Of a stretch of 64,000 nucleotides of DNA, positions 1 through 64,000 are shown piece after piece (the stretch's first letter is position 1; each line of letters begins with the position of its first letter). A program made the translations under genes and the position numbers. The stretch covers positions 23,126,001 to 23,190,000 of the forward strand of contig NC_088307.1 of assembly GCF_032854445.1 (NCBI RefSeq), in the 5' to 3' direction. This DNA is from Liolophura sinensis. Its lineage: Eukaryota > Mollusca > Polyplacophora > Chitonida > Chitonidae. The notes below the pieces were generated by a model. It had not been told where the DNA came from. It saw nothing but the letters and a program-made list of their open reading frames with translations, and ran no database searches.

Positions 1-1287
1 CACTATGGGTGAAGCAGAATTATGTAAAAAAAAAATCAAAATATGCAGTGATGTTAAATACAGTACATTAGACGTCAGTGCTCTAGAATTACTCAGAATG
101 TAGTAGTGTTATAACATTTAAACACATTAAAACAATACAAAGGGGCCACCCTATCAGGTGAATCCTGGTTTATGCAGGAATACAATATAAAAGATTACAG
201 CCTAGATCGTAAGACTGGAGCAGCGACAACAGTGTGATAGTTGGCAAACCGAAGAACAGACCGACAAAGAGACAAGCAAACGTTCAGGCCGATTTCTAGA
301 GAGCCCTTTGTCACAGCTGAAAATATGTTTTCGTAGCTTTTTCTTGCATGTGTCGAAGAGTTAATTTAATTTTATTGCTAAGGCAGATAAATTTACCCAC
401 ATTCGGAGCATTTTTCTCAAAAGAGGTTTTCCAAAATAGAAGATTTTTTCGTAAAAATGTTGTACAGTTTTTAGTCAGATATTAAAATCTATAGAGAACC
501 GGCGTATCCAAGACACTTGAATTCCCGGAGAACAAAGTCAATAACGCTCGCCATGCCAAGTGTTCCACTGTTTGCCAGGCGTCTCGGCTTCTGCTAGGGC
601 AATATCCGGCCTGGAAACGGATCCGGAAACATATGCTCGCTCATGCGTGCTCGCTGTGCAATATCACGTTTGTTTTTCTCGACAAATGGCCTCCAGTGTT
701 TTCATTAAAGGAGAAGCGTGATAAATTGATGAGAACAGGTCTTCCTTATTGCTGTGCCATTAGTGGAACATTCGTCTCCAGGAAGGCCCATACATGACCA
801 ATTCATGATGCGATCATCGATTCATGAGGACATATTGTCATCGCCGTTGCTATCGTTATTCTTACGGCTGTGCTTTCTGCCCATAGCCGTCTTTTTTGGT
901 ACAACGACACTCCTGTGATTGACGAACACCTTGTACAGGATTCATCTTCAGGCAGTCTAAAACTCTAATTGTATAGGATGATGCATATGTGTAGGTACCG
1001 ATATCATTTCCTTTTGAAAATCGGTTAGTACATGTCTTTGAATCATTCACCTAATGCATTGTTCGACTACTTCGTCAATGACAAATGAGGTTTCCAGGCT
1101 CTATATTCAATCTCGCTAGTCAGAATGCATCTTTTAATTAAAAAGTTTGCTAGGTGCCTGACAAAGGGCGGTAGTTTACACTTGGCATTCCGGTTTTCCT
1201 CCACCAATATGTATTAATGTCGTTTCTGCACTATGACATTAAACATCAGTCAATGAAGGAAATAAAACATGGCAAAAAATATTCCAG
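1..1287. other. 5' flank or intron of the DBH-type gene, repeat-rich
   Basis: No coding exon was recognised here, although the exon at 1288 starts with one base of a split codon, so at least one exon encoding most of the DOMON domain must lie upstream. Bases 1-250 resemble a dispersed element seen many times in the window, with text such as ACAGTGTGATAGTTGGCAAA and a GGTGAATCC core. The DOMON exon is probably off the left edge. Confidence 0.5.
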
Positions 1288-1507
1288 TACTGCGTTTAGG
1301 AATTTAAATCGTCAGATATTTGATCTTTCTCAGAATGGAACCACCCATATCATCTATTTCGTCGGCCGTGGAAATCCTAAATCCGTTTCCGGTGTCAATG
1401 TGACGTCACTGCATCCGGGACTTCAACGCGTGCAGCTTCTGAAACCTGATATACCGACCCCTTTGTTGCCACGTGACACGTGGACATTTGATATACTGGC
1501 GCCAAAG
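1288..1507 (+). CDS. DBH: DBH-type gene, exon encoding end of DOMON and linker
   Basis: The acceptor is ATTCCAG before 1288. The exon starts with one base of a split codon and ends at phase 0 with a GTTGGT donor. It reads ...GTTHIIYFVG...GLQRVQLLKPDIPTP...DILAPK, matching the human DBH stretch around GLQRVQLLKP. The human DOMON cysteine (Cys154) is not present at the corresponding place. Confidence 0.88.
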
Positions 1508-4500
1508 GTTGGTGGTTAAAATAGTCTCTGACAAAATACAAGGCTGTTTCTTATATTGCATGAACGGCCGTAAATGGGAAGGTCTTGCAGCAAGCTGCGG
1601 GCGATCGCCGGTTTCCTCCCACCACAAAGCTGGCCACCGTCGTATAAGTCAAATATTGTTGAGTACGGAGTAAAACGCCAATCAAATAAATAAATAAATA
1701 TATTGAACGAAACCCGAAAATCAACATTTTTTACGATCAAGCATCAAATATACACCGGCTACATGTTTGTGTTTTCCCATTCATATCATTTCTGGCTATA
1801 CACTTCTTTTCTTACGTTAAAACACATTTTGGTGGATTTATCATTGACCTTCATGTCGATGTTATAAACAACCATTACCACAAAGGTACCTTCCAACTAC
1901 TATCGGTAGCATATATCAGCAATTGTAAGAATTGTTGTGTGATATTTTATAATAAAGATAAATGCTTCAAGAACAACAGGGGATTGTTAACGATAACGAT
2001 AAAAACAAAGAATTATCTGCTGGACTCAACAGGTACGAGTACCAGGCAAAGAGACAACCTACTGGTGGTACAGGACAAAGTTACCTCCCCTTAGAAAGAA
2101 GCATCACATCATTCAGGTTTGAGGCTTTGTCTTTATTCTCTGATTCCTTTGCTCTCCATTTTTCGTAGAAATGATATGAAACATTTTGTTAATGTCTTCT
2201 CCGTATTTTTAAAGGACGAAGTGTTTTGCTGTTTTCTTAACATTTAATTGAGGGCCTGGATATGCCATTTTTGGGTCTGCACTTTCCACTTTAATTCATG
2301 CTTTACTGTCATCTCTGCAAAATGTTTCTGCAAATTCCATCTATCTTTATTTAGCTTATTATATTTCCACATATTATTCATACAAGTTATCCTGTGTGTC
2401 ACCAATAAACGGGATAGTTAAAACTTGTTTCATGGGTGACTGAGCCAGTCCACTTTTTGTTCCAGTTTGAAGGAATCATCCAAAAAGGGAACGAAAACCT
2501 GGTTCATCACATGGAGGTGTTTCACTGTGAGGTTGGTGCCAAAACAAGGATCCCGAATTTTAACGGACCTGGACTTGGTGAAGGCAAACCTCCGCGGCTG
2601 GAGAGCTGTCGAAAAGTCATCGGGGCTTGGGCAATGGGTGCCAAGGTAAACAGTTGTTGTGGAACCATCCAGCAGGCCCCCCGACCAGAACATACTGACA
2701 ATATGGCTACACGTGTACTTTCAAACTTTTCCTGACTGAACAATCGTTGATAACCAACTGACATAATGGCCATCATCTTATAGTTAAATATCATTTATAT
2801 CGCTAGTTATATGCATCTGTGTGGAATTGTAACGGTACTGTTGCTTTAAATTATACACAAAAATTTTCGATACAAGCACAGTTACTTCTTCTTTCATTAC
2901 CACCAGTTCCTAGAGAGTAAGGTCGATAGAATATTAACATTCAGTGGAAGTGCCAACATAGCCTAGATACCGACCTATGACAACAATACGTATGTATGCT
3001 TTGGTTTTTACGTCGTGCCAAAACACCCGACATGACACCTTGCCAAGTCACATTATAGTAATGTTGTGCTAGCCAGTCTTGTTTCCTTACTCATCTCAGT
3101 GCTGACCGCAAAGCAAAGCAGTCTTTGATGTGAACCGGCCCCGTCCCAGGTCTGCCGACGCTCTAACCACTAGGTCTCTGGCCGTACGCTCGAAGGTCTG
3201 CCAGCAACCTGCGGATGGTTGTGGGTTTCCCCAGGGCTCTGCCCGGTTTCCACCCACCACAATGCTGGCCGCCGTCGTATAAGTGAAATATTCTTGAGTA
3301 CGGCGTAAAACACCAATCAAATAAATAAATAAATAAATCTAACCATTAGGCCAGCAAAGCCAATAATATAGGGAGTTCGAAGGAATTACATATGTATTGA
3401 ATATTAATGATACCGCCTAACCCAATCATATTACTTGTAACATCATTCTCAGGCCTTACCATACCCGGATGAAGCGGGATCGCCCATTGGTGGAGAGAAT
3501 TACTCCCGGTATGTTCTCCTGGAAGTGCACTACAATAACCCTGGCTTGAAGACTGGTAAGCGAACACTGCGTGCTAACGATGAACAAAAGATCTGATGAT
3601 GACATCACCTTTTACTGAAAATTTTAGAACAGCCACAGCACGGATCTTAAAAGCTAACAGGCAAAAAAAAACACTAACGTGATTTCAAATGAAAGACCAT
3701 AAACGATTGTCCATAAAAATAGTTCTATTTATTTTTTAAAAAAATTTTCCAGCCTAGTAATAAGCATTGGGAACGTCCGATACGGAAATCTTTTGATGTC
3801 ACAGACATTTTGTGTTTTCATCTCCATTCTGTTATTGAAGTTAGTCCATTTATATCATTAAACCGCTTTACACCGTGCTTTTTATTTCGCTGATACGACG
3901 GAACAGATGGAGCCATACACCTTGGTGTCGCCTTGACCGATTATGTTAAACGCCAACAAGTGGCATCGATGGGCTTTTTAAAAAATATATCGTATTTCTT
4001 TTAAAATAGGCGTGATTGACCAATCAGGTATTCGTTTTTACGTGACGTCATCACTCCGGAAGTATGACGCGGGTATAATGGAGCTAGGATTAGAGTACAC
4101 CAACAAAATGGCGATTCCACCTGATCAGCCTCACTTCCATCTCACTGGATACTGCGTGTCGGACTGCACTCGAGTGGTATGTACCTATCCCGGATGTATA
4201 TTAATTTTTTTACTCAGATGGAGGGATTTGCGTTGCTTTCATGTGATACTTTGTTAAATGTGATGACAACACAATATTTTGAATAACATTAGACCATGGA
4301 TGTGCAATTAACTCCCGTTAACACTGCTGCAATTTTGTACTTGGTCTTGTTTAAGCCCAAGTGCGAGTCTAGCATTTGACTTGCCAATATGTAAGCATTT
4401 ACCTTAACAGATAGAATATAACCTTAAGGTAAATCGAGAAGAGGCCGTATTTCACCGGTTACATGTGACAGTTTACCATTTATCACACCCTCCTTGCTGC

Positions 4501-7500
4501 TGTGATTTTCTTTTCTGTGATGTATATATTTTATATTGAATACTATACTGTTGCATGTATACTTTTGTATTGTATTGACTATAATTGGGACTCGAACACG
4601 GTTTTGCTAGTGTCTACTAAGTTGTTCCGTAGGGACTTTGAATCTCCACGGCTGGGGAATTTAAATTGTTTAAATTTTTTTAAATAAATGTTAACAATAT
4701 ATTGATTCAATATTTGTTTCCTTGGGCTATTTTTTTTTCAATGTGAATTTCCAGGGACTACCTAGACAAGGGATCAACATATTTGCTTCTCAGCTTCACA
4801 CTCACTTGACCGGAAAGAAGGCATACACCAAACATGTCCGACATGGCCAGGAATTGCCGGAGCTGAACCGGGATAATCATTACAGTCCGCATTTCCAAGA
4901 AATCCGATTATTACCAAAACCCGTTCGTGTACTTCCGGTAAAGAGTCGTTATACATTGCGGTTTTTTAAAGTTGAAGTTGGGGTTATAGAAAATCCTAAA
5001 AGGGCAATTGTGAAGACCTTCAACTAAAAGGCAAAGAAAACACTGAAATGAAGTATTTATCAGATGAAATACCATGAAACACTGTCCAGGAAAATAGTTT
5101 GATTTATTTTTTTAGAATTGTTCTGGAGGACTAAAATTCAATTAAAACATAGGATTCTGTTATGCTCTGTTGGGAACCAGAGAGTATCAGTGACGTCACA
5201 GCAATATTTATGATTTGAAATCGTTCCTTTTAAGGTGCATTTGTTGAATAGCTCTAAATGAAGATACATATTGAATTATGAAATATAGCAATCTATATGA
5301 GTGTCAAGTGACAAAAAGATGAAGAAAAGTTGACATTACTTCTCCCAATATGGTCAGAAAAGGCCACAGTAAAATCCACAGTCTTAAATGTGTTTTACTA
5401 GGTTGAAAAATATTCTAAAATAATACACCAAACTATTTCCGGTATAACGGTATTTCATCTAACATGTACTTCATGCAAGTGTGTTCTTTGCCTTTAATTT
5501 CTTCCCAACATTGGTCAAACTTGAATCTATTAAAAATTCTAATAGTCTGAATGAATGAAGTTTATTTTCGTAGTGGAGTAGTAAAATGTACGAGTGCAGG
5601 TCATGGGATCATAAGACGTAACATAAAAATTTCATGACGTCATTGATTTGAGCTCTTGTTGTACTTGACGATTTAACGGTAAACTACGAAGCTTGACTAA
5701 AGGTATTAAATAAGAAATCGGAGGTAATTCTGCCATTGAAGTCCGGAAGGACCATTAAAATCAGCCAAAAGTGTATTACATGGTAATACCAACACTTTTC
5801 TTCCACAAAGTTTGAATGATTATTCAAATAAGAAATTTATTATTGTTTTATTTTGGTGAGCAAATAGCGCATTACTATGTTTGTAAATCACAAAGGCGTA
5901 CGTGGGAAGGTCTGTCATCAACCTGTGGACGGTCGTGGGTTTTTCCCGGGCTCTGCCCGGTTTCCTCCGACCAAAAGGCTGGCCGCCGTCGTATGAGTGA
6001 AATATTCTTGAGTAAATCGTAAAACAAGAATCTAATAAATAACAAATAAAGTACATTTAAATCACAGAGGAATTACGCAGTCAAGAAATCATCTCTATTC
6101 TTATGTTTTCTTGTCTTCCAGGGAGACGCTCTCATCACGAGTTGTGTTGACAACACCATTGACAGACAGAATGCTACAATAGTAAGACTGAGTCTTTAAC
6201 TTACACATATTTAATACATTCTTTAATTCGACCAAGTATTACACGTGAATTACACGTCTTGAGTTTTACTGGAAATATATCTGTACTGAAAACCAAGAAT
6301 TAATCGTTGTTTTACCAAATATAAATAATTTCACTGTAGGATTACCAGTAGATTTTTGAGTGGATGAAAACAAACAAAGCCAAGGAGAAGCTACGCCACT
6401 CACCCTTATGTAAGACCACAACAGCGGAAGCTGGATTTGAACTCTCTACGGTATTTTTGTTGCAGGGTGGATTTGCAATTACGGACGAAATGTGTGTAAA
6501 TTACGTGCATTATTACCCGGCTGTAGAACTCGAAGTCTGTAAAAGCTCCATCACAACCAACGCTCTACACAGTTTCTTCCGATTTCTTAACAAGTGAGTG
6601 GACAAAATATCTTGTAAAGTCAGAATTCAAATCTAGAAAAGAATTTTATTTCTATGTTTATAAAGAGCATTCGCGGGGATTATCTCATTTGATCAAATTC
6701 TGGCATCCGGATTTGTTATTTGCATATGGGAAATAAACAAGTAGGTGGGTTTTAGTCGAGATCAGTTAAACAGTGCTAGTCTATGCAATCGAAACAGACA
6801 TTGGTATACCAGCCGTCAACCAAAAAGGAATGTTCCTCGTCAAAAATCACAAGACCAATTCACAAAACGACGTTTAACACAAATTACCAAAGAACTAAGA
6901 AAGTATATAAGGTACGAAAATAGGACGGAATCATACAAAGAGAAGCGATCAACAGGTTTCATTGATGTACGAAAGTCCTCTGTCAGACAGGTCGTTTTAT
7001 ACTATAAAATAGGTTAAGCCATATCGGTATGGAAATCAAACAATTAAGGCATGAAGGACTTACCCCGCAGAGAGATTTTATTGTCTAATGAAATAATTAA
7101 TCTATGTATATCGTACTATATTCTTAATTATCTGATTTCATTTACAATGTATGTTGCCATGCGCCACTTACTCTGATTTATAATGGTTGTTTCCCTTTGC
7201 CGCCAGGTGGAGTGAGGAGAGGACGTCTCCAGGTCACGGTGACCGTGAGAACTATCAATCCATCAAATGGACCCCACTGAACGTGCACTTGTTAAACTCT
7301 CTCTACGCTTCCGCTCCTCTCTCCATGCAGTGCAACATGTCGTCTGGCAGGAGATTTCCAGTAAGCATGCGTACGAGCGGACAATCAGTTGCCAAAACCA
7401 TACTGGTTTTCCGCTTCGCTAACGTTTAGAGCCACATTTCGGCGCCTGTATCAGAATAGGTCAAATGTCTTTATTCTGACGTTATTCAACAAAAAGCAAG

Positions 7501-8294
7501 TATCTGAAAAATAAAGGCACATGGCCTGTGAAACTGTGGGCTGGAGCAATTTCAACGATTTTAAAGAGAGAGTGTTCTAAACGTTTTGTTAACATTGTTG
7601 AATTGTAAGTGCATTCATGTTTGTTGAAAGTAGTTCCAATGTGAGACTTTCCTACAGAGATGTACACTCAAAAAAATAATCTGTTATTTTTAACAGAAAG
7701 TCTGCGTGATATCAGAGTGATGCTAGAATGTATTTTGTTGTTACAACACAGTATTGTGTCATATTCAGCATATATAATATTCTGTTCGTCTATATTTAAC
7801 ATAATAATCTACTGCAATATGTTGATCCCTTGTCTAGGTAGAATGTATTCTAGCACTCAGATAGCAGACCGTCTGTTAATTTTAACAGATTATTTCTTGA
7901 ACGCACAGAGTAACAGAGAACTACCACTAACATGTGGTTCTCGCTGGATCTACCGCGGCACTACGTCGGAAATGCATTGGGGACGGCTTGCAGCACCAAA
8001 TAAAATTCATTAAATCATGAATGAATTATCTAACTAATTAATGTCGAGCGTCCGGAATGGACTCATAGACTTGTAATTTAAAAGGCTATAAAAGAGATGC
8101 GCCCACAAGAAAAGACTAAAAGAATGGAACTTCTGTAATGCTATATATAGAAATTATAAATAATAAATAATTAGACAAAAACACAGGTGATTAAAAAAAA
8201 TGTTTTGTTGCTTTTCTTTTCCCAGGGGGAGTGGGAAGGTATACCCCCGACAAAAATCACCGAACCATTTTGGGTCCCTGAAGAAAAGTGTTAG
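1288..8294 (+). CDS. DBH: Dopamine/tyramine beta-hydroxylase-type copper monooxygenase, 5'-partial, 10 exons
   Basis: Copper type II, ascorbate-dependent monooxygenase family. DBH makes noradrenaline from dopamine and the protostome orthologue TBH makes octopamine, in secretory vesicles. Exons: 1288-1507, 2033-2116, 2466-2645, 3453-3555, 4010-4176, 4755-4937, 6122-6181, 6466-6593, 7207-7360, 8226-8294. The joined frame gives 448 residues ending in TAG and aligns with human DBH from about residue 148 to the C terminus. Copper ligands are visible: VHHME and EVHYN (CuH site), LHTHLTG and DEMCVNY (CuM site). Other landmarks are LQRVQLLKP, GINIFASQ, DNHYSPHFQEIR and a final GEW. The signal anchor and most of DOMON are missing to the left. 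Several disulfide cysteines of human DBH are replaced (see findings). Sequence alone does not separate DBH from TBH; MOXD1-like is less likely. The first AATAAA seen downstream is at 9083-9088. Confidence 0.93.
1565..1702 (+). repeat. SINE-like family A, 5'-truncated
   Basis: Reads from GGCCGT through GTCGTATAAGTC to a (AAAT)n tail. It carries only the 3' two thirds of the family, lacks the tRNA-like head, and sits in a DBH intron. Confidence 0.85.
2033..2116 (+). CDS. DBH: DBH-type gene, short linker exon (TTYWW)
   Basis: 84 nt, phase 0 at both ends, with a CAACAG acceptor and a GTTTGA donor. It reads VRVPGKETTYWWYRTKLPP...KKHHIIQ. Human DBH has ETTYWC here, so the cysteine is a tryptophan (TGG at 2066-2068). 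There is no long open frame around it; it was found by phase and similarity. Confidence 0.82.
2466..2645 (+). CDS. DBH: DBH-type gene, exon with CuH ligand pair HH
   Basis: 180 nt, phase 0 to 0, with acceptor TTTTTGTTCCAG and donor GTAAAC. It encodes NENLVHHMEVFHC, the CuH histidine pair, and ends GAWAMGAK like human GAKA. The human SGPC cysteine is glycine here (NGPG). Confidence 0.95.
3000..3178 (-). repeat. tRNA-derived SINE-like family D
   Basis: On the minus strand it starts with a box-A-like stretch, CCTAGTGGTTAGAGCGTCGG, and ends with reverse text of the GACATGACACC and AGTCTTGTTTCC blocks. Other copies or fragments are at about 10.16-10.40, 27.64-27.69, 35.02-35.17 and 63.56-63.79 kb. 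Confidence 0.6.
3180..3338 (+). repeat. SINE-like family A, 5'-truncated
   Basis: Well preserved from GGCCGTACG to the (AAAT)n tail. It abuts the tRNA-like head of family D in opposite orientation. Confidence 0.88.
3453..3555 (+). CDS. DBH: DBH-type gene, exon with third CuH histidine
   Basis: 103 nt, phase 0 to 1. It encodes LPYPDEAGSP...YVLLEVHYNNPGLKTG. The His of EVHYN is the third CuH ligand. Acceptor CATTCTCAG and donor GTAAGC are both good. Confidence 0.94.
4010..4176 (+). CDS. DBH: DBH-type gene, exon with MAIPP and GYC..DC
   Basis: 167 nt, phase 1 to 0, donor GTATGT. It encodes GIRFYVTSSLRKYDAGIMEL, then NKMAIPPDQP and LTGYCVSDCT. The two cysteines equal human Cys390 and Cys394, which bond to the C-terminal domain. 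Confidence 0.95.
4755..4937 (+). CDS. DBH: DBH-type gene, exon with CuM ligand pair HTH
   Basis: 183 nt, phase 0 to 0, acceptor AATTTCCAG. It encodes GINIFASQLHTHLTGKK, then DNHYSPHFQEIRLL. HTH is the CuM histidine pair. The donor GTAAAG follows CTTCCG. Confidence 0.96.
5895..6050 (+). repeat. SINE-like family A, 5'-truncated
   Basis: Contains CGTACGTGGGAAGG, the CCCGGGCTCTGCCCGG inverted core and GTGAAATATTCTTGAGTA. It ends about 70 bp upstream of the 60-nt DBH exon. Confidence 0.85.
6122..6181 (+). CDS. DBH: DBH-type gene, 60-nt exon
   Basis: Phase 0 to 0, acceptor GTCTTCCAG, donor GTAAGA. It encodes GDALITSCVDNTIDRQNATI; the human counterpart is GDVLITSCTYNTEDR. The SC cysteine pairs with the one in the next exon (human Cys466-Cys488). 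Confidence 0.92.
6466..6593 (+). CDS. DBH: DBH-type gene, exon with CuM methionine
   Basis: 128 nt, phase 0 to 2, acceptor TTGTTGCAG, donor GTGAGT. It encodes GGFAITDEMCVNYVHYYP; Met of DEMC is the CuM ligand. It continues with ELEVCKSS (human Cys503 position kept). Confidence 0.95.
7207..7360 (+). CDS. DBH: DBH-type gene, penultimate exon
   Basis: 154 nt, phase 2 to 0, acceptor TGCCGCCAG, donor GTAAGC. It encodes WSEERTSPGHGDRENYQ then LLNSLYASAPLSMQCNMSS. The LSMQCN cysteine equals human Cys565. The human interchain pair CTC is absent: the matching stretch EERTSPG has no cysteine. Confidence 0.92.
7663..7904. mobile_element. MITE family E, copy 1
   Basis: Starts TA then CACTCAAAAAAATAATCTG, runs through a near-palindromic body (GATGCTAGAATGTATTTTG ... 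AGAATGTATTCTAGCACTCA) and ends in a degraded inverted copy of the first end. No open frame for a transposase. It lies in the last DBH intron. Confidence 0.7.
8226..8294 (+). CDS. DBH: DBH-type gene, terminal exon
   Basis: Acceptor CTTTTCCCAG. It reads GEWEGIPPTKITEPFWVPEE, then KC and TAG. Human DBH has GEW at the same boundary and a C-terminal cysteine (Cys596), here the last residue. Phase 0 joins the previous exon. Confidence 0.82.
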   Translation, partial: GEWEGIPPTKITEPFWVPEEKC

Positions 8295-9231
8295 ATGCGA
8301 TGCGATTACACTGATGCCCTCAAACGTGCTGCGAGTTATTCCCACTTCGTGACGTCTTCACCCATTGAGACCACGTTCCCGAGAATGGACTGATCTGCGT
8401 TACGCATACCACTTTAATTTTGTCATTTGGGCTTTGCATTTCTTCCATCTCATGTAGGCCTATGGAACTGACCAGTAGTTAGCTGAATCGGCGAAATACT
8501 TAGATAAGTAAATGACCAAAAGTTGGTCCAGTTTAAATTTTGGCACGATTGTTTTCTAATGCGGGATGAACTTAAATCCAAAGATCATTCTTAAACTCCA
8601 ACAAATTCCACTTTGACAAATTTGGATCGTGTAGGCTAGAGAAGGGTGGGAGAGGTCAGTAAACAATGTGTAATGTATACAATGTAGCAGTAATATAACA
8701 ATCGAAGAGGACACAAAGTGCATCAAAGTGCAGTGTGAGTGGAACATCTGTTCCTATATATTTTGTTCAAGAGAGATAAGAAATATGGCATCGAGGTTAT
8801 TCTATTTTACTACATTGAAACGAAGTGCTAATTTATTCTCTCTATGAAGATTTTGACACTTATCTTCCATTCTTTGAAAGGAAATATTGTCAAATTATTG
8901 TCAAAAGCCTCACACGAAGTTTTTCGGCTTGTCGTACACCTATATTTGTTTAACTTATGATAGGAAGCGTATAGATATATGTATATTTTACAGATTGGAG
9001 ATCACTCAAAATATCTATCCTTTAATTGATTGCTGAAAGACTGTTGACACAGGCGAAACTAATGCAAAATAACTTTAAAATAAATAAAGTGCAACGATTC
9101 AGTTGCTTCTTTTTTGCAGATGCGTGTTAAATGTTTTAGTCCAATGACTCCATCTTAGTTTTAAGTGCGTCGTTTGAGCCATGACGTGGTCAACAATGAT
9201 AATAACAATTAATTATTAATTAATTAATTCT
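8295..9231. other. DBH 3' UTR/intergenic
   Basis: No exon, RNA gene or strong repeat is visible. A canonical AATAAA at 9083-9088 could end the DBH transcript, which would give a 3' UTR of about 0.8 kb. Confidence 0.4.
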
Positions 9232-9640
9232 TTGATTGCTGTTTAACGACGTATTCAAGAATTTTTCACTTGTACTGTGGTGGTTGGTTTCATGTTGGGT
9301 GGATGGCCTGGCGTAAACCACTGAACTTTGGTACCATATGTGGGGTGGATAGCCTGGCATAAACCACTGAACTTTGGTACCATTTGTGGGGTGGATAGCC
9401 TGGCATAAACCACTGAACTTTGGTACCATATGTAGGGTGGGTAGCGTGGCATAAACCACCTGAACTTTGGTACCATATGTGGGGTGGATTGCCTGGCATA
9501 AACCACTGAACTTTGGTACCATATGTGGGGTGGATAGGCTGGCATAAACCACTGAACTAAGAGATGGACTATCCACAATATCGCTGTCCAAGGCCGGGTT
9601 TGAACCCACAACTCGTACGTTTCTCATTTCAAAGAAAATA
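9232..9640 (-). repeat. SINE-like family B copy expanded into a minisatellite
   Basis: The flanks read TTGATTGCTGTTTAACGACG (left) and GGGTTTGAACCC, a box-B-like palindrome (right, minus strand head). Between about 9292 and 9560 a 46-47 bp unit with TAAACCACTGAACTTTGG and TACCATATGTGGGG is repeated about six times. The unit belongs to family B, where TAAACCACTGACCTTTGG occurs once. Confidence 0.8.
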
Positions 9641-10159
9641 AAACACTTAACCAAATATATGTATGTGTATCGATAAAGTATCCCACGGGAAGTTTAAAAA
9701 CATACCGTTCTATTTTTGTGATGCTTCTAGCTTAACCGAGATATCCCAGTTCAATGTAAACAAAATCGCGTAAAAAGTTAATGGTGCCGCCATGTTTTTA
9801 ATTTTTAGTCCCAGGTTATGTCAATAACCCAAGAACGCAGGGACGCGACATGGTGTTTCCGGTTTTTCTAACATGGCGTATCCCATGGCCTCGTAAGAGT
9901 AACTACATCAAACCGAAATGGCTGTGGCCGTTTGCTACCATCGCTCTTCGAAATAAGAAATGTTAAATTATTATTTATGTCATCTTTCCTTTTAACACAT
10001 ATAGTAGCTGTACACCATGAGCGAATGGAGAGTCTTCGCCACAAAACAGCACCAAGGACATCCTTTACGGATGGGGTAAAAGACAGGCCCTACAGTTGAG
10101 AATCCCGGTCAATTCATGTCAGGTGAAATCGAGGTTATAAGCGAGACTTGCAAGCTATC
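9641..10159. other. Intergenic, nothing recognised
   Basis: No coding or repeat feature can be supported here on either strand. Confidence 0.4.
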
Positions 10160-10400
10160 AGATAGACTCGCGTTCACGTGTCAGTATCAGGACCAAAGTC
10201 GGGTCGAGTCATACCAAAGACTTTCAAAATGGTACTTGCCGCTGTCTCCCTTGGCGCCCACCACTGAGAGGTTAGACCAAGGTTAGATCTGGTTGACCCC
10301 GCGTCAGTATAATGTGACTCGGTAGGGTGTCATGTCTGGTGTCTTCAGCATGATACTTCAGCGGTGACAGCAAATTTGGCCACATGATGTCGTCCTGTCA
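10160..10400 (+). repeat. SINE-like family D, degraded
   Basis: Contains GTCGAGTCATACCAAAGACT, GTCAGTATAATGTGACTCGG and TGTCATGTCTGGTGTCTTC, the blocks shared with the family D copies at 3.0, 27.6, 35.1 and 63.7 kb. Confidence 0.55.
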
Positions 10401-10519
10401 CAAGAAGACACATGATATGTACACACACCTAATCACTCCTCGTCGTCATATTACTGAAAAAATGTTAAGTATGACGATAAACCCCAAGTATACATTCATG
10501 CGTGTCAGTCCTATCACTT

Positions 10520-11160
10520 CGGATAGTGATCAGTACCCCCAGAATCCTCAAGATCCAGCGAGGCCAAGGCTTTACGATTTAACATGAACCAATACCTCAG
10601 AATCCTCGAGATCCAGCCAGGCCAAGGCTTTACGATTTAACATGGACCAATACCCTAGAATCCCCAGGATCCAGCGAGGCAAAGGCTTTAGGATTTAACA
10701 TGGACCAATATCCCCAGAATCCTTGAAATGCAGCGAGGCCAAGGCTTTACGATTTAACATGGACCAATACCCTAGAACCCCCGGGATCCAGCGAGGCAAA
10801 GGCTTTAGGATTTAACATGGACCAATACCCCCAGAATCCTCGAGATGAAGCCGGGCCGAGACTTTAGGATTTAACATGAACCAATATCCAAGAATCCACG
10901 AGATCCGGCGAAGCCTAGGCTTTAGGATTCAGTATGAACCAATACCCCAGAATCCTCGAGACCCAGCGAGGCCACGGCTTTAGGGTTTAATGTGGACAGA
11001 TACCCCAGAATCCTCGAGGTCCAGCGAGATCCTAGGCTTTAGGATTTAACAGGAACCGATACACCAGGATCCTCGAGATCCGGCGAGGCCTAGGCTTTAG
11101 GATTTAACATGAACCAATACCCTTGAATCCCCCAGATCCAGGGAGACCAAGGCTTTTAGG
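10520..11160. repeat. Minisatellite, about 58-59 bp unit, about 11 copies
   Basis: The unit contains CCAGAATCCTCGAGATCCAG, GGCTTTAGGATTTAACATG and AACCAATACC. Early units alternate between two types (CCAAGGCTTTACG and CAAAGGCTTTAGG), so part of the array has a two-unit higher-order period. Divergence grows toward the right, where a family A fragment follows directly. Confidence 0.9.
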
Positions 11161-11264
11161 ATTTATTTATGTATTTATTTGATTGGTGTTTAACGCCGTA
11201 CTCAAAAATATTTCGTTTATACGACGGCGGTCAGCATTAGGGTGGGAGGAAACCGGGCAGAGCC
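11161..11264 (-). repeat. SINE-like family A fragment
   Basis: A (TTTA)n tail, then TTGATTGGTGTTTAACGCCG, down to GGAAACCGGGCAGAGCC. Only the 3' part of the element is present. Confidence 0.85.
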
Positions 11265-11665
11265 AGAACGATGATACGGTCTAACATACAGAAATGTATA
11301 AACACGTTTCAACTTTCTCCTGGGGGCGAAAAAATGGTTTTAAATTAGATTCCCTAAGGCCCCAGCAGGCAGTCCGGACATTAGGTAGTCGGCTGTGGTG
11401 ACGTCAACGATGATAGCTGTCAAAACAACTTTATTGGGGTAAGAACATGAACTGAGTAAGCAAATCTCGTATGTTCCAAGTATGTTCCTGGTATGACGTC
11501 ATTTCCCATTATGACATAATTCGTGAATTTTTGAAAAACATGAAGTCTAGCTTTTCTTTAGCTTAGTAAGTCAATACCATTTAAATGTCGAGGGGATACA
11601 TGGTTAATGGAAGCCGCTGCTATGGATATCTCAAGTCCATATTCTTTATTAATGTTTTCTCTTTG

Positions 11666-11725
11666 AGTTTCCTCCCACCATAATGCTGGCCGCCGTCGTA
11701 TAAGTGAAATAAGTGAATATTCTTA
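11666..11725 (+). repeat. SINE-like family A, short fragment
   Basis: TTTCCTCCCACCATAATGCT, then GGCCGCCGTCGTATAAGTGA, with a small internal duplication of AAGTGAA. It ends without the A-rich tail. Confidence 0.8.
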
Positions 11726-11734
11726 AATGAAGTT

Positions 11735-12690
11735 CTTGATTGCCTCAATGAAGCTTCAACTGACCTAAAGTGAAATTGTTTGGTAAAACTTATCGTATAC
11801 AGATTAAAGAGTTCTTCAAATGTGAACTAAACTGAAACTGATAACAAATGTCCTTATATTCGTTTGATAGTCCTATGGATAAGAAGTTCTTCGACTGATA
11901 TTTTCTGTTGCTTGAATCTGAGGAACACGTTCGCAGAGAATTTTGCTCCAAAAAATTGAATTTGTATTACTTCCGAGTGTCTTGCTTTAACCGATACATC
12001 GTTGGATAAAGGCATGTTTTACCACAAATAGTGGACAATATTTTTTCGACTCCGGACAGTGGATATCGAACTGACAGGTTTCTCGTAAAAAGGGGCATTG
12101 TCCATCAATAAATTCCCTGGTTTGCTAGTAGTTGTAACCGAGGGGGACAAGCAAAGTCGGTGGCACCCCCACGAGCAGTATTTCAGGGTAGTAGTTGTAC
12201 CCGAGTGGGGTATTGAAGCCCCACAGTCGACATTCATTAAAACAAAATCATCGTATATGCGAAAGCATACATGTGTTTCCAAATAACTATGTGAGTAACA
12301 AATCAATAAACAGTACAGTAATGCTGAGTTCCTTTTGAAATAATGTGGGAAAAACACACAAAAATAATACTCAGACTAACGATGCCTTACATCCATATCT
12401 AGCAAAACGTGGTTCCCCAGTGCATATATATACAAACATATATAAAATTTATATACATACACAGGCACTAGCACGCACGCGCACACACATACATAAGTAG
12501 GTTTTGGAAGGCGAGTCAAACCACAGAATGTGCGTCACAACAATTTGCAATCGAATGATAAAAGCAACCGTGTACACTGATGATACAGGAAGATACGAGA
12601 TTTCGCTGTTGTTGCCTGTGTGGTCCAGAATGAAGGCTGTTCAGCCAATTGTTATGCATACGCCAGGGCAAGTTTGCACAAAGTTACCTT
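11735..12690. repeat. Segmental duplication, shorter copy
   Basis: Matches 14.83-16.6 kb in blocks: TGCTTGAATCTGAGGAACAC, CTTTAACCGAT, CACCCCCACGAGCAG, CCCCACAGTCGACATTCATT, and AGGCGAGTCAAACCA with GATACAGG. Compared with the longer copy it lacks the part matching about 15355-15540 and the (ATAC)n stretch. It carries the dead WAP exon. Confidence 0.8.
11988..12188 (-). pseudogene. WAP-domain exon fragment, decayed
   Basis: This aligns base by base, with many changes, to the terminal exon of the WAP gene at 15128-15350. On the minus strand YCSWGCHRLCLSPS corresponds to [15 protein letters not shown] in the live exon. The first half of that exon is missing, several cysteines are lost and the frame of the fifth WAP domain is disrupted. 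No splice acceptor is kept. It is a 3' piece carried along by the segmental duplication. Confidence 0.75.
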
Positions 12691-13951
12691 AAAGAATACA
12701 TGAAAAGGTACTATTAAACGAAGAGTATGCTTTTAAGGGAAAATAAAGAAAGGTATGCCAAAATATGGGAACAAATTTAATATTGGAGGCTTATTTTACA
12801 TTTCTTAATATCCCCCCTCTTTTCTATGCACATTTTCCATCAATAGTTCCAGAACATATATAATATATATTAGAACTATATATCCGAATATCGATCCGAG
12901 CAGATCCACGGGTACGCCGATGTGTTATCCAGGAGACCTCGTATAGTGGTGCAGCATGGCGCATATCCATCATATCAACCTAAAGGAACAACGGGTCTTG
13001 TGTATCAAACTTAAAGCCACCGCAAGACGTAGTTGCTATCAGTCAGAAGATGTCAGACATTGTTAAACCTCAGCAGGACTACCGTGACAAAGCACTCGTT
13101 TTGAAAGTAAGTCAGAGAAATCAAGGAAAATCATCCGCGAAAGACTTAGGTCGCTGCAGCGTGCTCCTTTACGAGGCAGTTTACGAGTTCCTGGTAATTC
13201 TCGACGGATGCTTAAATCACAAGTGTACTGCTCCATCAGTGAAGGCCAATGATCGAGTGGTTATGCCTCGTCGATGATAGAGCCAGTGCTTGAGAAACTT
13301 CATACCGGATATGCTGGTGTTGTTCTAGGAATGCGTGGAACAGACCAAAAGTCAGTCTCCGATTTTTGAGGATTGTTGTTTTAAGCAGCAGCCACGAGGT
13401 TTTGCCGATTTTGTGTCAAATATCAGAAGAGCAAATGTCCCACACGGCAAACCAAGACAAATGTCCCACACGGCAAACCAAGGCATATCTCCAACCGCAG
13501 ACATAGCTTATCCCTCACAACAGTGGAAAAAGGCAGCCTCTACATCCTAGTCGCCAAAGACGCCTGCACAGAGTGACCAGAAGCGTGGCCCCTTTGTAAA
13601 CAGGGGGCAAAGACTTGTGCGCGAGTTGTTGTTAATTAGTGTTTTACAAGATATTTACAAGATATTGAAGAGCTGATCATTCTGATAAAAAGTCGAAGTC
13701 TGAGTCAACTATATTCCTTGAAATATGCAATCTTATGGACATTGAAAAAACGAGAACCACATCCACAGTGCAATGGTCAGAGAGGGAACTTCAAATCCTT
13801 TATAAAGCCCATGCTGACCTGTCGGTTTCAAACGGCGCAGTTAGGATGTGTCAAATACATATTTGGCAGTTTGTACGGAAATCAGTTTTTTTTTATCATT
13901 TCCACTTTTGCCGGATGTTTAGTGACATTAAGCTAACATCTGTCAAATATT
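12691..13951. other. Intergenic, short open frames only
   Basis: Plus-strand open stretches at 13050-13277, 13335-13550 and 13718-13953 show no family I recognise. A 25-bp direct repeat (CAAATGTCCCACACGGCAAA) occurs twice at about 13433-13481. These could be remnants of an old element. Confidence 0.3.
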
Positions 13952-14170
13952 AAATATTTCACTTATACAATGACGACAAGCTTTATGGTGGGAGGAAACC
14001 GGGCAGATCCCGCGGGAAATCCTCGACAATCCGCAAGCCATTGGAAGATCTTTCGACGTACGACCAAAGAGAAAGACAGCATGACCTGGGCTTGAACTCA
14101 CAGCGACCGCATTGGTGAGAGGCACCTGGGTCGCTACGCCATGCTGGCGCAATAGGCCACGGAAACCCCA
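13952..14170 (-). repeat. SINE-like family A, nearly full length without tail
   Basis: From AATATTTCACTTATAC on the left to a diverged GGCCACGGAAACCCC head on the right. Includes CTTGAACTCACAGCGACC (box B side) and a diverged box A. Confidence 0.85.
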
Positions 14171-14370
14171 ATGGTCAGGATACAATAATGCTAGATACTA
14201 GTTAACGCTTATTGCATTATTGTAAAAGACTGTCATTTTCCACGAATTATCCCATTCATACAACGCTATTCTTTGTATAATGAAACAATCTAAACTTTAG
14301 CTTTAGTTTTTTTTTATTTGAATGATGGAATTCATTTCTTTAGTTTATTGTTGTTTTGAGGTAAGTTTTT

Positions 14371-14487
14371 TGGATGGAGGAATCCGGAGAGCCCGGTGTA
14401 AACCACTGACCTTTGGCAAGTTACTGACCAACTTTCCATCATGTGATCACCATATTGGTGGAAGACAGGTTGTCTTTCAGCGAAAAA
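14371..14487. repeat. SINE-like family B fragment
   Basis: Shares GTGTAAACCACTGACCTTTG, GCAAGTTACTGACCAACTTT and CCATATTGGTGGAAGACAGG with the copies at 33.0 and 44.9 kb. Confidence 0.7.
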
Positions 14488-14772
14488 TTAAAAGAGTGTG
14501 AAAACGGCGACACAAGCGCCGTCGCCCGCTTATTTTCTCTAAGGTTCCACAAGCAAGTTACAGCAGGGAAGCCTAAAAATTTCCCTGTACAATGTACAAT
14601 TCAGTTTGTTCTTTGTTACCATTGGGTTATCATTGAAAATCTTTTTGCCCCATGCTGTCCTGAAGACATCCTTCGTGTGTTTAAAAAAAACCGCAAAGTT
14701 TAGTTTTTGTTTCAGCCCAGTAAGACAGTACCTCCGAAATGGCAACTGTCTCTTTCTGGGTTAATGAAAGCT

Positions 14773-14778
14773 TTTATT
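14773..14778 (-). promoter_or_regulatory. Candidate polyadenylation signal of the WAP gene
   Basis: AATAAA on the minus strand, about 350 nt beyond the WAP gene stop codon at 15128. Confidence 0.4.
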
Positions 14779-15127
14779 TAACAATGTTCAATCTTTGATG
14801 AATTAAGATGTTGACAGTCTTCAAAAAAAAAAATGAAACTGGAACTGACTTTTGGTAACTTGAAATTTTTGCTAAAATGTAACGTACACAGATAATTGAT
14901 TTTCTTAGAAGTATTAACTATATTCAAATTTGAACTAAACTGAAAATGATAATGTAGTGCATGACAGTGGACTTTCGCAACAGTTTTAGGAGAATTCCTT
15001 AGATAAAAAGTGACATTTGCTATTGCTTGAATCTGACGAACACCTTCGCGCCAGATGTTTTCTAAGAAAAAGGAGTCGTATCCAGTTTTAGAAACATTGT
15101 GTACGTGTCACTTCCCGGTGTCCTACT

Positions 15128-15447
15128 TTAACCGATGGCTGGGAACCTTGTTGGTAAAGAGCATGCTCTCCCACAAAGACTACGACAACATTTCATCGAC
15201 CTTGGACACTGGGTGTCGGACTGACAGTTGTCTTCGTAACGGATGCAAAACCCAGTGATATATAGCCGCGGACAATACCCTGGTTTGCTTGTAACTGTAC
15301 CCGAGGGGGACATGCACCGTCGGCTGCACCCCCACGAGCAGCATTTCAGGCTACCGGAGCAAGATTGGTCAGAAGTGCATCCGACAACGCACGGGGTCAC
15401 CACGCCGTAAGGGGCTCGTGGACAGGAACCGGGTTTGGTTGGCTGAG
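15128..15447 (-). CDS. WAP gene exon 7, WAP domains 4 and 5
   Basis: 320 nt, acceptor TTGCCTACAG, phase 1, stop TAA at 15130-15128. Domain 4 is KPGSCPR...CTSDQSC...KCCSWGC; domain 5 is KPGYCPR...CQSDTQC...KCCRSLC. No intron separates these two domains. They are more diverged than domains 1-3. Confidence 0.9.
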
Positions 15448-16318
15448 CTGTAGGCAAAAATGAAAAGTGTAAGTTTTGATTGGTCGTTCTGATTACGGGG
15501 TTCATTTTCCGGATTTGCTCAAAGCACATTGACTCTCTCAGCGGAAGCCCCACAGTCGACATTCATTAAAACAAAATCATCGTATATGACAAATATATTT
15601 CAATATGTAATGTTTTTCAAAATAACTACAATGTAAGCAACAAATAAATACATGAACAGTACAATAATGCTGGTGTCCTCTTGGGAAGAATTTAGGAAAA
15701 ACATATATTAAATCAAATTAATAATGTCTTACATCCGTACGTTTATCAGACACCTATATTGTAGTATAATGCGAAGTGCTTATGCTCGGCACATTCATAT
15801 ATACATACATACAAGGTATTCATTGAGGAATCGATGTAGGGTACTTAGGGAACAAATTAACACGCCAAGTTTACAGATTTTACTTGTAACCAAATATATC
15901 GCATCATGTTCCGGTAACCTACACAGAGGGTGCAAGTTCCACACAATGCACTTCTCTAAATTATCGGTGAATAACCCTCAAACCAGAGGAGTAAAAGAAC
16001 AGTACTTCATTCATAAATTTAAATCTGAACTTAACAGACAAAAAATAGGGAGATAATCTCCCCGAGTGGATAATCCCTTGGGCAAGTTCGAACTTTCTTA
16101 TATTTTATGTAATTTATAAATAGGACTGATCACCATGGCTTAAACTACCTGCCTGTATATATAGCTGTCGCAAGATATGTTGAAATTAAAAAAGCTCTGA
16201 AAAATCATCATGATACGGTGAAATTAGTAAGCTAAAGCAACAAGTTCAGTTTGTCATGTTTCTTCTATAGAATATAATTTTACCACGCACAAAGAGCGTT
16301 TTACTGTACACTTTATCC

Positions 16319-16349
<31 letters not shown>

Positions 16350-16379
16350 CATACATACATACATACATACATACATACA

Positions 16380-16413
<34 letters not shown>

Positions 16414-18155
16414 CATACATATACACATACATAAGTAGGTTTGAAGGCGAGTCAAACCAAAGAATGTGCTTATCGCAACAAATTGCAGTCAAACAATAAA
16501 ATCTACCATGTACACAGCTGATACAGGTAGATAAGAGACTTCGGTGTTGTTAATCATATCATCCAGTGTAACGGCTATTGAGCTGGACACTATGTATACG
16601 TACAGCAAGCATCATTAATAAGTAGCAGTTTGTGAAAACCTAAAACATTCAGTAAGTAAAGACACTAGAACCACTTTCTTATTTCAGATTTTGATTCTCA
16701 AGTTTCTTATTTTCCCTCTCACCTAAAAATTGAAACCAGTTCCAAATTAGTATTAGTATTACCTTTATTCACCATATTCATAAGGACACACAGATGTAAT
16801 CTTCGGATATTACAATCGTATGGTGGGAGTAAATATCTTAAACTCGACAATAGTTATGAACCAATGCAGTCGTGTTTTCTTATGTCCCCCCTTATAAAGG
16901 GGAGTAACCCACTTAGGCGAATACATGCTTTGCATGTTCCTGGCAAATGTTTATTGTCACCTGTTAACAGTTTTCTAGGATTTTTTGACAAAAGTAGGTT
17001 GATCCATTCACAGTTTGACTTGATTAAAATTGATTTACATACGAATCAATAACGATTTTTCTCGTAGCTGGAGCTTCTCGCGAAGCCCTTTTTTCCCTTT
17101 CTGTTTTGGAGACAGTCGCATAGTGGAGTAGCCTACTCTTATTTCTGGCTCATTTTTCAGCATGAGGCTTTGATATTTAACACATGTAGCTGAATAACAG
17201 TGCCACAAGCCTTTTTAGATCTTCACTAGTTTTAAAGATATCAATACAAGAATATTAAAATTTCCAAAATTTTATCCCTAGATAATCACTCAGACAAGTC
17301 TAAAATGAATATTGGAAATTGGTGGGATTGATCTTAGTTCGACTAATAAACTTAAATAAACAGTTTGTTGAAAATTGGAGAAAAATTAGCATTTTGCAAA
17401 AAAGTTCTGATTTTTTGTTGTTGTGCGAAATATTTTATGCGGAATTTTTACTGAAGAGGACTGCATTATCCTTAAATACAAATTACCGTTATCTATCCCA
17501 GCTGACCAGGAGAATACAAACAACCGGCAAATACTTTGGAATATTAATTTTTCACAAACTGTCAGCCAGCAAGAACTGTGGAAAACCAATTTTCTCAAAT
17601 TACTTGGTTTATCCCCAGATGAGGGAAATTAAAAAAAAAACCAATGTTTTATTTCTCTCTGTTTCTCTTCTAAACAGTTGTTGAGATTTTTATAGACCTT
17701 AAACAGAGTAAAAATGCCTAGACTCCTACCAGTATGTGAAGTTTATACATATCCGTTTGCCAAAGAATCGATAGTGGCTTGACCCTTAGGCCTACTTACT
17801 TGACTGCAATGATACACAGCGCATGCCACAACCGGAAAAGCAACATTTCTGACTTCCGGGACACGAGCTGTCGGAGGAACACTGCGCAGTGCACGTAGGG
17901 AAATGGCGGGCTTGTATTCCGGTACCTGGACACGTCCCAGGTTTTATTGTCGGGGCTACAAACGAAGCATCACGACCTTTACTAGCCCGAGGCCAGTTTT
18001 AGGACTTACTCCAGGTATTAGCAATAGTCTGTAATAAGGTGTCATACATTTAGCGGGAATTAGAGTGTAAGCAGTGTTCATATTTAGGCCTAAGATGACT
18101 TTTGAAAGGCTTCTAACGATTGACAACTGCTGTTTCAAAAGATTAATCGATTTGC

Positions 18156-18241
<86 letters not shown>

Positions 18242-18405
18242 ATGTATTTATTTGATTTAATTATTTGATTGGTGTTTTACGCCGTACTCAAGAATATTTC
18301 ACTTATACGACGGTGGCCAGCATTATGGGGGTGGAAACCGGGCAGGTTGTTGAAAGACCTTCCCACGTAGGAAGCCAACATGAGCTGGACTTGAACTCAC
18401 AGCGA

Positions 18406-18495
<90 letters not shown>

Positions 18496-20235
18496 TTTCT
18501 AAATGATTACTTCCCATTCCCAATTGTATAGCCATATACATATTGTATGGCATAATAGTAACAGCCATAGTTTATACAAGTTGAAGGCGTGTATATTTAC
18601 CCATTTGACAAAGTCCCTTACTTTATTTCTCCTGTCAAATTTGAGGAGTATATCAGATAAAGGTATTTTATATCTTCATCTAATCTCACTTACTAGATTG
18701 TATCGTTACGCAGCGCATGCCACAACCTGAAAAACAGCATTTCTGACTTCCGGGGCACGAGCTATCGGAGGAGCATTGCGCAGGGCATGTCGGGAAATGG
18801 CGTGTTTGGTAACCAGGGCACGTGCCGGGCTTTTCCACGGGGGCTAAAAACCAAAGATCACGGGCCTACATAGTTTCATGAGTGATAACACAGTGACAAA
18901 ATTAAATTTGTGTGCAACAGGGTAAAGTTTGTTAATGCAATATAGCGATGAAATTACATGGCCTTTGATCAAAGGTATAGTTTGCGTATATTGCTAGTCA
19001 ACTCATTTTCGATACTTTCTTCAACAAAATAAATAAAATGGACCTAAGCTACCCTGGACTACGTTTGTAAACACTAAACTCGTCTCCGTTAAAGTCCAAA
19101 GGACATATTCGATGCCTCGCTTCATACTTTTATTCCGTTCGAACAAAAATATTGCAACAGTATCGCTACATAATCGTTACACCATGGATTACCTATCTTC
19201 TATAGTGAAGTATTGCTGAAACAGTAATGATGACGATCCAGCGGCAAAAAGCACTAAGTTGAATAGCAGCAAAAACAGTTATTCTGCGTGCAAGTTGCTT
19301 CCTCACAAGCTAGTACCATAGATATTCCCGCTTATTCCGTTAACGTATGTAAAATTTACGTGTGTGTAAAGAAGTGTGTCAGCCAGTCCATTAATCAATC
19401 AGTCAATCAAATAATTAATCAATCGACCAACACTTCGAGCCTATGCATATAAGCGTATTCATACTTTCACTCAGATGTCATAGTTGCTCAGCTGAACCAG
19501 TCATCAACACTCTCAAAAGGATTACAAAGATTATTTAACCCAGCTGAGCTTAGCCTTGAATTTGCCACAAAAATTGTTTTTAAGTAAGAAACTGTTTATG
19601 GAAAACAATTTGTGGTCGTGTGTTTCGCCTGGGCTCTGCACATTTTATAAATCTTCAAAAATCTCGCTCATTTAGCTCGGTGTTATTTTTCACCTCCTGC
19701 TCCTTGCGACCTACCCGGACGTTCGAAACTATAAATCAACATATACTTACTTGTCTGCACTGACACACAGCGCATGCCACAACCGTAGAAGCAGCACTTC
19801 TGACTTCCGGGACACGAGCTGTCGGACGAGCATCTCGCGGGGCATGACGGGAAATGGCGGGCTTGTATTCCGGTTTGGTACCCAGGACACCTGCCCGGTT
19901 TGTTTACTTGTGGTGCCCGGGCTGTTGACATATACAGAGTAATTAACAATTGTTGACTGATAATGTCATTTATCGCTAAAAGTAAACACGCGTCCAGCCC
20001 CTTGGAATGTCAGCGTAGTACAAAGTTAGACTTTGCTTTGCTTTTGCGAAGTTTGCTTTTAACTTCGTTGATGACGGTGAACGTTTTGGGCTCATTTTTT
20101 GAAATTACTTCAATTTAATTGAACAATCATCAGGAAAATATTAATAAAAATAATCACAACTAATTTTACGTCAGGCAAGCAACCCGCACTCAAAGATATT
20201 CCTTTGGATGTAGCTTTTTGTACTTATATGTGTTG

Positions 20236-20319
<84 letters not shown>

Positions 20320-22169
20320 TCCGTAATCCTTTAAATTCGATTGCAGTATGAGTGATAGTTCCAGATGGCTTGATTAAAATTGAATTTGAAAATGACAAAT
20401 TCTACTGGCAAAATCTGTTCCAGCTTACTGAGCTTATCTGCCAAGCCACTGGTATTAGTACTGAGGCAGATAAAAGCTGAAACACAATAGCATTAGAGAA
20501 TTCTCTTACTTGATGACGTAATGGGTACGCACACGGCCTGTGTAGGGCACGGAGGACGATAGCACCGCGTCGGGATTTCTTTACAATAATGTCCTTGTAC
20601 ACACAAAGTTGCCTGCAGAGAAAAATAAATCACTTGAATTGAACTCCTTACTCTCTACGTTCGCTTTACATCACTGCCGCCACTAGCAAAATTTGTACAG
20701 AAATCTTGAACAACTCCGGGTTCACTGGGGTCACGATGAGGCAGGAAATGATGTAAGAAAACCCCAAAAGCTCTGTCATAATCTTTCTTTCTAATAACAC
20801 TTTCCACACATGCATTCTTTCTGTCTAACTGTTTGCACAGCATGAGTCTATAACCAGTACGTGAAACAATTTTATAGTTGAGTGTTGATTAAGTAGTTCC
20901 GCGCGAGGACAAAAGTGGTGAGGTTAAGCCTAAACAAGCCTACGTGCGTTGCAGCGAGCGTACAGAGCGGCACATGCGATGTAAGGAGTGTGCACTTGTT
21001 ACATACTGATTTAACGTACTGGATTCCTGATCTATCAACTAATTTTTTGTACATTGTTTTTTGTCCTGGAAGTTTTGTATTAAACAGTATTTCGTCTTGT
21101 ACACAGCAAAATTTTCACCATACGGGGATGTACACGTTATCGTACGGTATACTGAGCATGAAGGTCACCACAGGCACAGTACCACACACATGTTGATACT
21201 TGTGGCACAGCCGGGCAGCTGCAGGGTACGGTGTGGCTCACAACCGCACGGTATACAACAGCTGCCTTACGGTATTCTGAGCATGAAGGTCACTGCACAG
21301 TACCACACATATGTTGATGCTTGTGGCACAGCCGGGCAACTGCAGGGTACGGTGTGGCTCACAACGACAGTATACAACAGCTGCCTTATGGTATTCTGAC
21401 CATGGAGGGGCAGAGTATATACTGTCCAGAGTTTGTTTTTTTCCGTTTGGCTTATTTTTTTTTTATTTTTTTTTTTTTACCTTTCTAAGCTAAATCCTGC
21501 ATTGTGCAGAACTGTTTGGTGTCATACAGTTACCGTTTTATGGCCGTGTAATAAACAACAGTGGATATAAAAGGCCGAAATTCAGCGGTCTAAAATCGAT
21601 TGCATATTCCCATAGATTATAGAACCTTAAACATGCCAAACTTACCGCACATCCATACTGGGCTTTCACAACTCCAAACCACGTGACCTTGGGAATAAGC
21701 AGATATGTTGCATGATGATTTCAACATTCGGATTTCACTATCACCTACTGCAAGGCTATTTTAGCTTGTCATTTTTATTGTGTATGAAACACGAGGAGCG
21801 ATGCTAGAATGTATACGTGGTATTACAGTAGACTAATCTCTTAAATATAACACATATATTCTATTCATTGAAGACAAAGTTTGTATTAGACTAAGAGCAT
21901 GACATGTTATATATTACACAGTATTAAATTATAATAACAGAATACATCCCAACATCACTCAGATAATAGACTTTAATAACATAACAGACACTTGTAAAAA
22001 TTTACCAGATTTTTTTTTTTGAGTGTACATACACACAGAACACTGTGGAACTAGACCTCTTCAGTGGAAACGAATAGTTTTTTTGGGGGGGTTGAAATAC
22101 ACGTATATCTGAATATTGACTATAGAAACTTACCAGCAAACTCAACAGTGGAATAACCAAGGAAAACAT
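15128..22169 (-). CDS. Secreted five-WAP-domain protein, perlwapin-like, 7 exons
   Basis: Exons in order: 22169-22134, 21687-21646, 20612-20510, 19921-19751, 18843-18694, 17955-17800, 15447-15128. The joined frame is 978 nt (325 aa plus TAA). Residues 1-21 look like a signal peptide ([20 protein letters not shown], then A before QYGCA). Residues 25-54 hold six cysteines. Five WAP (four-disulfide core) domains follow at about 68-115, 122-165, 172-217, 224-267 and 274-318. Each has eight cysteines with the KPGxCP start and a KCC doublet. Exons 4-6 each carry one WAP domain and are symmetric phase 1-1; the last exon carries two. WAP proteins inhibit proteases, act as antimicrobials, or (perlwapin in abalone nacre) bind growing shell mineral; which applies here is unknown. 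I recognise the domains but no specific orthologue. Confidence 0.88.
16321..16433. repeat. (ATAC)n microsatellite
   Basis: More than 80 bp of uninterrupted ACAT/ATAC repeats, then a degenerate end. The YVCM-type open frame it produces is not a gene. Confidence 0.95.
16611..17799. other. Intron of the WAP gene
   Basis: This is part of the 2.35 kb last intron. Short open frames on both strands at 17.3-17.7 kb have no recognisable similarity, so I see nothing functional here. Confidence 0.5.
17800..17955 (-). CDS. WAP gene exon 6, WAP domain 3
   Basis: 156 nt, phase 1 to 1, acceptor CGTTTGTAG, donor GTAAGT. It has [18 protein letters not shown], then [16 protein letters not shown]. The split junction codon is ACC (Thr), as at the exon 3-4 and 4-5 junctions. 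Confidence 0.9.
18159..18238. repeat. (AT)n microsatellite
   Basis: About 80 bp of pure AT, directly left of a family A SINE. Confidence 0.95.
18241..18411 (-). repeat. SINE-like family A between two (AT)n tracts
   Basis: Reads TTGATTGGTGTTTTACGCCG to GACTTGAACTCACAGCGACC, then stops at an (AT)n tract that replaces the tRNA-like head. It sits in the intron between WAP exons 5 and 6. Confidence 0.88.
18410..18492. repeat. (AT)n microsatellite
   Basis: About 80 bp of AT joined to the SINE head side. Confidence 0.95.
18694..18843 (-). CDS. WAP gene exon 5, WAP domain 2
   Basis: 150 nt, phase 1 to 1, acceptor GGTTTTTAG, donor GTAAGT. It reads [20 protein letters not shown], then [20 protein letters not shown], then CVTIQS. 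It is very close to exons 4 and 6 and lacks the GIQA residues. Confidence 0.9.
19751..19921 (-). CDS. WAP gene exon 4, WAP domain 1
   Basis: 171 nt, phase 1 to 1, acceptor GTCAACAG, donor GTAAGT. It has KPGRCPG, then [18 protein letters not shown], then CGMRC: eight cysteines at WAP spacing. Confidence 0.9.
20237..20318. repeat. (AT)n microsatellite
   Basis: About 80 bp of AT in the intron between WAP exons 3 and 4. Confidence 0.95.
20510..20612 (-). CDS. WAP gene exon 3, cysteine-rich module
   Basis: 103 nt, phase 0 to 1, acceptor TCTGCAG, donor GTAAGA. It encodes [20 protein letters not shown], then [14 protein letters not shown]: five cysteines, six with the one in exon 2. I do not recognise this module. 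Confidence 0.75.
21140..21410. repeat. Tandem repeat, about 125 bp unit, just over two copies
   Basis: The unit contains CTGAGCATGAAGGTCAC, CAGTACCACACA and GTGGCACAGCCGGGCA, then GTACGGTGTGGCTCACAAC. It lies in the intron between WAP exons 2 and 3. Confidence 0.85.
21646..21687 (-). CDS. WAP gene exon 2, end of signal peptide
   Basis: 42 nt, phase 0 to 0, acceptor TTATTCCCAAG, donor GTAAGT. It encodes [14 protein letters not shown]. It completes a hydrophobic signal peptide with an AxA-like cleavage context (VKA then QYG). The acceptor is the least certain of the gene. Confidence 0.65.
21785..22027. mobile_element. MITE family E, copy 2 (degraded left end)
   Basis: GATGCTAGAATGTATACG at the left and TTTTTTTTTGAGTG then TA at the right, with AATAACAGAATACATCCCAA between. 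It lies in WAP intron 1. Confidence 0.65.
22134..22169 (-). CDS. WAP gene exon 1, start of signal peptide
   Basis: ATG at 22169, [12 protein letters not shown], then donor GTAAGT at phase 0. Only 12 codons. The ATG context CACCATGT is reasonable. Confidence 0.75.
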
Positions 22170-22672
22170 GGTGAAGTGGAACTACCGGTACTGTTTTCAC
22201 AGCCCACAGCGAGTGATTTGTGCCCTAATCTGTTGTTTTCCACAAAGCCTACCACCGTTACTCTGATGAGATATTTATTAAGTGTCGTGCAAATAAAGGC
22301 GCATGCGTGGTATTTTCGCTCATCCGCATTTCGTACCAGTCGGACAAGTCGGTCACGTTCCTCCGTCATTTTAATTTCCCTCCACCCCGGAAGCTTGGTG
22401 AAGGCATGTAAAGCACCCAACGTGGACCTGATTTTGAGCCAATGAAAGCCATTTGAGATTCTGTGACATTTATCCAACTGCACGAAGTTCTTGGAATTCG
22501 TGTGAAGGATGTGTTTAACTTCACATATTTGCAACACATATTTTCAAACAACGTGAAAACCATTCTGAACTATGCAAAAAACAAAAACGCAATGATATAG
22601 ATACAGCCACATGATACACATGACTTGCTATTTATACCAATAATACTTGACGTATGGACCTGAACACCTCTC
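22170..22672. other. 5' flank of the WAP gene
   Basis: This should hold the promoter and 5' UTR of the minus-strand WAP gene. I see no clear TATA box at a fixed distance. A 131-residue minus-strand open frame overlaps it but has no recognisable similarity. Confidence 0.35.
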
Positions 22673-22673
22673 T

Positions 22674-22704
<31 letters not shown>

Positions 22705-22926
22705 CTTATTTATTTGATTGCATTTTACGCTGAACTCAAGAATATTTCACTTACACGACAGTGGACAGCATTATGGTGGGAGGAAACCGGACAGACGCCT
22801 CAGGAAACCGCCGACCATCCGCAGGCTGCTGAATTCCGGAGAGGAAGCCAGCATGAGCTGGACTTGAACTCACAGTGTGTCTTTGCGCCGTGATGGCGTG
22901 CCAACCACCTGGGACACGGAGGCCCC
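22673..22926 (-). repeat. SINE-like family A, full length
   Basis: A (TTTA)n tail on the left, core GGTGGGAGGAAACCGGACAG, GACTTGAACTCACAGTG box B side, and the head reversed as GGACACGGAGGCCCC on the right. Confidence 0.92.
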
Positions 22927-23228
22927 GTCTTTCTTAGTGGAGGATACTCTAGACCAGGTTACGTCTAACATATTGCAATTAACATCACTGCATTTTAACC
23001 TAATTCTGATTAACGCATGGTTCTAAAAGGCGTCCACGTTGCTACCTTTTAAGCATTTACATGAACAGTCAGAATAAAACGTTAACTGAGGTAAACTGAC
23101 AAGAGGCTGGGTTTCATGGGTGAGACCATTTGCCAGCGATCGCACTGTCGTTCTTGTTTTACACTGTCGTTCTTGTTTTACACTGTCGTTCTTCACACTA
23201 CTGTTCTTGTTTTACCCTCTGTGCTGTT

Positions 23229-23417
<189 letters not shown>

Positions 23418-23781
23418 CCACCAAAGAAGTAAAAATAAGACAGTACGAAAGAAATTATTACAGAGAAATGGTCAAAAGTTTTCATTTATGCCAGAATGAT
23501 GCAAGGGATGCAAAAGAAGAGTAATTTTAATAAATTCTTTTTTTTTTCGTTTAAATTTAGTCCAAGTAAACGTATCGAATTTTTTCAACGTGATGCATAT
23601 AACACACCTAGGCCTGGGTAGGGCGGAATTAAACATAGCTATGAAGCAGAGTTAGGATTTTAGATATTTTTCTTCTAAAGATGTATTTCAGTCACACATT
23701 TCAACACTTACCGGTCCATCGTAATTTCACGAAAACTGCAAATATTAGGATTCATACTTATAGGAGAGTTCTTTAGTGCCT

Positions 23782-23783
23782 GT

Positions 23784-23830
<47 letters not shown>
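23782..23830. repeat. (TTTA)n microsatellite
   Basis: About twelve TTTA units directly left of the MITE copy. Confidence 0.95.
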
Positions 23831-24082
23831 TTCAAAAATAAATCTTTTAAATTTAACAGAAAGTCTGTCATCCTTGTGATGCTAGAATGTATTCTGTTAT
23901 CGCAGTAGATTATTGTGCTAGATTTTGCAAACATATTCTGTTAATTCAACATCACGATTCTGTTAGATTCTAACAGGGTACTATGTTGAATATGACATAA
24001 TATCGTGTTATAATAACAGAATACATTCCAGCATCACTCAGACAGGAGACTTTCTGTTAAATATAACAGATAAATTTTTGAG
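23831..24082. mobile_element. MITE family E, copy 3
   Basis: The left end is TTCAAAAATAAATC and the right end GATAAATTTTTGAGTG. The body is near-palindromic, with AACAGAAAGTCTGTC at the left answered by GACTTTCTGTTAAATATAAC at the right, and GCTAGAATGTATTCTGTTAT answered by ATAACAGAATACATTCCAGC. Confidence 0.8.
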
Positions 24083-25587
24083 TGTTTAATTTTTATAAGT
24101 AAATTTGTACTTCTACAAAGGCGATCAGTTTTATGAGAGTTCACGGAATAAACCACCGACCTTTGGCAATGCCTGTTAATTCATGTTAATAGTGTTATCA
24201 TATTGGTTACAGTGTTTGCATGCTATGTAGGTCTACATTGCGCCCCTGTAAATTTAGCGCCACTGTAGTTTAAAACATTGATTAAACACCTCCACCGTTT
24301 TTGGAGGGTGGGAGTAATATATCCCCTATTCACCTTTTCCAGTTAACTAACAATGTTTAAATTTACCTTGTTTTCTTTCATATTTCACAGAAAATGATGC
24401 ACAATACAAGAGAGCTTTTTGTATTATAGTTTAATTAAGACCATCGCTCACACTACGAGTTTCCGTGATCTTTAGACGCTGTGACATATCCATCGCGACA
24501 CTGACCCACTGTCAATTTCCATGCAACCATGGTTACTCACTCGTCGCGTGAGCAACGCCCACTTGTGAAAACAGCCGCTGACAACACCTGATTATGTCCT
24601 ACGCGCGAACTAACAAAACGACGCTGACAACAATTGGTGAGTAGGTCACGCTCAGCCGTCCATTACTGTAAAGTTGTGCACAACACAACGTGAGGGCTTC
24701 AAAAACGCAAACAAGACGGAAACAAGAAATAGCTTCGCCCATGCTGTTGCTACATCAAAAAGCCTTTGTTTTACGAAAAACACCGAATTTGTCAGGATGT
24801 GAAGTAGATGCGGGAAAAGACAATTTCAGAAATGTTCTTCAAAAATGTATGTTAGATAACCCTTTTTGTTATATCCGTACCCGATTACCTGACATTCAGG
24901 GAGTATAGGGAAGTGATTCAATGACAATATACGAGAAAAAATCCGCTGACAATACAGGAGGTTCCTCATTTGCCCTCATGGTTTTTGAGTGACAAAGTTC
25001 TATTAAAATGCTGATTTTAAAAATGAATGGTGAATTCTTGGCAAGTAACTGACGGGTTTTCCAAAGCTTGTCCTTCCATAGTATATGCATTGACAATTGA
25101 CACATGATAACACATACGCTATAAAATCTGGCCTTATGTCAGTTTACACATCCAGGCGTCTATTAATATTTACATTTCTTTATTGACTGTCCATGTACGT
25201 GCTTAATTAGTATCATCTTGCAGGTTTAGGCAGAATCAGGGAAAAAATATTAGATGCTGGTAGCCATTTATTTGACTTCAGTGGACTAGAACCATTCAAA
25301 TCCGATGTTCCCAGTTATCCCACTAGGGTCTACAGTATAATTAAAGACGCACAGCATAGATAGTAAAATCAGACAGCAGTGTGACAAATGGTGAATGGTC
25401 ACACGTAACCGGTGAAAAACGGCCTTTTTATTTTATTCTAATTGTTCATGTAAATGCATAAATAGTAACAACCTACACATGTCATGTGGCTCATCCAAGA
25501 TAACATATCCCCAAAACAGAATGTAGGAGTTTAAAATTCAGTTTAAGAGTCCAGTACAACATTATTTAGGAACTTATTTTCACTTAC
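24083..25587. other. Intergenic
   Basis: A family B scrap lies at about 24125-24175 (ATAAACCACCGACCTTTGGC) and family F text at 25340-25470. No exon can be supported. A stretch at 24.5-24.7 kb repeats CGCTGACAACA twice but is otherwise unexplained. Confidence 0.35.
25340..25470 (+). repeat. Dispersed element family F
   Basis: Contains GACGCACAGCATAGATAGTA, GGTCACACGTAACCGGTGAA and TTGTTCATGTAAATGCATAA. The same order of blocks recurs at about 26.49, 27.70, 28.19, 31.80 and 35.27 kb, and inverted at about 4.42, 23.04, 32.15 and 34.86 kb. Confidence 0.65.
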
Positions 25588-25765
25588 ATTCGGAGAGTTT
25601 CTGCGCTTGATGACCGTAACCCGACCGGGAGAAGTTATTTTTCTCATTGCTTAAGAGCCATCCAGCAAAACTTTCATCACATGGCACTATACCGTGTGGT
25701 ACACTTGGCAGAATGGCACAGCACCACAGAGTTCTAAATACTGTAGTACTGCACAGCCGTTGCAT
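25588..25765 (-). CDS. Orphan candidate first exon, signal-peptide-like
   Basis: ATG at 25765 with A at -3, then MQRLCSTTVFRTLWCCAILP and SVPHG as a possible signal peptide, 59 codons in all. It ends GAAT before a consensus GTAAGT donor at phase 1. No partner exon was recognised downstream on the minus strand before the WAP gene. Phase 1 would fit WAP exons 4-6 as an alternative start, but nothing else supports that. It may be a chance open frame. Confidence 0.25.
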
Positions 25766-26134
25766 TGTACTACGTGGTAACGTTGCGAGAATTAAAGGCG
25801 TTCAAACGTTTGCGCTTTATGGACAATACTATCCAAGTTTAAGAACTCTGATGTCACAGGCAGTTTTTCCAACTCTAATCCCGACACTGTTCCAGTTACC
25901 CTTTTTACCCATGATTAAAGGACTGCTGAAATAATGTTCTAAAAAAATTCCTTCCGCCTGGTGATTAACATCCAAAAAAAGGTGATGTGACGTCAGAGGT
26001 CCTAGATACGGTCAGTCAGTATGGCTCATAGTAATCCCACCATAGAATTCAAATACCTGAATGCCTTTCAACAGTCTTCAAAAAATCCAAAAATAAAAAA
26101 TAAATGAAAGCATTTAGTAAATAGTTTTCAGTAA

Positions 26135-26225
26135 CGGTAATGTTGTGTGGTAACGTTGTGCGGTGAGGTTGTGCGGTGACGTTGTGCGGTGACATTGTGC
26201 TGTAACGTTGTATGATAACGTTGTG
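26135..26225. repeat. Short tandem repeat, about 13 bp unit
   Basis: Repeats of GTAACGTTGTG and GTGACGTTGTGCG, six to seven degenerate copies. Confidence 0.8.
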
Positions 26226-26489
26226 ATTCACTATGCGTATTCGACCAGGCACAAAGTGTCTTGTGACAACTGTGTAGCAACGAAAGACGACGGCACGGCA
26301 ACGAGCGGCCATTGACAGCTCCTTACTGCCATTACATCGCTATAAAGTTGTAAACAGCTACCGCATGTACAGTGATCAACCTAATATCCCTGTAACTATA
26401 GTCTGCAAAGGGAGACAATCTGCAAGGCAGCCAGTCTCCTGAGGCGTTTTCTATAATGTATGAGACCACGTCACAGCGGGTAAAACCAA

Positions 26490-26625
26490 TACGGTGACGA
26501 CAGTGTGGTAGTTGGTAAATGGTAACACGTATTACCTGTGAAATACGGCCTCTTGGCAATTTAACTCATTTAGGGTTTTGTTTTAACCGTTCACGCAAAT
26601 GCTTAAACACTGGTAAGTTGTATAC
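26490..26625 (+). repeat. Dispersed element family F
   Basis: GACGACAGTGTGGTAGTTGG, then CCTGTGAAATACGGCCTCTT, then a TTTTAACCGTTCACG block in the family F order. Confidence 0.65.
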
Positions 26626-27179
26626 CCCGCAGAACCATTGCTTAAACCGAATGAGGTAAACAGAAATTCAAAAATAATAAATAAATGCAGTTTGTTAGAA
26701 GATAATTCGGGTTTTGAACCATTGGTATTGGGCAGTGTTGAAAGTTCTCTTTGTCTAATTTTAAAGAGATGTTTTGCATGAAAGGGGACTCACAATATAT
26801 ATGGCATTGTCCTATACAGTACGCTAGCCTTTTCAGTGCTTTGATAAACCGACGACCAATCAAAATTTTCTTTGTGTTGCATACATAAACGAATAAAGAG
26901 AGATGAGTTGACTAAGGTCACATGTGTAACAGTTAAGAACATCATCTTTAAGATAAGATTAAATTCGACATTGTATAAAGAGTTAATATGAAATTCCAAT
27001 TAAATGATTTTCAGGGAATTGATAAACCAACGACCAATCATAATTTTCTATAAACACATAAGCCCTGTCTACCAATGCTGACTAAACCAAAGCAGCAAAT
27101 GCTATATTCCTTACATATAACACGTGAAGACAGTGTGATAGCTGACAAATGGTAACACAAGTCCAGCTCATGCTGGCTT

Positions 27180-27388
27180 ACCGAAGGCAAGCAAGCCGCC
27201 CCGCCCGAGCAATTATACTGATACGGGTCAACCAGTCGTTGCACTATCCCCTTCATGCTGAACGCCAAGCGGGGAAGTTACAACTTCCTCTTTTAAAGCC
27301 TTAGGTCTGACTCCATCAAGGATTGATCCTGGATCTACTGGTCCCGAAGCCGACGCTCTACCAACTGTGCTATCCGAGCCGGTCGCAA
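27180..27388 (-). repeat. tRNA-derived SINE family C
   Basis: On the minus strand the head reads GGATAGCACAGTTGGTAGAG, a clear tRNA box A, with box-B-like GGATCAATCC further on. Then comes a unique body with AGAGGAAGTTACAACTTCCC. Its far end touches a family A scrap (CCAGCTCATGCTGGCTT). Confidence 0.75.
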
Positions 27389-27699
27389 GTGTTTGAAGTG
27401 AGAAACACACCTGGAACCAAAGAAAAACATCTTCAGGCATCTTATAATAGAAATGACCCTACTTTCTGTAGGGACCGGTATCCTGATATCTTACACGATC
27501 ATCTTTGTCTCACAAATGGAGTTCCCTTTGAAGAGTCACGCCATTTTCTATAACTTACATTTGTAATCGCACTCTCCTCCATTGAACTGCTTAGCCATAG
27601 GCTGAATATGAGCTTTTCCATTATATGTATGTATGTATGTATGCCGAAGACACCAGACATGACACACACACCCAGTCACATCAAACCGATAGAATTAAA

Positions 27700-27845
27700 G
27701 ACGTACAGCATAGAGAGTAAAACCAGCGACGACAGTGTGATAGTTGGCTAATGGTCACAAGTAAACAGTGGAATACACCTCTTATCGATTTACCTCGGTC
27801 AAGGGTTTATTCTGACTGCTCATTGTAAATGCAGCAACTTACACG
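27700..27845 (+). repeat. Dispersed element family F
   Basis: ACGTACAGCATAGAGAGTAA, GACGACAGTGTGATAGTTGG and the TTTACCTCGGTCAAGGGTTT block. Confidence 0.65.
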
Positions 27846-27966
27846 GTGCTAGCAACGAAGAGTTGGGAGGGTGGATTTTAGGTGGGGTGGGGTGGGGGGA
27901 TGTGGAAGAGAGCACCTGCCCAGTGGTTGGCGTGTAGTTAAAAGACCCAGAGGCCTGTCAACAATT

Positions 27967-28161
27967 TGATCGCTGTGAGTTTAAGTTCAGCTCATGCTGG
28001 CTTCCTCTCCAGTCGTACACTGGAAGGCCTTTCAGCAACCTTCGGATGGTCGTGGACTTTCCCCAGGGCTCTATCCATTTTCCACCCACCATAAATGCTG
28101 GACGTATAAGTGAAAAACTCTTGAGTACTGGTACGTTGTAAATCACCAGTCAAATAAATAC
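27967..28161 (+). repeat. SINE-like family A, head truncated
   Basis: From TCGCTGTGAGTTTAAGTTCA (box B side) to ACCAGTCAAATAAATA, with a deletion around the GCCGCCGTCG block. Confidence 0.85.
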
Positions 28162-28189
28162 AAAAAATGAGTCAGTGAGGTGTTTGAAT

Positions 28190-28345
28190 ATGAAAGACGT
28201 ACAGCATAAAAATCAGAACAATGGCGACGGTGTGATAGTGAGATGGTGAGATGTAGCCTCTTGTCAGTTTACCTTAGGTACGGTTTTATTTAAATTGTTC
28301 ATTTAGATGCGTAAATGGTAGCAACATGCACCATGCAACCCTATA
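28190..28345 (+). repeat. Dispersed element family F
   Basis: GAAAGACGTACAGCATAAAA then CCTCTTGTCAGTTTACCTTA and GCGTAAATGGTAGCAACATG. Confidence 0.6.
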
Positions 28346-28517
28346 CCACCATGGTTTAAAATGAATCTGGCAAAAATGCAGCGATGTTACTTGGAAGCTA
28401 TTAAACGTCACTGGTCTCAATGTCGTAACGGTTTCCCCAAGACCTATCCTTCCAGTACGAGGCGCCAAACGAGGTGGAAACAAGTGCCATTCTCACAAAC
28501 CTCATTGGTGTATAATA

Positions 28518-28559
28518 CGGTCGCTATGAGTTCAAGTCCAGCTCATGCTGGCTTCCTCT
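28518..28559 (+). repeat. SINE-like family A, box B fragment
   Basis: GGTCGCTATGAGTTCAAGTC then CAGCTCATGCTGGCTTCCTC and nothing further of the element. Confidence 0.75.
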
Positions 28560-29361
28560 GTGTTTACTTGCCTGATTAAATGCGGTAATCCATCAAACTG
28601 GGCTAGTAGTAACTCCGACAATCTCTGCGGCATAACGGGTTTCTTGTGTTTTGAGAATAAAAAGGTGTAAAAGAGACCTTTGTCTACTTATAAAATACTA
28701 AAATAAGAAACTACATGTACATAAAATCTTCCTAATTTCTTGCTTTAATTACTATCTCTGGTCTGTCATGGTCGTTGGTGCTGGTCGTTATTTCGGAAAA
28801 TGATCTTCTGATTACTGACCTGGAAAGCCCAGTATGGTCGATGAATCTTGGCATTGGAACACACATTCGTATACCAACCAAAATGGACGTTATACGTCAG
28901 TAATCGCTAGGCCAATTCCCAAAACAATATACAATACAAACTATCAAAGAAAACAGAGAGTGCCTAAAGTGCGAAATTATAACGGATTCGTGAATATATG
29001 TTACACCTAGATTCGTCTTCGAGGTCACGGCTGTATTTTCAGGTGTAAAATTCCCTCAGTTTCTGCATTTTAAGTCCGTTCTGGTTTCAAGACAAGTGTT
29101 ATTTTGAGCATGATTAGTTAAGCGTCTAAAGTTTAAACAGAAAACGCATTAATAGTCCGTAATGTCATCATTTACCTGTCCTATATATTTACCTGACCCC
29201 TGACAACTGTGACAATTCGTAACATGTATTCTGACCTCTCCAATAAAGTACGATTTCACTTGACAATTTTTTTCCGCCAAAATGACAAGGAATGTGACAA
29301 AATTTCACCACTCGTGTAAATTCCAAGCGCTGCTACCGTAGATTAAGTAGAGACAACCGGA

Positions 29362-29502
29362 CTATTTGATTGGGGGTTTTACGCCGTATATACTCTCTCC
29401 AACCGTACGTGGGAAAATCTGCAGCAACCTGCAGATGGTTCGCCGTCGTATTAGTGAAATATTCTTGTGTACAAGGTAAAACACCAATCACATAAATAAA
29501 TA
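29362..29502. repeat. Two SINE-like family A pieces in inverted orientation
   Basis: 29362-29390 is a minus-strand tail (TTTGATTGGGGGTTTTACGC). 29396-29502 is a plus-strand 3' part with an internal deletion, ending ACACCAATCACATAAATAAA. Confidence 0.75.
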
Positions 29503-30195
29503 CGTCTTTCTCAAGAAGACTATATTATAAGCTAGGTCAGGCTGTGCTGGCTCTTCCATCAAACTCCCTTCTACTCTTTCCACGGCAGATCATTCGAATT
29601 TATCAACTGCGTAGTATAAGTAGTGATTTTCATTTTTCCTGGACTGTATACTTATTTTTTCAAGGCTTCGTGACACCATAATTAGACACTATTTTTACTC
29701 CTTGCACATCACGAGCTTCTTGTTTTGTGTGTATTAACTACTTTCTCTTCTGTCTCAAAAACACCAAATCGTCAGATTTACTGATTTCTTGGTGTCTAAC
29801 ACTGTACTCAAAAATACATCACTTATACATCACTAATATGAGGGTTGTCAATTTCACTGGTCTCAGACAATCAGTGGTCTGCTTATCGTCTCTGGAGGTA
29901 AGCAGGTAAATTACCGTACATAATTCAATATATAAGAAAGTTTATTCATCAGTCTTGCGTAAATTTTAAAACGAGAGCTGGATAATATATCTGGGATGTA
30001 CAAAGACTGGTTTTTGATTTACATTAAATTTAATAAATCCATATTAAAGTTAGTAGAACAACCATGTGAAACATACGAAGAGATATAGACAAAAGGTATC
30101 ATATAAACTAGAAATATTCTTACCACCACATAGAAAACCAGGTTCTATTGGCGCATGGCTGTTCATCCTTGAGGTTGTGGCAAATAGTGTTATGA
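29503..30195. other. Intergenic, nothing recognised
   Basis: No coding or repeat feature is supported here. It would include any 3' UTR of the minus-strand DapF-like gene. Confidence 0.35.
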
Positions 30196-30201
30196 TTTAA
30201 T
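30196..30201 (-). promoter_or_regulatory. Candidate variant polyadenylation signal
   Basis: ATTAAA on the minus strand about 50 nt after the stop codon of the DapF-like gene. Confidence 0.35.
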
Positions 30202-30246
30202 AAATCAAGATAGCCCCAAAACCTTTAGATTTACGGTCCGTTCCGT

Positions 30247-31086
30247 TTATGACCGGAAATAAGTGCCGTCAAACACGTGACACGCAGGACCAATCAAAGA
30301 AATGTTTGTATACGTAGTTTCTCCAGTTTGTGTTGCTTTCACGTATAGTTTACCTAACCGAGCATTAATTGCTTTCGTAAATCCTCGACAGTTTTCGTTG
30401 AATGCATTACTTCGAAAATCAGTTACTAAGGCAACAGCGGTCGCCCCAGTTCCGCACGCCCAAGTTTCACCTTTCACTCCGCTCTCGTACGACCGCATAG
30501 TTACCTCCCCTTCCCTTTCTTTAGCTATCATGATATTGTCCAGTCCTGTCGGATACAATTTAGCATCAGCCTCGATTTTCTCTCCAAAGTTTTGAAGATC
30601 AAATTCTTTTACATCTTCGACGAATTCCACATGACAAAGTGTGCGCGTAAAGATAGAATAACTTTGATCATTGTGTTTCTTGATTTCACTGACGTCACGA
30701 ATGCTGATTTCCACCAATCCTTTCTCGACAAGATGGCGGCCCCAGTGCGCCCCATCCGGTCCGCAAAACGAAAATGTGCCCTCTGGCGGTACGACACCGA
30801 TCTTCCGGGCAAATTCTACCAAACAGCGGCTTCCGTTGCCACAGAATCCGCCCAGTTCTCCAGTAGTGAGATGAGTGACATACTGGAAGGCGCAGGATTT
30901 GTGGTTGCCGTGGCGACAGTTGATCACCTCCAGTATACAGTCAGCTCCAACTCCTGTTTTCGTACAGCAGATATCCCTGTTTAACTGTTGATCGGAAAAA
31001 TCGTGCAGACCCTGTCGGTTATCCACGATGACGACGTGATTTCCCAATCCATGGTACTTAGAAAAGGAGATATTAGATGAAGCCAT
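30247..31086 (-). CDS. dapF: Diaminopimelate epimerase (DapF)-family protein, intact, intronless
   Basis: 279 residues from an ATG start to the stop, one exon. DapF is a PLP-independent epimerase acting with two cysteines; in bacteria and plants it converts LL- to meso-diaminopimelate for lysine and cell wall. Visible family motifs: FSKYHGLGN (residues 8-16), GGFCGNGSRC with catalytic Cys82, HVEFVEDV, DNIMIA, SYESGVKGETWACGTGA with catalytic Cys211, and LIGPACHVFDG near the end. The length fits the family. Several residues that hold diaminopimelate in E. coli are changed (see findings), so another amino acid may be the substrate. The gene lies among SINEs and beside a second copy, so it is nuclear, not contamination. 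Likely old transfer from a bacterium or retention of an ancient gene; the sequence does not decide. Confidence 0.9.
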   Translation of the reverse strand: MASSNISFSKYHGLGNHVVIVDNRQGLHDFSDQQLNRDICCTKTGVGADCILEVINCRHGNHKSCAFQYVTHLTTGELGGFCGNGSRCLVEFARKIGVVPPEGTFSFCGPDGAHWGRHLVEKGLVEISIRDVSEIKKHNDQSYSIFTRTLCHVEFVEDVKEFDLQNFGEKIEADAKLYPTGLDNIMIAKEREGEVTMRSYESGVKGETWACGTGATAVALVTDFRSNAFNENCRGFTKAINARLGKLYVKATQTGETTYTNISLIGPACHVFDGTYFRS

Positions 31087-32330
31087 AGTCGGTCTAACAG
31101 GGACGTCTTTCTCTTACTAGTAATAAACAGTAGAAACCGTTGATATACGGGTATAATATTACCACATGTGAAGACAGATCATAGAATCACCTGATGTCTC
31201 AGTTATACTATCAAACTAGGTCACACATGCACGTAGATTAAATGCATGCACAGGTACTCACCGAGTTACCTACACATGGCCAACAACATACTACAGGTAC
31301 AATACAATTATCTATCTAGGCGTCAAAATATTCGTACATCAGCCGTCAACCTAAATGGGCGTTCCGAGTCAAAAATTGAAATACCAGTTTTCAAAACAAC
31401 ATTCAAGACAAACCACCAAATTACTTACAACATATATAAAGTAAGAAATCAAGACGGATTCTTACAATGAGAAGCAATGAGCAGTTTTTAATGATGTTGG
31501 AAAGCCGCAAGAAATGTTCTAAGTGAATGAGTTAAATCGGTATCCAAATCGGGCACCATGTTAGTTTAAAGTTGTCGATAATCAAAGTATTCATCTCAGC
31601 TGAACTTTGATTGTAACTGTTTATACTTTCTAATGTGGCCATTTTATTCAACACGATAAATATACGTCCGGTATCCCCAGGTTAAGCGGAATTATACACA
31701 ACTATAAAGCACAGTTCCAAAGATCCTGTACACTCCATGCTTTTCTGTTTACATACAACTTTACTGAGCGTAAATTTAAGAAATTTAAAGTGAAAGTGAA
31801 ACTAAAAGTCACAGTTTTTACCGGTGAAATCCGACCCCTTGTCAGTTTACCCCAGCTAGGGTTTTTTTCCGAACCGTTCATATCTATGTTTAAAAAAGAG
31901 CAACGTGCACGCCCCCGTAGCCCCATGGGTTAAGCAGAATTAGATGAAAAGAACAGTGGTGTACGCTGCAATTCATTTGACGTCACTGGTTTAGTATTAG
32001 CCTGCCCAATGTGTTGTTCTCACACTAAACATACAACATTATAAAAAAATTCGTTTGACATTGGTGCTTGATAGAATAAATTGCAATTAACATCACGGCA
32101 TTTTTTTTACCTAAATCTACTTAAGCCGTGGTGCTAAAGGGGGCGTGTAATTTGCTACTATTTGTGCATTTACATGAACAGTTAGAATAAAACCCTGGCT
32201 TAGGTAAATTAATAGGAGGCCATATTTCATCGGTAACCTTTGACCTTTTGTCAGCTTCCACACTGTCGTCCCTGCCCTAGTTTGCTCTCTACCCTGCGCG
32301 TCTTTAATTAGATGTGATATACAGGCCTAT
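31087..32330. other. Intergenic between the two DapF-like copies, repeat text
   Basis: Family F material at about 31800-31925 (plus) and 32150-32290 (minus). A block at 31320-31520 is shared with 6.78-7.0, 28.85-29.0 and 57.5-57.7 kb (ATCAAGACGGATTCTTACAA, GTTTTTAATGATGTTGGAAA). No gene seen. Confidence 0.5.
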
Positions 32331-32426
32331 GGTTTCCACCCACCATAATGCTGGCCGCCATCGTATAAATGAAATATTCTTGAGTACGGCGTAAAACACC
32401 AATAAAATAATAAAATAAATAAATAG
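32331..32426 (+). repeat. SINE-like family A, 3' end
   Basis: GGTTTCCACCCACCATAATG, GGCCGCCATCGTATAAATGA and a degenerate (AAAT)n tail. Confidence 0.88.
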
Positions 32427-32937
32427 GACGTTATCTTGCAAAGAGAAGCAGTCAACAGTTCCCACTGATTTTGGAAAGACGCAATTAATGTTCCAGACGA
32501 ATGAGTGAAATCAGTATTCAACCCGAGTACAATACTAGTATATAAGTTTTCGATAATAAAATGTGTATCTCAGTTGCTTTTTGATTGCAACTGTTCATAT
32601 ATCCAAAATGGTAATCTAATTCAGCACGATGAATATACAGCCCATAGCCCCGGCTAACCATGGTTTTGCTAAAACTAAAAGGAAACTCATGTGTCACACC
32701 TAGATGAAGGCTTCAAGCTGCCCTCAACGGGAATTCGTCTCACATGAATACCCGCATTGACCTAAGAAAAAGTCGCGCTTGGTCGACCAAACATAACCGC
32801 GTCAACTCTGTCGACTCTCACTGTGGTATATATGCGTTTCAGTTGCCGGTACCCTAGGACAGTTTTCTACCCCATGGGAAAGTACTGGATCCAAAGGGTG
32901 GGTGGGTTGGTGGCGTTTGCATCCAAATGAGATATGT

Positions 32938-33165
32938 TCAACTGTTGATTAACTCCGTACCCAAGAAGCTTTCCCTGATACGGTGGCAATCAGTTTTACG
33001 GGTGGAGGAAACGTAAGAGGCTGAATTGAGGTAAACCACAGGCCTTGAGCAAGTTACTGAAAATTTTCCCCACTTGTGCAGACTTGCACGCCATATTGGT
33101 GGAAGACAAGTTGTCCTTAACGAAACCAACGGCTTAATTACAAAGCCAACAAAGCCCATGCTAAC
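32938..33165. repeat. SINE-like family B
   Basis: TTCAACTGTTGATTAACTCC, GGTGGAGGAAACG, AGGTAAACCACAGGCCTTGA and CCATATTGGTGGAAGACAAG, in the same order as at 14.4 and 44.9 kb. Confidence 0.65.
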
Positions 33166-33402
33166 ACTGACAGAGGATGAATCTACAATTTTCCTAAGCA
33201 ATGCAATGGTAAATCATCGAAGGAATCCAGAAAAGACAGTATTCATATATATCTTTTAATCTTTATTCCACCGCAAGCGTGAGCAGATGCATGAAAGGTT
33301 TTCTTCGTTGACCAAAGTACCACAGTTACATAAAGCTAGCAAAGTACAATTTTCATATGGAACTCAAGCTAACTCTTCGTCCATTTTTTTTTTAACAATC
33401 TC

Positions 33403-34239
33403 TTATGACCGGAAGTAGGTACCATCAAACACGTGACGAGTCGGACCAATCAGAGATATGTTTGTATAGTTCGTCTCCCCGGTGCGCTTTGCTTTCACAT
33501 ACAGTTTGCCTAAGTGCACGTTTATCTCTTTCGTGAATTCTGTGCCAGATTCAACAAATTTATTATTCCGTAGATCCGTTGCTAAGGCAACAGCTGTAGT
33601 TCCAGTTCCACATGACCAAGTCTCGCCGTCTATGCTTCTTTCGTAGGAACGCATGGTTATCTCCCCTTCATTATCTTCAACAATCATTACATTTGTACCC
33701 ATAGGATATCTTTTAGTGTCAAACCGAATCTTGTCCCCGAAAGTTTGCAGGTCAATATCTTTAACACTTTGGACGAACTCCACATGAACAGGAGTCCCTG
33801 TGAAAATAAAATAGCTGTTCTCGTTGTAAACCTCGATCTGGTTGACGTCACGGATGCTGATTTCCACCAAACCGTCATGCACAAGATGGCGGCCCCAGTG
33901 TTGCCCATCCGGTCCGCAAAAAGTAAAAGTGCCGTCGTTTGAAATTATGCCGAGTTTTCAGGCGAAATCTGCCAAACACCGGCTCCCATTTCCACAAAAC
34001 CCTCCCACTAAACCTGATGGGAGACGGTTTAGATACTCGAATGCGCATGACTTGTGGTCGCCATGACGACAGTCTATCACCTCCAGCAAGCAGTCTGCAC
34101 CGATACCAGTTTTTGTATGACAAATTTCCCGTATGAACTGAGGGTCGTTGAAGTCATACAACCCTTTTCTGTTGTCAACAAAGACAAAATGATTCCCCAA
34201 ACCGTGGTATTTGGAAAATGGAAAAGACGACGACATCAT
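33403..34239 (-). pseudogene. dapF: DapF-family second copy, one in-frame stop
   Basis: A paralogue of the intact gene 2.3 kb away, same strand. Translation from Met at 34239 or 34236 aligns along the whole length with the intact copy. There is a single TGA at 33960-33958, where the intact copy has an arginine codon (FAR-K). No frameshift or deletion is seen. After the stop the frame stays open to the same C terminus (CHVFDGTYFRS in one, RHVFDGTYFRS in the other). Both catalytic motifs survive (FCGNGSRC before the stop, ETWSCGTG after). Read literally it makes a fragment of about 92-93 residues with only the first catalytic cysteine. It may be a young pseudogene, a null allele or a sequencing error. 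Confidence 0.85.
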
Positions 34240-34410
34240 TTTCAGTACAAGAGTCACTGATAGCTAAGTCACGAAAATAAGTTTACCAGGCTAAACGCCT
34301 CAATATAAAGTAAGCCTAACGCTACAGGCGATAGTGGCTCGTATGCCTGGCACACGCTATAGCCGTTTATTCCGCTGCAGGGTTGACCTGTATACAGCTA
34401 AATACCTCTT

Positions 34411-34411
34411 C

Positions 34412-34442
<31 letters not shown>

Positions 34443-34451
34443 ACACACACT
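34411..34451. repeat. Poly-C and (AC)n tract
   Basis: Eighteen C followed by about eleven AC units, some 170 bp upstream of the second DapF-like copy. The minus strand carries an 18-G run. Confidence 0.95.
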
Positions 34452-34787
34452 TCCCCAACCCCTACCCAACCCCATCCCCTCCCAACATCACAAAAGACTC
34501 AAATAGCTTATCGTGGATAAATGACGGCCATGTTTGATACTGCGGCGATAGAGACGATTTAAGACTGTTAAAGTAATACATGCATGGTTGGTCAGTTTTC
34601 GTACTGGCTGACGATGTGCAAATGGGATGTATTTATGTTATAGTCAAAACCATAAGGTGTAGGCCTACCCGGCTTCACCCACTCAGCTACATGTACTTAA
34701 TCATAATGCAGTCAATATACATAGAAAGTAAAGATGTAATTTGTCTAGCCCAAAGCTGTACAACGTACTCGCTCCCTACTATCAAAA

Positions 34788-34854
34788 CCTACTGAAATAT
34801 CGTTGAGTAGTGTATTATAAAACCAAATATCATACTCAACGATATTTCAGTAGG
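34788..34854. repeat. Perfect inverted repeat, 22-bp arms, 23-bp loop
   Basis: The left arm 34788-34809 starts CCTACTGAAATATCG; the right arm 34833-34854 is its exact reverse complement and ends CGATATTTCAGTAGG. No coding frame nearby. Confidence 0.95.
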
Positions 34855-34862
34855 CTTTTATA

Positions 34863-34985
34863 GCGTTGCTACCTTTTAAGCATATACATGAACAACTGGA
34901 GTAAATCCTTGACTGAGGTCACTTGGCAATTGATCGAATTTTATCGGTAATACGTGCAACCATTTGACAATTATCAAACTCGTCA
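34863..34985 (-). repeat. Dispersed element family F, inverted
   Basis: GCGTTGCTACCTTTTAAGCA, ATACATGAACAACTGGAGTA and ATTTGACAATTATC, matching the reverse of the 27.7 kb copy and the 23.04 kb copy. Confidence 0.6.
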
Positions 34986-35269
34986 TTGCTCTGGTGTTAT
35001 CTTCTGTATTTCAATCGTTTATTTGCTTGGGTTTTAACGTCTCTTTCTACATTATTTCGGTCATATCACCACGGCACGTGTCCTTGTATGCGGGTCTGAC
35101 ACCATGCTGACATATTTAAAGCGCTGCCTCACACAAACGCCATGCCGAAGACAATAGACAATATTGATGTAGCTGGAATTAATATAACAGAATAGTTCCA
35201 GGATATAGTGATACCAAGCCGAGTGGTACACAGTCGCTCTTTCAACAAAAAAAAAAAAAAAAAAAAAAT

Positions 35270-35390
35270 CGAGCGCATAATACCAGCAGCGTCGACAGTG
35301 TGAGAGTTGACAAATGCTCACACGTAACCAGGTAAATCCGGCCTCTAGTCAGATTATCTCAGTTTGGGCTTTAATCATTCTAACAATTCA
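35270..35390 (+). repeat. Dispersed element family F
   Basis: AGCGTCGACAGTGTGAGAGT, TCACACGTAACCAGGTAAAT and CCGGCCTCTAGTCAGATTAT. It follows a 22-bp poly-A run (35247-35268). Confidence 0.6.
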
Positions 35391-35696
35391 CGTGAATCAA
35401 TTCATGCTTCATCATGCACGCATGAAAAAAGTAAGACGCATGCGTGCAATAACATAAGAGACAGAGGCCTGGGCGAAAAAAGCCTAGCTGTAGGTCTACT
35501 GTTTAATATGCACGTTGACGTTTCAAAAGCAATAACCGAGTACAAAGTACGGAAATCCGATAATTATTTATATCACTGAATATGAAATGTGAAAGCCGCA
35601 TGTCTGTTCAAACTGGAAAATAGTTACGGACTATGAGTTTCATATTTGAAATTCCCTGCATCATGGAAAACGGTTCGCTCCATCTCTCTCACATGC

Positions 35697-35958
35697 TACA
35701 CTCAAAAAGTTAAACTCAAAAAACTCTGAATTTTAGCAGAAAGTTTGTTGTCTGAGTGCTGCTAGAATATGTTCTGTTATCAGAGCCGATTGTTGTGTAA
35801 AATGCAACACACACATTCTAGTAATTCAACATAAAGATTCTGAAAGACTAACAGGATATTATGTTGAATATTGTGTCATAATAACAGTATACATTCTAGC
35901 ATCACTCAGACAACAGGCTTTCTGTTTAAATAAACAGATTAATTTTTTTTTTAGTGTA
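35697..35958. mobile_element. MITE family E, copy 4 (best preserved ends)
   Basis: TA, then CACTCAAAAAG at the left and TTTTTTTTTAGTG, then TA at the right, consistent with a TA target site duplication. The body contains GCTGCTAGAATATGTTCTGT answered by ACAGTATACATTCTAGCATC. No transposase frame. Confidence 0.8.
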
Positions 35959-36651
35959 CCAACTTTATTTACTATATATAAATATCATTTCTTACGTACT
36001 GGTATTCCTTACGGAACTGTAGTTTATCTTGCTTTGGAAATGGGTCGGTTTATGAGTGGTATACGAATGTCGGAGTCATAGGTTGAATATTTAGACACAA
36101 GAAGCGATGAAGTGGACTTTACTATGATTTCATTATATAGTGGGCCTCGCAAGAACGACAAATGGCGGCGTGAGGAAACCATGCACTTCTACATTTGTAC
36201 AGGTTAACTAGAAAATGCAGGCAGAAACACTGATCACCAAGCATAAACTCGTCCAAATCTACCTGGCTGGAAAGTAATGTTTAACAAAAGAGCGTTTTTT
36301 TCTTCAATTAGGGCTACTCAGGTTACATGACCATCCTTTTTTTTTTTTTTTTTTTTAAATATGCAGTTCTAGTGACGTCATATGCTCCATACACAGCCTG
36401 TCCAATGAAGCTGTCGCACTATTTGGGACCATCCTTGATTTATTTCGTTCTTCAACATACCGAAACAATACACGAGTTCGCGGTTTTAACTGCGTTTGGA
36501 TCCTAAACAAAGCCACGTGGTGACTCATAATGTTCTTAATATTTAGCACTGAAAATCTTGTGACGGAGTCATACACTCGATACCAGTCAGTGCCAATTAT
36601 GGTCAGTCGAGCAAAACTCTCCCTGAATGAGCAGATGTTTTAATATATCTG

Positions 36652-36716
36652 ATTTGTATGATTGGTGTTTTACGCCGTGTGCTGAAGAATATTTTACATC
36701 AACGGCGGTGCCCGAT
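36652..36716 (-). repeat. SINE-like family A fragment
   Basis: TTGTATGATTGGTGTTTTAC then GCCGTG and a diverged AATATTTTAC, 3' end only. Confidence 0.7.
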
Positions 36717-37182
36717 GTTTTAACGTGAGAATGTTTGTTATATATAAACGAGATACTTTGATTTCCTCACAGGAAAGTCTTTTCATTTACTTACCAAATA
36801 CCGAGGATTTACTTTGGCCACTCAGGTTTCCTCGACCTACAGGCATATGAAACAGGCGCCCGCCTTCCAGTGAAATATGCTTGGGAGCCAATCAATCGAA
36901 TCTAACTAAATCTAATCGATTACGGGTAATTTTCGACACAATTTTTCTTCCACAGTGTATTTCCACATTTGACGATAGCCTGTATGTACTGGACTTGAAG
37001 TCACGGTGACTGCGTTGCTGAGAGAAACCCCGAATCACTTATGCTATTAATCAGTAAATACAAGGAAGAATTAAAAATCCCTAGAATTAAACACAATGGA
37101 AAACTTACAATAATGACGTGCTCGCTTGGTCGAGTCTTTAATAGCTCTTTCCATACAGATAAGTCAAAACGGCCATCTTACA

Positions 37183-37240
37183 AGGGAAATATTCTTGGGT
37201 ACGGCGTGGAACACCCATCAAATCAAATAAATAAATAAAC
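37183..37240 (+). repeat. SINE-like family A fragment
   Basis: GGGAAATATTCTTGGGTACG then GCGTGGAACACCCATCAAAT and a short (AAAT)n tail. Confidence 0.75.
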
Positions 37241-40194
37241 AAAAAATCTGAGTCCGATTAAAGATATAACATGATTTATCATTTATTCCTCAAGATAATG
37301 TTTTTTTTTGTCTTTTTTACTAATGCTCTGACATAAAGGCGGTAACACTAACTCTTCAAATTAACAAATACATTTATATATATATGGTGGGTTTCAGACA
37401 AAAAATACAAAGCAATATACACACCTAACTTTAGACTACATGAACTATCGCCAGAACAAACATCTTGCATTGCAGCTACTTACACACACATGTAGCATAC
37501 GCTTCTCTGACTGGTAAGATAAGGTACGACGTTTTTAACGTCCTGTAAGAAGAATTGTGGCCAGGGAGCGAGCGTCGGGACTTGTCCATTGTTGGGTGTA
37601 AACAGGGAATATAGCTTCCGGGAATATAGCTTCCGGCGACATAAGCGTCTCCAGTACAATGGCAAAGAGGTTGACGTTTTAGGTAATTGGAGCAATTGGT
37701 GGGGGGGTCTCACACTTGGGGAATTGAGGAAAATGGCATAAAATTACACCAGTCTGATTTTCTGTGGGACAAAACCAGGCTGCTATTAAAGGGAGTATGA
37801 CATTACAAATGGGAAATACGTTGATCTTGGATAGCATTGAGATAAAGTTAACCAGGACGATAACAATAGTGAATAACGGCACATTCCCGTAATTGTAAGG
37901 TTGTATTACAGTTAACCTTGGAGCTTTATCAGAAACAAAAGTATACGTAAGAAGGCACACATCCAGCCTAAAGTCATCACCCAAGGTATCGCTCTTCTAT
38001 TTCACCAAAATTTGTTGACTGATGAGAGAAAGTTACAAAGCGTTACAAAAAAATAACCTTCCCTATTTCCGTTTTTCCCAGTACCATCATACACAAATAT
38101 TTACTCTCGTCAACAACGGTGAAGAGACACCGACAGTATGCCGTCCACATCCCTTAGGGAATCTATTTCGCTTAAGCTTTTTTCGCCTCACGGAGCAATA
38201 CTAAACAGACAACTTTTTGACCTGCTAAATTTCCGAGAGAAGAAAAAAAAAACGTAGTATTTCTCGAAAACTACCTCTCATTCGGAAATGTACTGAAGAA
38301 ACTCTTAATGGCGACCTTTCAGAATCTCATGTCCTTGATCCAGCATGAGTCCAGGCAGCATCCACAGGTGACCAGAGAGTGAATTTTAACCAAGTTTTGT
38401 AGAAATTACAGGGAATCTACATGCAAATCGCAAACATTTTTCAACATGGACTCAGTTCTTGATAGTTCAACAAGACGATCTACTTGAAGTATAGTATGAA
38501 TTCACGAATGACTTACGTATAGTAGAAGGTCAATACACGATACAATATAACGACTGGACATAACAAAGGAAGTTAAATACAACAAGTTTGAACAGAGATA
38601 GGCCTACATACATATTCAAAAGATGTCGGTGACGACGTGCCACCATCAATTTCAAATGTCTTCCACACATCACCAAACCATTTTGATAACTTATATATAT
38701 ACATATACAAACACTTTCAAAAATATATTTGATTCTATTCACAAATATCATAGCAATGCTCTATCAATATCATTTGACCCCTCATGAGGTCACAGTCATG
38801 TTACACAGGGACGACACATTTGATTGGATAAATACACAAACCTATTAGCCAATAAACAACATGTACATGTACCAAGCGATTTCATTGGTCAAGGTATTTT
38901 GTGTGGTACATGTACTAAAAGGTGATCACATTGATTGAGCCGGCCAACTTTATCTCCCAGTTTTATTTGTCATATTAAAGATAACAAACGATGGTCGACT
39001 ATCTGTAGGCACCATGGGCATGTGATTTATGAAGTCAATAATAAAACTCTAACAGTGATTTTGTAGGAAATTTTCTATATCAGGTTTCAATTAAAAATCT
39101 TGACTAAACATTTGTATGGAATCTAACAGTGTTACTGTCAATGAAGGCTTAAACCTCTATGACCAATATTTTTGCCATACATGTGGCTCATGTTTGAAAT
39201 ATAGACTGTATAATTCAGCCCTAAATAAAATCCCCAAATTATTTTTGGGTTGTACATTAGCACCAACCAGCAAGACAGTTCACATCTAAGAAGACAGCTG
39301 ATTTCTTTCTCCAACTAAAGTTGCTAAGAAAGGTCAACTACTTCAAGTGCAATAATGAATCAAGTAGCACTGGATGGAAAGACGAAAGTTCCTATGAAAT
39401 GTTCAACATGCCATGGATTACTTTGCTTAACTTGACATGATCTCAAAAATAAAACTTTGTTCACATCTGACAGGACCGGGATTTGACCTCAACACTACTG
39501 CACATCAAGCAATCAAGCAGTCAAAACTAGAAATATCATTTCAGTTGACAAATTTCTTGCGTAACTCTCTTCCATACAAAACTACCAGCGTATATCTATA
39601 TCAAATGCCTAATGTAACCTTTCCCCATTTGTACACTCGTACAACAAGCCTAACGTGATCATATATTCATAATTAATGTATCACATATTTTGGCTCTGAC
39701 GCATCGTTAATATTGAATTCTACTTCTTTTTGGTTAAACCACAATTACTGTTCACCAGAATATTTTTGATCACACTTTTTGTACTGATTTAAGGTGTTTT
39801 GTTCAAAGATTTTATACATCTGGTTGCAAATTTGGGAAGGAAATAACATTAGAAGTTGTATATCATAATTGGTGGCTGCATCAGGTGAAATGCAAAAAAA
39901 AAAAAATTTATTTACAAATCGAACTTAAATCAGCAGAAATATAAATTTAACAAAAACTTCGAAATATAATTTTAAAAGATAAGAGATTGAAGCCCTAAAT
40001 CATGCATGCATGTAATTGTCTAACATATCTTAACTTTTTGGAGTAACATCAGATAATATTACCGCTATAAGGCAGATCTACGAGCCTTTGAGAACTGGAA
40101 AGTTTAGGCATGAAATTTACTTCTACTGAAGTGTGAAAAACTGGACAAATAAATGAAATAAGGAATTTTCTAATATATAAGTAATAAGTTTACA

Positions 40195-40850
40195 TCATGT
40201 TAATGAACATCATGATTGTAAGAATGTATGCTTACATGGAATAATTCATGATTATACGAATGCAATGTTACAAGAGAAAAATTCCATGACTGTAAGACTG
40301 TATGCTAACAAGGAACAATGCATGATTGTATTAAGCATGTATGCTTACAAGGAACAATTCATGACTGTAAGAATGTATGTTTACAAGGAATAATTCATGA
40401 TTATACGAATGCAATTTTACAAGAGAAAAATTCCAAGACTGTAAGACTGTATGCTAACAAGGAACAATGCATGATTGTGAAAATGCATGCATACAGGGAA
40501 CAATTCATGACTGTAAGAATGTATGCTTACAAGGAACAATCCATGATTGTAAGAATGTATGCTTACATGCATGCTTACAGTACATTCCTGACTGCATTAT
40601 ACATATACATGTAGAATGTAAGCAAACACTGAATGATTAAGCACTGTAAGCATGTGAGCATACAAAGAACAAATGAGGACTGTAAGAATGTAAGCATACA
40701 ATCTACAAGTCTTGATTGAAACACTGGACATGGAGCATACAGAATACAAGTCACGCTTGTAAGAATGTAAGCATACAATCTACAAGTCTTGATTGAAACA
40801 CTGGACATGGAGCATACAGAATACAAGTCACGCTTGTAAGAATGTAAGCA
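40195..40850. repeat. Complex tandem repeat, about 36 bp units plus a 93-bp duplication
   Basis: The left half repeats GACTGTAAGAATGTATGCTT with ACAAGGAACAATTCATG. The right half has two near-identical longer units containing GCATACAATCTACAAGTCTT and ACACTGGACATGGAGCATAC. It gives spurious open frames on both strands. Confidence 0.9.
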
Positions 40851-41077
40851 TACAAGTTCATAACTACAAAGAAAAAATCCTGCTAAACAAAGCCAAACAA
40901 ATCAAGCAAAATGAAATAGACATATAAAAGTGAATAAATGACCCACTGTCTAAGAGTACACAATAAAGCGATTATTTGACTGAATGAATGCCTGTGTGGT
41001 TACAACCTGGAAGAAATTAACTTCTACAGCATATCGATCTCATTCTGAATGAAATGAAGTTTCTAATGGATGTTGAT

Positions 41078-41083
41078 TTTATT
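41078..41083 (-). promoter_or_regulatory. SLC31A1: Candidate polyadenylation signal of CTR1
   Basis: AATAAA on the minus strand about 220 nt after the CTR1 stop; the nearest canonical signal I see. Confidence 0.4.
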
Positions 41084-41301
41084 TCCATGAATAATTTTAA
41101 ATATTACTGTCCTACGTATTGACTTCTCTGCTGGATTTGCCACAAAATAGTGAGAGTGGTATGTAATTCCATGTCACCACAAGTTTCAGTCAGTGATGAT
41201 ATGGTTGGAGTGACTACGGACGCGGTCACAAATTACAGACTGGTCAGGGTTCATGCTGTCGTGGTCGAAGTAGAAGTACGTGCGTCAGAGGGCCACGCCC
41301 C

Positions 41302-41503
41302 CTAGTGGCAGTGTTCGTTAATGTCCACCACGATGGCGCGCTTCCAGCCGAATGCGAAGTAGCCCGCGCCTGCGCCAAGCGCGATGGCTATACATAGCCA
41401 GGCGTTGTAAGTCATGAAAATCAACATAAGGAAGTAGCTGATGACGATCTGGACCATATGTAGCAGCGTCTGGAGAAAGTGGGATCCGCTCAGCAAACGA
41501 GAC
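41302..41503 (-). CDS. SLC31A1: CTR1 exon 5, TM2, TM3 and HCH end
   Basis: 202 nt, acceptor CCCATTTCAG. It encodes [18 protein letters not shown], then [18 protein letters not shown], then INEHCH and TAG. Confidence 0.98.
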
Positions 41504-44500
41504 CTGAAATGGGGGCAAAATGAGAATGACCAGAAGGGCAACAAAATATTTCATAAGTGAACCCAATGTTTTATTTATTTATTTATTTGATTGGTGTTTT
41601 ACACCGTACTCGAGAATATTTCACTTATATTACAGCGGCCAGCATTACAGTTTGAGGAAACTGCCCAGGGGAAAACCCATGACCATCCACAGGTTGATGA
41701 CAGACCTTCCCATGTATGGCTGCCCAATGTTTTAGTTATTGGTATCATTGTTGTTTTAAAGGATACATGAAAAGGTATTACAAACATATGGTTTTAAGGA
41801 AACTGAGAAGATACATGTAAGCCCAACAAATTTTGTATGCAGGCATATTTTTAATATTTTTTAATAACTTGTAAGTCCTGTACGTTATCCCATTTTTTTT
41901 TTCAATATTCAGAAATGACTTCGAGATGAAAATAATGGGAACGCACGACCAGTTTAGTGCCCCCTATCCGGGCTCTCACCCAAACAAAGTTGTTTTGACA
42001 ACTATCATAACTGAATTCAAAACTGCAGGCCACATAATTTCTAGACTTAGGTCTTTATACAAACAGGATAAAAACCAAGTATTTCATCTAATCTTTAGCA
42101 CTTGTTGCTTATCACTGGATGACATACTCTTCATGGTGAGAGAGCTGTTCACTTTTTTGGAACATGTAACTGCCACTTACCATACAGAATATGTAACATG
42201 GTAATTCTTCAACTTTATCGAAGGTTTGCAAAATGTTTATTCAAGCATATCCTGATGGCACTGTTCTGTATAGACTGATAAAATTCGACTTTTTGTAAAG
42301 CCCTGAAATTGACCAATCCAACCAATGTAGTTTTGTCTCCAAAATCAAATTAAAAAGTTGAACAAATTGAACTTAAAGTTGCTCTTTCAATTGTGAAAAG
42401 CTTGAGGAATTTAGGTCACTTCATTCAGATCTAAAAACTCAATGCCAAGTAAAAACTGATTTCCGAGTGTCAATCAGTCAAGGGACTTACCCGACAGTTT
42501 TGTGTGTCTCTGTGAGCATGGTGTCTCCTGCACTCCCATTGGACACCGGCATGCTGTGGTAGCGAACGTTGACATTGGCTTTTCTCAACAAGTGTTCTCT
42601 TAGCACTTTGAGGCCTTCGTAAAACATGGCGAGGAAGAAGACAGCCACACAGGCCCCAGCCATTTCTGTTCCACAAACAAACACACTTACGTTGGAATTT
42701 CATTTATATACCATTTTTTTTTCCCAACTTCATCTAAGTGTTGATAACAAGAATTTGCATAGAAAACATCATTAAAATCAGACAATATCTGAAGCAGTTA
42801 TACTGCATGAAAATCTACAGCCAATCAGAATGAAGGAAAATTGTTGAATATGCGAAACTTATGCACAGATTCGGCTGGTCTTTAAACTTGATCTGAGGGA
42901 CCACAAGATGAACCTGAACATGAGTTTTTATCAAAATCGAACATGTTCGTGAAGCAATGATTTCAAGGAAATGACTGTTGTGCCATTCCTGCATTCATGA
43001 CATCTGGATATATAAGCTAGTAATACTCACGTCCCACAGTTGTTACATGCAGCTGTTGAAACAGAATGTATTCCTTGAAGCCGGTGTGAAAGTACATCTG
43101 TAACAAAAAGAAAAACATAGTACATCTGTAAGTAAATAACTTAAGCACATATGTAAGTAAATAACTTACGTACAGATGTAAATAAATAACTTAAATACAT
43201 CTGTAAGTAAATAACTTAAGTACATCTGTAGGTAAATAACTTAAGTACATGTCTAAGTAAATAAACAAAGTACATCTTTAACAAAGAACAAAACAAAAAA
43301 ATACAGTACATCTGTAAGAAAATAACACACATCTGTAAGAAAATCAACTAAGTAAACATCTCACACACAAAAACCCAAAACAAAGTATATTTGTAACAAA
43401 ATGAACAATGTTTGACTAATTGTTGTACTTAAGCCATACTTAAGATCTTTCAATTTAAGTGATGGTAGCCCTTTTTATAGGTGGAGGAACCTATAGGAGG
43501 CCCAGGTGTATGAAACAGTTTGCCGTGATCATCTTGGAACATGTAACATTAGTTAAGTTTGGGTGGCAGATACAAACCTATCATGAGAACAACTTTGTGT
43601 ATCTCAATTTTTGGTACGTGTAGTACACATGCACTGTAACGTCACAGAAGAAAATGATGTGTTCTGCTGCGAGTTTACACTAACAAGCCTGCTCTCAGCT
43701 CTCATTGGCTGAGAGGCTACACACCCCCAGCATAAATAACAGCGTGTCAAAGATGGAGGACGTCATGTAGTTAGCGATTTATTCCAGCTTTGCCGTTTTC
43801 AGGCTTTACGTGTATGGCGAGGAAAACTCGCAAAATTATGCAGCAGGCACCACCAGATAGAAAAAAATGTACTCTTTTCAGCCTATAGCGTCATGTTTTT
43901 AAGTTTTCTTCTCCTTTAACATATTACTGCATACGTATGAGACAAAGATCAACAAACAATTGCACACGTTCATGCCATTCTATTACTTAGAAGAGCATGT
44001 ATATGAATCTGTGGTTGCCCATCACAAGCCTCGCTCCACCTAAAACTGGTTATGGTAAATTAGTATTGTAAAGTAAGACCATAATTTTAATTTTATCGAC
44101 AATGCTCTGGAGATGCTTTAAAAAAAAAAGCATTGATTAACTGAGTCTTTATAGCAAGGCTGTAGTCTGATTCTACACTGCATATTAGGAGATAAAAACA
44201 CACGTTTCATGAATCCCTTAACAAGTCATCCTTTAGGCTAACCCTACCCTCAAAATTCTCTTTTCACCTGACCCAAACACAACGGACAGTAACCAAACCC
44301 GTTTCTGCTTGCACTTACCATCATGCTGTGCTCCATGCTAAGATTGCCATGCCCGCTATGGTCCATAGCAACGCCTCCGCTGCTGCCCCCCATATCCATC
44401 CCGCTCATGGAATGCCCTGAGTGATCACCAGCATTCATCATGTGTGTGGTTGTTTCGTGGCCCGTCTACCAAAACAAAAAAAAAAAGACACATCAGTCTG

Positions 44501-47500
44501 TTTATTTGTTTCTTTTACATCAGAATATTTCATTTGTACACTATCTATCACATCTAACAGCCCAGTGGAAATCACCAGGCTGCATTTGCTGACAAATACA
44601 CTAACTAAAAGCTGTAGCTGAACCAACAAAGCTAGTAGTTGTACTCAAGCATTGCAACTTCACATTTTAATTTAGGTTTTTATCCCACGCCAGAGCACTT
44701 TCACTCCTACAACAGATGTCACATTTATGCTTGGGCAAAGATTACCAGAGTTAAAACAGCAAACTGGACTCATATATGCATGTAACCTCACCTGATAATT
44801 TTAAATTATTCCTTTTAATACCAGACTGAAGAGTTTTTCACTCATATGATGGCAGTTAAATTATGTAAAGAGGGGAACTGGGGTGCACATGGTTAATTAA
44901 ACCACTAACATTTGGCGGGTTAGTGACAAACTTCATGTCCTTCAAGATACAGTATTCATGTCATACTGGTTGAAGAAAAAGTGGTCTTCACAGAACATGT
45001 TAAACTGTCCAAACAAGGCTTAATTATCAAGAAATAAAAAAAAAAGCCACAAAACTGATTAAAAAATTATATTTTTCTTTCTTGGCATATATTTCTTCAC
45101 TTTACTTAAAACCATATAGTACCTCTTCATGTATCCTTTATAACATAACACTGTTCTCATGTACCAAAATCTGTTTTGTCTGCTGACAATGCTGCACAAT
45201 GTACATGTAATTAAACTTTTAAAACGTAATTTCTGGGGGCCTCCATGGCTCAGTTGGTTAGTGCGTTAGCACAGCCTAATGACCAAGGAGCCTGGCTTCC
45301 TCTCCAGCCGTAAGTGGGAAGGTCTGTCAGCAACCTGCAGATGGTTGTGGGTTTCCCCCGGGCTTTGCCTAGTTTCCTCCCACCATAATGCTGACAACCG
45401 TAGAAGTGAAATATTCTTGAGTACGGCATAAAACACTAATCAAATAAATAAATAAATAACTTAAAAAGTAATTTCAAGGTTACTGTATAAGAACTACATT
45501 TCATCAAATTTTTTTTATGGTTATGAATTGTATGAGAACTAAATGTACATGTATTTTTAATGTGATTCCTGGAATGTTAACTTTCTTTCTTTAGTTTAAA
45601 AAGCGTTTGCTTCCTGACTGTTCTGAATTTGGATGGTCAACCACTGATTTGAATGCATTTCCATGTCAAAAGACAACCGCTTTCATGATTATACCATGTA
45701 CATGTCTGAAAAACTGCTGATACAGTGTTAAGGCATAACCTTGCCGTCAAGCATTCATTCACTCACTCAGAAAAAAAAAGATGGCCGCTTAACATGTTTC
45801 CGAGTTTCAGTGGACAGTACGAATGTCACTTCTATTACGATGTTATGTATAACCTGCAGTGTCTGGTTGGTGCTGTAGTCTTGTGTCATCCCTGTTAATA
45901 CAGACTTTGATCTTGTAATACAGACTTTGACCTTCTGTGAGTATTACTCTTACCTGTCCGTGTGCCTAAACTCTTGCTCTATATACTGTCCCACTTTGTT
46001 TGAGCATTTCATGCAGCAAAACTATTAAGTGGCTCATTCTGTATGAATCTGAGAGTTATATTGACTTTAGAAGTGTTCTGAGGTTTGCTGACATTCTACT
46101 GGAAAAATCTTATGTTTTTCAAAGTATTTATTTTATAACATTTATTTGCCTAGCTAAAAATGGTCTTTCCTGGGTGTAAATTTTTAGGTCATTTTCCATA
46201 TGTTATTGTGTTGTAAAGATTCTAACAATCCATCCTGTTATTATAGCACAGGAGAAGCATACATTTAGTGCGTAAAATTTACAAAAAATTTACAGCATGA
46301 GGACAATATTGAAATATTATTTGTGCTTATATACTTATTTATTTCTAAAGAATATTTCACTTATATGATGGCAGCCAGTATTAAGGTGAGAGGAAACTGG
46401 GCAGAGCCCGGGTAAAACCCACAACCATCAGAAAGTTGCTGAAAGGTTCTTCCCCCTTCTGGCCACAGAAGAAGCCAGCATGTGTGCTTGTATATATAAT
46501 ACTATATTTCACTTTCACACCTGTACAAAGTATGGTGGTCAGTTTTAAGTGGAGAGGAATGGGAGTGTCCCATGTACAGGTAACCACTGGCATTTTCTCA
46601 AGTACAGGCAGAAGATGAACATCCTCAAATGAGACATAAATGAATGTGATATTGGTAGAAAGTAGGTCAGTATTGTATCCAGAAAACTTGATGCAAGAGC
46701 AGTGCTATATTAAAGAGGCTGTAACAGAGATTTTTGGCCAAAAAAAATCTGAATTCACAAATCAAACCAAATCAAATCAAAAGTATACCGTATTTACCAG
46801 GAAAACCTCAAATTATTGTCTGTAAGAACATATCAGAATTCTACATTTATGATATATATTGTTAATATGATTCTAAAGTATTAAATTTGACCCATTTTAA
46901 AAATGTAAGGAACTTTCTTTCCGATCTCGAACAGTAAAATGTTCAGACGAGGCTAATACTTTGTTAAAAGTAATTATTTTGTGCTATTCTAAATTGTGCA
47001 AAAAAAAGAAGAAAAAAAAAATTGGACTTGCAGTGATGGATATTTTCCAAAAAATCTCCTGTATAGTCTCTTTAATGAACAATTAAAGTACATAAATCAT
47101 AGTCAGGGAGAAGAATCTTTATGCTCTGTACAGAAATAGACACCACAAAGACGTAAATAGTATGAAGGTTAAAATTACACCCACATGCACATGTAGAGCA
47201 AGTTATTAACAAAATCATCTGATGTAAAGTAAAACTTCAGAAATGACATCTAGCACTTCACACACACCTGTTGACTGGTATTTTTACCTGTACTTCCCTT
47301 AAGTAAGCTCATATCCTGGGTTAAACCGCCGGGTGTGTCAAACCACAGGTTAACGAGCTTTTCAGCCTGCCTATGACCTAAGCAAGGAACATATGACCAG
47401 GTGAGAGGGTTCCTGTTTAAACTCAGGGCATGGGGACAGGCTGACCCTCACACACACTCCAGCACACAGGTACACCCAGAGTATCACCCGGACGTGCCAG

Positions 47501-50500
47501 AGAAGCTTACTTACCCTCCATCAACCCTGATACATCCCACACTAAGCCACTGTATTGTACTTTAGACATGATAAACGAGGGTATAAGGGAATAAGACCTC
47601 CTATGAAGTGTACACTGTATGTATTTCACCCAAAATTTGGCATTTTTCTAAGGACACATTTTGCTTGATTCTTATTGATTAATCCCCATAATAAGGCAAC
47701 TGAAGAGTTTTTTTTTATTGAAGTTTGATCAATTATTTATCAGAAAAACTCGAGTTGGCATCAAAACTTTCTTTGTAGCCTTTATATGCTTAATTCTGGT
47801 ATGACATTATACAGTCTATTAACTTCATTGACATGTACAACATACCATGCATATATCACAAGGCATTTGACACTTTCAACATGCACTTTTTTGCTGACAA
47901 GATTAAGTCCTTTGATCTGTGTATTTGTATCAATATGCATGATAGATGAATTACTCACATACACCCAATGAGTCATGTACACAAACTGGCTTTCCTCGCA
48001 TTCCCAGAATGAAAAACAAATACATGTATCCCTACATCTATGATCTAGAGACACTCCCACACAAACATTTTGGTTGGAGAAATTATAATTCTGACTACTT
48101 AGAAAAATTCTCCCATGCCTGAATCATGCACAACAAACATTACAAATACTTGTTTCAAAACAACTCATTTCCAACAGCCATGGCCACTGGTGTATTATCA
48201 AATCTCCACAAATTTCACATACATTGTAAAAGCTCCTATAAGTTCCTGTTAAACACCTGCTTTTAGCTCATTAATTTTATCAAGATTGTTCCTGCAACCA
48301 ATATTTCCAGACATTCTGAGAGAGCTATGGTGTGTAGAAAAATAATTTGCATAGTTTTATGAAGTTTGCATCTTAAATGACACAAACAAGTAAGTTTTAA
48401 GAGTCATTTTTATAATAATTGCCGGAATTTCTCACAACTATTTTCGTACCAGATGTTGCCTAGGTTACAGTGCCTTAAGACAGCATCATTTACAAAAAAG
48501 TTGAGAAAAACTGATTTACAAAGTCTTGTGAAAGTGGATCCTAATCCAAAACACATATACCTACACCTATATGTCTACATTATACCCAATATCTTAGCGC
48601 TACGATATTTATTATCGATTATTTTATTATTCTGGTGTATTTAAAATACAAGTTAACTTTTTTGTTCCAAATGTACACGTAGGGAGCACAATGCAATGTC
48701 CAACATACAATCAAGCTGTAAGTGTATGGGCAACTTAACTTCTGTTGCCAGTTCAAATGCATGTTCATATATTTATATTAATTAACTAAATTACACCTGA
48801 AGCCTTGTAGAATAAATTTGACTAAAAACTCTGATGTCTGCTTTTCCTTAAGGTATGACCAAGGGTTGCCCAGAATTCTACAAACTTGCCACTGTACTAA
48901 ACCAGTAAAAGAAACTTTAACACAAAATCTTATTTATTTATATGATTGATGTTTTACTGCATACTCAAGAATATTTCACTTATATGACAACAGCCAACAC
49001 TATGGTGGGAAGACACCAGGCTCTTGAAACCCATGACTTTCCGCTTGTTAAGAGATCTTCTCATGTATGCTGAGAGATGAAGCTAGCATGAACTGGACTT
49101 GAACTCACAGCAATCACACTGGTTAGAGGATCCTGGGTCACTCCGGCCCGCTAATGTTCCAAACCCCTTGGCCACAGAGGCCCACAAAAGCTAAGTCTAC
49201 ATTTAAATGCTGACTAATACGTGTGTACCTCAAATCAACACGTCCCCCGGACTCTGCCCGGTTTCCTCCTACCATAAGGGTGGCCGCCGTCGCATAAGTG
49301 AAATATTCTTCAGTAAGGCGTAAAACAACAATTGAATAAAAAAATCAATCAAACAAATCAAAACAAGCGCAGAAACAAGTGTTATATAACAACCCTAATT
49401 CTGCAATACTGTCCATCGCCCCTACACCCGATATTTTGAACATTCTATGAGAAGGTGTAGAGAAATAATTTGCACAGAGTTATGAAGCTTGCATTTTCAA
49501 TGACACGAAGAAATAATTTTTTGCATCATTTTCCTAACAGCTGTATGCATAACTTTCACTGAAAAAAGAGTCACAGTGATTGAAAAGGTTGAAGATTTAC
49601 AGTACTGGTCATTGATGTACCTCAACATTATACATGTATTTAAATATAAATCCTAAAAAATTAATGCAAAAACGCACCCTCAATAAATCTAAACAAATCA
49701 AGCACAAATCTGCAATAGCTATGACATAAGTACATTTCGCAATAAGGCAATAAGTCAATGTTGTTTTGCACACCGGCTATCAGTTTGAGTCAGAGGCACA
49801 TGTTACAAGATAAGATGTGAAAAAATTGAACCATATGACCTAAAGACAGAAAGAGCGACTTAATATAGACATGATAGAGCTGTTGTCAATAGTGAAAAAA
49901 CCTAACTGAACCCAGACACTAATTCTTTCTCACATTAAGACCTCACCTTCAAAATTACTGAATTTACACTGAAAACAGACCTTTACTGATATTTAAGAAA
50001 GTATGATGAGGCTTTCAACATTCTTTATAAATAACCATCTTCAGAGTCTAAGACAAGCATGTTAATTTTTCATATGCATTCACATTTACCTGGAAAGATG
50101 GCACTTTTAAGGGAAGAGAATCTACAGGTATTTCTTCAGAATCTGCTTAAAGGTCTTCTATTAGATGACCCTCTATGAGTAAAAAGTATACTGATTAGTT
50201 TTAGCTATTAGGAATATTCTGATTTCCCTTACAGTCAACTGAAAAATACTCATCCCTGGAGGTTACATATTGAGAAGGTAAGCATAAAGTTTGGTATACT
50301 TACTGATATATACGACCAGTCGCTGAGCTATATATGCTTCTACCTGCACAGAATAACCCTGCTTCTTAACCCCAAACAACAGATCTATAAGTCAAAACTT
50401 TTGACTGGATCTATTTTACCACTGTCTGCAGACACACGGGACACTTCTATGTGCACGCAGTATATGCCCATCTAAAACTTCCAAGACACTGAAGGTATGT

Positions 50501-53500
50501 AGCAATTTTACCAAGTCATTCCTCCCGTTTTACTCTCTGCACGCAGATGTGTTTTGCATTGTACATGTATTTCCTATGCTGAATTACAGGTGTATCTCTT
50601 ACCTACCCACAAACAGGAAGATAGTATTCCTTTTCAAACTCACGAGGGTGAAACGGTGAGGCTATGTAACCCACATTTCTTATTGCTCCTTAACTTGACA
50701 GTATGCAGTTACCTGCGTTCATTCAGGTAGGTCGTATAAACACACAACCTTATCACAGTCAAGTGATCTCACAGTGACCATGATGACATACATGTACATG
50801 TGCACGTAGGCATGTCAGAAAGGCCCATGAATATGGTAGACATTCAAACCAAAGAACATAACAAGGGAGACAACCCACATTCTTAGCCTCAACTACAAAT
50901 CTCAGGCTTGTGTACTTGCAAAAAACAATTCTGGAGTGAGGCATTTAACATCAGCTGTAGTACATAAATAAGCATTAACCTTCTTTAGTACCATGTAATC
51001 CTTATATTGATCCTACATCACTTGCAAAAAATTTACCCATCCGCAGCTACTGTGTTTTTAGCCCAACCTATTTCCTCTAAAATTCCTGGTTTGTTCATTT
51101 TAGCCAATATATATGTAATTGTAGCAGGAATATTGAGTTTCTTTTTTCTCACATGGCCAGACCATCTAATGAACAACATTCTCATATCTTTACTTTTCCA
51201 AAAAGGCTGGTAAAAAAATGTAATATTTTACTTTCAACACTAGTAACGTCTGTCCCAAATTTTATAACATGTAGGGTATACCATAATCAACATATTCAAA
51301 ATGTTTCCATTTCTCAGGAGTCCAAATATAATGTGGTAATGTGCAAACATGGTAAAAATCGATTTACCTGTAGACGGATTCATCCAGCAAAACACAAAAT
51401 ACTCCAGTTTTGCTACTAGACAATAATGGGCACAGTGTACACAAGTAATATGCCCCTTGTTTGGCTCTGAAAACAATAATGATGCTGATGTGATTTGGCA
51501 ATACATCAACCTTTGGCGTTAAATTGATGGGCCCTCGGCCAGATAAATTCATCATGACGTCTCACCCTTTATGGCGGTTACTAACTTCATACATTTCTGC
51601 ATTATGTCACTGAATAACTTTGCACCTAATGGTGTGTTTTTTGGCCTGGATATTGGTCTGATATGGGCCGCATTGACTGTTAACCAGCTCAGACCATGTG
51701 AAGACCCTCGATACGATACTGAGGGACTATTTATTTACTTATTTATTTACCTGATTGTTGCTAACGTGGTACTGAGGAATATTTCACTTATTCACATTAT
51801 CGTGGGAGGAAATCAGGGCAGAGGTTACTGGATCCCAACGGCCATCTGCAGGTTGCTGGCAGACTTTCTCCACGTATGACTGGAGAGGAAGCCACCATGA
51901 GCCAGACTTGAAGTCACAGCGACTGTATTGGTGAGAAGCTCATAAGCCATGATATGTTGCGCTAACATGATAACCACTTGGCCACGGAGGCCGCAAAGAC
52001 AATACAAAAAACCCTTGATTAGTGATTATTTACTGACTTCATGTAATTTATTTATTTACTTATTTGATTGGTGTTTTACGCCATACTCAAGAATATTTCA
52101 CTTATACGACAACGGTCAGCATTATGGTGGGTGGAAACCGGGCAGAGCCCGGGGGAAACCCACGACCATCCGCAGGTTGCTGACAAACCTTCCCACGTAC
52201 GGCCGGCGAGGAAGCCAGCATGAGCTGGACTTGAACTCACAGCGTTTTGCCATCCTTACATTGCTTCGGCTGTCACAGTTTTCCAGCTGTAAAATTTGTT
52301 TTGCCACACTCTTCAATATGTGAACAAGGCTAGCTGTGTGATGTTTTGCCAGTTAGATTTTCAGCAAAGACGTTTAAAAATAAACACGAAGACCATATAA
52401 AGAACACTGCCATGACACAGATAACCCTTTCCATTCCTTTTGACACACATGCAGATTAGATATATACAACTAGCGTGGTTTTGTCTTCAAAATCAAATAT
52501 AAAATGTGCATAAAGGGTGCTGAAAGTTGCTCTTTTATAAGCGAAAAGGTTGAAGAAATAGGGTAAACATGCCCTGTTACAAATTCAGCTCCCTGCTAAA
52601 AAACAAACTACACCGTAACTAATTTTGAAAATCGACAGAAAAACCCCCATGTTGAGCATTTTCCTAGGAAGGTTATATACATCAACCACTCCAGCAGAAT
52701 TTGTTTGGTAAACATAGTTTGTTTAGAGAACAAAAGCCCCACGCCAAAACCAGCCGCGTCAGGGTGAGTTGTGGGGACATAAGATTGACAGTGCCGAGGT
52801 GAAAATCTGGGGGGAGAGCGAGGGGAGAGGGTTGGCGGGATGTCATTACATGTACATTATAATATCCACAGTCAACATCACGTATATATGTACAAGTTGT
52901 GTTTAATGAGTCAGCAAAAACAGTTTTTTTTGTTTTCTTGAAAAAAGTATTGCTATTTTTATTGGCCCTGAGAGGTGAACTCTTCAAGAGTATGAGCAGT
53001 ATTCGCTTTATCGTTCATGCAAGAGAAGATTCTCAATATGTTCAACTCTTGTTTTATTCTTACAGGCATATCTATATTTCACTTTTAACATGTACTTTAT
53101 AATAATGATTCCATTAGATTGCAAAATCTATTAATTTAGGCAACATTTCACGAATTTTACTGGTACTTTTAGGGTCATTGTGAGGCAAGTTTAGAGAGGC
53201 CTAACAATGCACACACAATAGTCTTTTCTACTCTGCTGTGTGAGAAGGTCTGGCAGCAACCTGCGGACAGTCGTGGGTTTCCCCCGGGCTATGCCCGGTT
53301 TCCACCCACCATAATGCTGGCCGTCGTCGTATAAGTGAAATATTCTTGAGCACGGCGTAAAAAACACCAATCAAATAAATAAATAAATGAATTTCTGCGC
53401 TGTGTGGATAAAAAAATGTGTTTTCTCACGAAATCCTGAAACGATCTTAATCAACAAATTCAGATGTAGTCAGAGTAACAATCATCCCCCAAATCAGACA

Positions 53501-56500
53501 AAATGAACACAAACTCATCACTTACATGTACACATTACAAGCCAAGGGGTAAAAAAAATTTTTTCCCCACCTGTTGCAGGCATTGTTTATCTTAGTAACT
53601 GTTTTCGCCACCTGTACATACTCGTTATTAACACATCTGTCTCAGGGTCATCATGTTCATTTCATACAACTACAAAACTACAGACATTAATCAATGCTTA
53701 GTCCTGAGACTAGTTTTAATATGCGGAATTCTGTCTCAAAATATTTCAGAAATTTTCAAGAATAGTGCGCTAGAACACACCTGGAAACTTTTGGTTTCAC
53801 GTCAGTTGGAAAAATGACATGTTTTAGCCATTAAAATTAGAAATCTAAAGTATGGTATTTCAGATACAGTTTAGCATTTTTCAAGATACAGTTTGCTTGA
53901 TTCGCTGGCAGATTTGGAGTTCGCTCAGGGGGCTGCCGATGCGAAGCGAAACAGTAGTGTCGCGACCTACAATTGACCAATGATTTAAATACACACCAAG
54001 GCAGCTGATTTTTCCATTTGACTCAATAGTAAATCACGTTGAAAAGTTTGCAAATGCTGTCTCTATACAATTTTTAACTAGATCGTGTGAGATTCCTTAA
54101 GTTGAAGATGTCCATTTGCTTAATAAATCTTTCCAAGAAAATTGCTCCACAATGTACATCTTTTTTGTTTTCAGCAAATTGCTAGTGATTTTTAAGTTCT
54201 ACTGATTGACTGATTCAGCTTACATGACCATTTGTTAAGAGTTTTACGTGAAATTTGATTAATTTCTCATCACAAAAAAAAACAAAAACAAAAGTGTCGT
54301 TTTATGGCCTTTATGTGTTTCTGAAAGTTCATTTTTACATACAAAACTTTAGAGGAAAGTCCAAACAGAAGTCTAAACTAACAACTTGGGAAATAAGGGG
54401 ATAGCCCAGCTATCTGCATGAATAGGCACTCCACATAATGGACAAACCTGGTCCTGTACCGGAGGAGGGAAACACCTCAGTGCAAATTGACACAGTGGTT
54501 TTCAATCAGGTCCAAAACAGACCTCCTGTCTAAGAACCTTAAGGTTTAGACACAATTGAGCGCTTGTCAGGAACATGCTGTGTGGACTGAGTGTAAACAC
54601 ATAGGCTGTGTGTAGACGCAGATACTTCAGCACTTTACTCAGAAAACAAGCTCGCAAATTTTCTCTCAGCAGGATGCAATAAGGTCGATGTTTTTTGCAA
54701 ACTATGTAATAAGGTCACCATGTACTGCTGTCAAAAAGGTTTTCGATTAAACCCCACATCGATGCAACAAGCCCTATATGTATTCCAGGGTAGTACCCAG
54801 AATTCTTAAATCCCTTTTAATACACTCATGTAAAATTTCAAAACTGGACTTCTGTTCAAAAGAAGAATGAAACTACAGGTACATGTATGAACATGTAAGT
54901 GCTTGTATTTTGTCATATTAGTATAACTTGTAAGAGATAACTAGGATTTGAGATTATAGGAGATGCCAGAATGTTAGACAGTTTCATTAACCAGCTCTGA
55001 AATTTAATAAATATCACATGCACTGTCTAAATCTGCAATAAAAAAAAATAGAAGATATTAAAGGTAAAAACTGGATAAGACAAAACTCATGATATGTTAT
55101 TAAATTTATAAATAACTACTTGTAGATGACAAAAAAAAGGGAAATAACTAATAGAAATGTGGCAATAAAAGCCTAAAAGTGAAGCTCCTTGCAAGCTGTT
55201 TGCGTATATTATGTGTGTTCATATTTTGTCTGGTTATTGAGTATTTACTGCCAATACTGTTAAACAGTTTAAAGGGGATTACTTTAACACCAACCCAGCA
55301 TTATTTCAAGACAAGTTTGATACCTGTACATGTGTATGTAACTACCCTAAATGAACATAAATTTCATCCAGGATTAACTTGCCCGTTTTTCCCGATTTTG
55401 AGAGCTCTATTGATTTTAGAACGGTGTTTTGAAGTTTGTTTGGAACATGGGATACTATTCTAATGGAAAGCTGTAAGTTTCAGCATCAAAAATAATATTT
55501 TGTGACATTTGTATGCCTCTAAAAATGCACTTTTGTGGGCGAAATTTGAGGTCATTAAGGGTACTACTATCAACCACACTCTGCCAACAAATTGTAGCTA
55601 ATAGTTTTAAAAGTTGGAATATTCAGTTAGATTTGACATGAATGCTTTGCCTGGGCTGAAAGAAACAAGCAGCCCATGCATTTCAGATTTAACTGTGGTA
55701 CTGGCATGCTATTAAGTACAGTTACTATATGCATTTCCAAAAGCAAATAATTTAAATTTTTTTCTCCGAATCAGACAGAATCAATGATAAACAACAACAT
55801 CCTCAATCAAACCTTACACTCCCAATCCTATATTTGAACATGAGCAGATTCAACATATTGAACTCTTACAATAGGAGTTTACAATTAACTTCTGTTATTC
55901 AATTTCCCTGAATGCCTGTCATGGTTATAGTAGGCATGATGGATCCTCACTGAGAGAACAAGAGACTATCTCCTTGGAGAATGAGGAAGCCATTCTGAGG
56001 AAATGAAAGCTACAATTTTAGACTTGATAATCACCTTATCATGCTACACAGTTAATAATCCTTCAATCAAGATATACTGTTGATAATCACCCAATACAGC
56101 TATCCTGTTGATAATCCCCCAATATAGCTATCCTGTTGATAATCACCCAATACAGCTGAACTGCTGATAATCACACAATCCCGCTGTATTGTTGATAATC
56201 ACCCAATACAGCTATACTGTTGATAACCTCCCAATACAGCTATACTGTTGATAATCACCCAATAAAGCTATACTGTTGATAATCACCCAATTCAGCTATC
56301 CTGTTGATGATCACCCAATCCTGCTATATTGTTGATAATCACCCAATCCTGCTATATTGTTGATGATCACCCAATCCTGGTGTATTGTTTTTTTTGATCA
56401 CCCAATCCAACTAAACTGTTGATGACCACCTAATCATACTATCCTGCTCATGATCATCCACTGACCATTGATCATACCACTGATAATCACCCAATCCAGC

Positions 56501-59500
56501 TGTAACATTGATAATCACCCAATCCAGCTATACCATTGATAATCACCCAATCCAGCTGTACCATTGATAATCACCCAATCCAGCTGTACCACTAATAATC
56601 ACCCAATCCAGCTGTACCACTGATAATCACCCAATCCAGCTGTACCACTAATAATCACCCAATCCAGCTGTACCACTGATAATCACCCAATCCAGCTGTA
56701 ACATTGATAATCACCCAATCCAGCTATACCATTGATAATCACCCAATCCAGCTATACCACTGATAATCACCCAATCCAGCTGTACCACTAATAATCACCC
56801 AATCCAGCTTACCATTCATAATCACCCAATCCAGCTGTACCACTGATAATCACCCAATCCAGCTGTAACATTGATAATCACCCAATCCAGCTATACCATT
56901 GATAATCACCCAATCCAGCTGCACCATTGATAATCACCCAATCCAGCTGTACCACTGATAATCACCCAATCCAGCTGTACCACTGATAATCACCCAATCC
57001 AGCTGTACCACTGATAATCACCCAATCCAGCTGTACCATTGATAATCACCCAATCCAGCTGTACCACTGATAATCACCCAATCCAGCTGTACCACTGATA
57101 ATCACCCAATCCAGCTGTACCACTGATAATCACCCAATCCAGCTGTACCATTGATAATCACCCAATCCAGCTTAAATATGAGTATTAAGATATTCCGTCT
57201 ATAAAGACAGTCGGGGCCTCCGTGGCTCAGTCGGTTAGCGCGCTAGCGCAGCGTAGTGACCCAGGAGCCTCTCACCAATGCGGTCGCTGTGAGTTCAAGA
57301 CCAGCTCATGCTGGCTTCCTCTCCGGCCGTACGTGGGAAGGTCTGCCAGCAACCTGCGGATGGTCGTGGGTTTCCGCCGGGCTCTGCCCGGATTCCACCC
57401 ACCATAATGCTGGCCGCCGTCGTATAAGTGAAATATTCTTGAGTACGGCGTAAAACACCAATCAAAAAAAAAAAAACAAAATAAAGACAGTCTGTTAATC
57501 TACGAGTCAAAACTACGAGACTATCGTATACCAGCTATCAACGAATATGGATGTTCCAGGTCAATAATCGCATGGCCAATTCCCAAAAAATGACATTATA
57601 ACACACATCACCAGAGAACGATGAAAACAATATATGAAGTACGAAAATAGGACGGAATCATACAAAGAGAAGCAGTCAACAGTTTTCAATGATGTTGGAA
57701 AGATGCAAGGTATGTGCTAGGCTTTCCAGACACAGAGTCTATGAAGACACTGATAATACCGTGCATATACATCAGCCAGTTGACCAATCACAAAATCCTG
57801 AATTTTCATGTGAATCATGTGTAACACAAAGTTACTCATATTTACTTACATACCTGTAGTTTTTTTAAGGGCAGGAATGTTCAAATCGTAATCGGCACCT
57901 TTGTAACACGTTAGCCAGACGGCCAGGTAAATTTGATTAAGGAAATAAACACTGAAGCATGCCAGTGGCTGTAATTGAAGGTTTTTGCAATTCAAAGTTA
58001 TGCTTCATAATGACCATGAATAATAGAATTGGAAACTTTAAGCATTCAATCAATACACTTCTTCTTAAGTATACACAGATAAATAAAAACAAAGTTTGCT
58101 GCATATTTGTAAGACAGCGGAAAACTTACCTCACGTAAATGTACAGAAATATGTGTGAGGTGAAAACTGTTCAAGGCTGATTGGGCCATTCAATGTCAGG
58201 TCACAATATAGGGTTTATATCGATCTATCAAATGTTAATGTGCATTCCTTTGACAAGAAGTTTACTGAAAAAGTTACCGCTCATGCAGTTACAATTCATC
58301 TACATGACTGTATATTAATTACGTGATGGCAGATATCCGCGCCTTCCCAGACACCTTACAAATATCCTCAAGGCAAAGCTGTAACAAATCCTTTACGAGC
58401 TAGAACTGAGCATGTGACCTTATTGGTCAAAGAGCCAGTGGTAGGTTAGTAAGGGACCATCCCCATAAATCAGTTGCATTTGTTTGGTTTTTTCTTTCTC
58501 CTAAATACCCACCCCGATCTACACCCTTCATTTGCCCATTCTACTTAAACGATTTACATGAATCAAAAAAATCCTGGTAAATTTGAGTGCACAGCCACTT
58601 AACTGAGTGATGACTGCATTCCAAAATATCAGTTTAATTTAAGTAGACGCTACTGCATACATACATATGTAGCGCAACTATGACAACATGTTTTTGTAAA
58701 ATCAATCAGTTTAATACTGCGATCTAAAATGTTATTCTGGAAATCCACGAAGCTCTCATTTTCTGATATGAAGGAAAAACTTCAGTACTACAGCAGGTGA
58801 GGAAAAAAAAAACTCAAAAACTTCTTAATGTTGTGAGATTTCACATTTAAAACAGTATGGTACATAAATGCTCTGATGTGTGAGACTACCCTTGAAAGGT
58901 TTATAGGTACATTTGTAACAAAAGCCGTTTCCGATTTTTTGTTCATGTCCGACTTTCAATAAGAAGTGAGGTTTTTGGGAGACCCGGGTGAAGACAAACA
59001 TGGTCTCTATCTCTGGGTCTATCAGACAGATCAGAAATGTGAAGGCAGTATAGTTTGGTCCTTATTAAGGGATTATAAGATTAGAGAGGACAGACAGATC
59101 CATCATAACCAATCAAGGCTGCCAGGAAATTTGTGAGTTTAGCCTTTGTATTTTCTGATCTCACCTTTCATATTTGCTACATGTTGTCGTTGTTATAAAT
59201 TATGTTCATCACTGAAATTCACATATAAAGTGTAGAGAAAGCATGTAAGTGTTGGGTAGGGTAATGACATTTCCCTTGTCAAAGATGTATATAAAGATGG
59301 ATACAGTACCCCATTACAACTCTCGTTTTTCAGGAGGGATGAATGTAATTCTGTGTATTTTTAAAGTGTAAAGTCTTTTTTGCTGCCAGCCTGCCATTTT
59401 TGGTGTACAGGTGCATGCTTGGTGTCAAAATGATGGAAATTGTCTCGGCTTTGGGCAGTTATGAGTTTTAATGATGAAAGTTTGAAATTCTGGGCAAGGG

Positions 59501-62455
59501 GACACAAGGAGACAGGTGGTAATGATTCTGTAAGTGATGTTCCCTTGGCGTTTTAAGGCACCCCTCCCAGCTGTCAGCATAGAAAAGTCCAGATTTTGAT
59601 GGTCAAAGAATGAAGTGCCACTTGCAGTATACATGCAATACATGTCTAACATACAAGTACATGTTACAGCAGTAAATGCTTCACCTGCTACAACTACCCA
59701 AGAAAGCTTCAACTGCCACAACTACCCAAGAAAGTTTCAACTGCCACAACTACCCAAGAAAGCTCCACCTGCAACAACTACCCAAGAAAGCTTCACCTGC
59801 CACAACTACCCAAAAGCTTCACCTGCTTCACCTGCCACAACTACCCAAGAAAGCTTCACCTGCCACAACTGCCCAAGAAAGCTTCAACTGCCACAACTAC
59901 CCAAGAAAGCTCCACCTGCCACAACTACCCAAGAAAGCTTCACCTGCCACAACTACCCAAGAAAGCTTCAACTGCCACAACTACCCAAGAAAGCTTCAAC
60001 TTCTCTTACCATTGTCTTCCTACATGTATAAATGTATAATTCTTTTACTAATTCAACAACAAAGATTTGATTTGTTCATTTTTTTCTTTCTGACATGTTC
60101 AAGGTCACCATTTTAAAATCAAGATCTATTTTTCCCTTCTATTTATTTTTGTACAAATTTTTTTCTGGGCCCCCTTTTTTTTTCATGCCTTCTGTCATGA
60201 AGAACATCTTAACCATGATTGTAATTACAACACTGATACACAAACATCTACTCTAAACCCTCAACAAACTCAACCACAGACACAGTGGATCTTTTACCAG
60301 ATTATATGAATGTTATGTGATCTAGACAGATTATTATTTAACATCTGGTACATGTACATTCTAACTAAACAGCAAATTTCAGTCTACAAAAAGTTTTGTT
60401 TTCGAACTGCTTCTTAATTTACTGCATCTTTACTGATCAGATTTCTTGAGGATTGTAAAGGGTACACCTTTAGGTTTAGCCAGTATTTGAAATCAAGATG
60501 TCTCTGTCTCTTTCTGATACGTTCCCTTCAATATATTCCCTATTTCGCCCATAATAATTTCACCAGATCAAGGTGCCCTGTACACACAGTTTTAAACCTT
60601 GTACCTTCATGTATCTGTGAGTTCTCTATATGCACTCTTAACCACACAGTGCTACGCTCACGTAAACCTCTCTACGTACCAGCCATACCCATGTCAGTTT
60701 TGTATAAGTGATAACCTTGTTATCATCACCACAGAACACAAAGGCACCATCCAGAGCTGTACCGTGACCAGTTTGTCTGTATATCTAAAACACCATACTA
60801 TCAGTCAATGCTTTAAACACCAAACTATAGTAGTGTATACACTATGCAGTGTATATACAACAGAAAAGATTGATATCTCATGAAGGTCCACATGTACAGG
60901 TATTCTGGGGGGAATAAAAAACTTGATCAATGGAAACATATTTTGTATATGTCTCAAGCAAAAAGCAGGATGTTTTTGACATTTTCAGTAGAAATGTTTA
61001 ATGATGTTAAAATATACATGTACAGTGTACAATGAATTTTGAATATCCGCTCAAGGCTTCCATTGCCATGCTTCACTTACCTTTCCACATCAAAAATAAA
61101 AAAAAATAAAAGGAAATTTGAATTCAACTACAAATGTATAGATGTGTGAGGTCAGTGCCTGTGATCACAGGTGCCTGGGAAAAAATAACTGGTAAGGTAA
61201 TATCTCTTCCTTCACCATAATCACCTCATCTGCTTAGGTTTTTATCCAATGCTATATACCGTACATGCATCCTGGACAATTAAAACTTCTGTTGCTGTAC
61301 ACTCTAATTCCTCAACGTCTACCAGTACGAAAAATCAACTATTATTGTGATTTATACCACTTTATCATTTCATTTTGGCGATAAAGATATCTTGGCTGGG
61401 TTGGACAATTTCAGAGCTTCACAAAATGTATAATTTTAGTCAGTCGACACAAAATAATGCCCGCAGAATGTGCTTAAACAATCATCTTGCCAACATGCAA
61501 AACAGTGTAGTTACAGTAGTTTATAAATGTAGCAAATAAATGCGACTTTTCACTTCAGCCTTATGCATTGACGCATCCCATACGAACCTTTATTTCAAAG
61601 TTTTCGAAGTTATTGTAATGTATGAATTTCAAAATACTTGTCTAAGAATGTTCAAGTTTTATAAAGCATGTGCAAAATGCTCTGTGACCAATCGCATTAC
61701 TTCACTGTCATGACTGTTTAAAAAAAAAAAAAGGTGACATAACAGGATTTCCTGATAGGTAATTTATATGTGTAAATTGATGACATTTCTTCATGCAGTT
61801 TTTCTATTGTCCACCTGAGCAGACAGGTATGACTTGCCCACCTGAGCAGACAGGTATGACTTGCCCACCTGAGCAGACAGGTATGACTTGCCCACCTGAG
61901 CAGACCTGTATGACTTGCCCACCTGAGCAGACTGGTATGACTTGCCCACCTGAGCAGACAGGTATGACTTGCCCACCTGAGCAGATGGGTATGACTTGCC
62001 ATTGAAAGACACTTTACATCGCATAATTCATGTAAAACTCCTGACATGTTTATGTTTATCATATATTCATTATTTCATTAGCTACTGTGCGTCTGAATAA
62101 TCTGGCACAACCGAGTTTTAAACAACATTTATATCAATTAATTCTGACAAAACTGATACATATATAAATAATACATACTATACTGCACTGTGAAGTTCTC
62201 GAACATTTTGATACAAGCATCATACCAAATAATTCAGGGAATAGGCCTGCTGTTAATGTGAATGAAATAAATAATTCTTTTTTAAAGGAGAGAAATACAA
62301 ACCGATCTTCCTTACCTAGTATTTGACAACAACATAATCAATTCTCATTGTTCACAAATGGCTGGAATAAACCTGGTAATCAAATATGCAAATTTTTTAA
62401 AACTAATTTAAAAAAAGGTACTTACATGGCCTCCATGGTGGACATGACCTGACAT
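41302..62455 (-). CDS. SLC31A1: High-affinity copper transporter CTR1, complete, 5 coding exons
   Basis: CTR1 trimers pass Cu(I) across the plasma membrane. Exons: 62455-62426, 44465-44319, 43097-43031, 42665-42491, 41503-41302; 621 nt, 206 residues plus TAG. The N terminus is rich in Met and His ([10 protein letters not shown], then [11 protein letters not shown] and NLSMEHSMM) like the copper-catching ectodomain of the family. TM1 spans about residues 83-103 ([20 protein letters not shown]). TM2 carries the selectivity motif M166-xxx-M170 ([12 protein letters not shown]). TM3 carries G183-xxx-G187 (ALGAGAGYF). The C terminus ends in His-Cys-His, as in human CTR1 (190 residues). All phases match (0, 0, 1, 2). 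Intron 1 is about 18 kb. A non-coding 5' exon is possible: the minus strand has an acceptor-like CTCTTCCACAG ending near 62687. Confidence 0.96.
41570..41719 (-). repeat. SINE-like family A, head truncated, in CTR1 intron 4
   Basis: (TTTA)n tail, TTGATTGGTGTTTTACACCG, to CAGACCTTCCCATGTATGGC. Its tail lies only about 65 bp upstream of exon 5. Confidence 0.88.
42491..42665 (-). CDS. SLC31A1: CTR1 exon 4, TM1 and loop
   Basis: 175 nt, phase 1 to 2, acceptor GTGGAACAG, donor GTAAGT. It encodes [20 protein letters not shown], then [14 protein letters not shown] and TETHKTVG, nearly as in human. Confidence 0.97.
43031..43097 (-). CDS. SLC31A1: CTR1 exon 3, pre-TM1 segment
   Basis: 67 nt, phase 0 to 1, acceptor TTTGTTACAG, donor GTGAGT. 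It encodes [20 protein letters not shown], then VG; human CTR1 has FYFGFKNVELLFSG here. Its acceptor forms the first unit of a tandem array. Confidence 0.93.
43098..43405. repeat. 25-bp minisatellite of splice-acceptor copies in CTR1 intron 2
   Basis: Plus-strand unit ACATCTGTAAGTAAATAACT, then TAAGT, about ten degenerate copies. The first copy overlaps the exon 3 boundary at 43097/43098. Read in gene sense most units are TTATTTACTTACAG then ATGTACTT, the same as the true acceptor and first exon bases. Confidence 0.9.
43455..43560. repeat. SINE-like family B fragment
   Basis: GTGGAGGAACCTATAGGAGG then CCCAGGTGTATGAAACAGTT, a diverged copy. Confidence 0.45.
44319..44465 (-). CDS. SLC31A1: CTR1 exon 2, Met/His-rich ectodomain
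   Basis: 147 nt, phase 0 to 0, acceptor TTTTGGTAG after a T-rich tract, donor GTAAGT. It encodes [17 protein letters not shown] and ends SMEHSMM. Confidence 0.93.
44825..45020. repeat. SINE-like family B
   Basis: GAGTTTTTCACTCATATGAT, TTAAACCACTAACATTTGGC, TAGTGACAAACTTCATG and AGAAAAAGTGGTCTTCACAG. Confidence 0.6.
45236..45459 (+). repeat. SINE-like family A, nearly full length
   Basis: Head GGGGCCTCCATGGCTCAGTT with box A, a deletion that removes the box B region, then core and (AAAT)n tail. Imperfect flanking duplication (AAACGTAATTTC and AAAAGTAATTTC). Confidence 0.92.
46334..46480 (-). repeat. SINE-like family A fragment
   Basis: AAAGAATATTTCACTTATAT, GGCAGAGCCCGGGTAAAACC and GAAGCCAGCA, head missing. 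Confidence 0.85.
48930..49184 (-). repeat. SINE-like family A, full length, diverged
   Basis: From TTATTTATTTATATGATTGA to GCCACAGAGGCCC, with GACTTGAACTCACAGCAATC in between. Confidence 0.88.
49243..49344 (+). repeat. SINE-like family A, 3' end
   Basis: CCCCCGGACTCTGCCCGGTT, GGCCGCCGTCGCATAAGTGA and an A-rich end. Confidence 0.88.
49345..51728. other. CTR1 intron 1, unique sequence
   Basis: No repeat or exon recognised. AT-rich, with scattered short open frames on both strands (for example 51007-51213 and 51153-51419) that lack splice or family support. Confidence 0.4.
51729..51993 (-). repeat. SINE-like family A, full length, diverged
   Basis: TTTATTTACTTATTTATTTA tail, GTGGGAGGAAATCAGGGCAG core, GCCACGGAGGCC head. 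Confidence 0.9.
52047..52244 (-). repeat. SINE-like family A, well preserved, head truncated
   Basis: TTGATTGGTGTTTTACGCCA to GACTTGAACTCACAGCG. It contains the intact core GGGCAGAGCCCGGGGGAAAC and CACGTACGGCCGGCGAGG, only 54 bp from the previous copy and in the same orientation. Confidence 0.92.
53240..53388 (+). repeat. SINE-like family A, 5'-truncated
   Basis: GAGAAGGTCTGGCAGCAACC to the (AAAT)n tail, with high similarity to the full-length copy. Confidence 0.92.
53389..56070. other. CTR1 intron 1, unique sequence
   Basis: No supported feature. The open frame at 55179-55463 has a hydrophobic start but no recognisable family or splice context. Confidence 0.4.
56073..57174. repeat. 28-bp minisatellite, about 39 copies
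   Basis: Unit ATAATCACCCAATCCAGCTG then TACCACTG. Units at the left (before about 56.46 kb) are heterogeneous (TACTGTTG, TATCCTGTTG). Units at the right are nearly identical, so recent amplification was at the right side. No spacer structure. Confidence 0.97.
57213..57480 (+). mobile_element. SINE-like family A, full-length reference copy with target site duplication
   Basis: Head GGGGCCTCCGTGGCTCAG with box A TGGCTCAGTCGG (57223-57234) and box B GAGTTCAAGACC (57291-57302), so it is tRNA-derived. The conserved core and 3' domain run to an A-rich tail. A perfect 12-bp duplication ATAAAGACAGTC flanks it (57201-57212 and 57481-57492). At 268 bp it is the best copy in the window and probably the youngest. 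The conserved 3' part resembles the deeply conserved SINE domains described in molluscs (Nin-DC or Meta type); I cannot tell which. Confidence 0.95.
57520..57720. repeat. Dispersed repeat shared with 6.8-7.0 and 31.3-31.5 kb
   Basis: ATAGGACGGAATCATACAAA and GAGAAGCAGTCAACAGTTTT, then GATGTTGGAAAGATGCAAG. The same order occurs at 6920-6980 and 31450-31510. Confidence 0.7.
57721..59675. other. CTR1 intron 1, unique sequence
   Basis: Nothing recognised apart from short A/T runs. Confidence 0.4.
59680..60003. repeat. 28-bp minisatellite, about 11 copies
   Basis: Unit CTTCACCTGCCACAACTACC then CAAGAAAG, with one shortened unit near 59.81 kb. Because 28 is not a multiple of three, the array is read through all frames; the 138- and 146-residue open frames here are artefacts. 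Confidence 0.96.
61811..62005. repeat. 28-bp minisatellite, about 7 copies
   Basis: Unit CACCTGAGCAGACAGGTATG then ACTTGCCC. It lies 420-615 bp downstream of CTR1 coding exon 1, in intron 1. Each unit has an E-box (CACCTG). Confidence 0.96.
62426..62455 (-). CDS. SLC31A1: CTR1 exon 1 (coding part)
   Basis: ATG at 62455, [10 protein letters not shown], then donor GTAAGT at phase 0. Ten residues, four of them histidine. Confidence 0.85.
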
Positions 62456-62686
62456 TGTCAAGTCTTTTAGTTAACTTTTTTCTTCTGTGGACAGCCTCTG
62501 GCGGAGAGGGGGGATATATTCTGAATCCAAAGCCTTGTTACTCAGGTAAACTCCGATGATATTACAAAATCTGTTGGAAAGGTGTCAGGTAACTGTCGAG
62601 TTGTAACTCATCTGTGAACGCTCTCCTCGCTCACCTGTTCCTCGGATCAACACTAACTTCAATATTGACGCAGCTCTGTGTCACTC
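62456..62686 (-). other. SLC31A1: Probable CTR1 5' UTR/leader
   Basis: Sequence directly upstream of the start codon. A pyrimidine-rich CTCTTCCACAG on the minus strand at its far edge could be the acceptor of a leader exon. The true transcription start cannot be placed. Confidence 0.35.
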
Positions 62687-63559
62687 CTGTGGAAGAGAGA
62701 GACACAAAGAGAATAACAACACAGGCCCAAAGGTAAAGACGTTTGTAATTATCCGAAAAGAGCAAGGTGTGTTAGACAAACCAAATGGCACTACGAAGGA
62801 ATTTACAGCAGCGAAACTGTGGTGGATAGTACACAAAAATTGTTGGGGTAATGACCAGCAGTAAAGCATCAATGTGGGCACTCTTATCAGTCACAAGGCC
62901 ATCTCTCTATCAGCAGACAGAGAAAAAACTTGCTCCCCTGTGAGCGGAAAACCTCGGCCCATGTCAACACAGCGCTTCCAATTCTTTGGGCTAAAATAAC
63001 AGCCCTTTTCAACATGGGTTTATTGAAATTAGTCCGGATTGTTAAGAATCTGACTAAAGCTTTACATACTGACACTCACAGTACACATCAATCTACCTGT
63101 CCATGACTCAGACCTCGTTAAAAGGTAAATTAGGTTTATACAACTACTACCTGGAATTTGAAAAGGGGTTCCCAAGTGGTTTTTAGTACATACTTATGTT
63201 ATTTTAACAAAACTGAAAAGATAAGGTTACATTTTGTCATACTAGTCTCTTGTTATTTTTGGTTATTCCTTTTTATATTACCCACTTATTACTCCTAATA
63301 ACTGGACTTATTATTTGCAATTAATTTATCAGGTGAATAGGGCCACAGAAAAATGTACTGCTTTCAATACTGACTGTCAATTACTAATGTTCTCAGAGCA
63401 TTTCTGAGAGGTGAAAGAGCTTAAACTTTGTTCCCTAATCTCAAAAAGATTTAAAAAAAAGAAAAAAAACCCAAAACTTCAAGTTTCATTTCATTTTTCA
63501 TTTATTTCCTTCATCAGTTTTGAGACCATATCAAACATTTTCTCAATTATACAACAGGA
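62687..63559. other. Upstream flank or leader intron of CTR1
   Basis: No exon, TATA box or repeat can be supported. Confidence 0.35.
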
Positions 63560-63785
63560 GTATGATTGTATGCTTGGGGTTTGACGTTGTACTTAACAAT
63601 TTTTTAGTCAAATGGACGACGAAGAGTCTTTAGGGCAAGTCCATGCCTTCAAAGTCCTGCAGCCACTGAAGTATCATGCCGAAGACACCAGACATGACAT
63701 CCCACCCAGTCACATTACACTGACACCGGGCAAACCAGTCTTGTTTCCTTGCTTTAACTTCTCAGTTCCCATTAAGACGTAACTT
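63560..63785 (-). repeat. SINE-like family D
   Basis: Contains ATGCCGAAGACACCAGACAT, CCCACCCAGTCACATTACAC, and CAGTCTTGTTTCCTTGCT, the family D blocks, here the longest 3' part in the window. Confidence 0.7.
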
Positions 63786-64000
63786 ACACATTAAACATTT
63801 AAGTGCATTTATTTCTATTCACAAATGTAAAAAAAAAATAAATAACCCAAATTTAGGATCAGTTTTTATTGGTGCATCTAATGATAAAAAGTCTGCTATT
63901 GCCCTATCTTTTTCCATGTGCAGTCCATCATTACAGAGTAACCGTCTGGATCTTCTCTCTGGCTTATACCACTTGTCCCCTATTATTATTCCATAACATA

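Follow-up and report, generated by a model that had tools for sequence, protein, structure and literature searches.

A gene of the diaminopimelate (DAP) epimerase family, DapF, is present in the 64-kb stretch of animal DNA analyzed here (the window), and animals are, to our knowledge, generally held to be without DAP chemistry. The locus therefore raises two questions, namely where such a gene came from and on which substrate its product might act.

A DapF-family gene and its tandem copy in the window

With 279 codons the gene, which we call copy A, exceeds every other ATG/GTG/TTG frame in the open reading frame list of the window, the runner-up having 159. It is read on the minus strand from 31086 to 30247, and the opposite plus strand contains stops. 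All three motifs FCGNGSRC, ETWACGTG and GPACHVFDG are found in it. The Pfam family PF01678 (DAP_epimerase) matches copy A with 64.9 bits (cut-off 34.7), and a sequence search of the PDB returned 17 distinct sequences at E <= 0.001, the best being an O-ureidoserine racemase (9.9e-14) and the best DapF following at 2.4e-13. The AlphaFold2 model with a mean pLDDT of 93.2 displays the DapF fold as a predicted structure. This family match is not a matter of chance, and the 279-codon frame with DapF motifs reported in the initial annotation is borne out. With the DapF equivalog model TIGR00652, copy A reaches 105 bits and stays under the cut-off of 114.65. Judged by domain, predicted fold and cysteine motifs, copy A appears to be a member of the DapF-like cofactor-independent racemases, and we infer that it is expressed and catalytically active, with a substrate suggested by its pocket (see below). 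Since the entire fold lies within one open frame, copy A needs no coding intron, in line with the earlier description of the gene as intronless; the 5′ untranslated part may hold one.

While copy A itself had been recognized correctly, the initial annotation overlooked a tandem paralogue, copy B, as well as nine more copies in the genome. Copies A and B are 67% identical and have the same orientation, and a third DapF copy was not detected in the window by tblastn with A and B (remaining matches with E above 6). Dispersed repeats, putative SINEs, had been noticed around copy A, and repeats do flank it: an element of about 90 bases occurs at 23 places in the window, counting itself, and copies of it flank copy A at 29441-29500 and at 32327-32417, the latter between A and B. 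Between 29 and 35 kb the GC content per kb lies at 0.38-0.43, inside the range of 0.29-0.48 seen across the window. Up to 600 bases past the stops there are three polyA-type hexamers for A and two for B with 1.3 expected, which is no evidence for such signals, and tRNA and Rfam scans of the window gave no match.

Table 1. Features of the DapF-family genes. Positions without a contig name refer to the window.
Feature	Position	Strand	Remark
Copy A, complete DapF-family gene in a single open frame	30247..31086	-	279 codons
Cys82 codon of copy A, first catalytic cysteine (FCGNGSRC)	30841..30843	-	
Cys211 codon of copy A, second catalytic cysteine (ETWACGTG)	30454..30456	-	
Leu73 codon of copy A, aligned with DapF Asn66	30868..30870	-	N in 48/48 bacterial rows
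Ser202 codon of copy A, aligned with DapF Arg216	30481..30483	-	R in 48/48 bacterial rows
Copy B, tandem paralogue of copy A	33403..34239	-	otherwise complete 278-residue frame, one TGA
TGA within the frame of copy B (codon 94)	33958..33960	-	
L062, DapF-family gene	C13:720249-721064		on the window's own contig
Eight DapF-family genes (L055-L061, L063)	C12:20911377-21238212		about 330 kb

Both copies carry a loop C-R-H-G-N/D-H-K-S-C (30892-30918 in A and 34045-34071 in B, minus strand), five residues of which have no counterpart in any of the 31 Bacteroidota-type rows of our alignment; the copies on contig C12 carry an akin loop (C-x5-H... C). The two cysteines and two histidines of the A/B loop might serve metal binding or form a disulphide. 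Elsewhere in the window we noticed two frames of the WAP four-disulphide-core type on the minus strand (15131-15562, 81.4 bits, and 19686-20009, 45.4 bits), an exon of a Ctr-type copper transporter (42490-42699, minus strand, 33.2 bits) and a His/Met-rich frame without Pfam match (44253-44465), which may be the first exon of the Ctr transporter. Inspection of the frame lists by eye also showed two stretches of short repeated units, 59600-60116 and 61718-62074, across which frames stay open.

The family in the genome, its age and its origin

The genome searched comprises 609,464,459 bases in 632 contigs, the window being located on C13 (30 Mb). We take the host to be an animal on account of this make-up, with its dispersed repeats and the Ctr and WAP frames of the window. 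We found at least 11 DapF-family places (20 candidates scored), consisting of the window pair, eight genes on C12 and the gene L062 on C13. A search with PF01678 gave at least 21 domain matches (22 candidates scored), all of them within the same 11 genes. The matches on C12 and in L062 lie in frames of 253-316 aa having no internal stop. Five of the C12 copies (L056-L060) show 95-99% protein identity and align over 3.5-3.8 kb including their flanks at 95.9-98.6%, and are thus recent segmental copies. In another one, L063, 30 residues including the first catalytic cysteine are lost in frame, and then three more further on. For the older C12 pairs dN/dS is 0.29-0.34; for the five recent copies it ranges from 0.2 to 1.9, with too few changes to judge.

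Four methods gave a dN of 0.21-0.22 and a dS of 1.3-2.4 for the comparison of A with B. The dN/dS ratio (LWL85) is 0.155 with a 2.5-97.5% interval of 0.10-0.22 (282 of 300 resamples yielded a value). When copy A was evolved neutrally in simulations (300 per setting), 3% of the frames were still without a stop after 0.1 changes per site, and at the settings of 0.2, 0.4 and 0.65 every frame had acquired one. Taken together the ratio and the simulations mean that A and B were under selection during much of the time since they split. It is well supported that the pair is old and was under purifying selection in the past, which agrees with the proposal that the gene has been kept, and the stop of copy B is probably a late event.

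Copy A, on the other hand, changed faster than copy B. Compared with the 31 Bacteroidota-type rows, the mean number of sites differing alone is 21.3 for A and 11.7 for B, and of the 91 columns in which at least 80% of these rows agree, 11 are kept by B alone and 3 by A alone. Copy B is also nearer to the bacteria, with up to 39% identity, although it is the interrupted copy. Some relaxation of A is therefore possible. One could go further and assume that it was the ancestor and B that were under selection, and that A has since become relaxed or retains marginal activity at best, a decay for which the faster loss of conserved residues would speak, as would the stop in B and the deletion in L063, which show that members of this family do decay. 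We regard such a decay of A as improbable, however, because its frame is intact despite a dS above 1, dN for the whole pair is just 0.21, and both cysteines, the CGNG motif, Asn13 and Glu215 are retained.

An old and selected pair also argues against contamination. Apart from DapF being a bacterial family we found no support for bacterial contamination or a chimeric assembly, and we consider this explanation extremely improbable: the eleven diverged copies are spread over two chromosome-size contigs, dispersed host repeats lie on either side of copy A, dS between A and B is above 1, and no prokaryote in one genome scan is more than 34% identical to copy A. The recent bacterial contaminant, which had been named as one case that would overturn the initial annotation, is thus not what we see.

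For the origin of the family one scan of genome contigs yielded 46 loci, 30 of them with Bacteroidota titles (L006-L034, L043), at 29-34% identity. Of 51 loci, 48 entered the trees and the residue counts (L004, L005 and L034 were left out, and L052 is not included). In a first tree of 53 rows with A and B as the only animal genes, the pair fell inside a Bacteroidota branch of 33 rows (support 100/99); a topology in which the Bacteroidota rows form a group of their own, with the pair outside, was not rejected (AU test, p 0.185), so that a nested and a sister position both fit. A second tree of 58 rows comprised 10 animal genes and 17 rows outside the Bacteroidota-plus-animal branch, with a plant as the one non-animal eukaryote; the loci L045, L046 and L050, which have long branches, and the deleted L063 were left out. 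Here the animal genes form one clade (96/89), and they share a 100/99 branch with the 31 Bacteroidota-type rows, all support values of this tree coming from a bootstrap that had not settled. Within the animal clade L062 splits first, and the window pair and the C12 genes group together (100/98). L062 is 43% identical to the Flavobacteriales DapF L022. The family thus groups with a single bacterial phylum, the Bacteroidota.

The simplest reading of these trees is that a Bacteroidota-type gene would have been acquired once and then duplicated. The bacterial, Bacteroidota-type origin of the family is well supported and confirms what had been suspected from copy A; the direction of the transfer would be from bacteria to the animal, by a route that may have been direct or through a eukaryote, between which the trees do not separate. 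That the family is instead an old eukaryotic gene, or reached the animal through another eukaryote, is in our view unlikely. A DapF transfer to a choanoflagellate is in print, according to the accessible part of the report (PMC7971027), eukaryotes are sparsely sampled in our trees (one plant), and the best PDB match of the LysA homologue described below is a plant enzyme; the animal genes, however, are found on the 100/99 branch with Bacteroidota, away from cyanobacteria and the plant.

A virus as carrier of the gene was considered and dropped. Viral contigs gave no relative with copy A, and with the alignments A1 and A2 one viral locus each, at 25% and at 38% identity, the latter over a 47-residue stretch. 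Three matches to phage records are unannotated contigs from human faeces, and L002, the one of them that was included in the trees, groups with Bacteroidota. As a separate observation, the DapF of a Bacteroidetes MAG (isolate Dive96_bin2.219; L006 2995-3786) shares the FCGNGSRCL stretch with the window genes, yet it stands apart from them in the trees.

Catalytic and substrate-binding residues

Residues of the substrate pocket are given in the numbering of the Anabaena DapF (e.g., Asn66, Arg216). Copy A has its two cysteines, C82 and C211, in CGNG and CG(T/S)G motifs and retains Asn13 and Glu215, and both catalytic cysteines are retained in 10 of the 11 animal genes. At the distal end of DAP the residues of copy A are exchanged (N66 to L, R216 to S), and all eight C12 copies have a Cys where the DAP-binding Arg stands. 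In copy A and in the C12 copies, then, the machinery for the alpha-amino acid part is retained and the residues for the far end of DAP are altered. Copy B retains R216 and N197. L062 retains N66, D68, H166, N197, E215 and R216, has S164 as do most Bacteroidota rows, and with 155.9 bits exceeds the TIGR00652 cut-off, so that score and distal residues both are those of a DapF.

Not every position is equally informative. His166 is found in 47 of the 48 bacterial rows but is missing from 10 of the 11 animal genes, a loss that could mean a weaker catalysis. Position 164 is S in 26, N in 8, V in 7, T in 6 and A in 1 of the 48 bacterial rows, so that Asn164 is no clean marker. The place of Asn197 in copy A is taken by D in the large alignments and by a shifted N in the small, six-row alignment. 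Three C12 copies lacking Arg216 exceed the equivalog cut-off with 119-133 bits, and score and pocket are therefore not simply coupled. The six-row alignment and phmmer against 7vdy indicated two extra residues in the loop of Asn66, with which copy B could keep its Asn. We dropped this insert, since it is absent in four MAFFT modes on the large set and the C12 copies span the loop without a gap.

The changed pocket together with the retained machinery leads to the prediction that copy A acts on an amino acid other than DAP. Most likely one Bacteroidota-type dapF was transferred long ago into the animal lineage. L062 would have stayed DAP-epimerase-like, while the duplicates (A/B and the C12 cluster) would have retained the cofactor-free proton-transfer chemistry of two cysteines and the binding of the alpha-amino and alpha-carboxyl groups, with alterations in those residues that grip the far end of DAP. 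For copy A we predict a racemase or epimerase activity, independent of PLP, on a different free amino acid that lacks the second carboxylate of DAP, Cys82 and Cys211 presumably removing the alpha-proton from one face and returning one on the other. We give this whole account, from the old acquisition and a DAP-epimerase-like L062 to duplicates acting as racemases for another amino acid, somewhat more credit than doubt. The suggestion of the initial annotation that the gene now serves another purpose is strengthened by the far-end changes in copy A; it had been made, however, in an account that missed the eleven genes, the interrupted sister, L062 and a homologue of LysA.

A LysA homologue and comparison with known systems

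This LysA homologue is located on C6 (L075 2223-8326, matches 34558746-34564588, minus strand) and consists of at least six exon frames. TIGR01048 lysA ranks first in all six (97.5, 43.5, 22.2, 32.5, 67.1 and 33.9 bits), in the weakest with 22.2 bits versus 21.2 for speA. As the frames were scored as separate pieces, each stays below the whole-protein cut-off of 297.9, which is unreachable piecewise. Two of them have Arabidopsis DAP decarboxylases as their best PDB matches (2e-34 for the longest frame and 3e-17); these Arabidopsis enzymes are plastid enzymes. One more, weak lysA match of 29.6 bits was found on C7. For dapA the sole match, 166 bits, stays under the cut-off of 206.15. It comes from a single open frame of the dapA/aldolase family with 338 aa (L074 1477-2490, C6:30784252-30785091, minus strand), which looks like a mitochondrial HOGA1 without introns and which we take for that gene.

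With a canonical L062 and a LysA homologue present, it is no longer safe to assume, as was done earlier, that DAP chemistry is absent from this animal. A canonical DapF and a LysA without the early steps, of which dapA was the sole one searched, would fit a recovery of lysine from bacterial DAP, and perhaps L062 works together with LysA in this way. It is conceivable, though doubtful, that the animal kept the last two lysine steps (L062 and the spliced C6 LysA) for turning DAP of bacteria into the essential amino acid lysine and in addition has derived from the same acquired gene a new clade of PLP-independent racemases (A/B, C12) making a D-amino acid of its own.

Copy A itself could in principle still be a DAP epimerase, contributing beside L062 and the LysA homologue to the conversion of bacterial DAP from food or symbionts to lysine. 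The multi-exon LysA gene and the DAP residues, all those checked being retained in L062, would suit this, as would the whiteflies, which are reported to make lysine with a DapF and a LysA that both stem from bacteria (PMC8659303). But the carboxylate grip of copy A is altered at both R216 and N66, and its equivalog score falls short where that of L062 does not, and we think it rather improbable that copy A acts on DAP.

Among the matches listed in our literature searches, in which few subscription journals are covered, none concerned the DapF family in molluscs or other lophotrochozoans. In the main text of a survey of transferred D-amino acid enzymes in eukaryotes neither diaminopimelate nor dapF occurs as a word (PMC5169069), and the text alone of a 2026 compendium of metazoan transfers does not contain epimerase, racemase or dap (PMC13342648). 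As far as these searches reach, the Bacteroidota type, the expansion to eleven genes and the canonical copy beside pocket-altered duplicates are new. An acquired dapF with one canonical copy and pocket-altered duplicates would provide a series from a donor-like to a new enzyme within a single genome, and the LysA homologue in the same genome raises the testable question whether some animals recover lysine from the DAP of bacterial cell walls.

The whitefly dapF resembles copy A in being an intronless bacterial gene in an animal, and the whiteflies acquired lysA too. It is single-copy, and an expansion such as the one to eleven genes found here is not described in the accessible part of that paper, according to which the donors of transferred dapF genes were Enterobacteriales (whiteflies) and Rickettsiales (mealybug) and the catalytic sites are said to be conserved (PMC8659303). 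A LysA-type gene in an animal, as on C6, is also known from anthozoans, where a DAP decarboxylase appears in a table of transfer candidates; its origin is given as chlorophyll c-containing algae, and the portion of the paper at hand does not mention DapF (PMC4878875).

Compared with the DapF of bacteria and plants (PF01678, TIGR00652), copy A shares the predicted fold, both cysteine motifs and the residues at the alpha end; the far-end residues, which are also found in L062, are altered in copy A, which scores under the equivalog cut-off. The O-ureidoserine racemase DcsC (PDB 7vdy) appears as the best structural match of the copy A model, tied with DapF, and this tie is no demonstration of function. 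In DcsC, too, the conserved Glu is not followed by an Arg (HEYG in the printed alignment), but the enzyme belongs to an antibiotic pathway of Streptomyces and is 22-25% identical to copy A. Finally, the 2,4-diaminobutyrate racemase PddB is a relative of DapF in which, as far as the available text of the paper goes, the proximal residues and Glu208 are kept and the distal Asn/Arg set is replaced. PddB is actinobacterial, unlike the animal copy A, and it is this published pattern, likened by description and not by alignment of the PddB sequence, that the pocket of copy A and the C12 copies resembles (PMC8225329).
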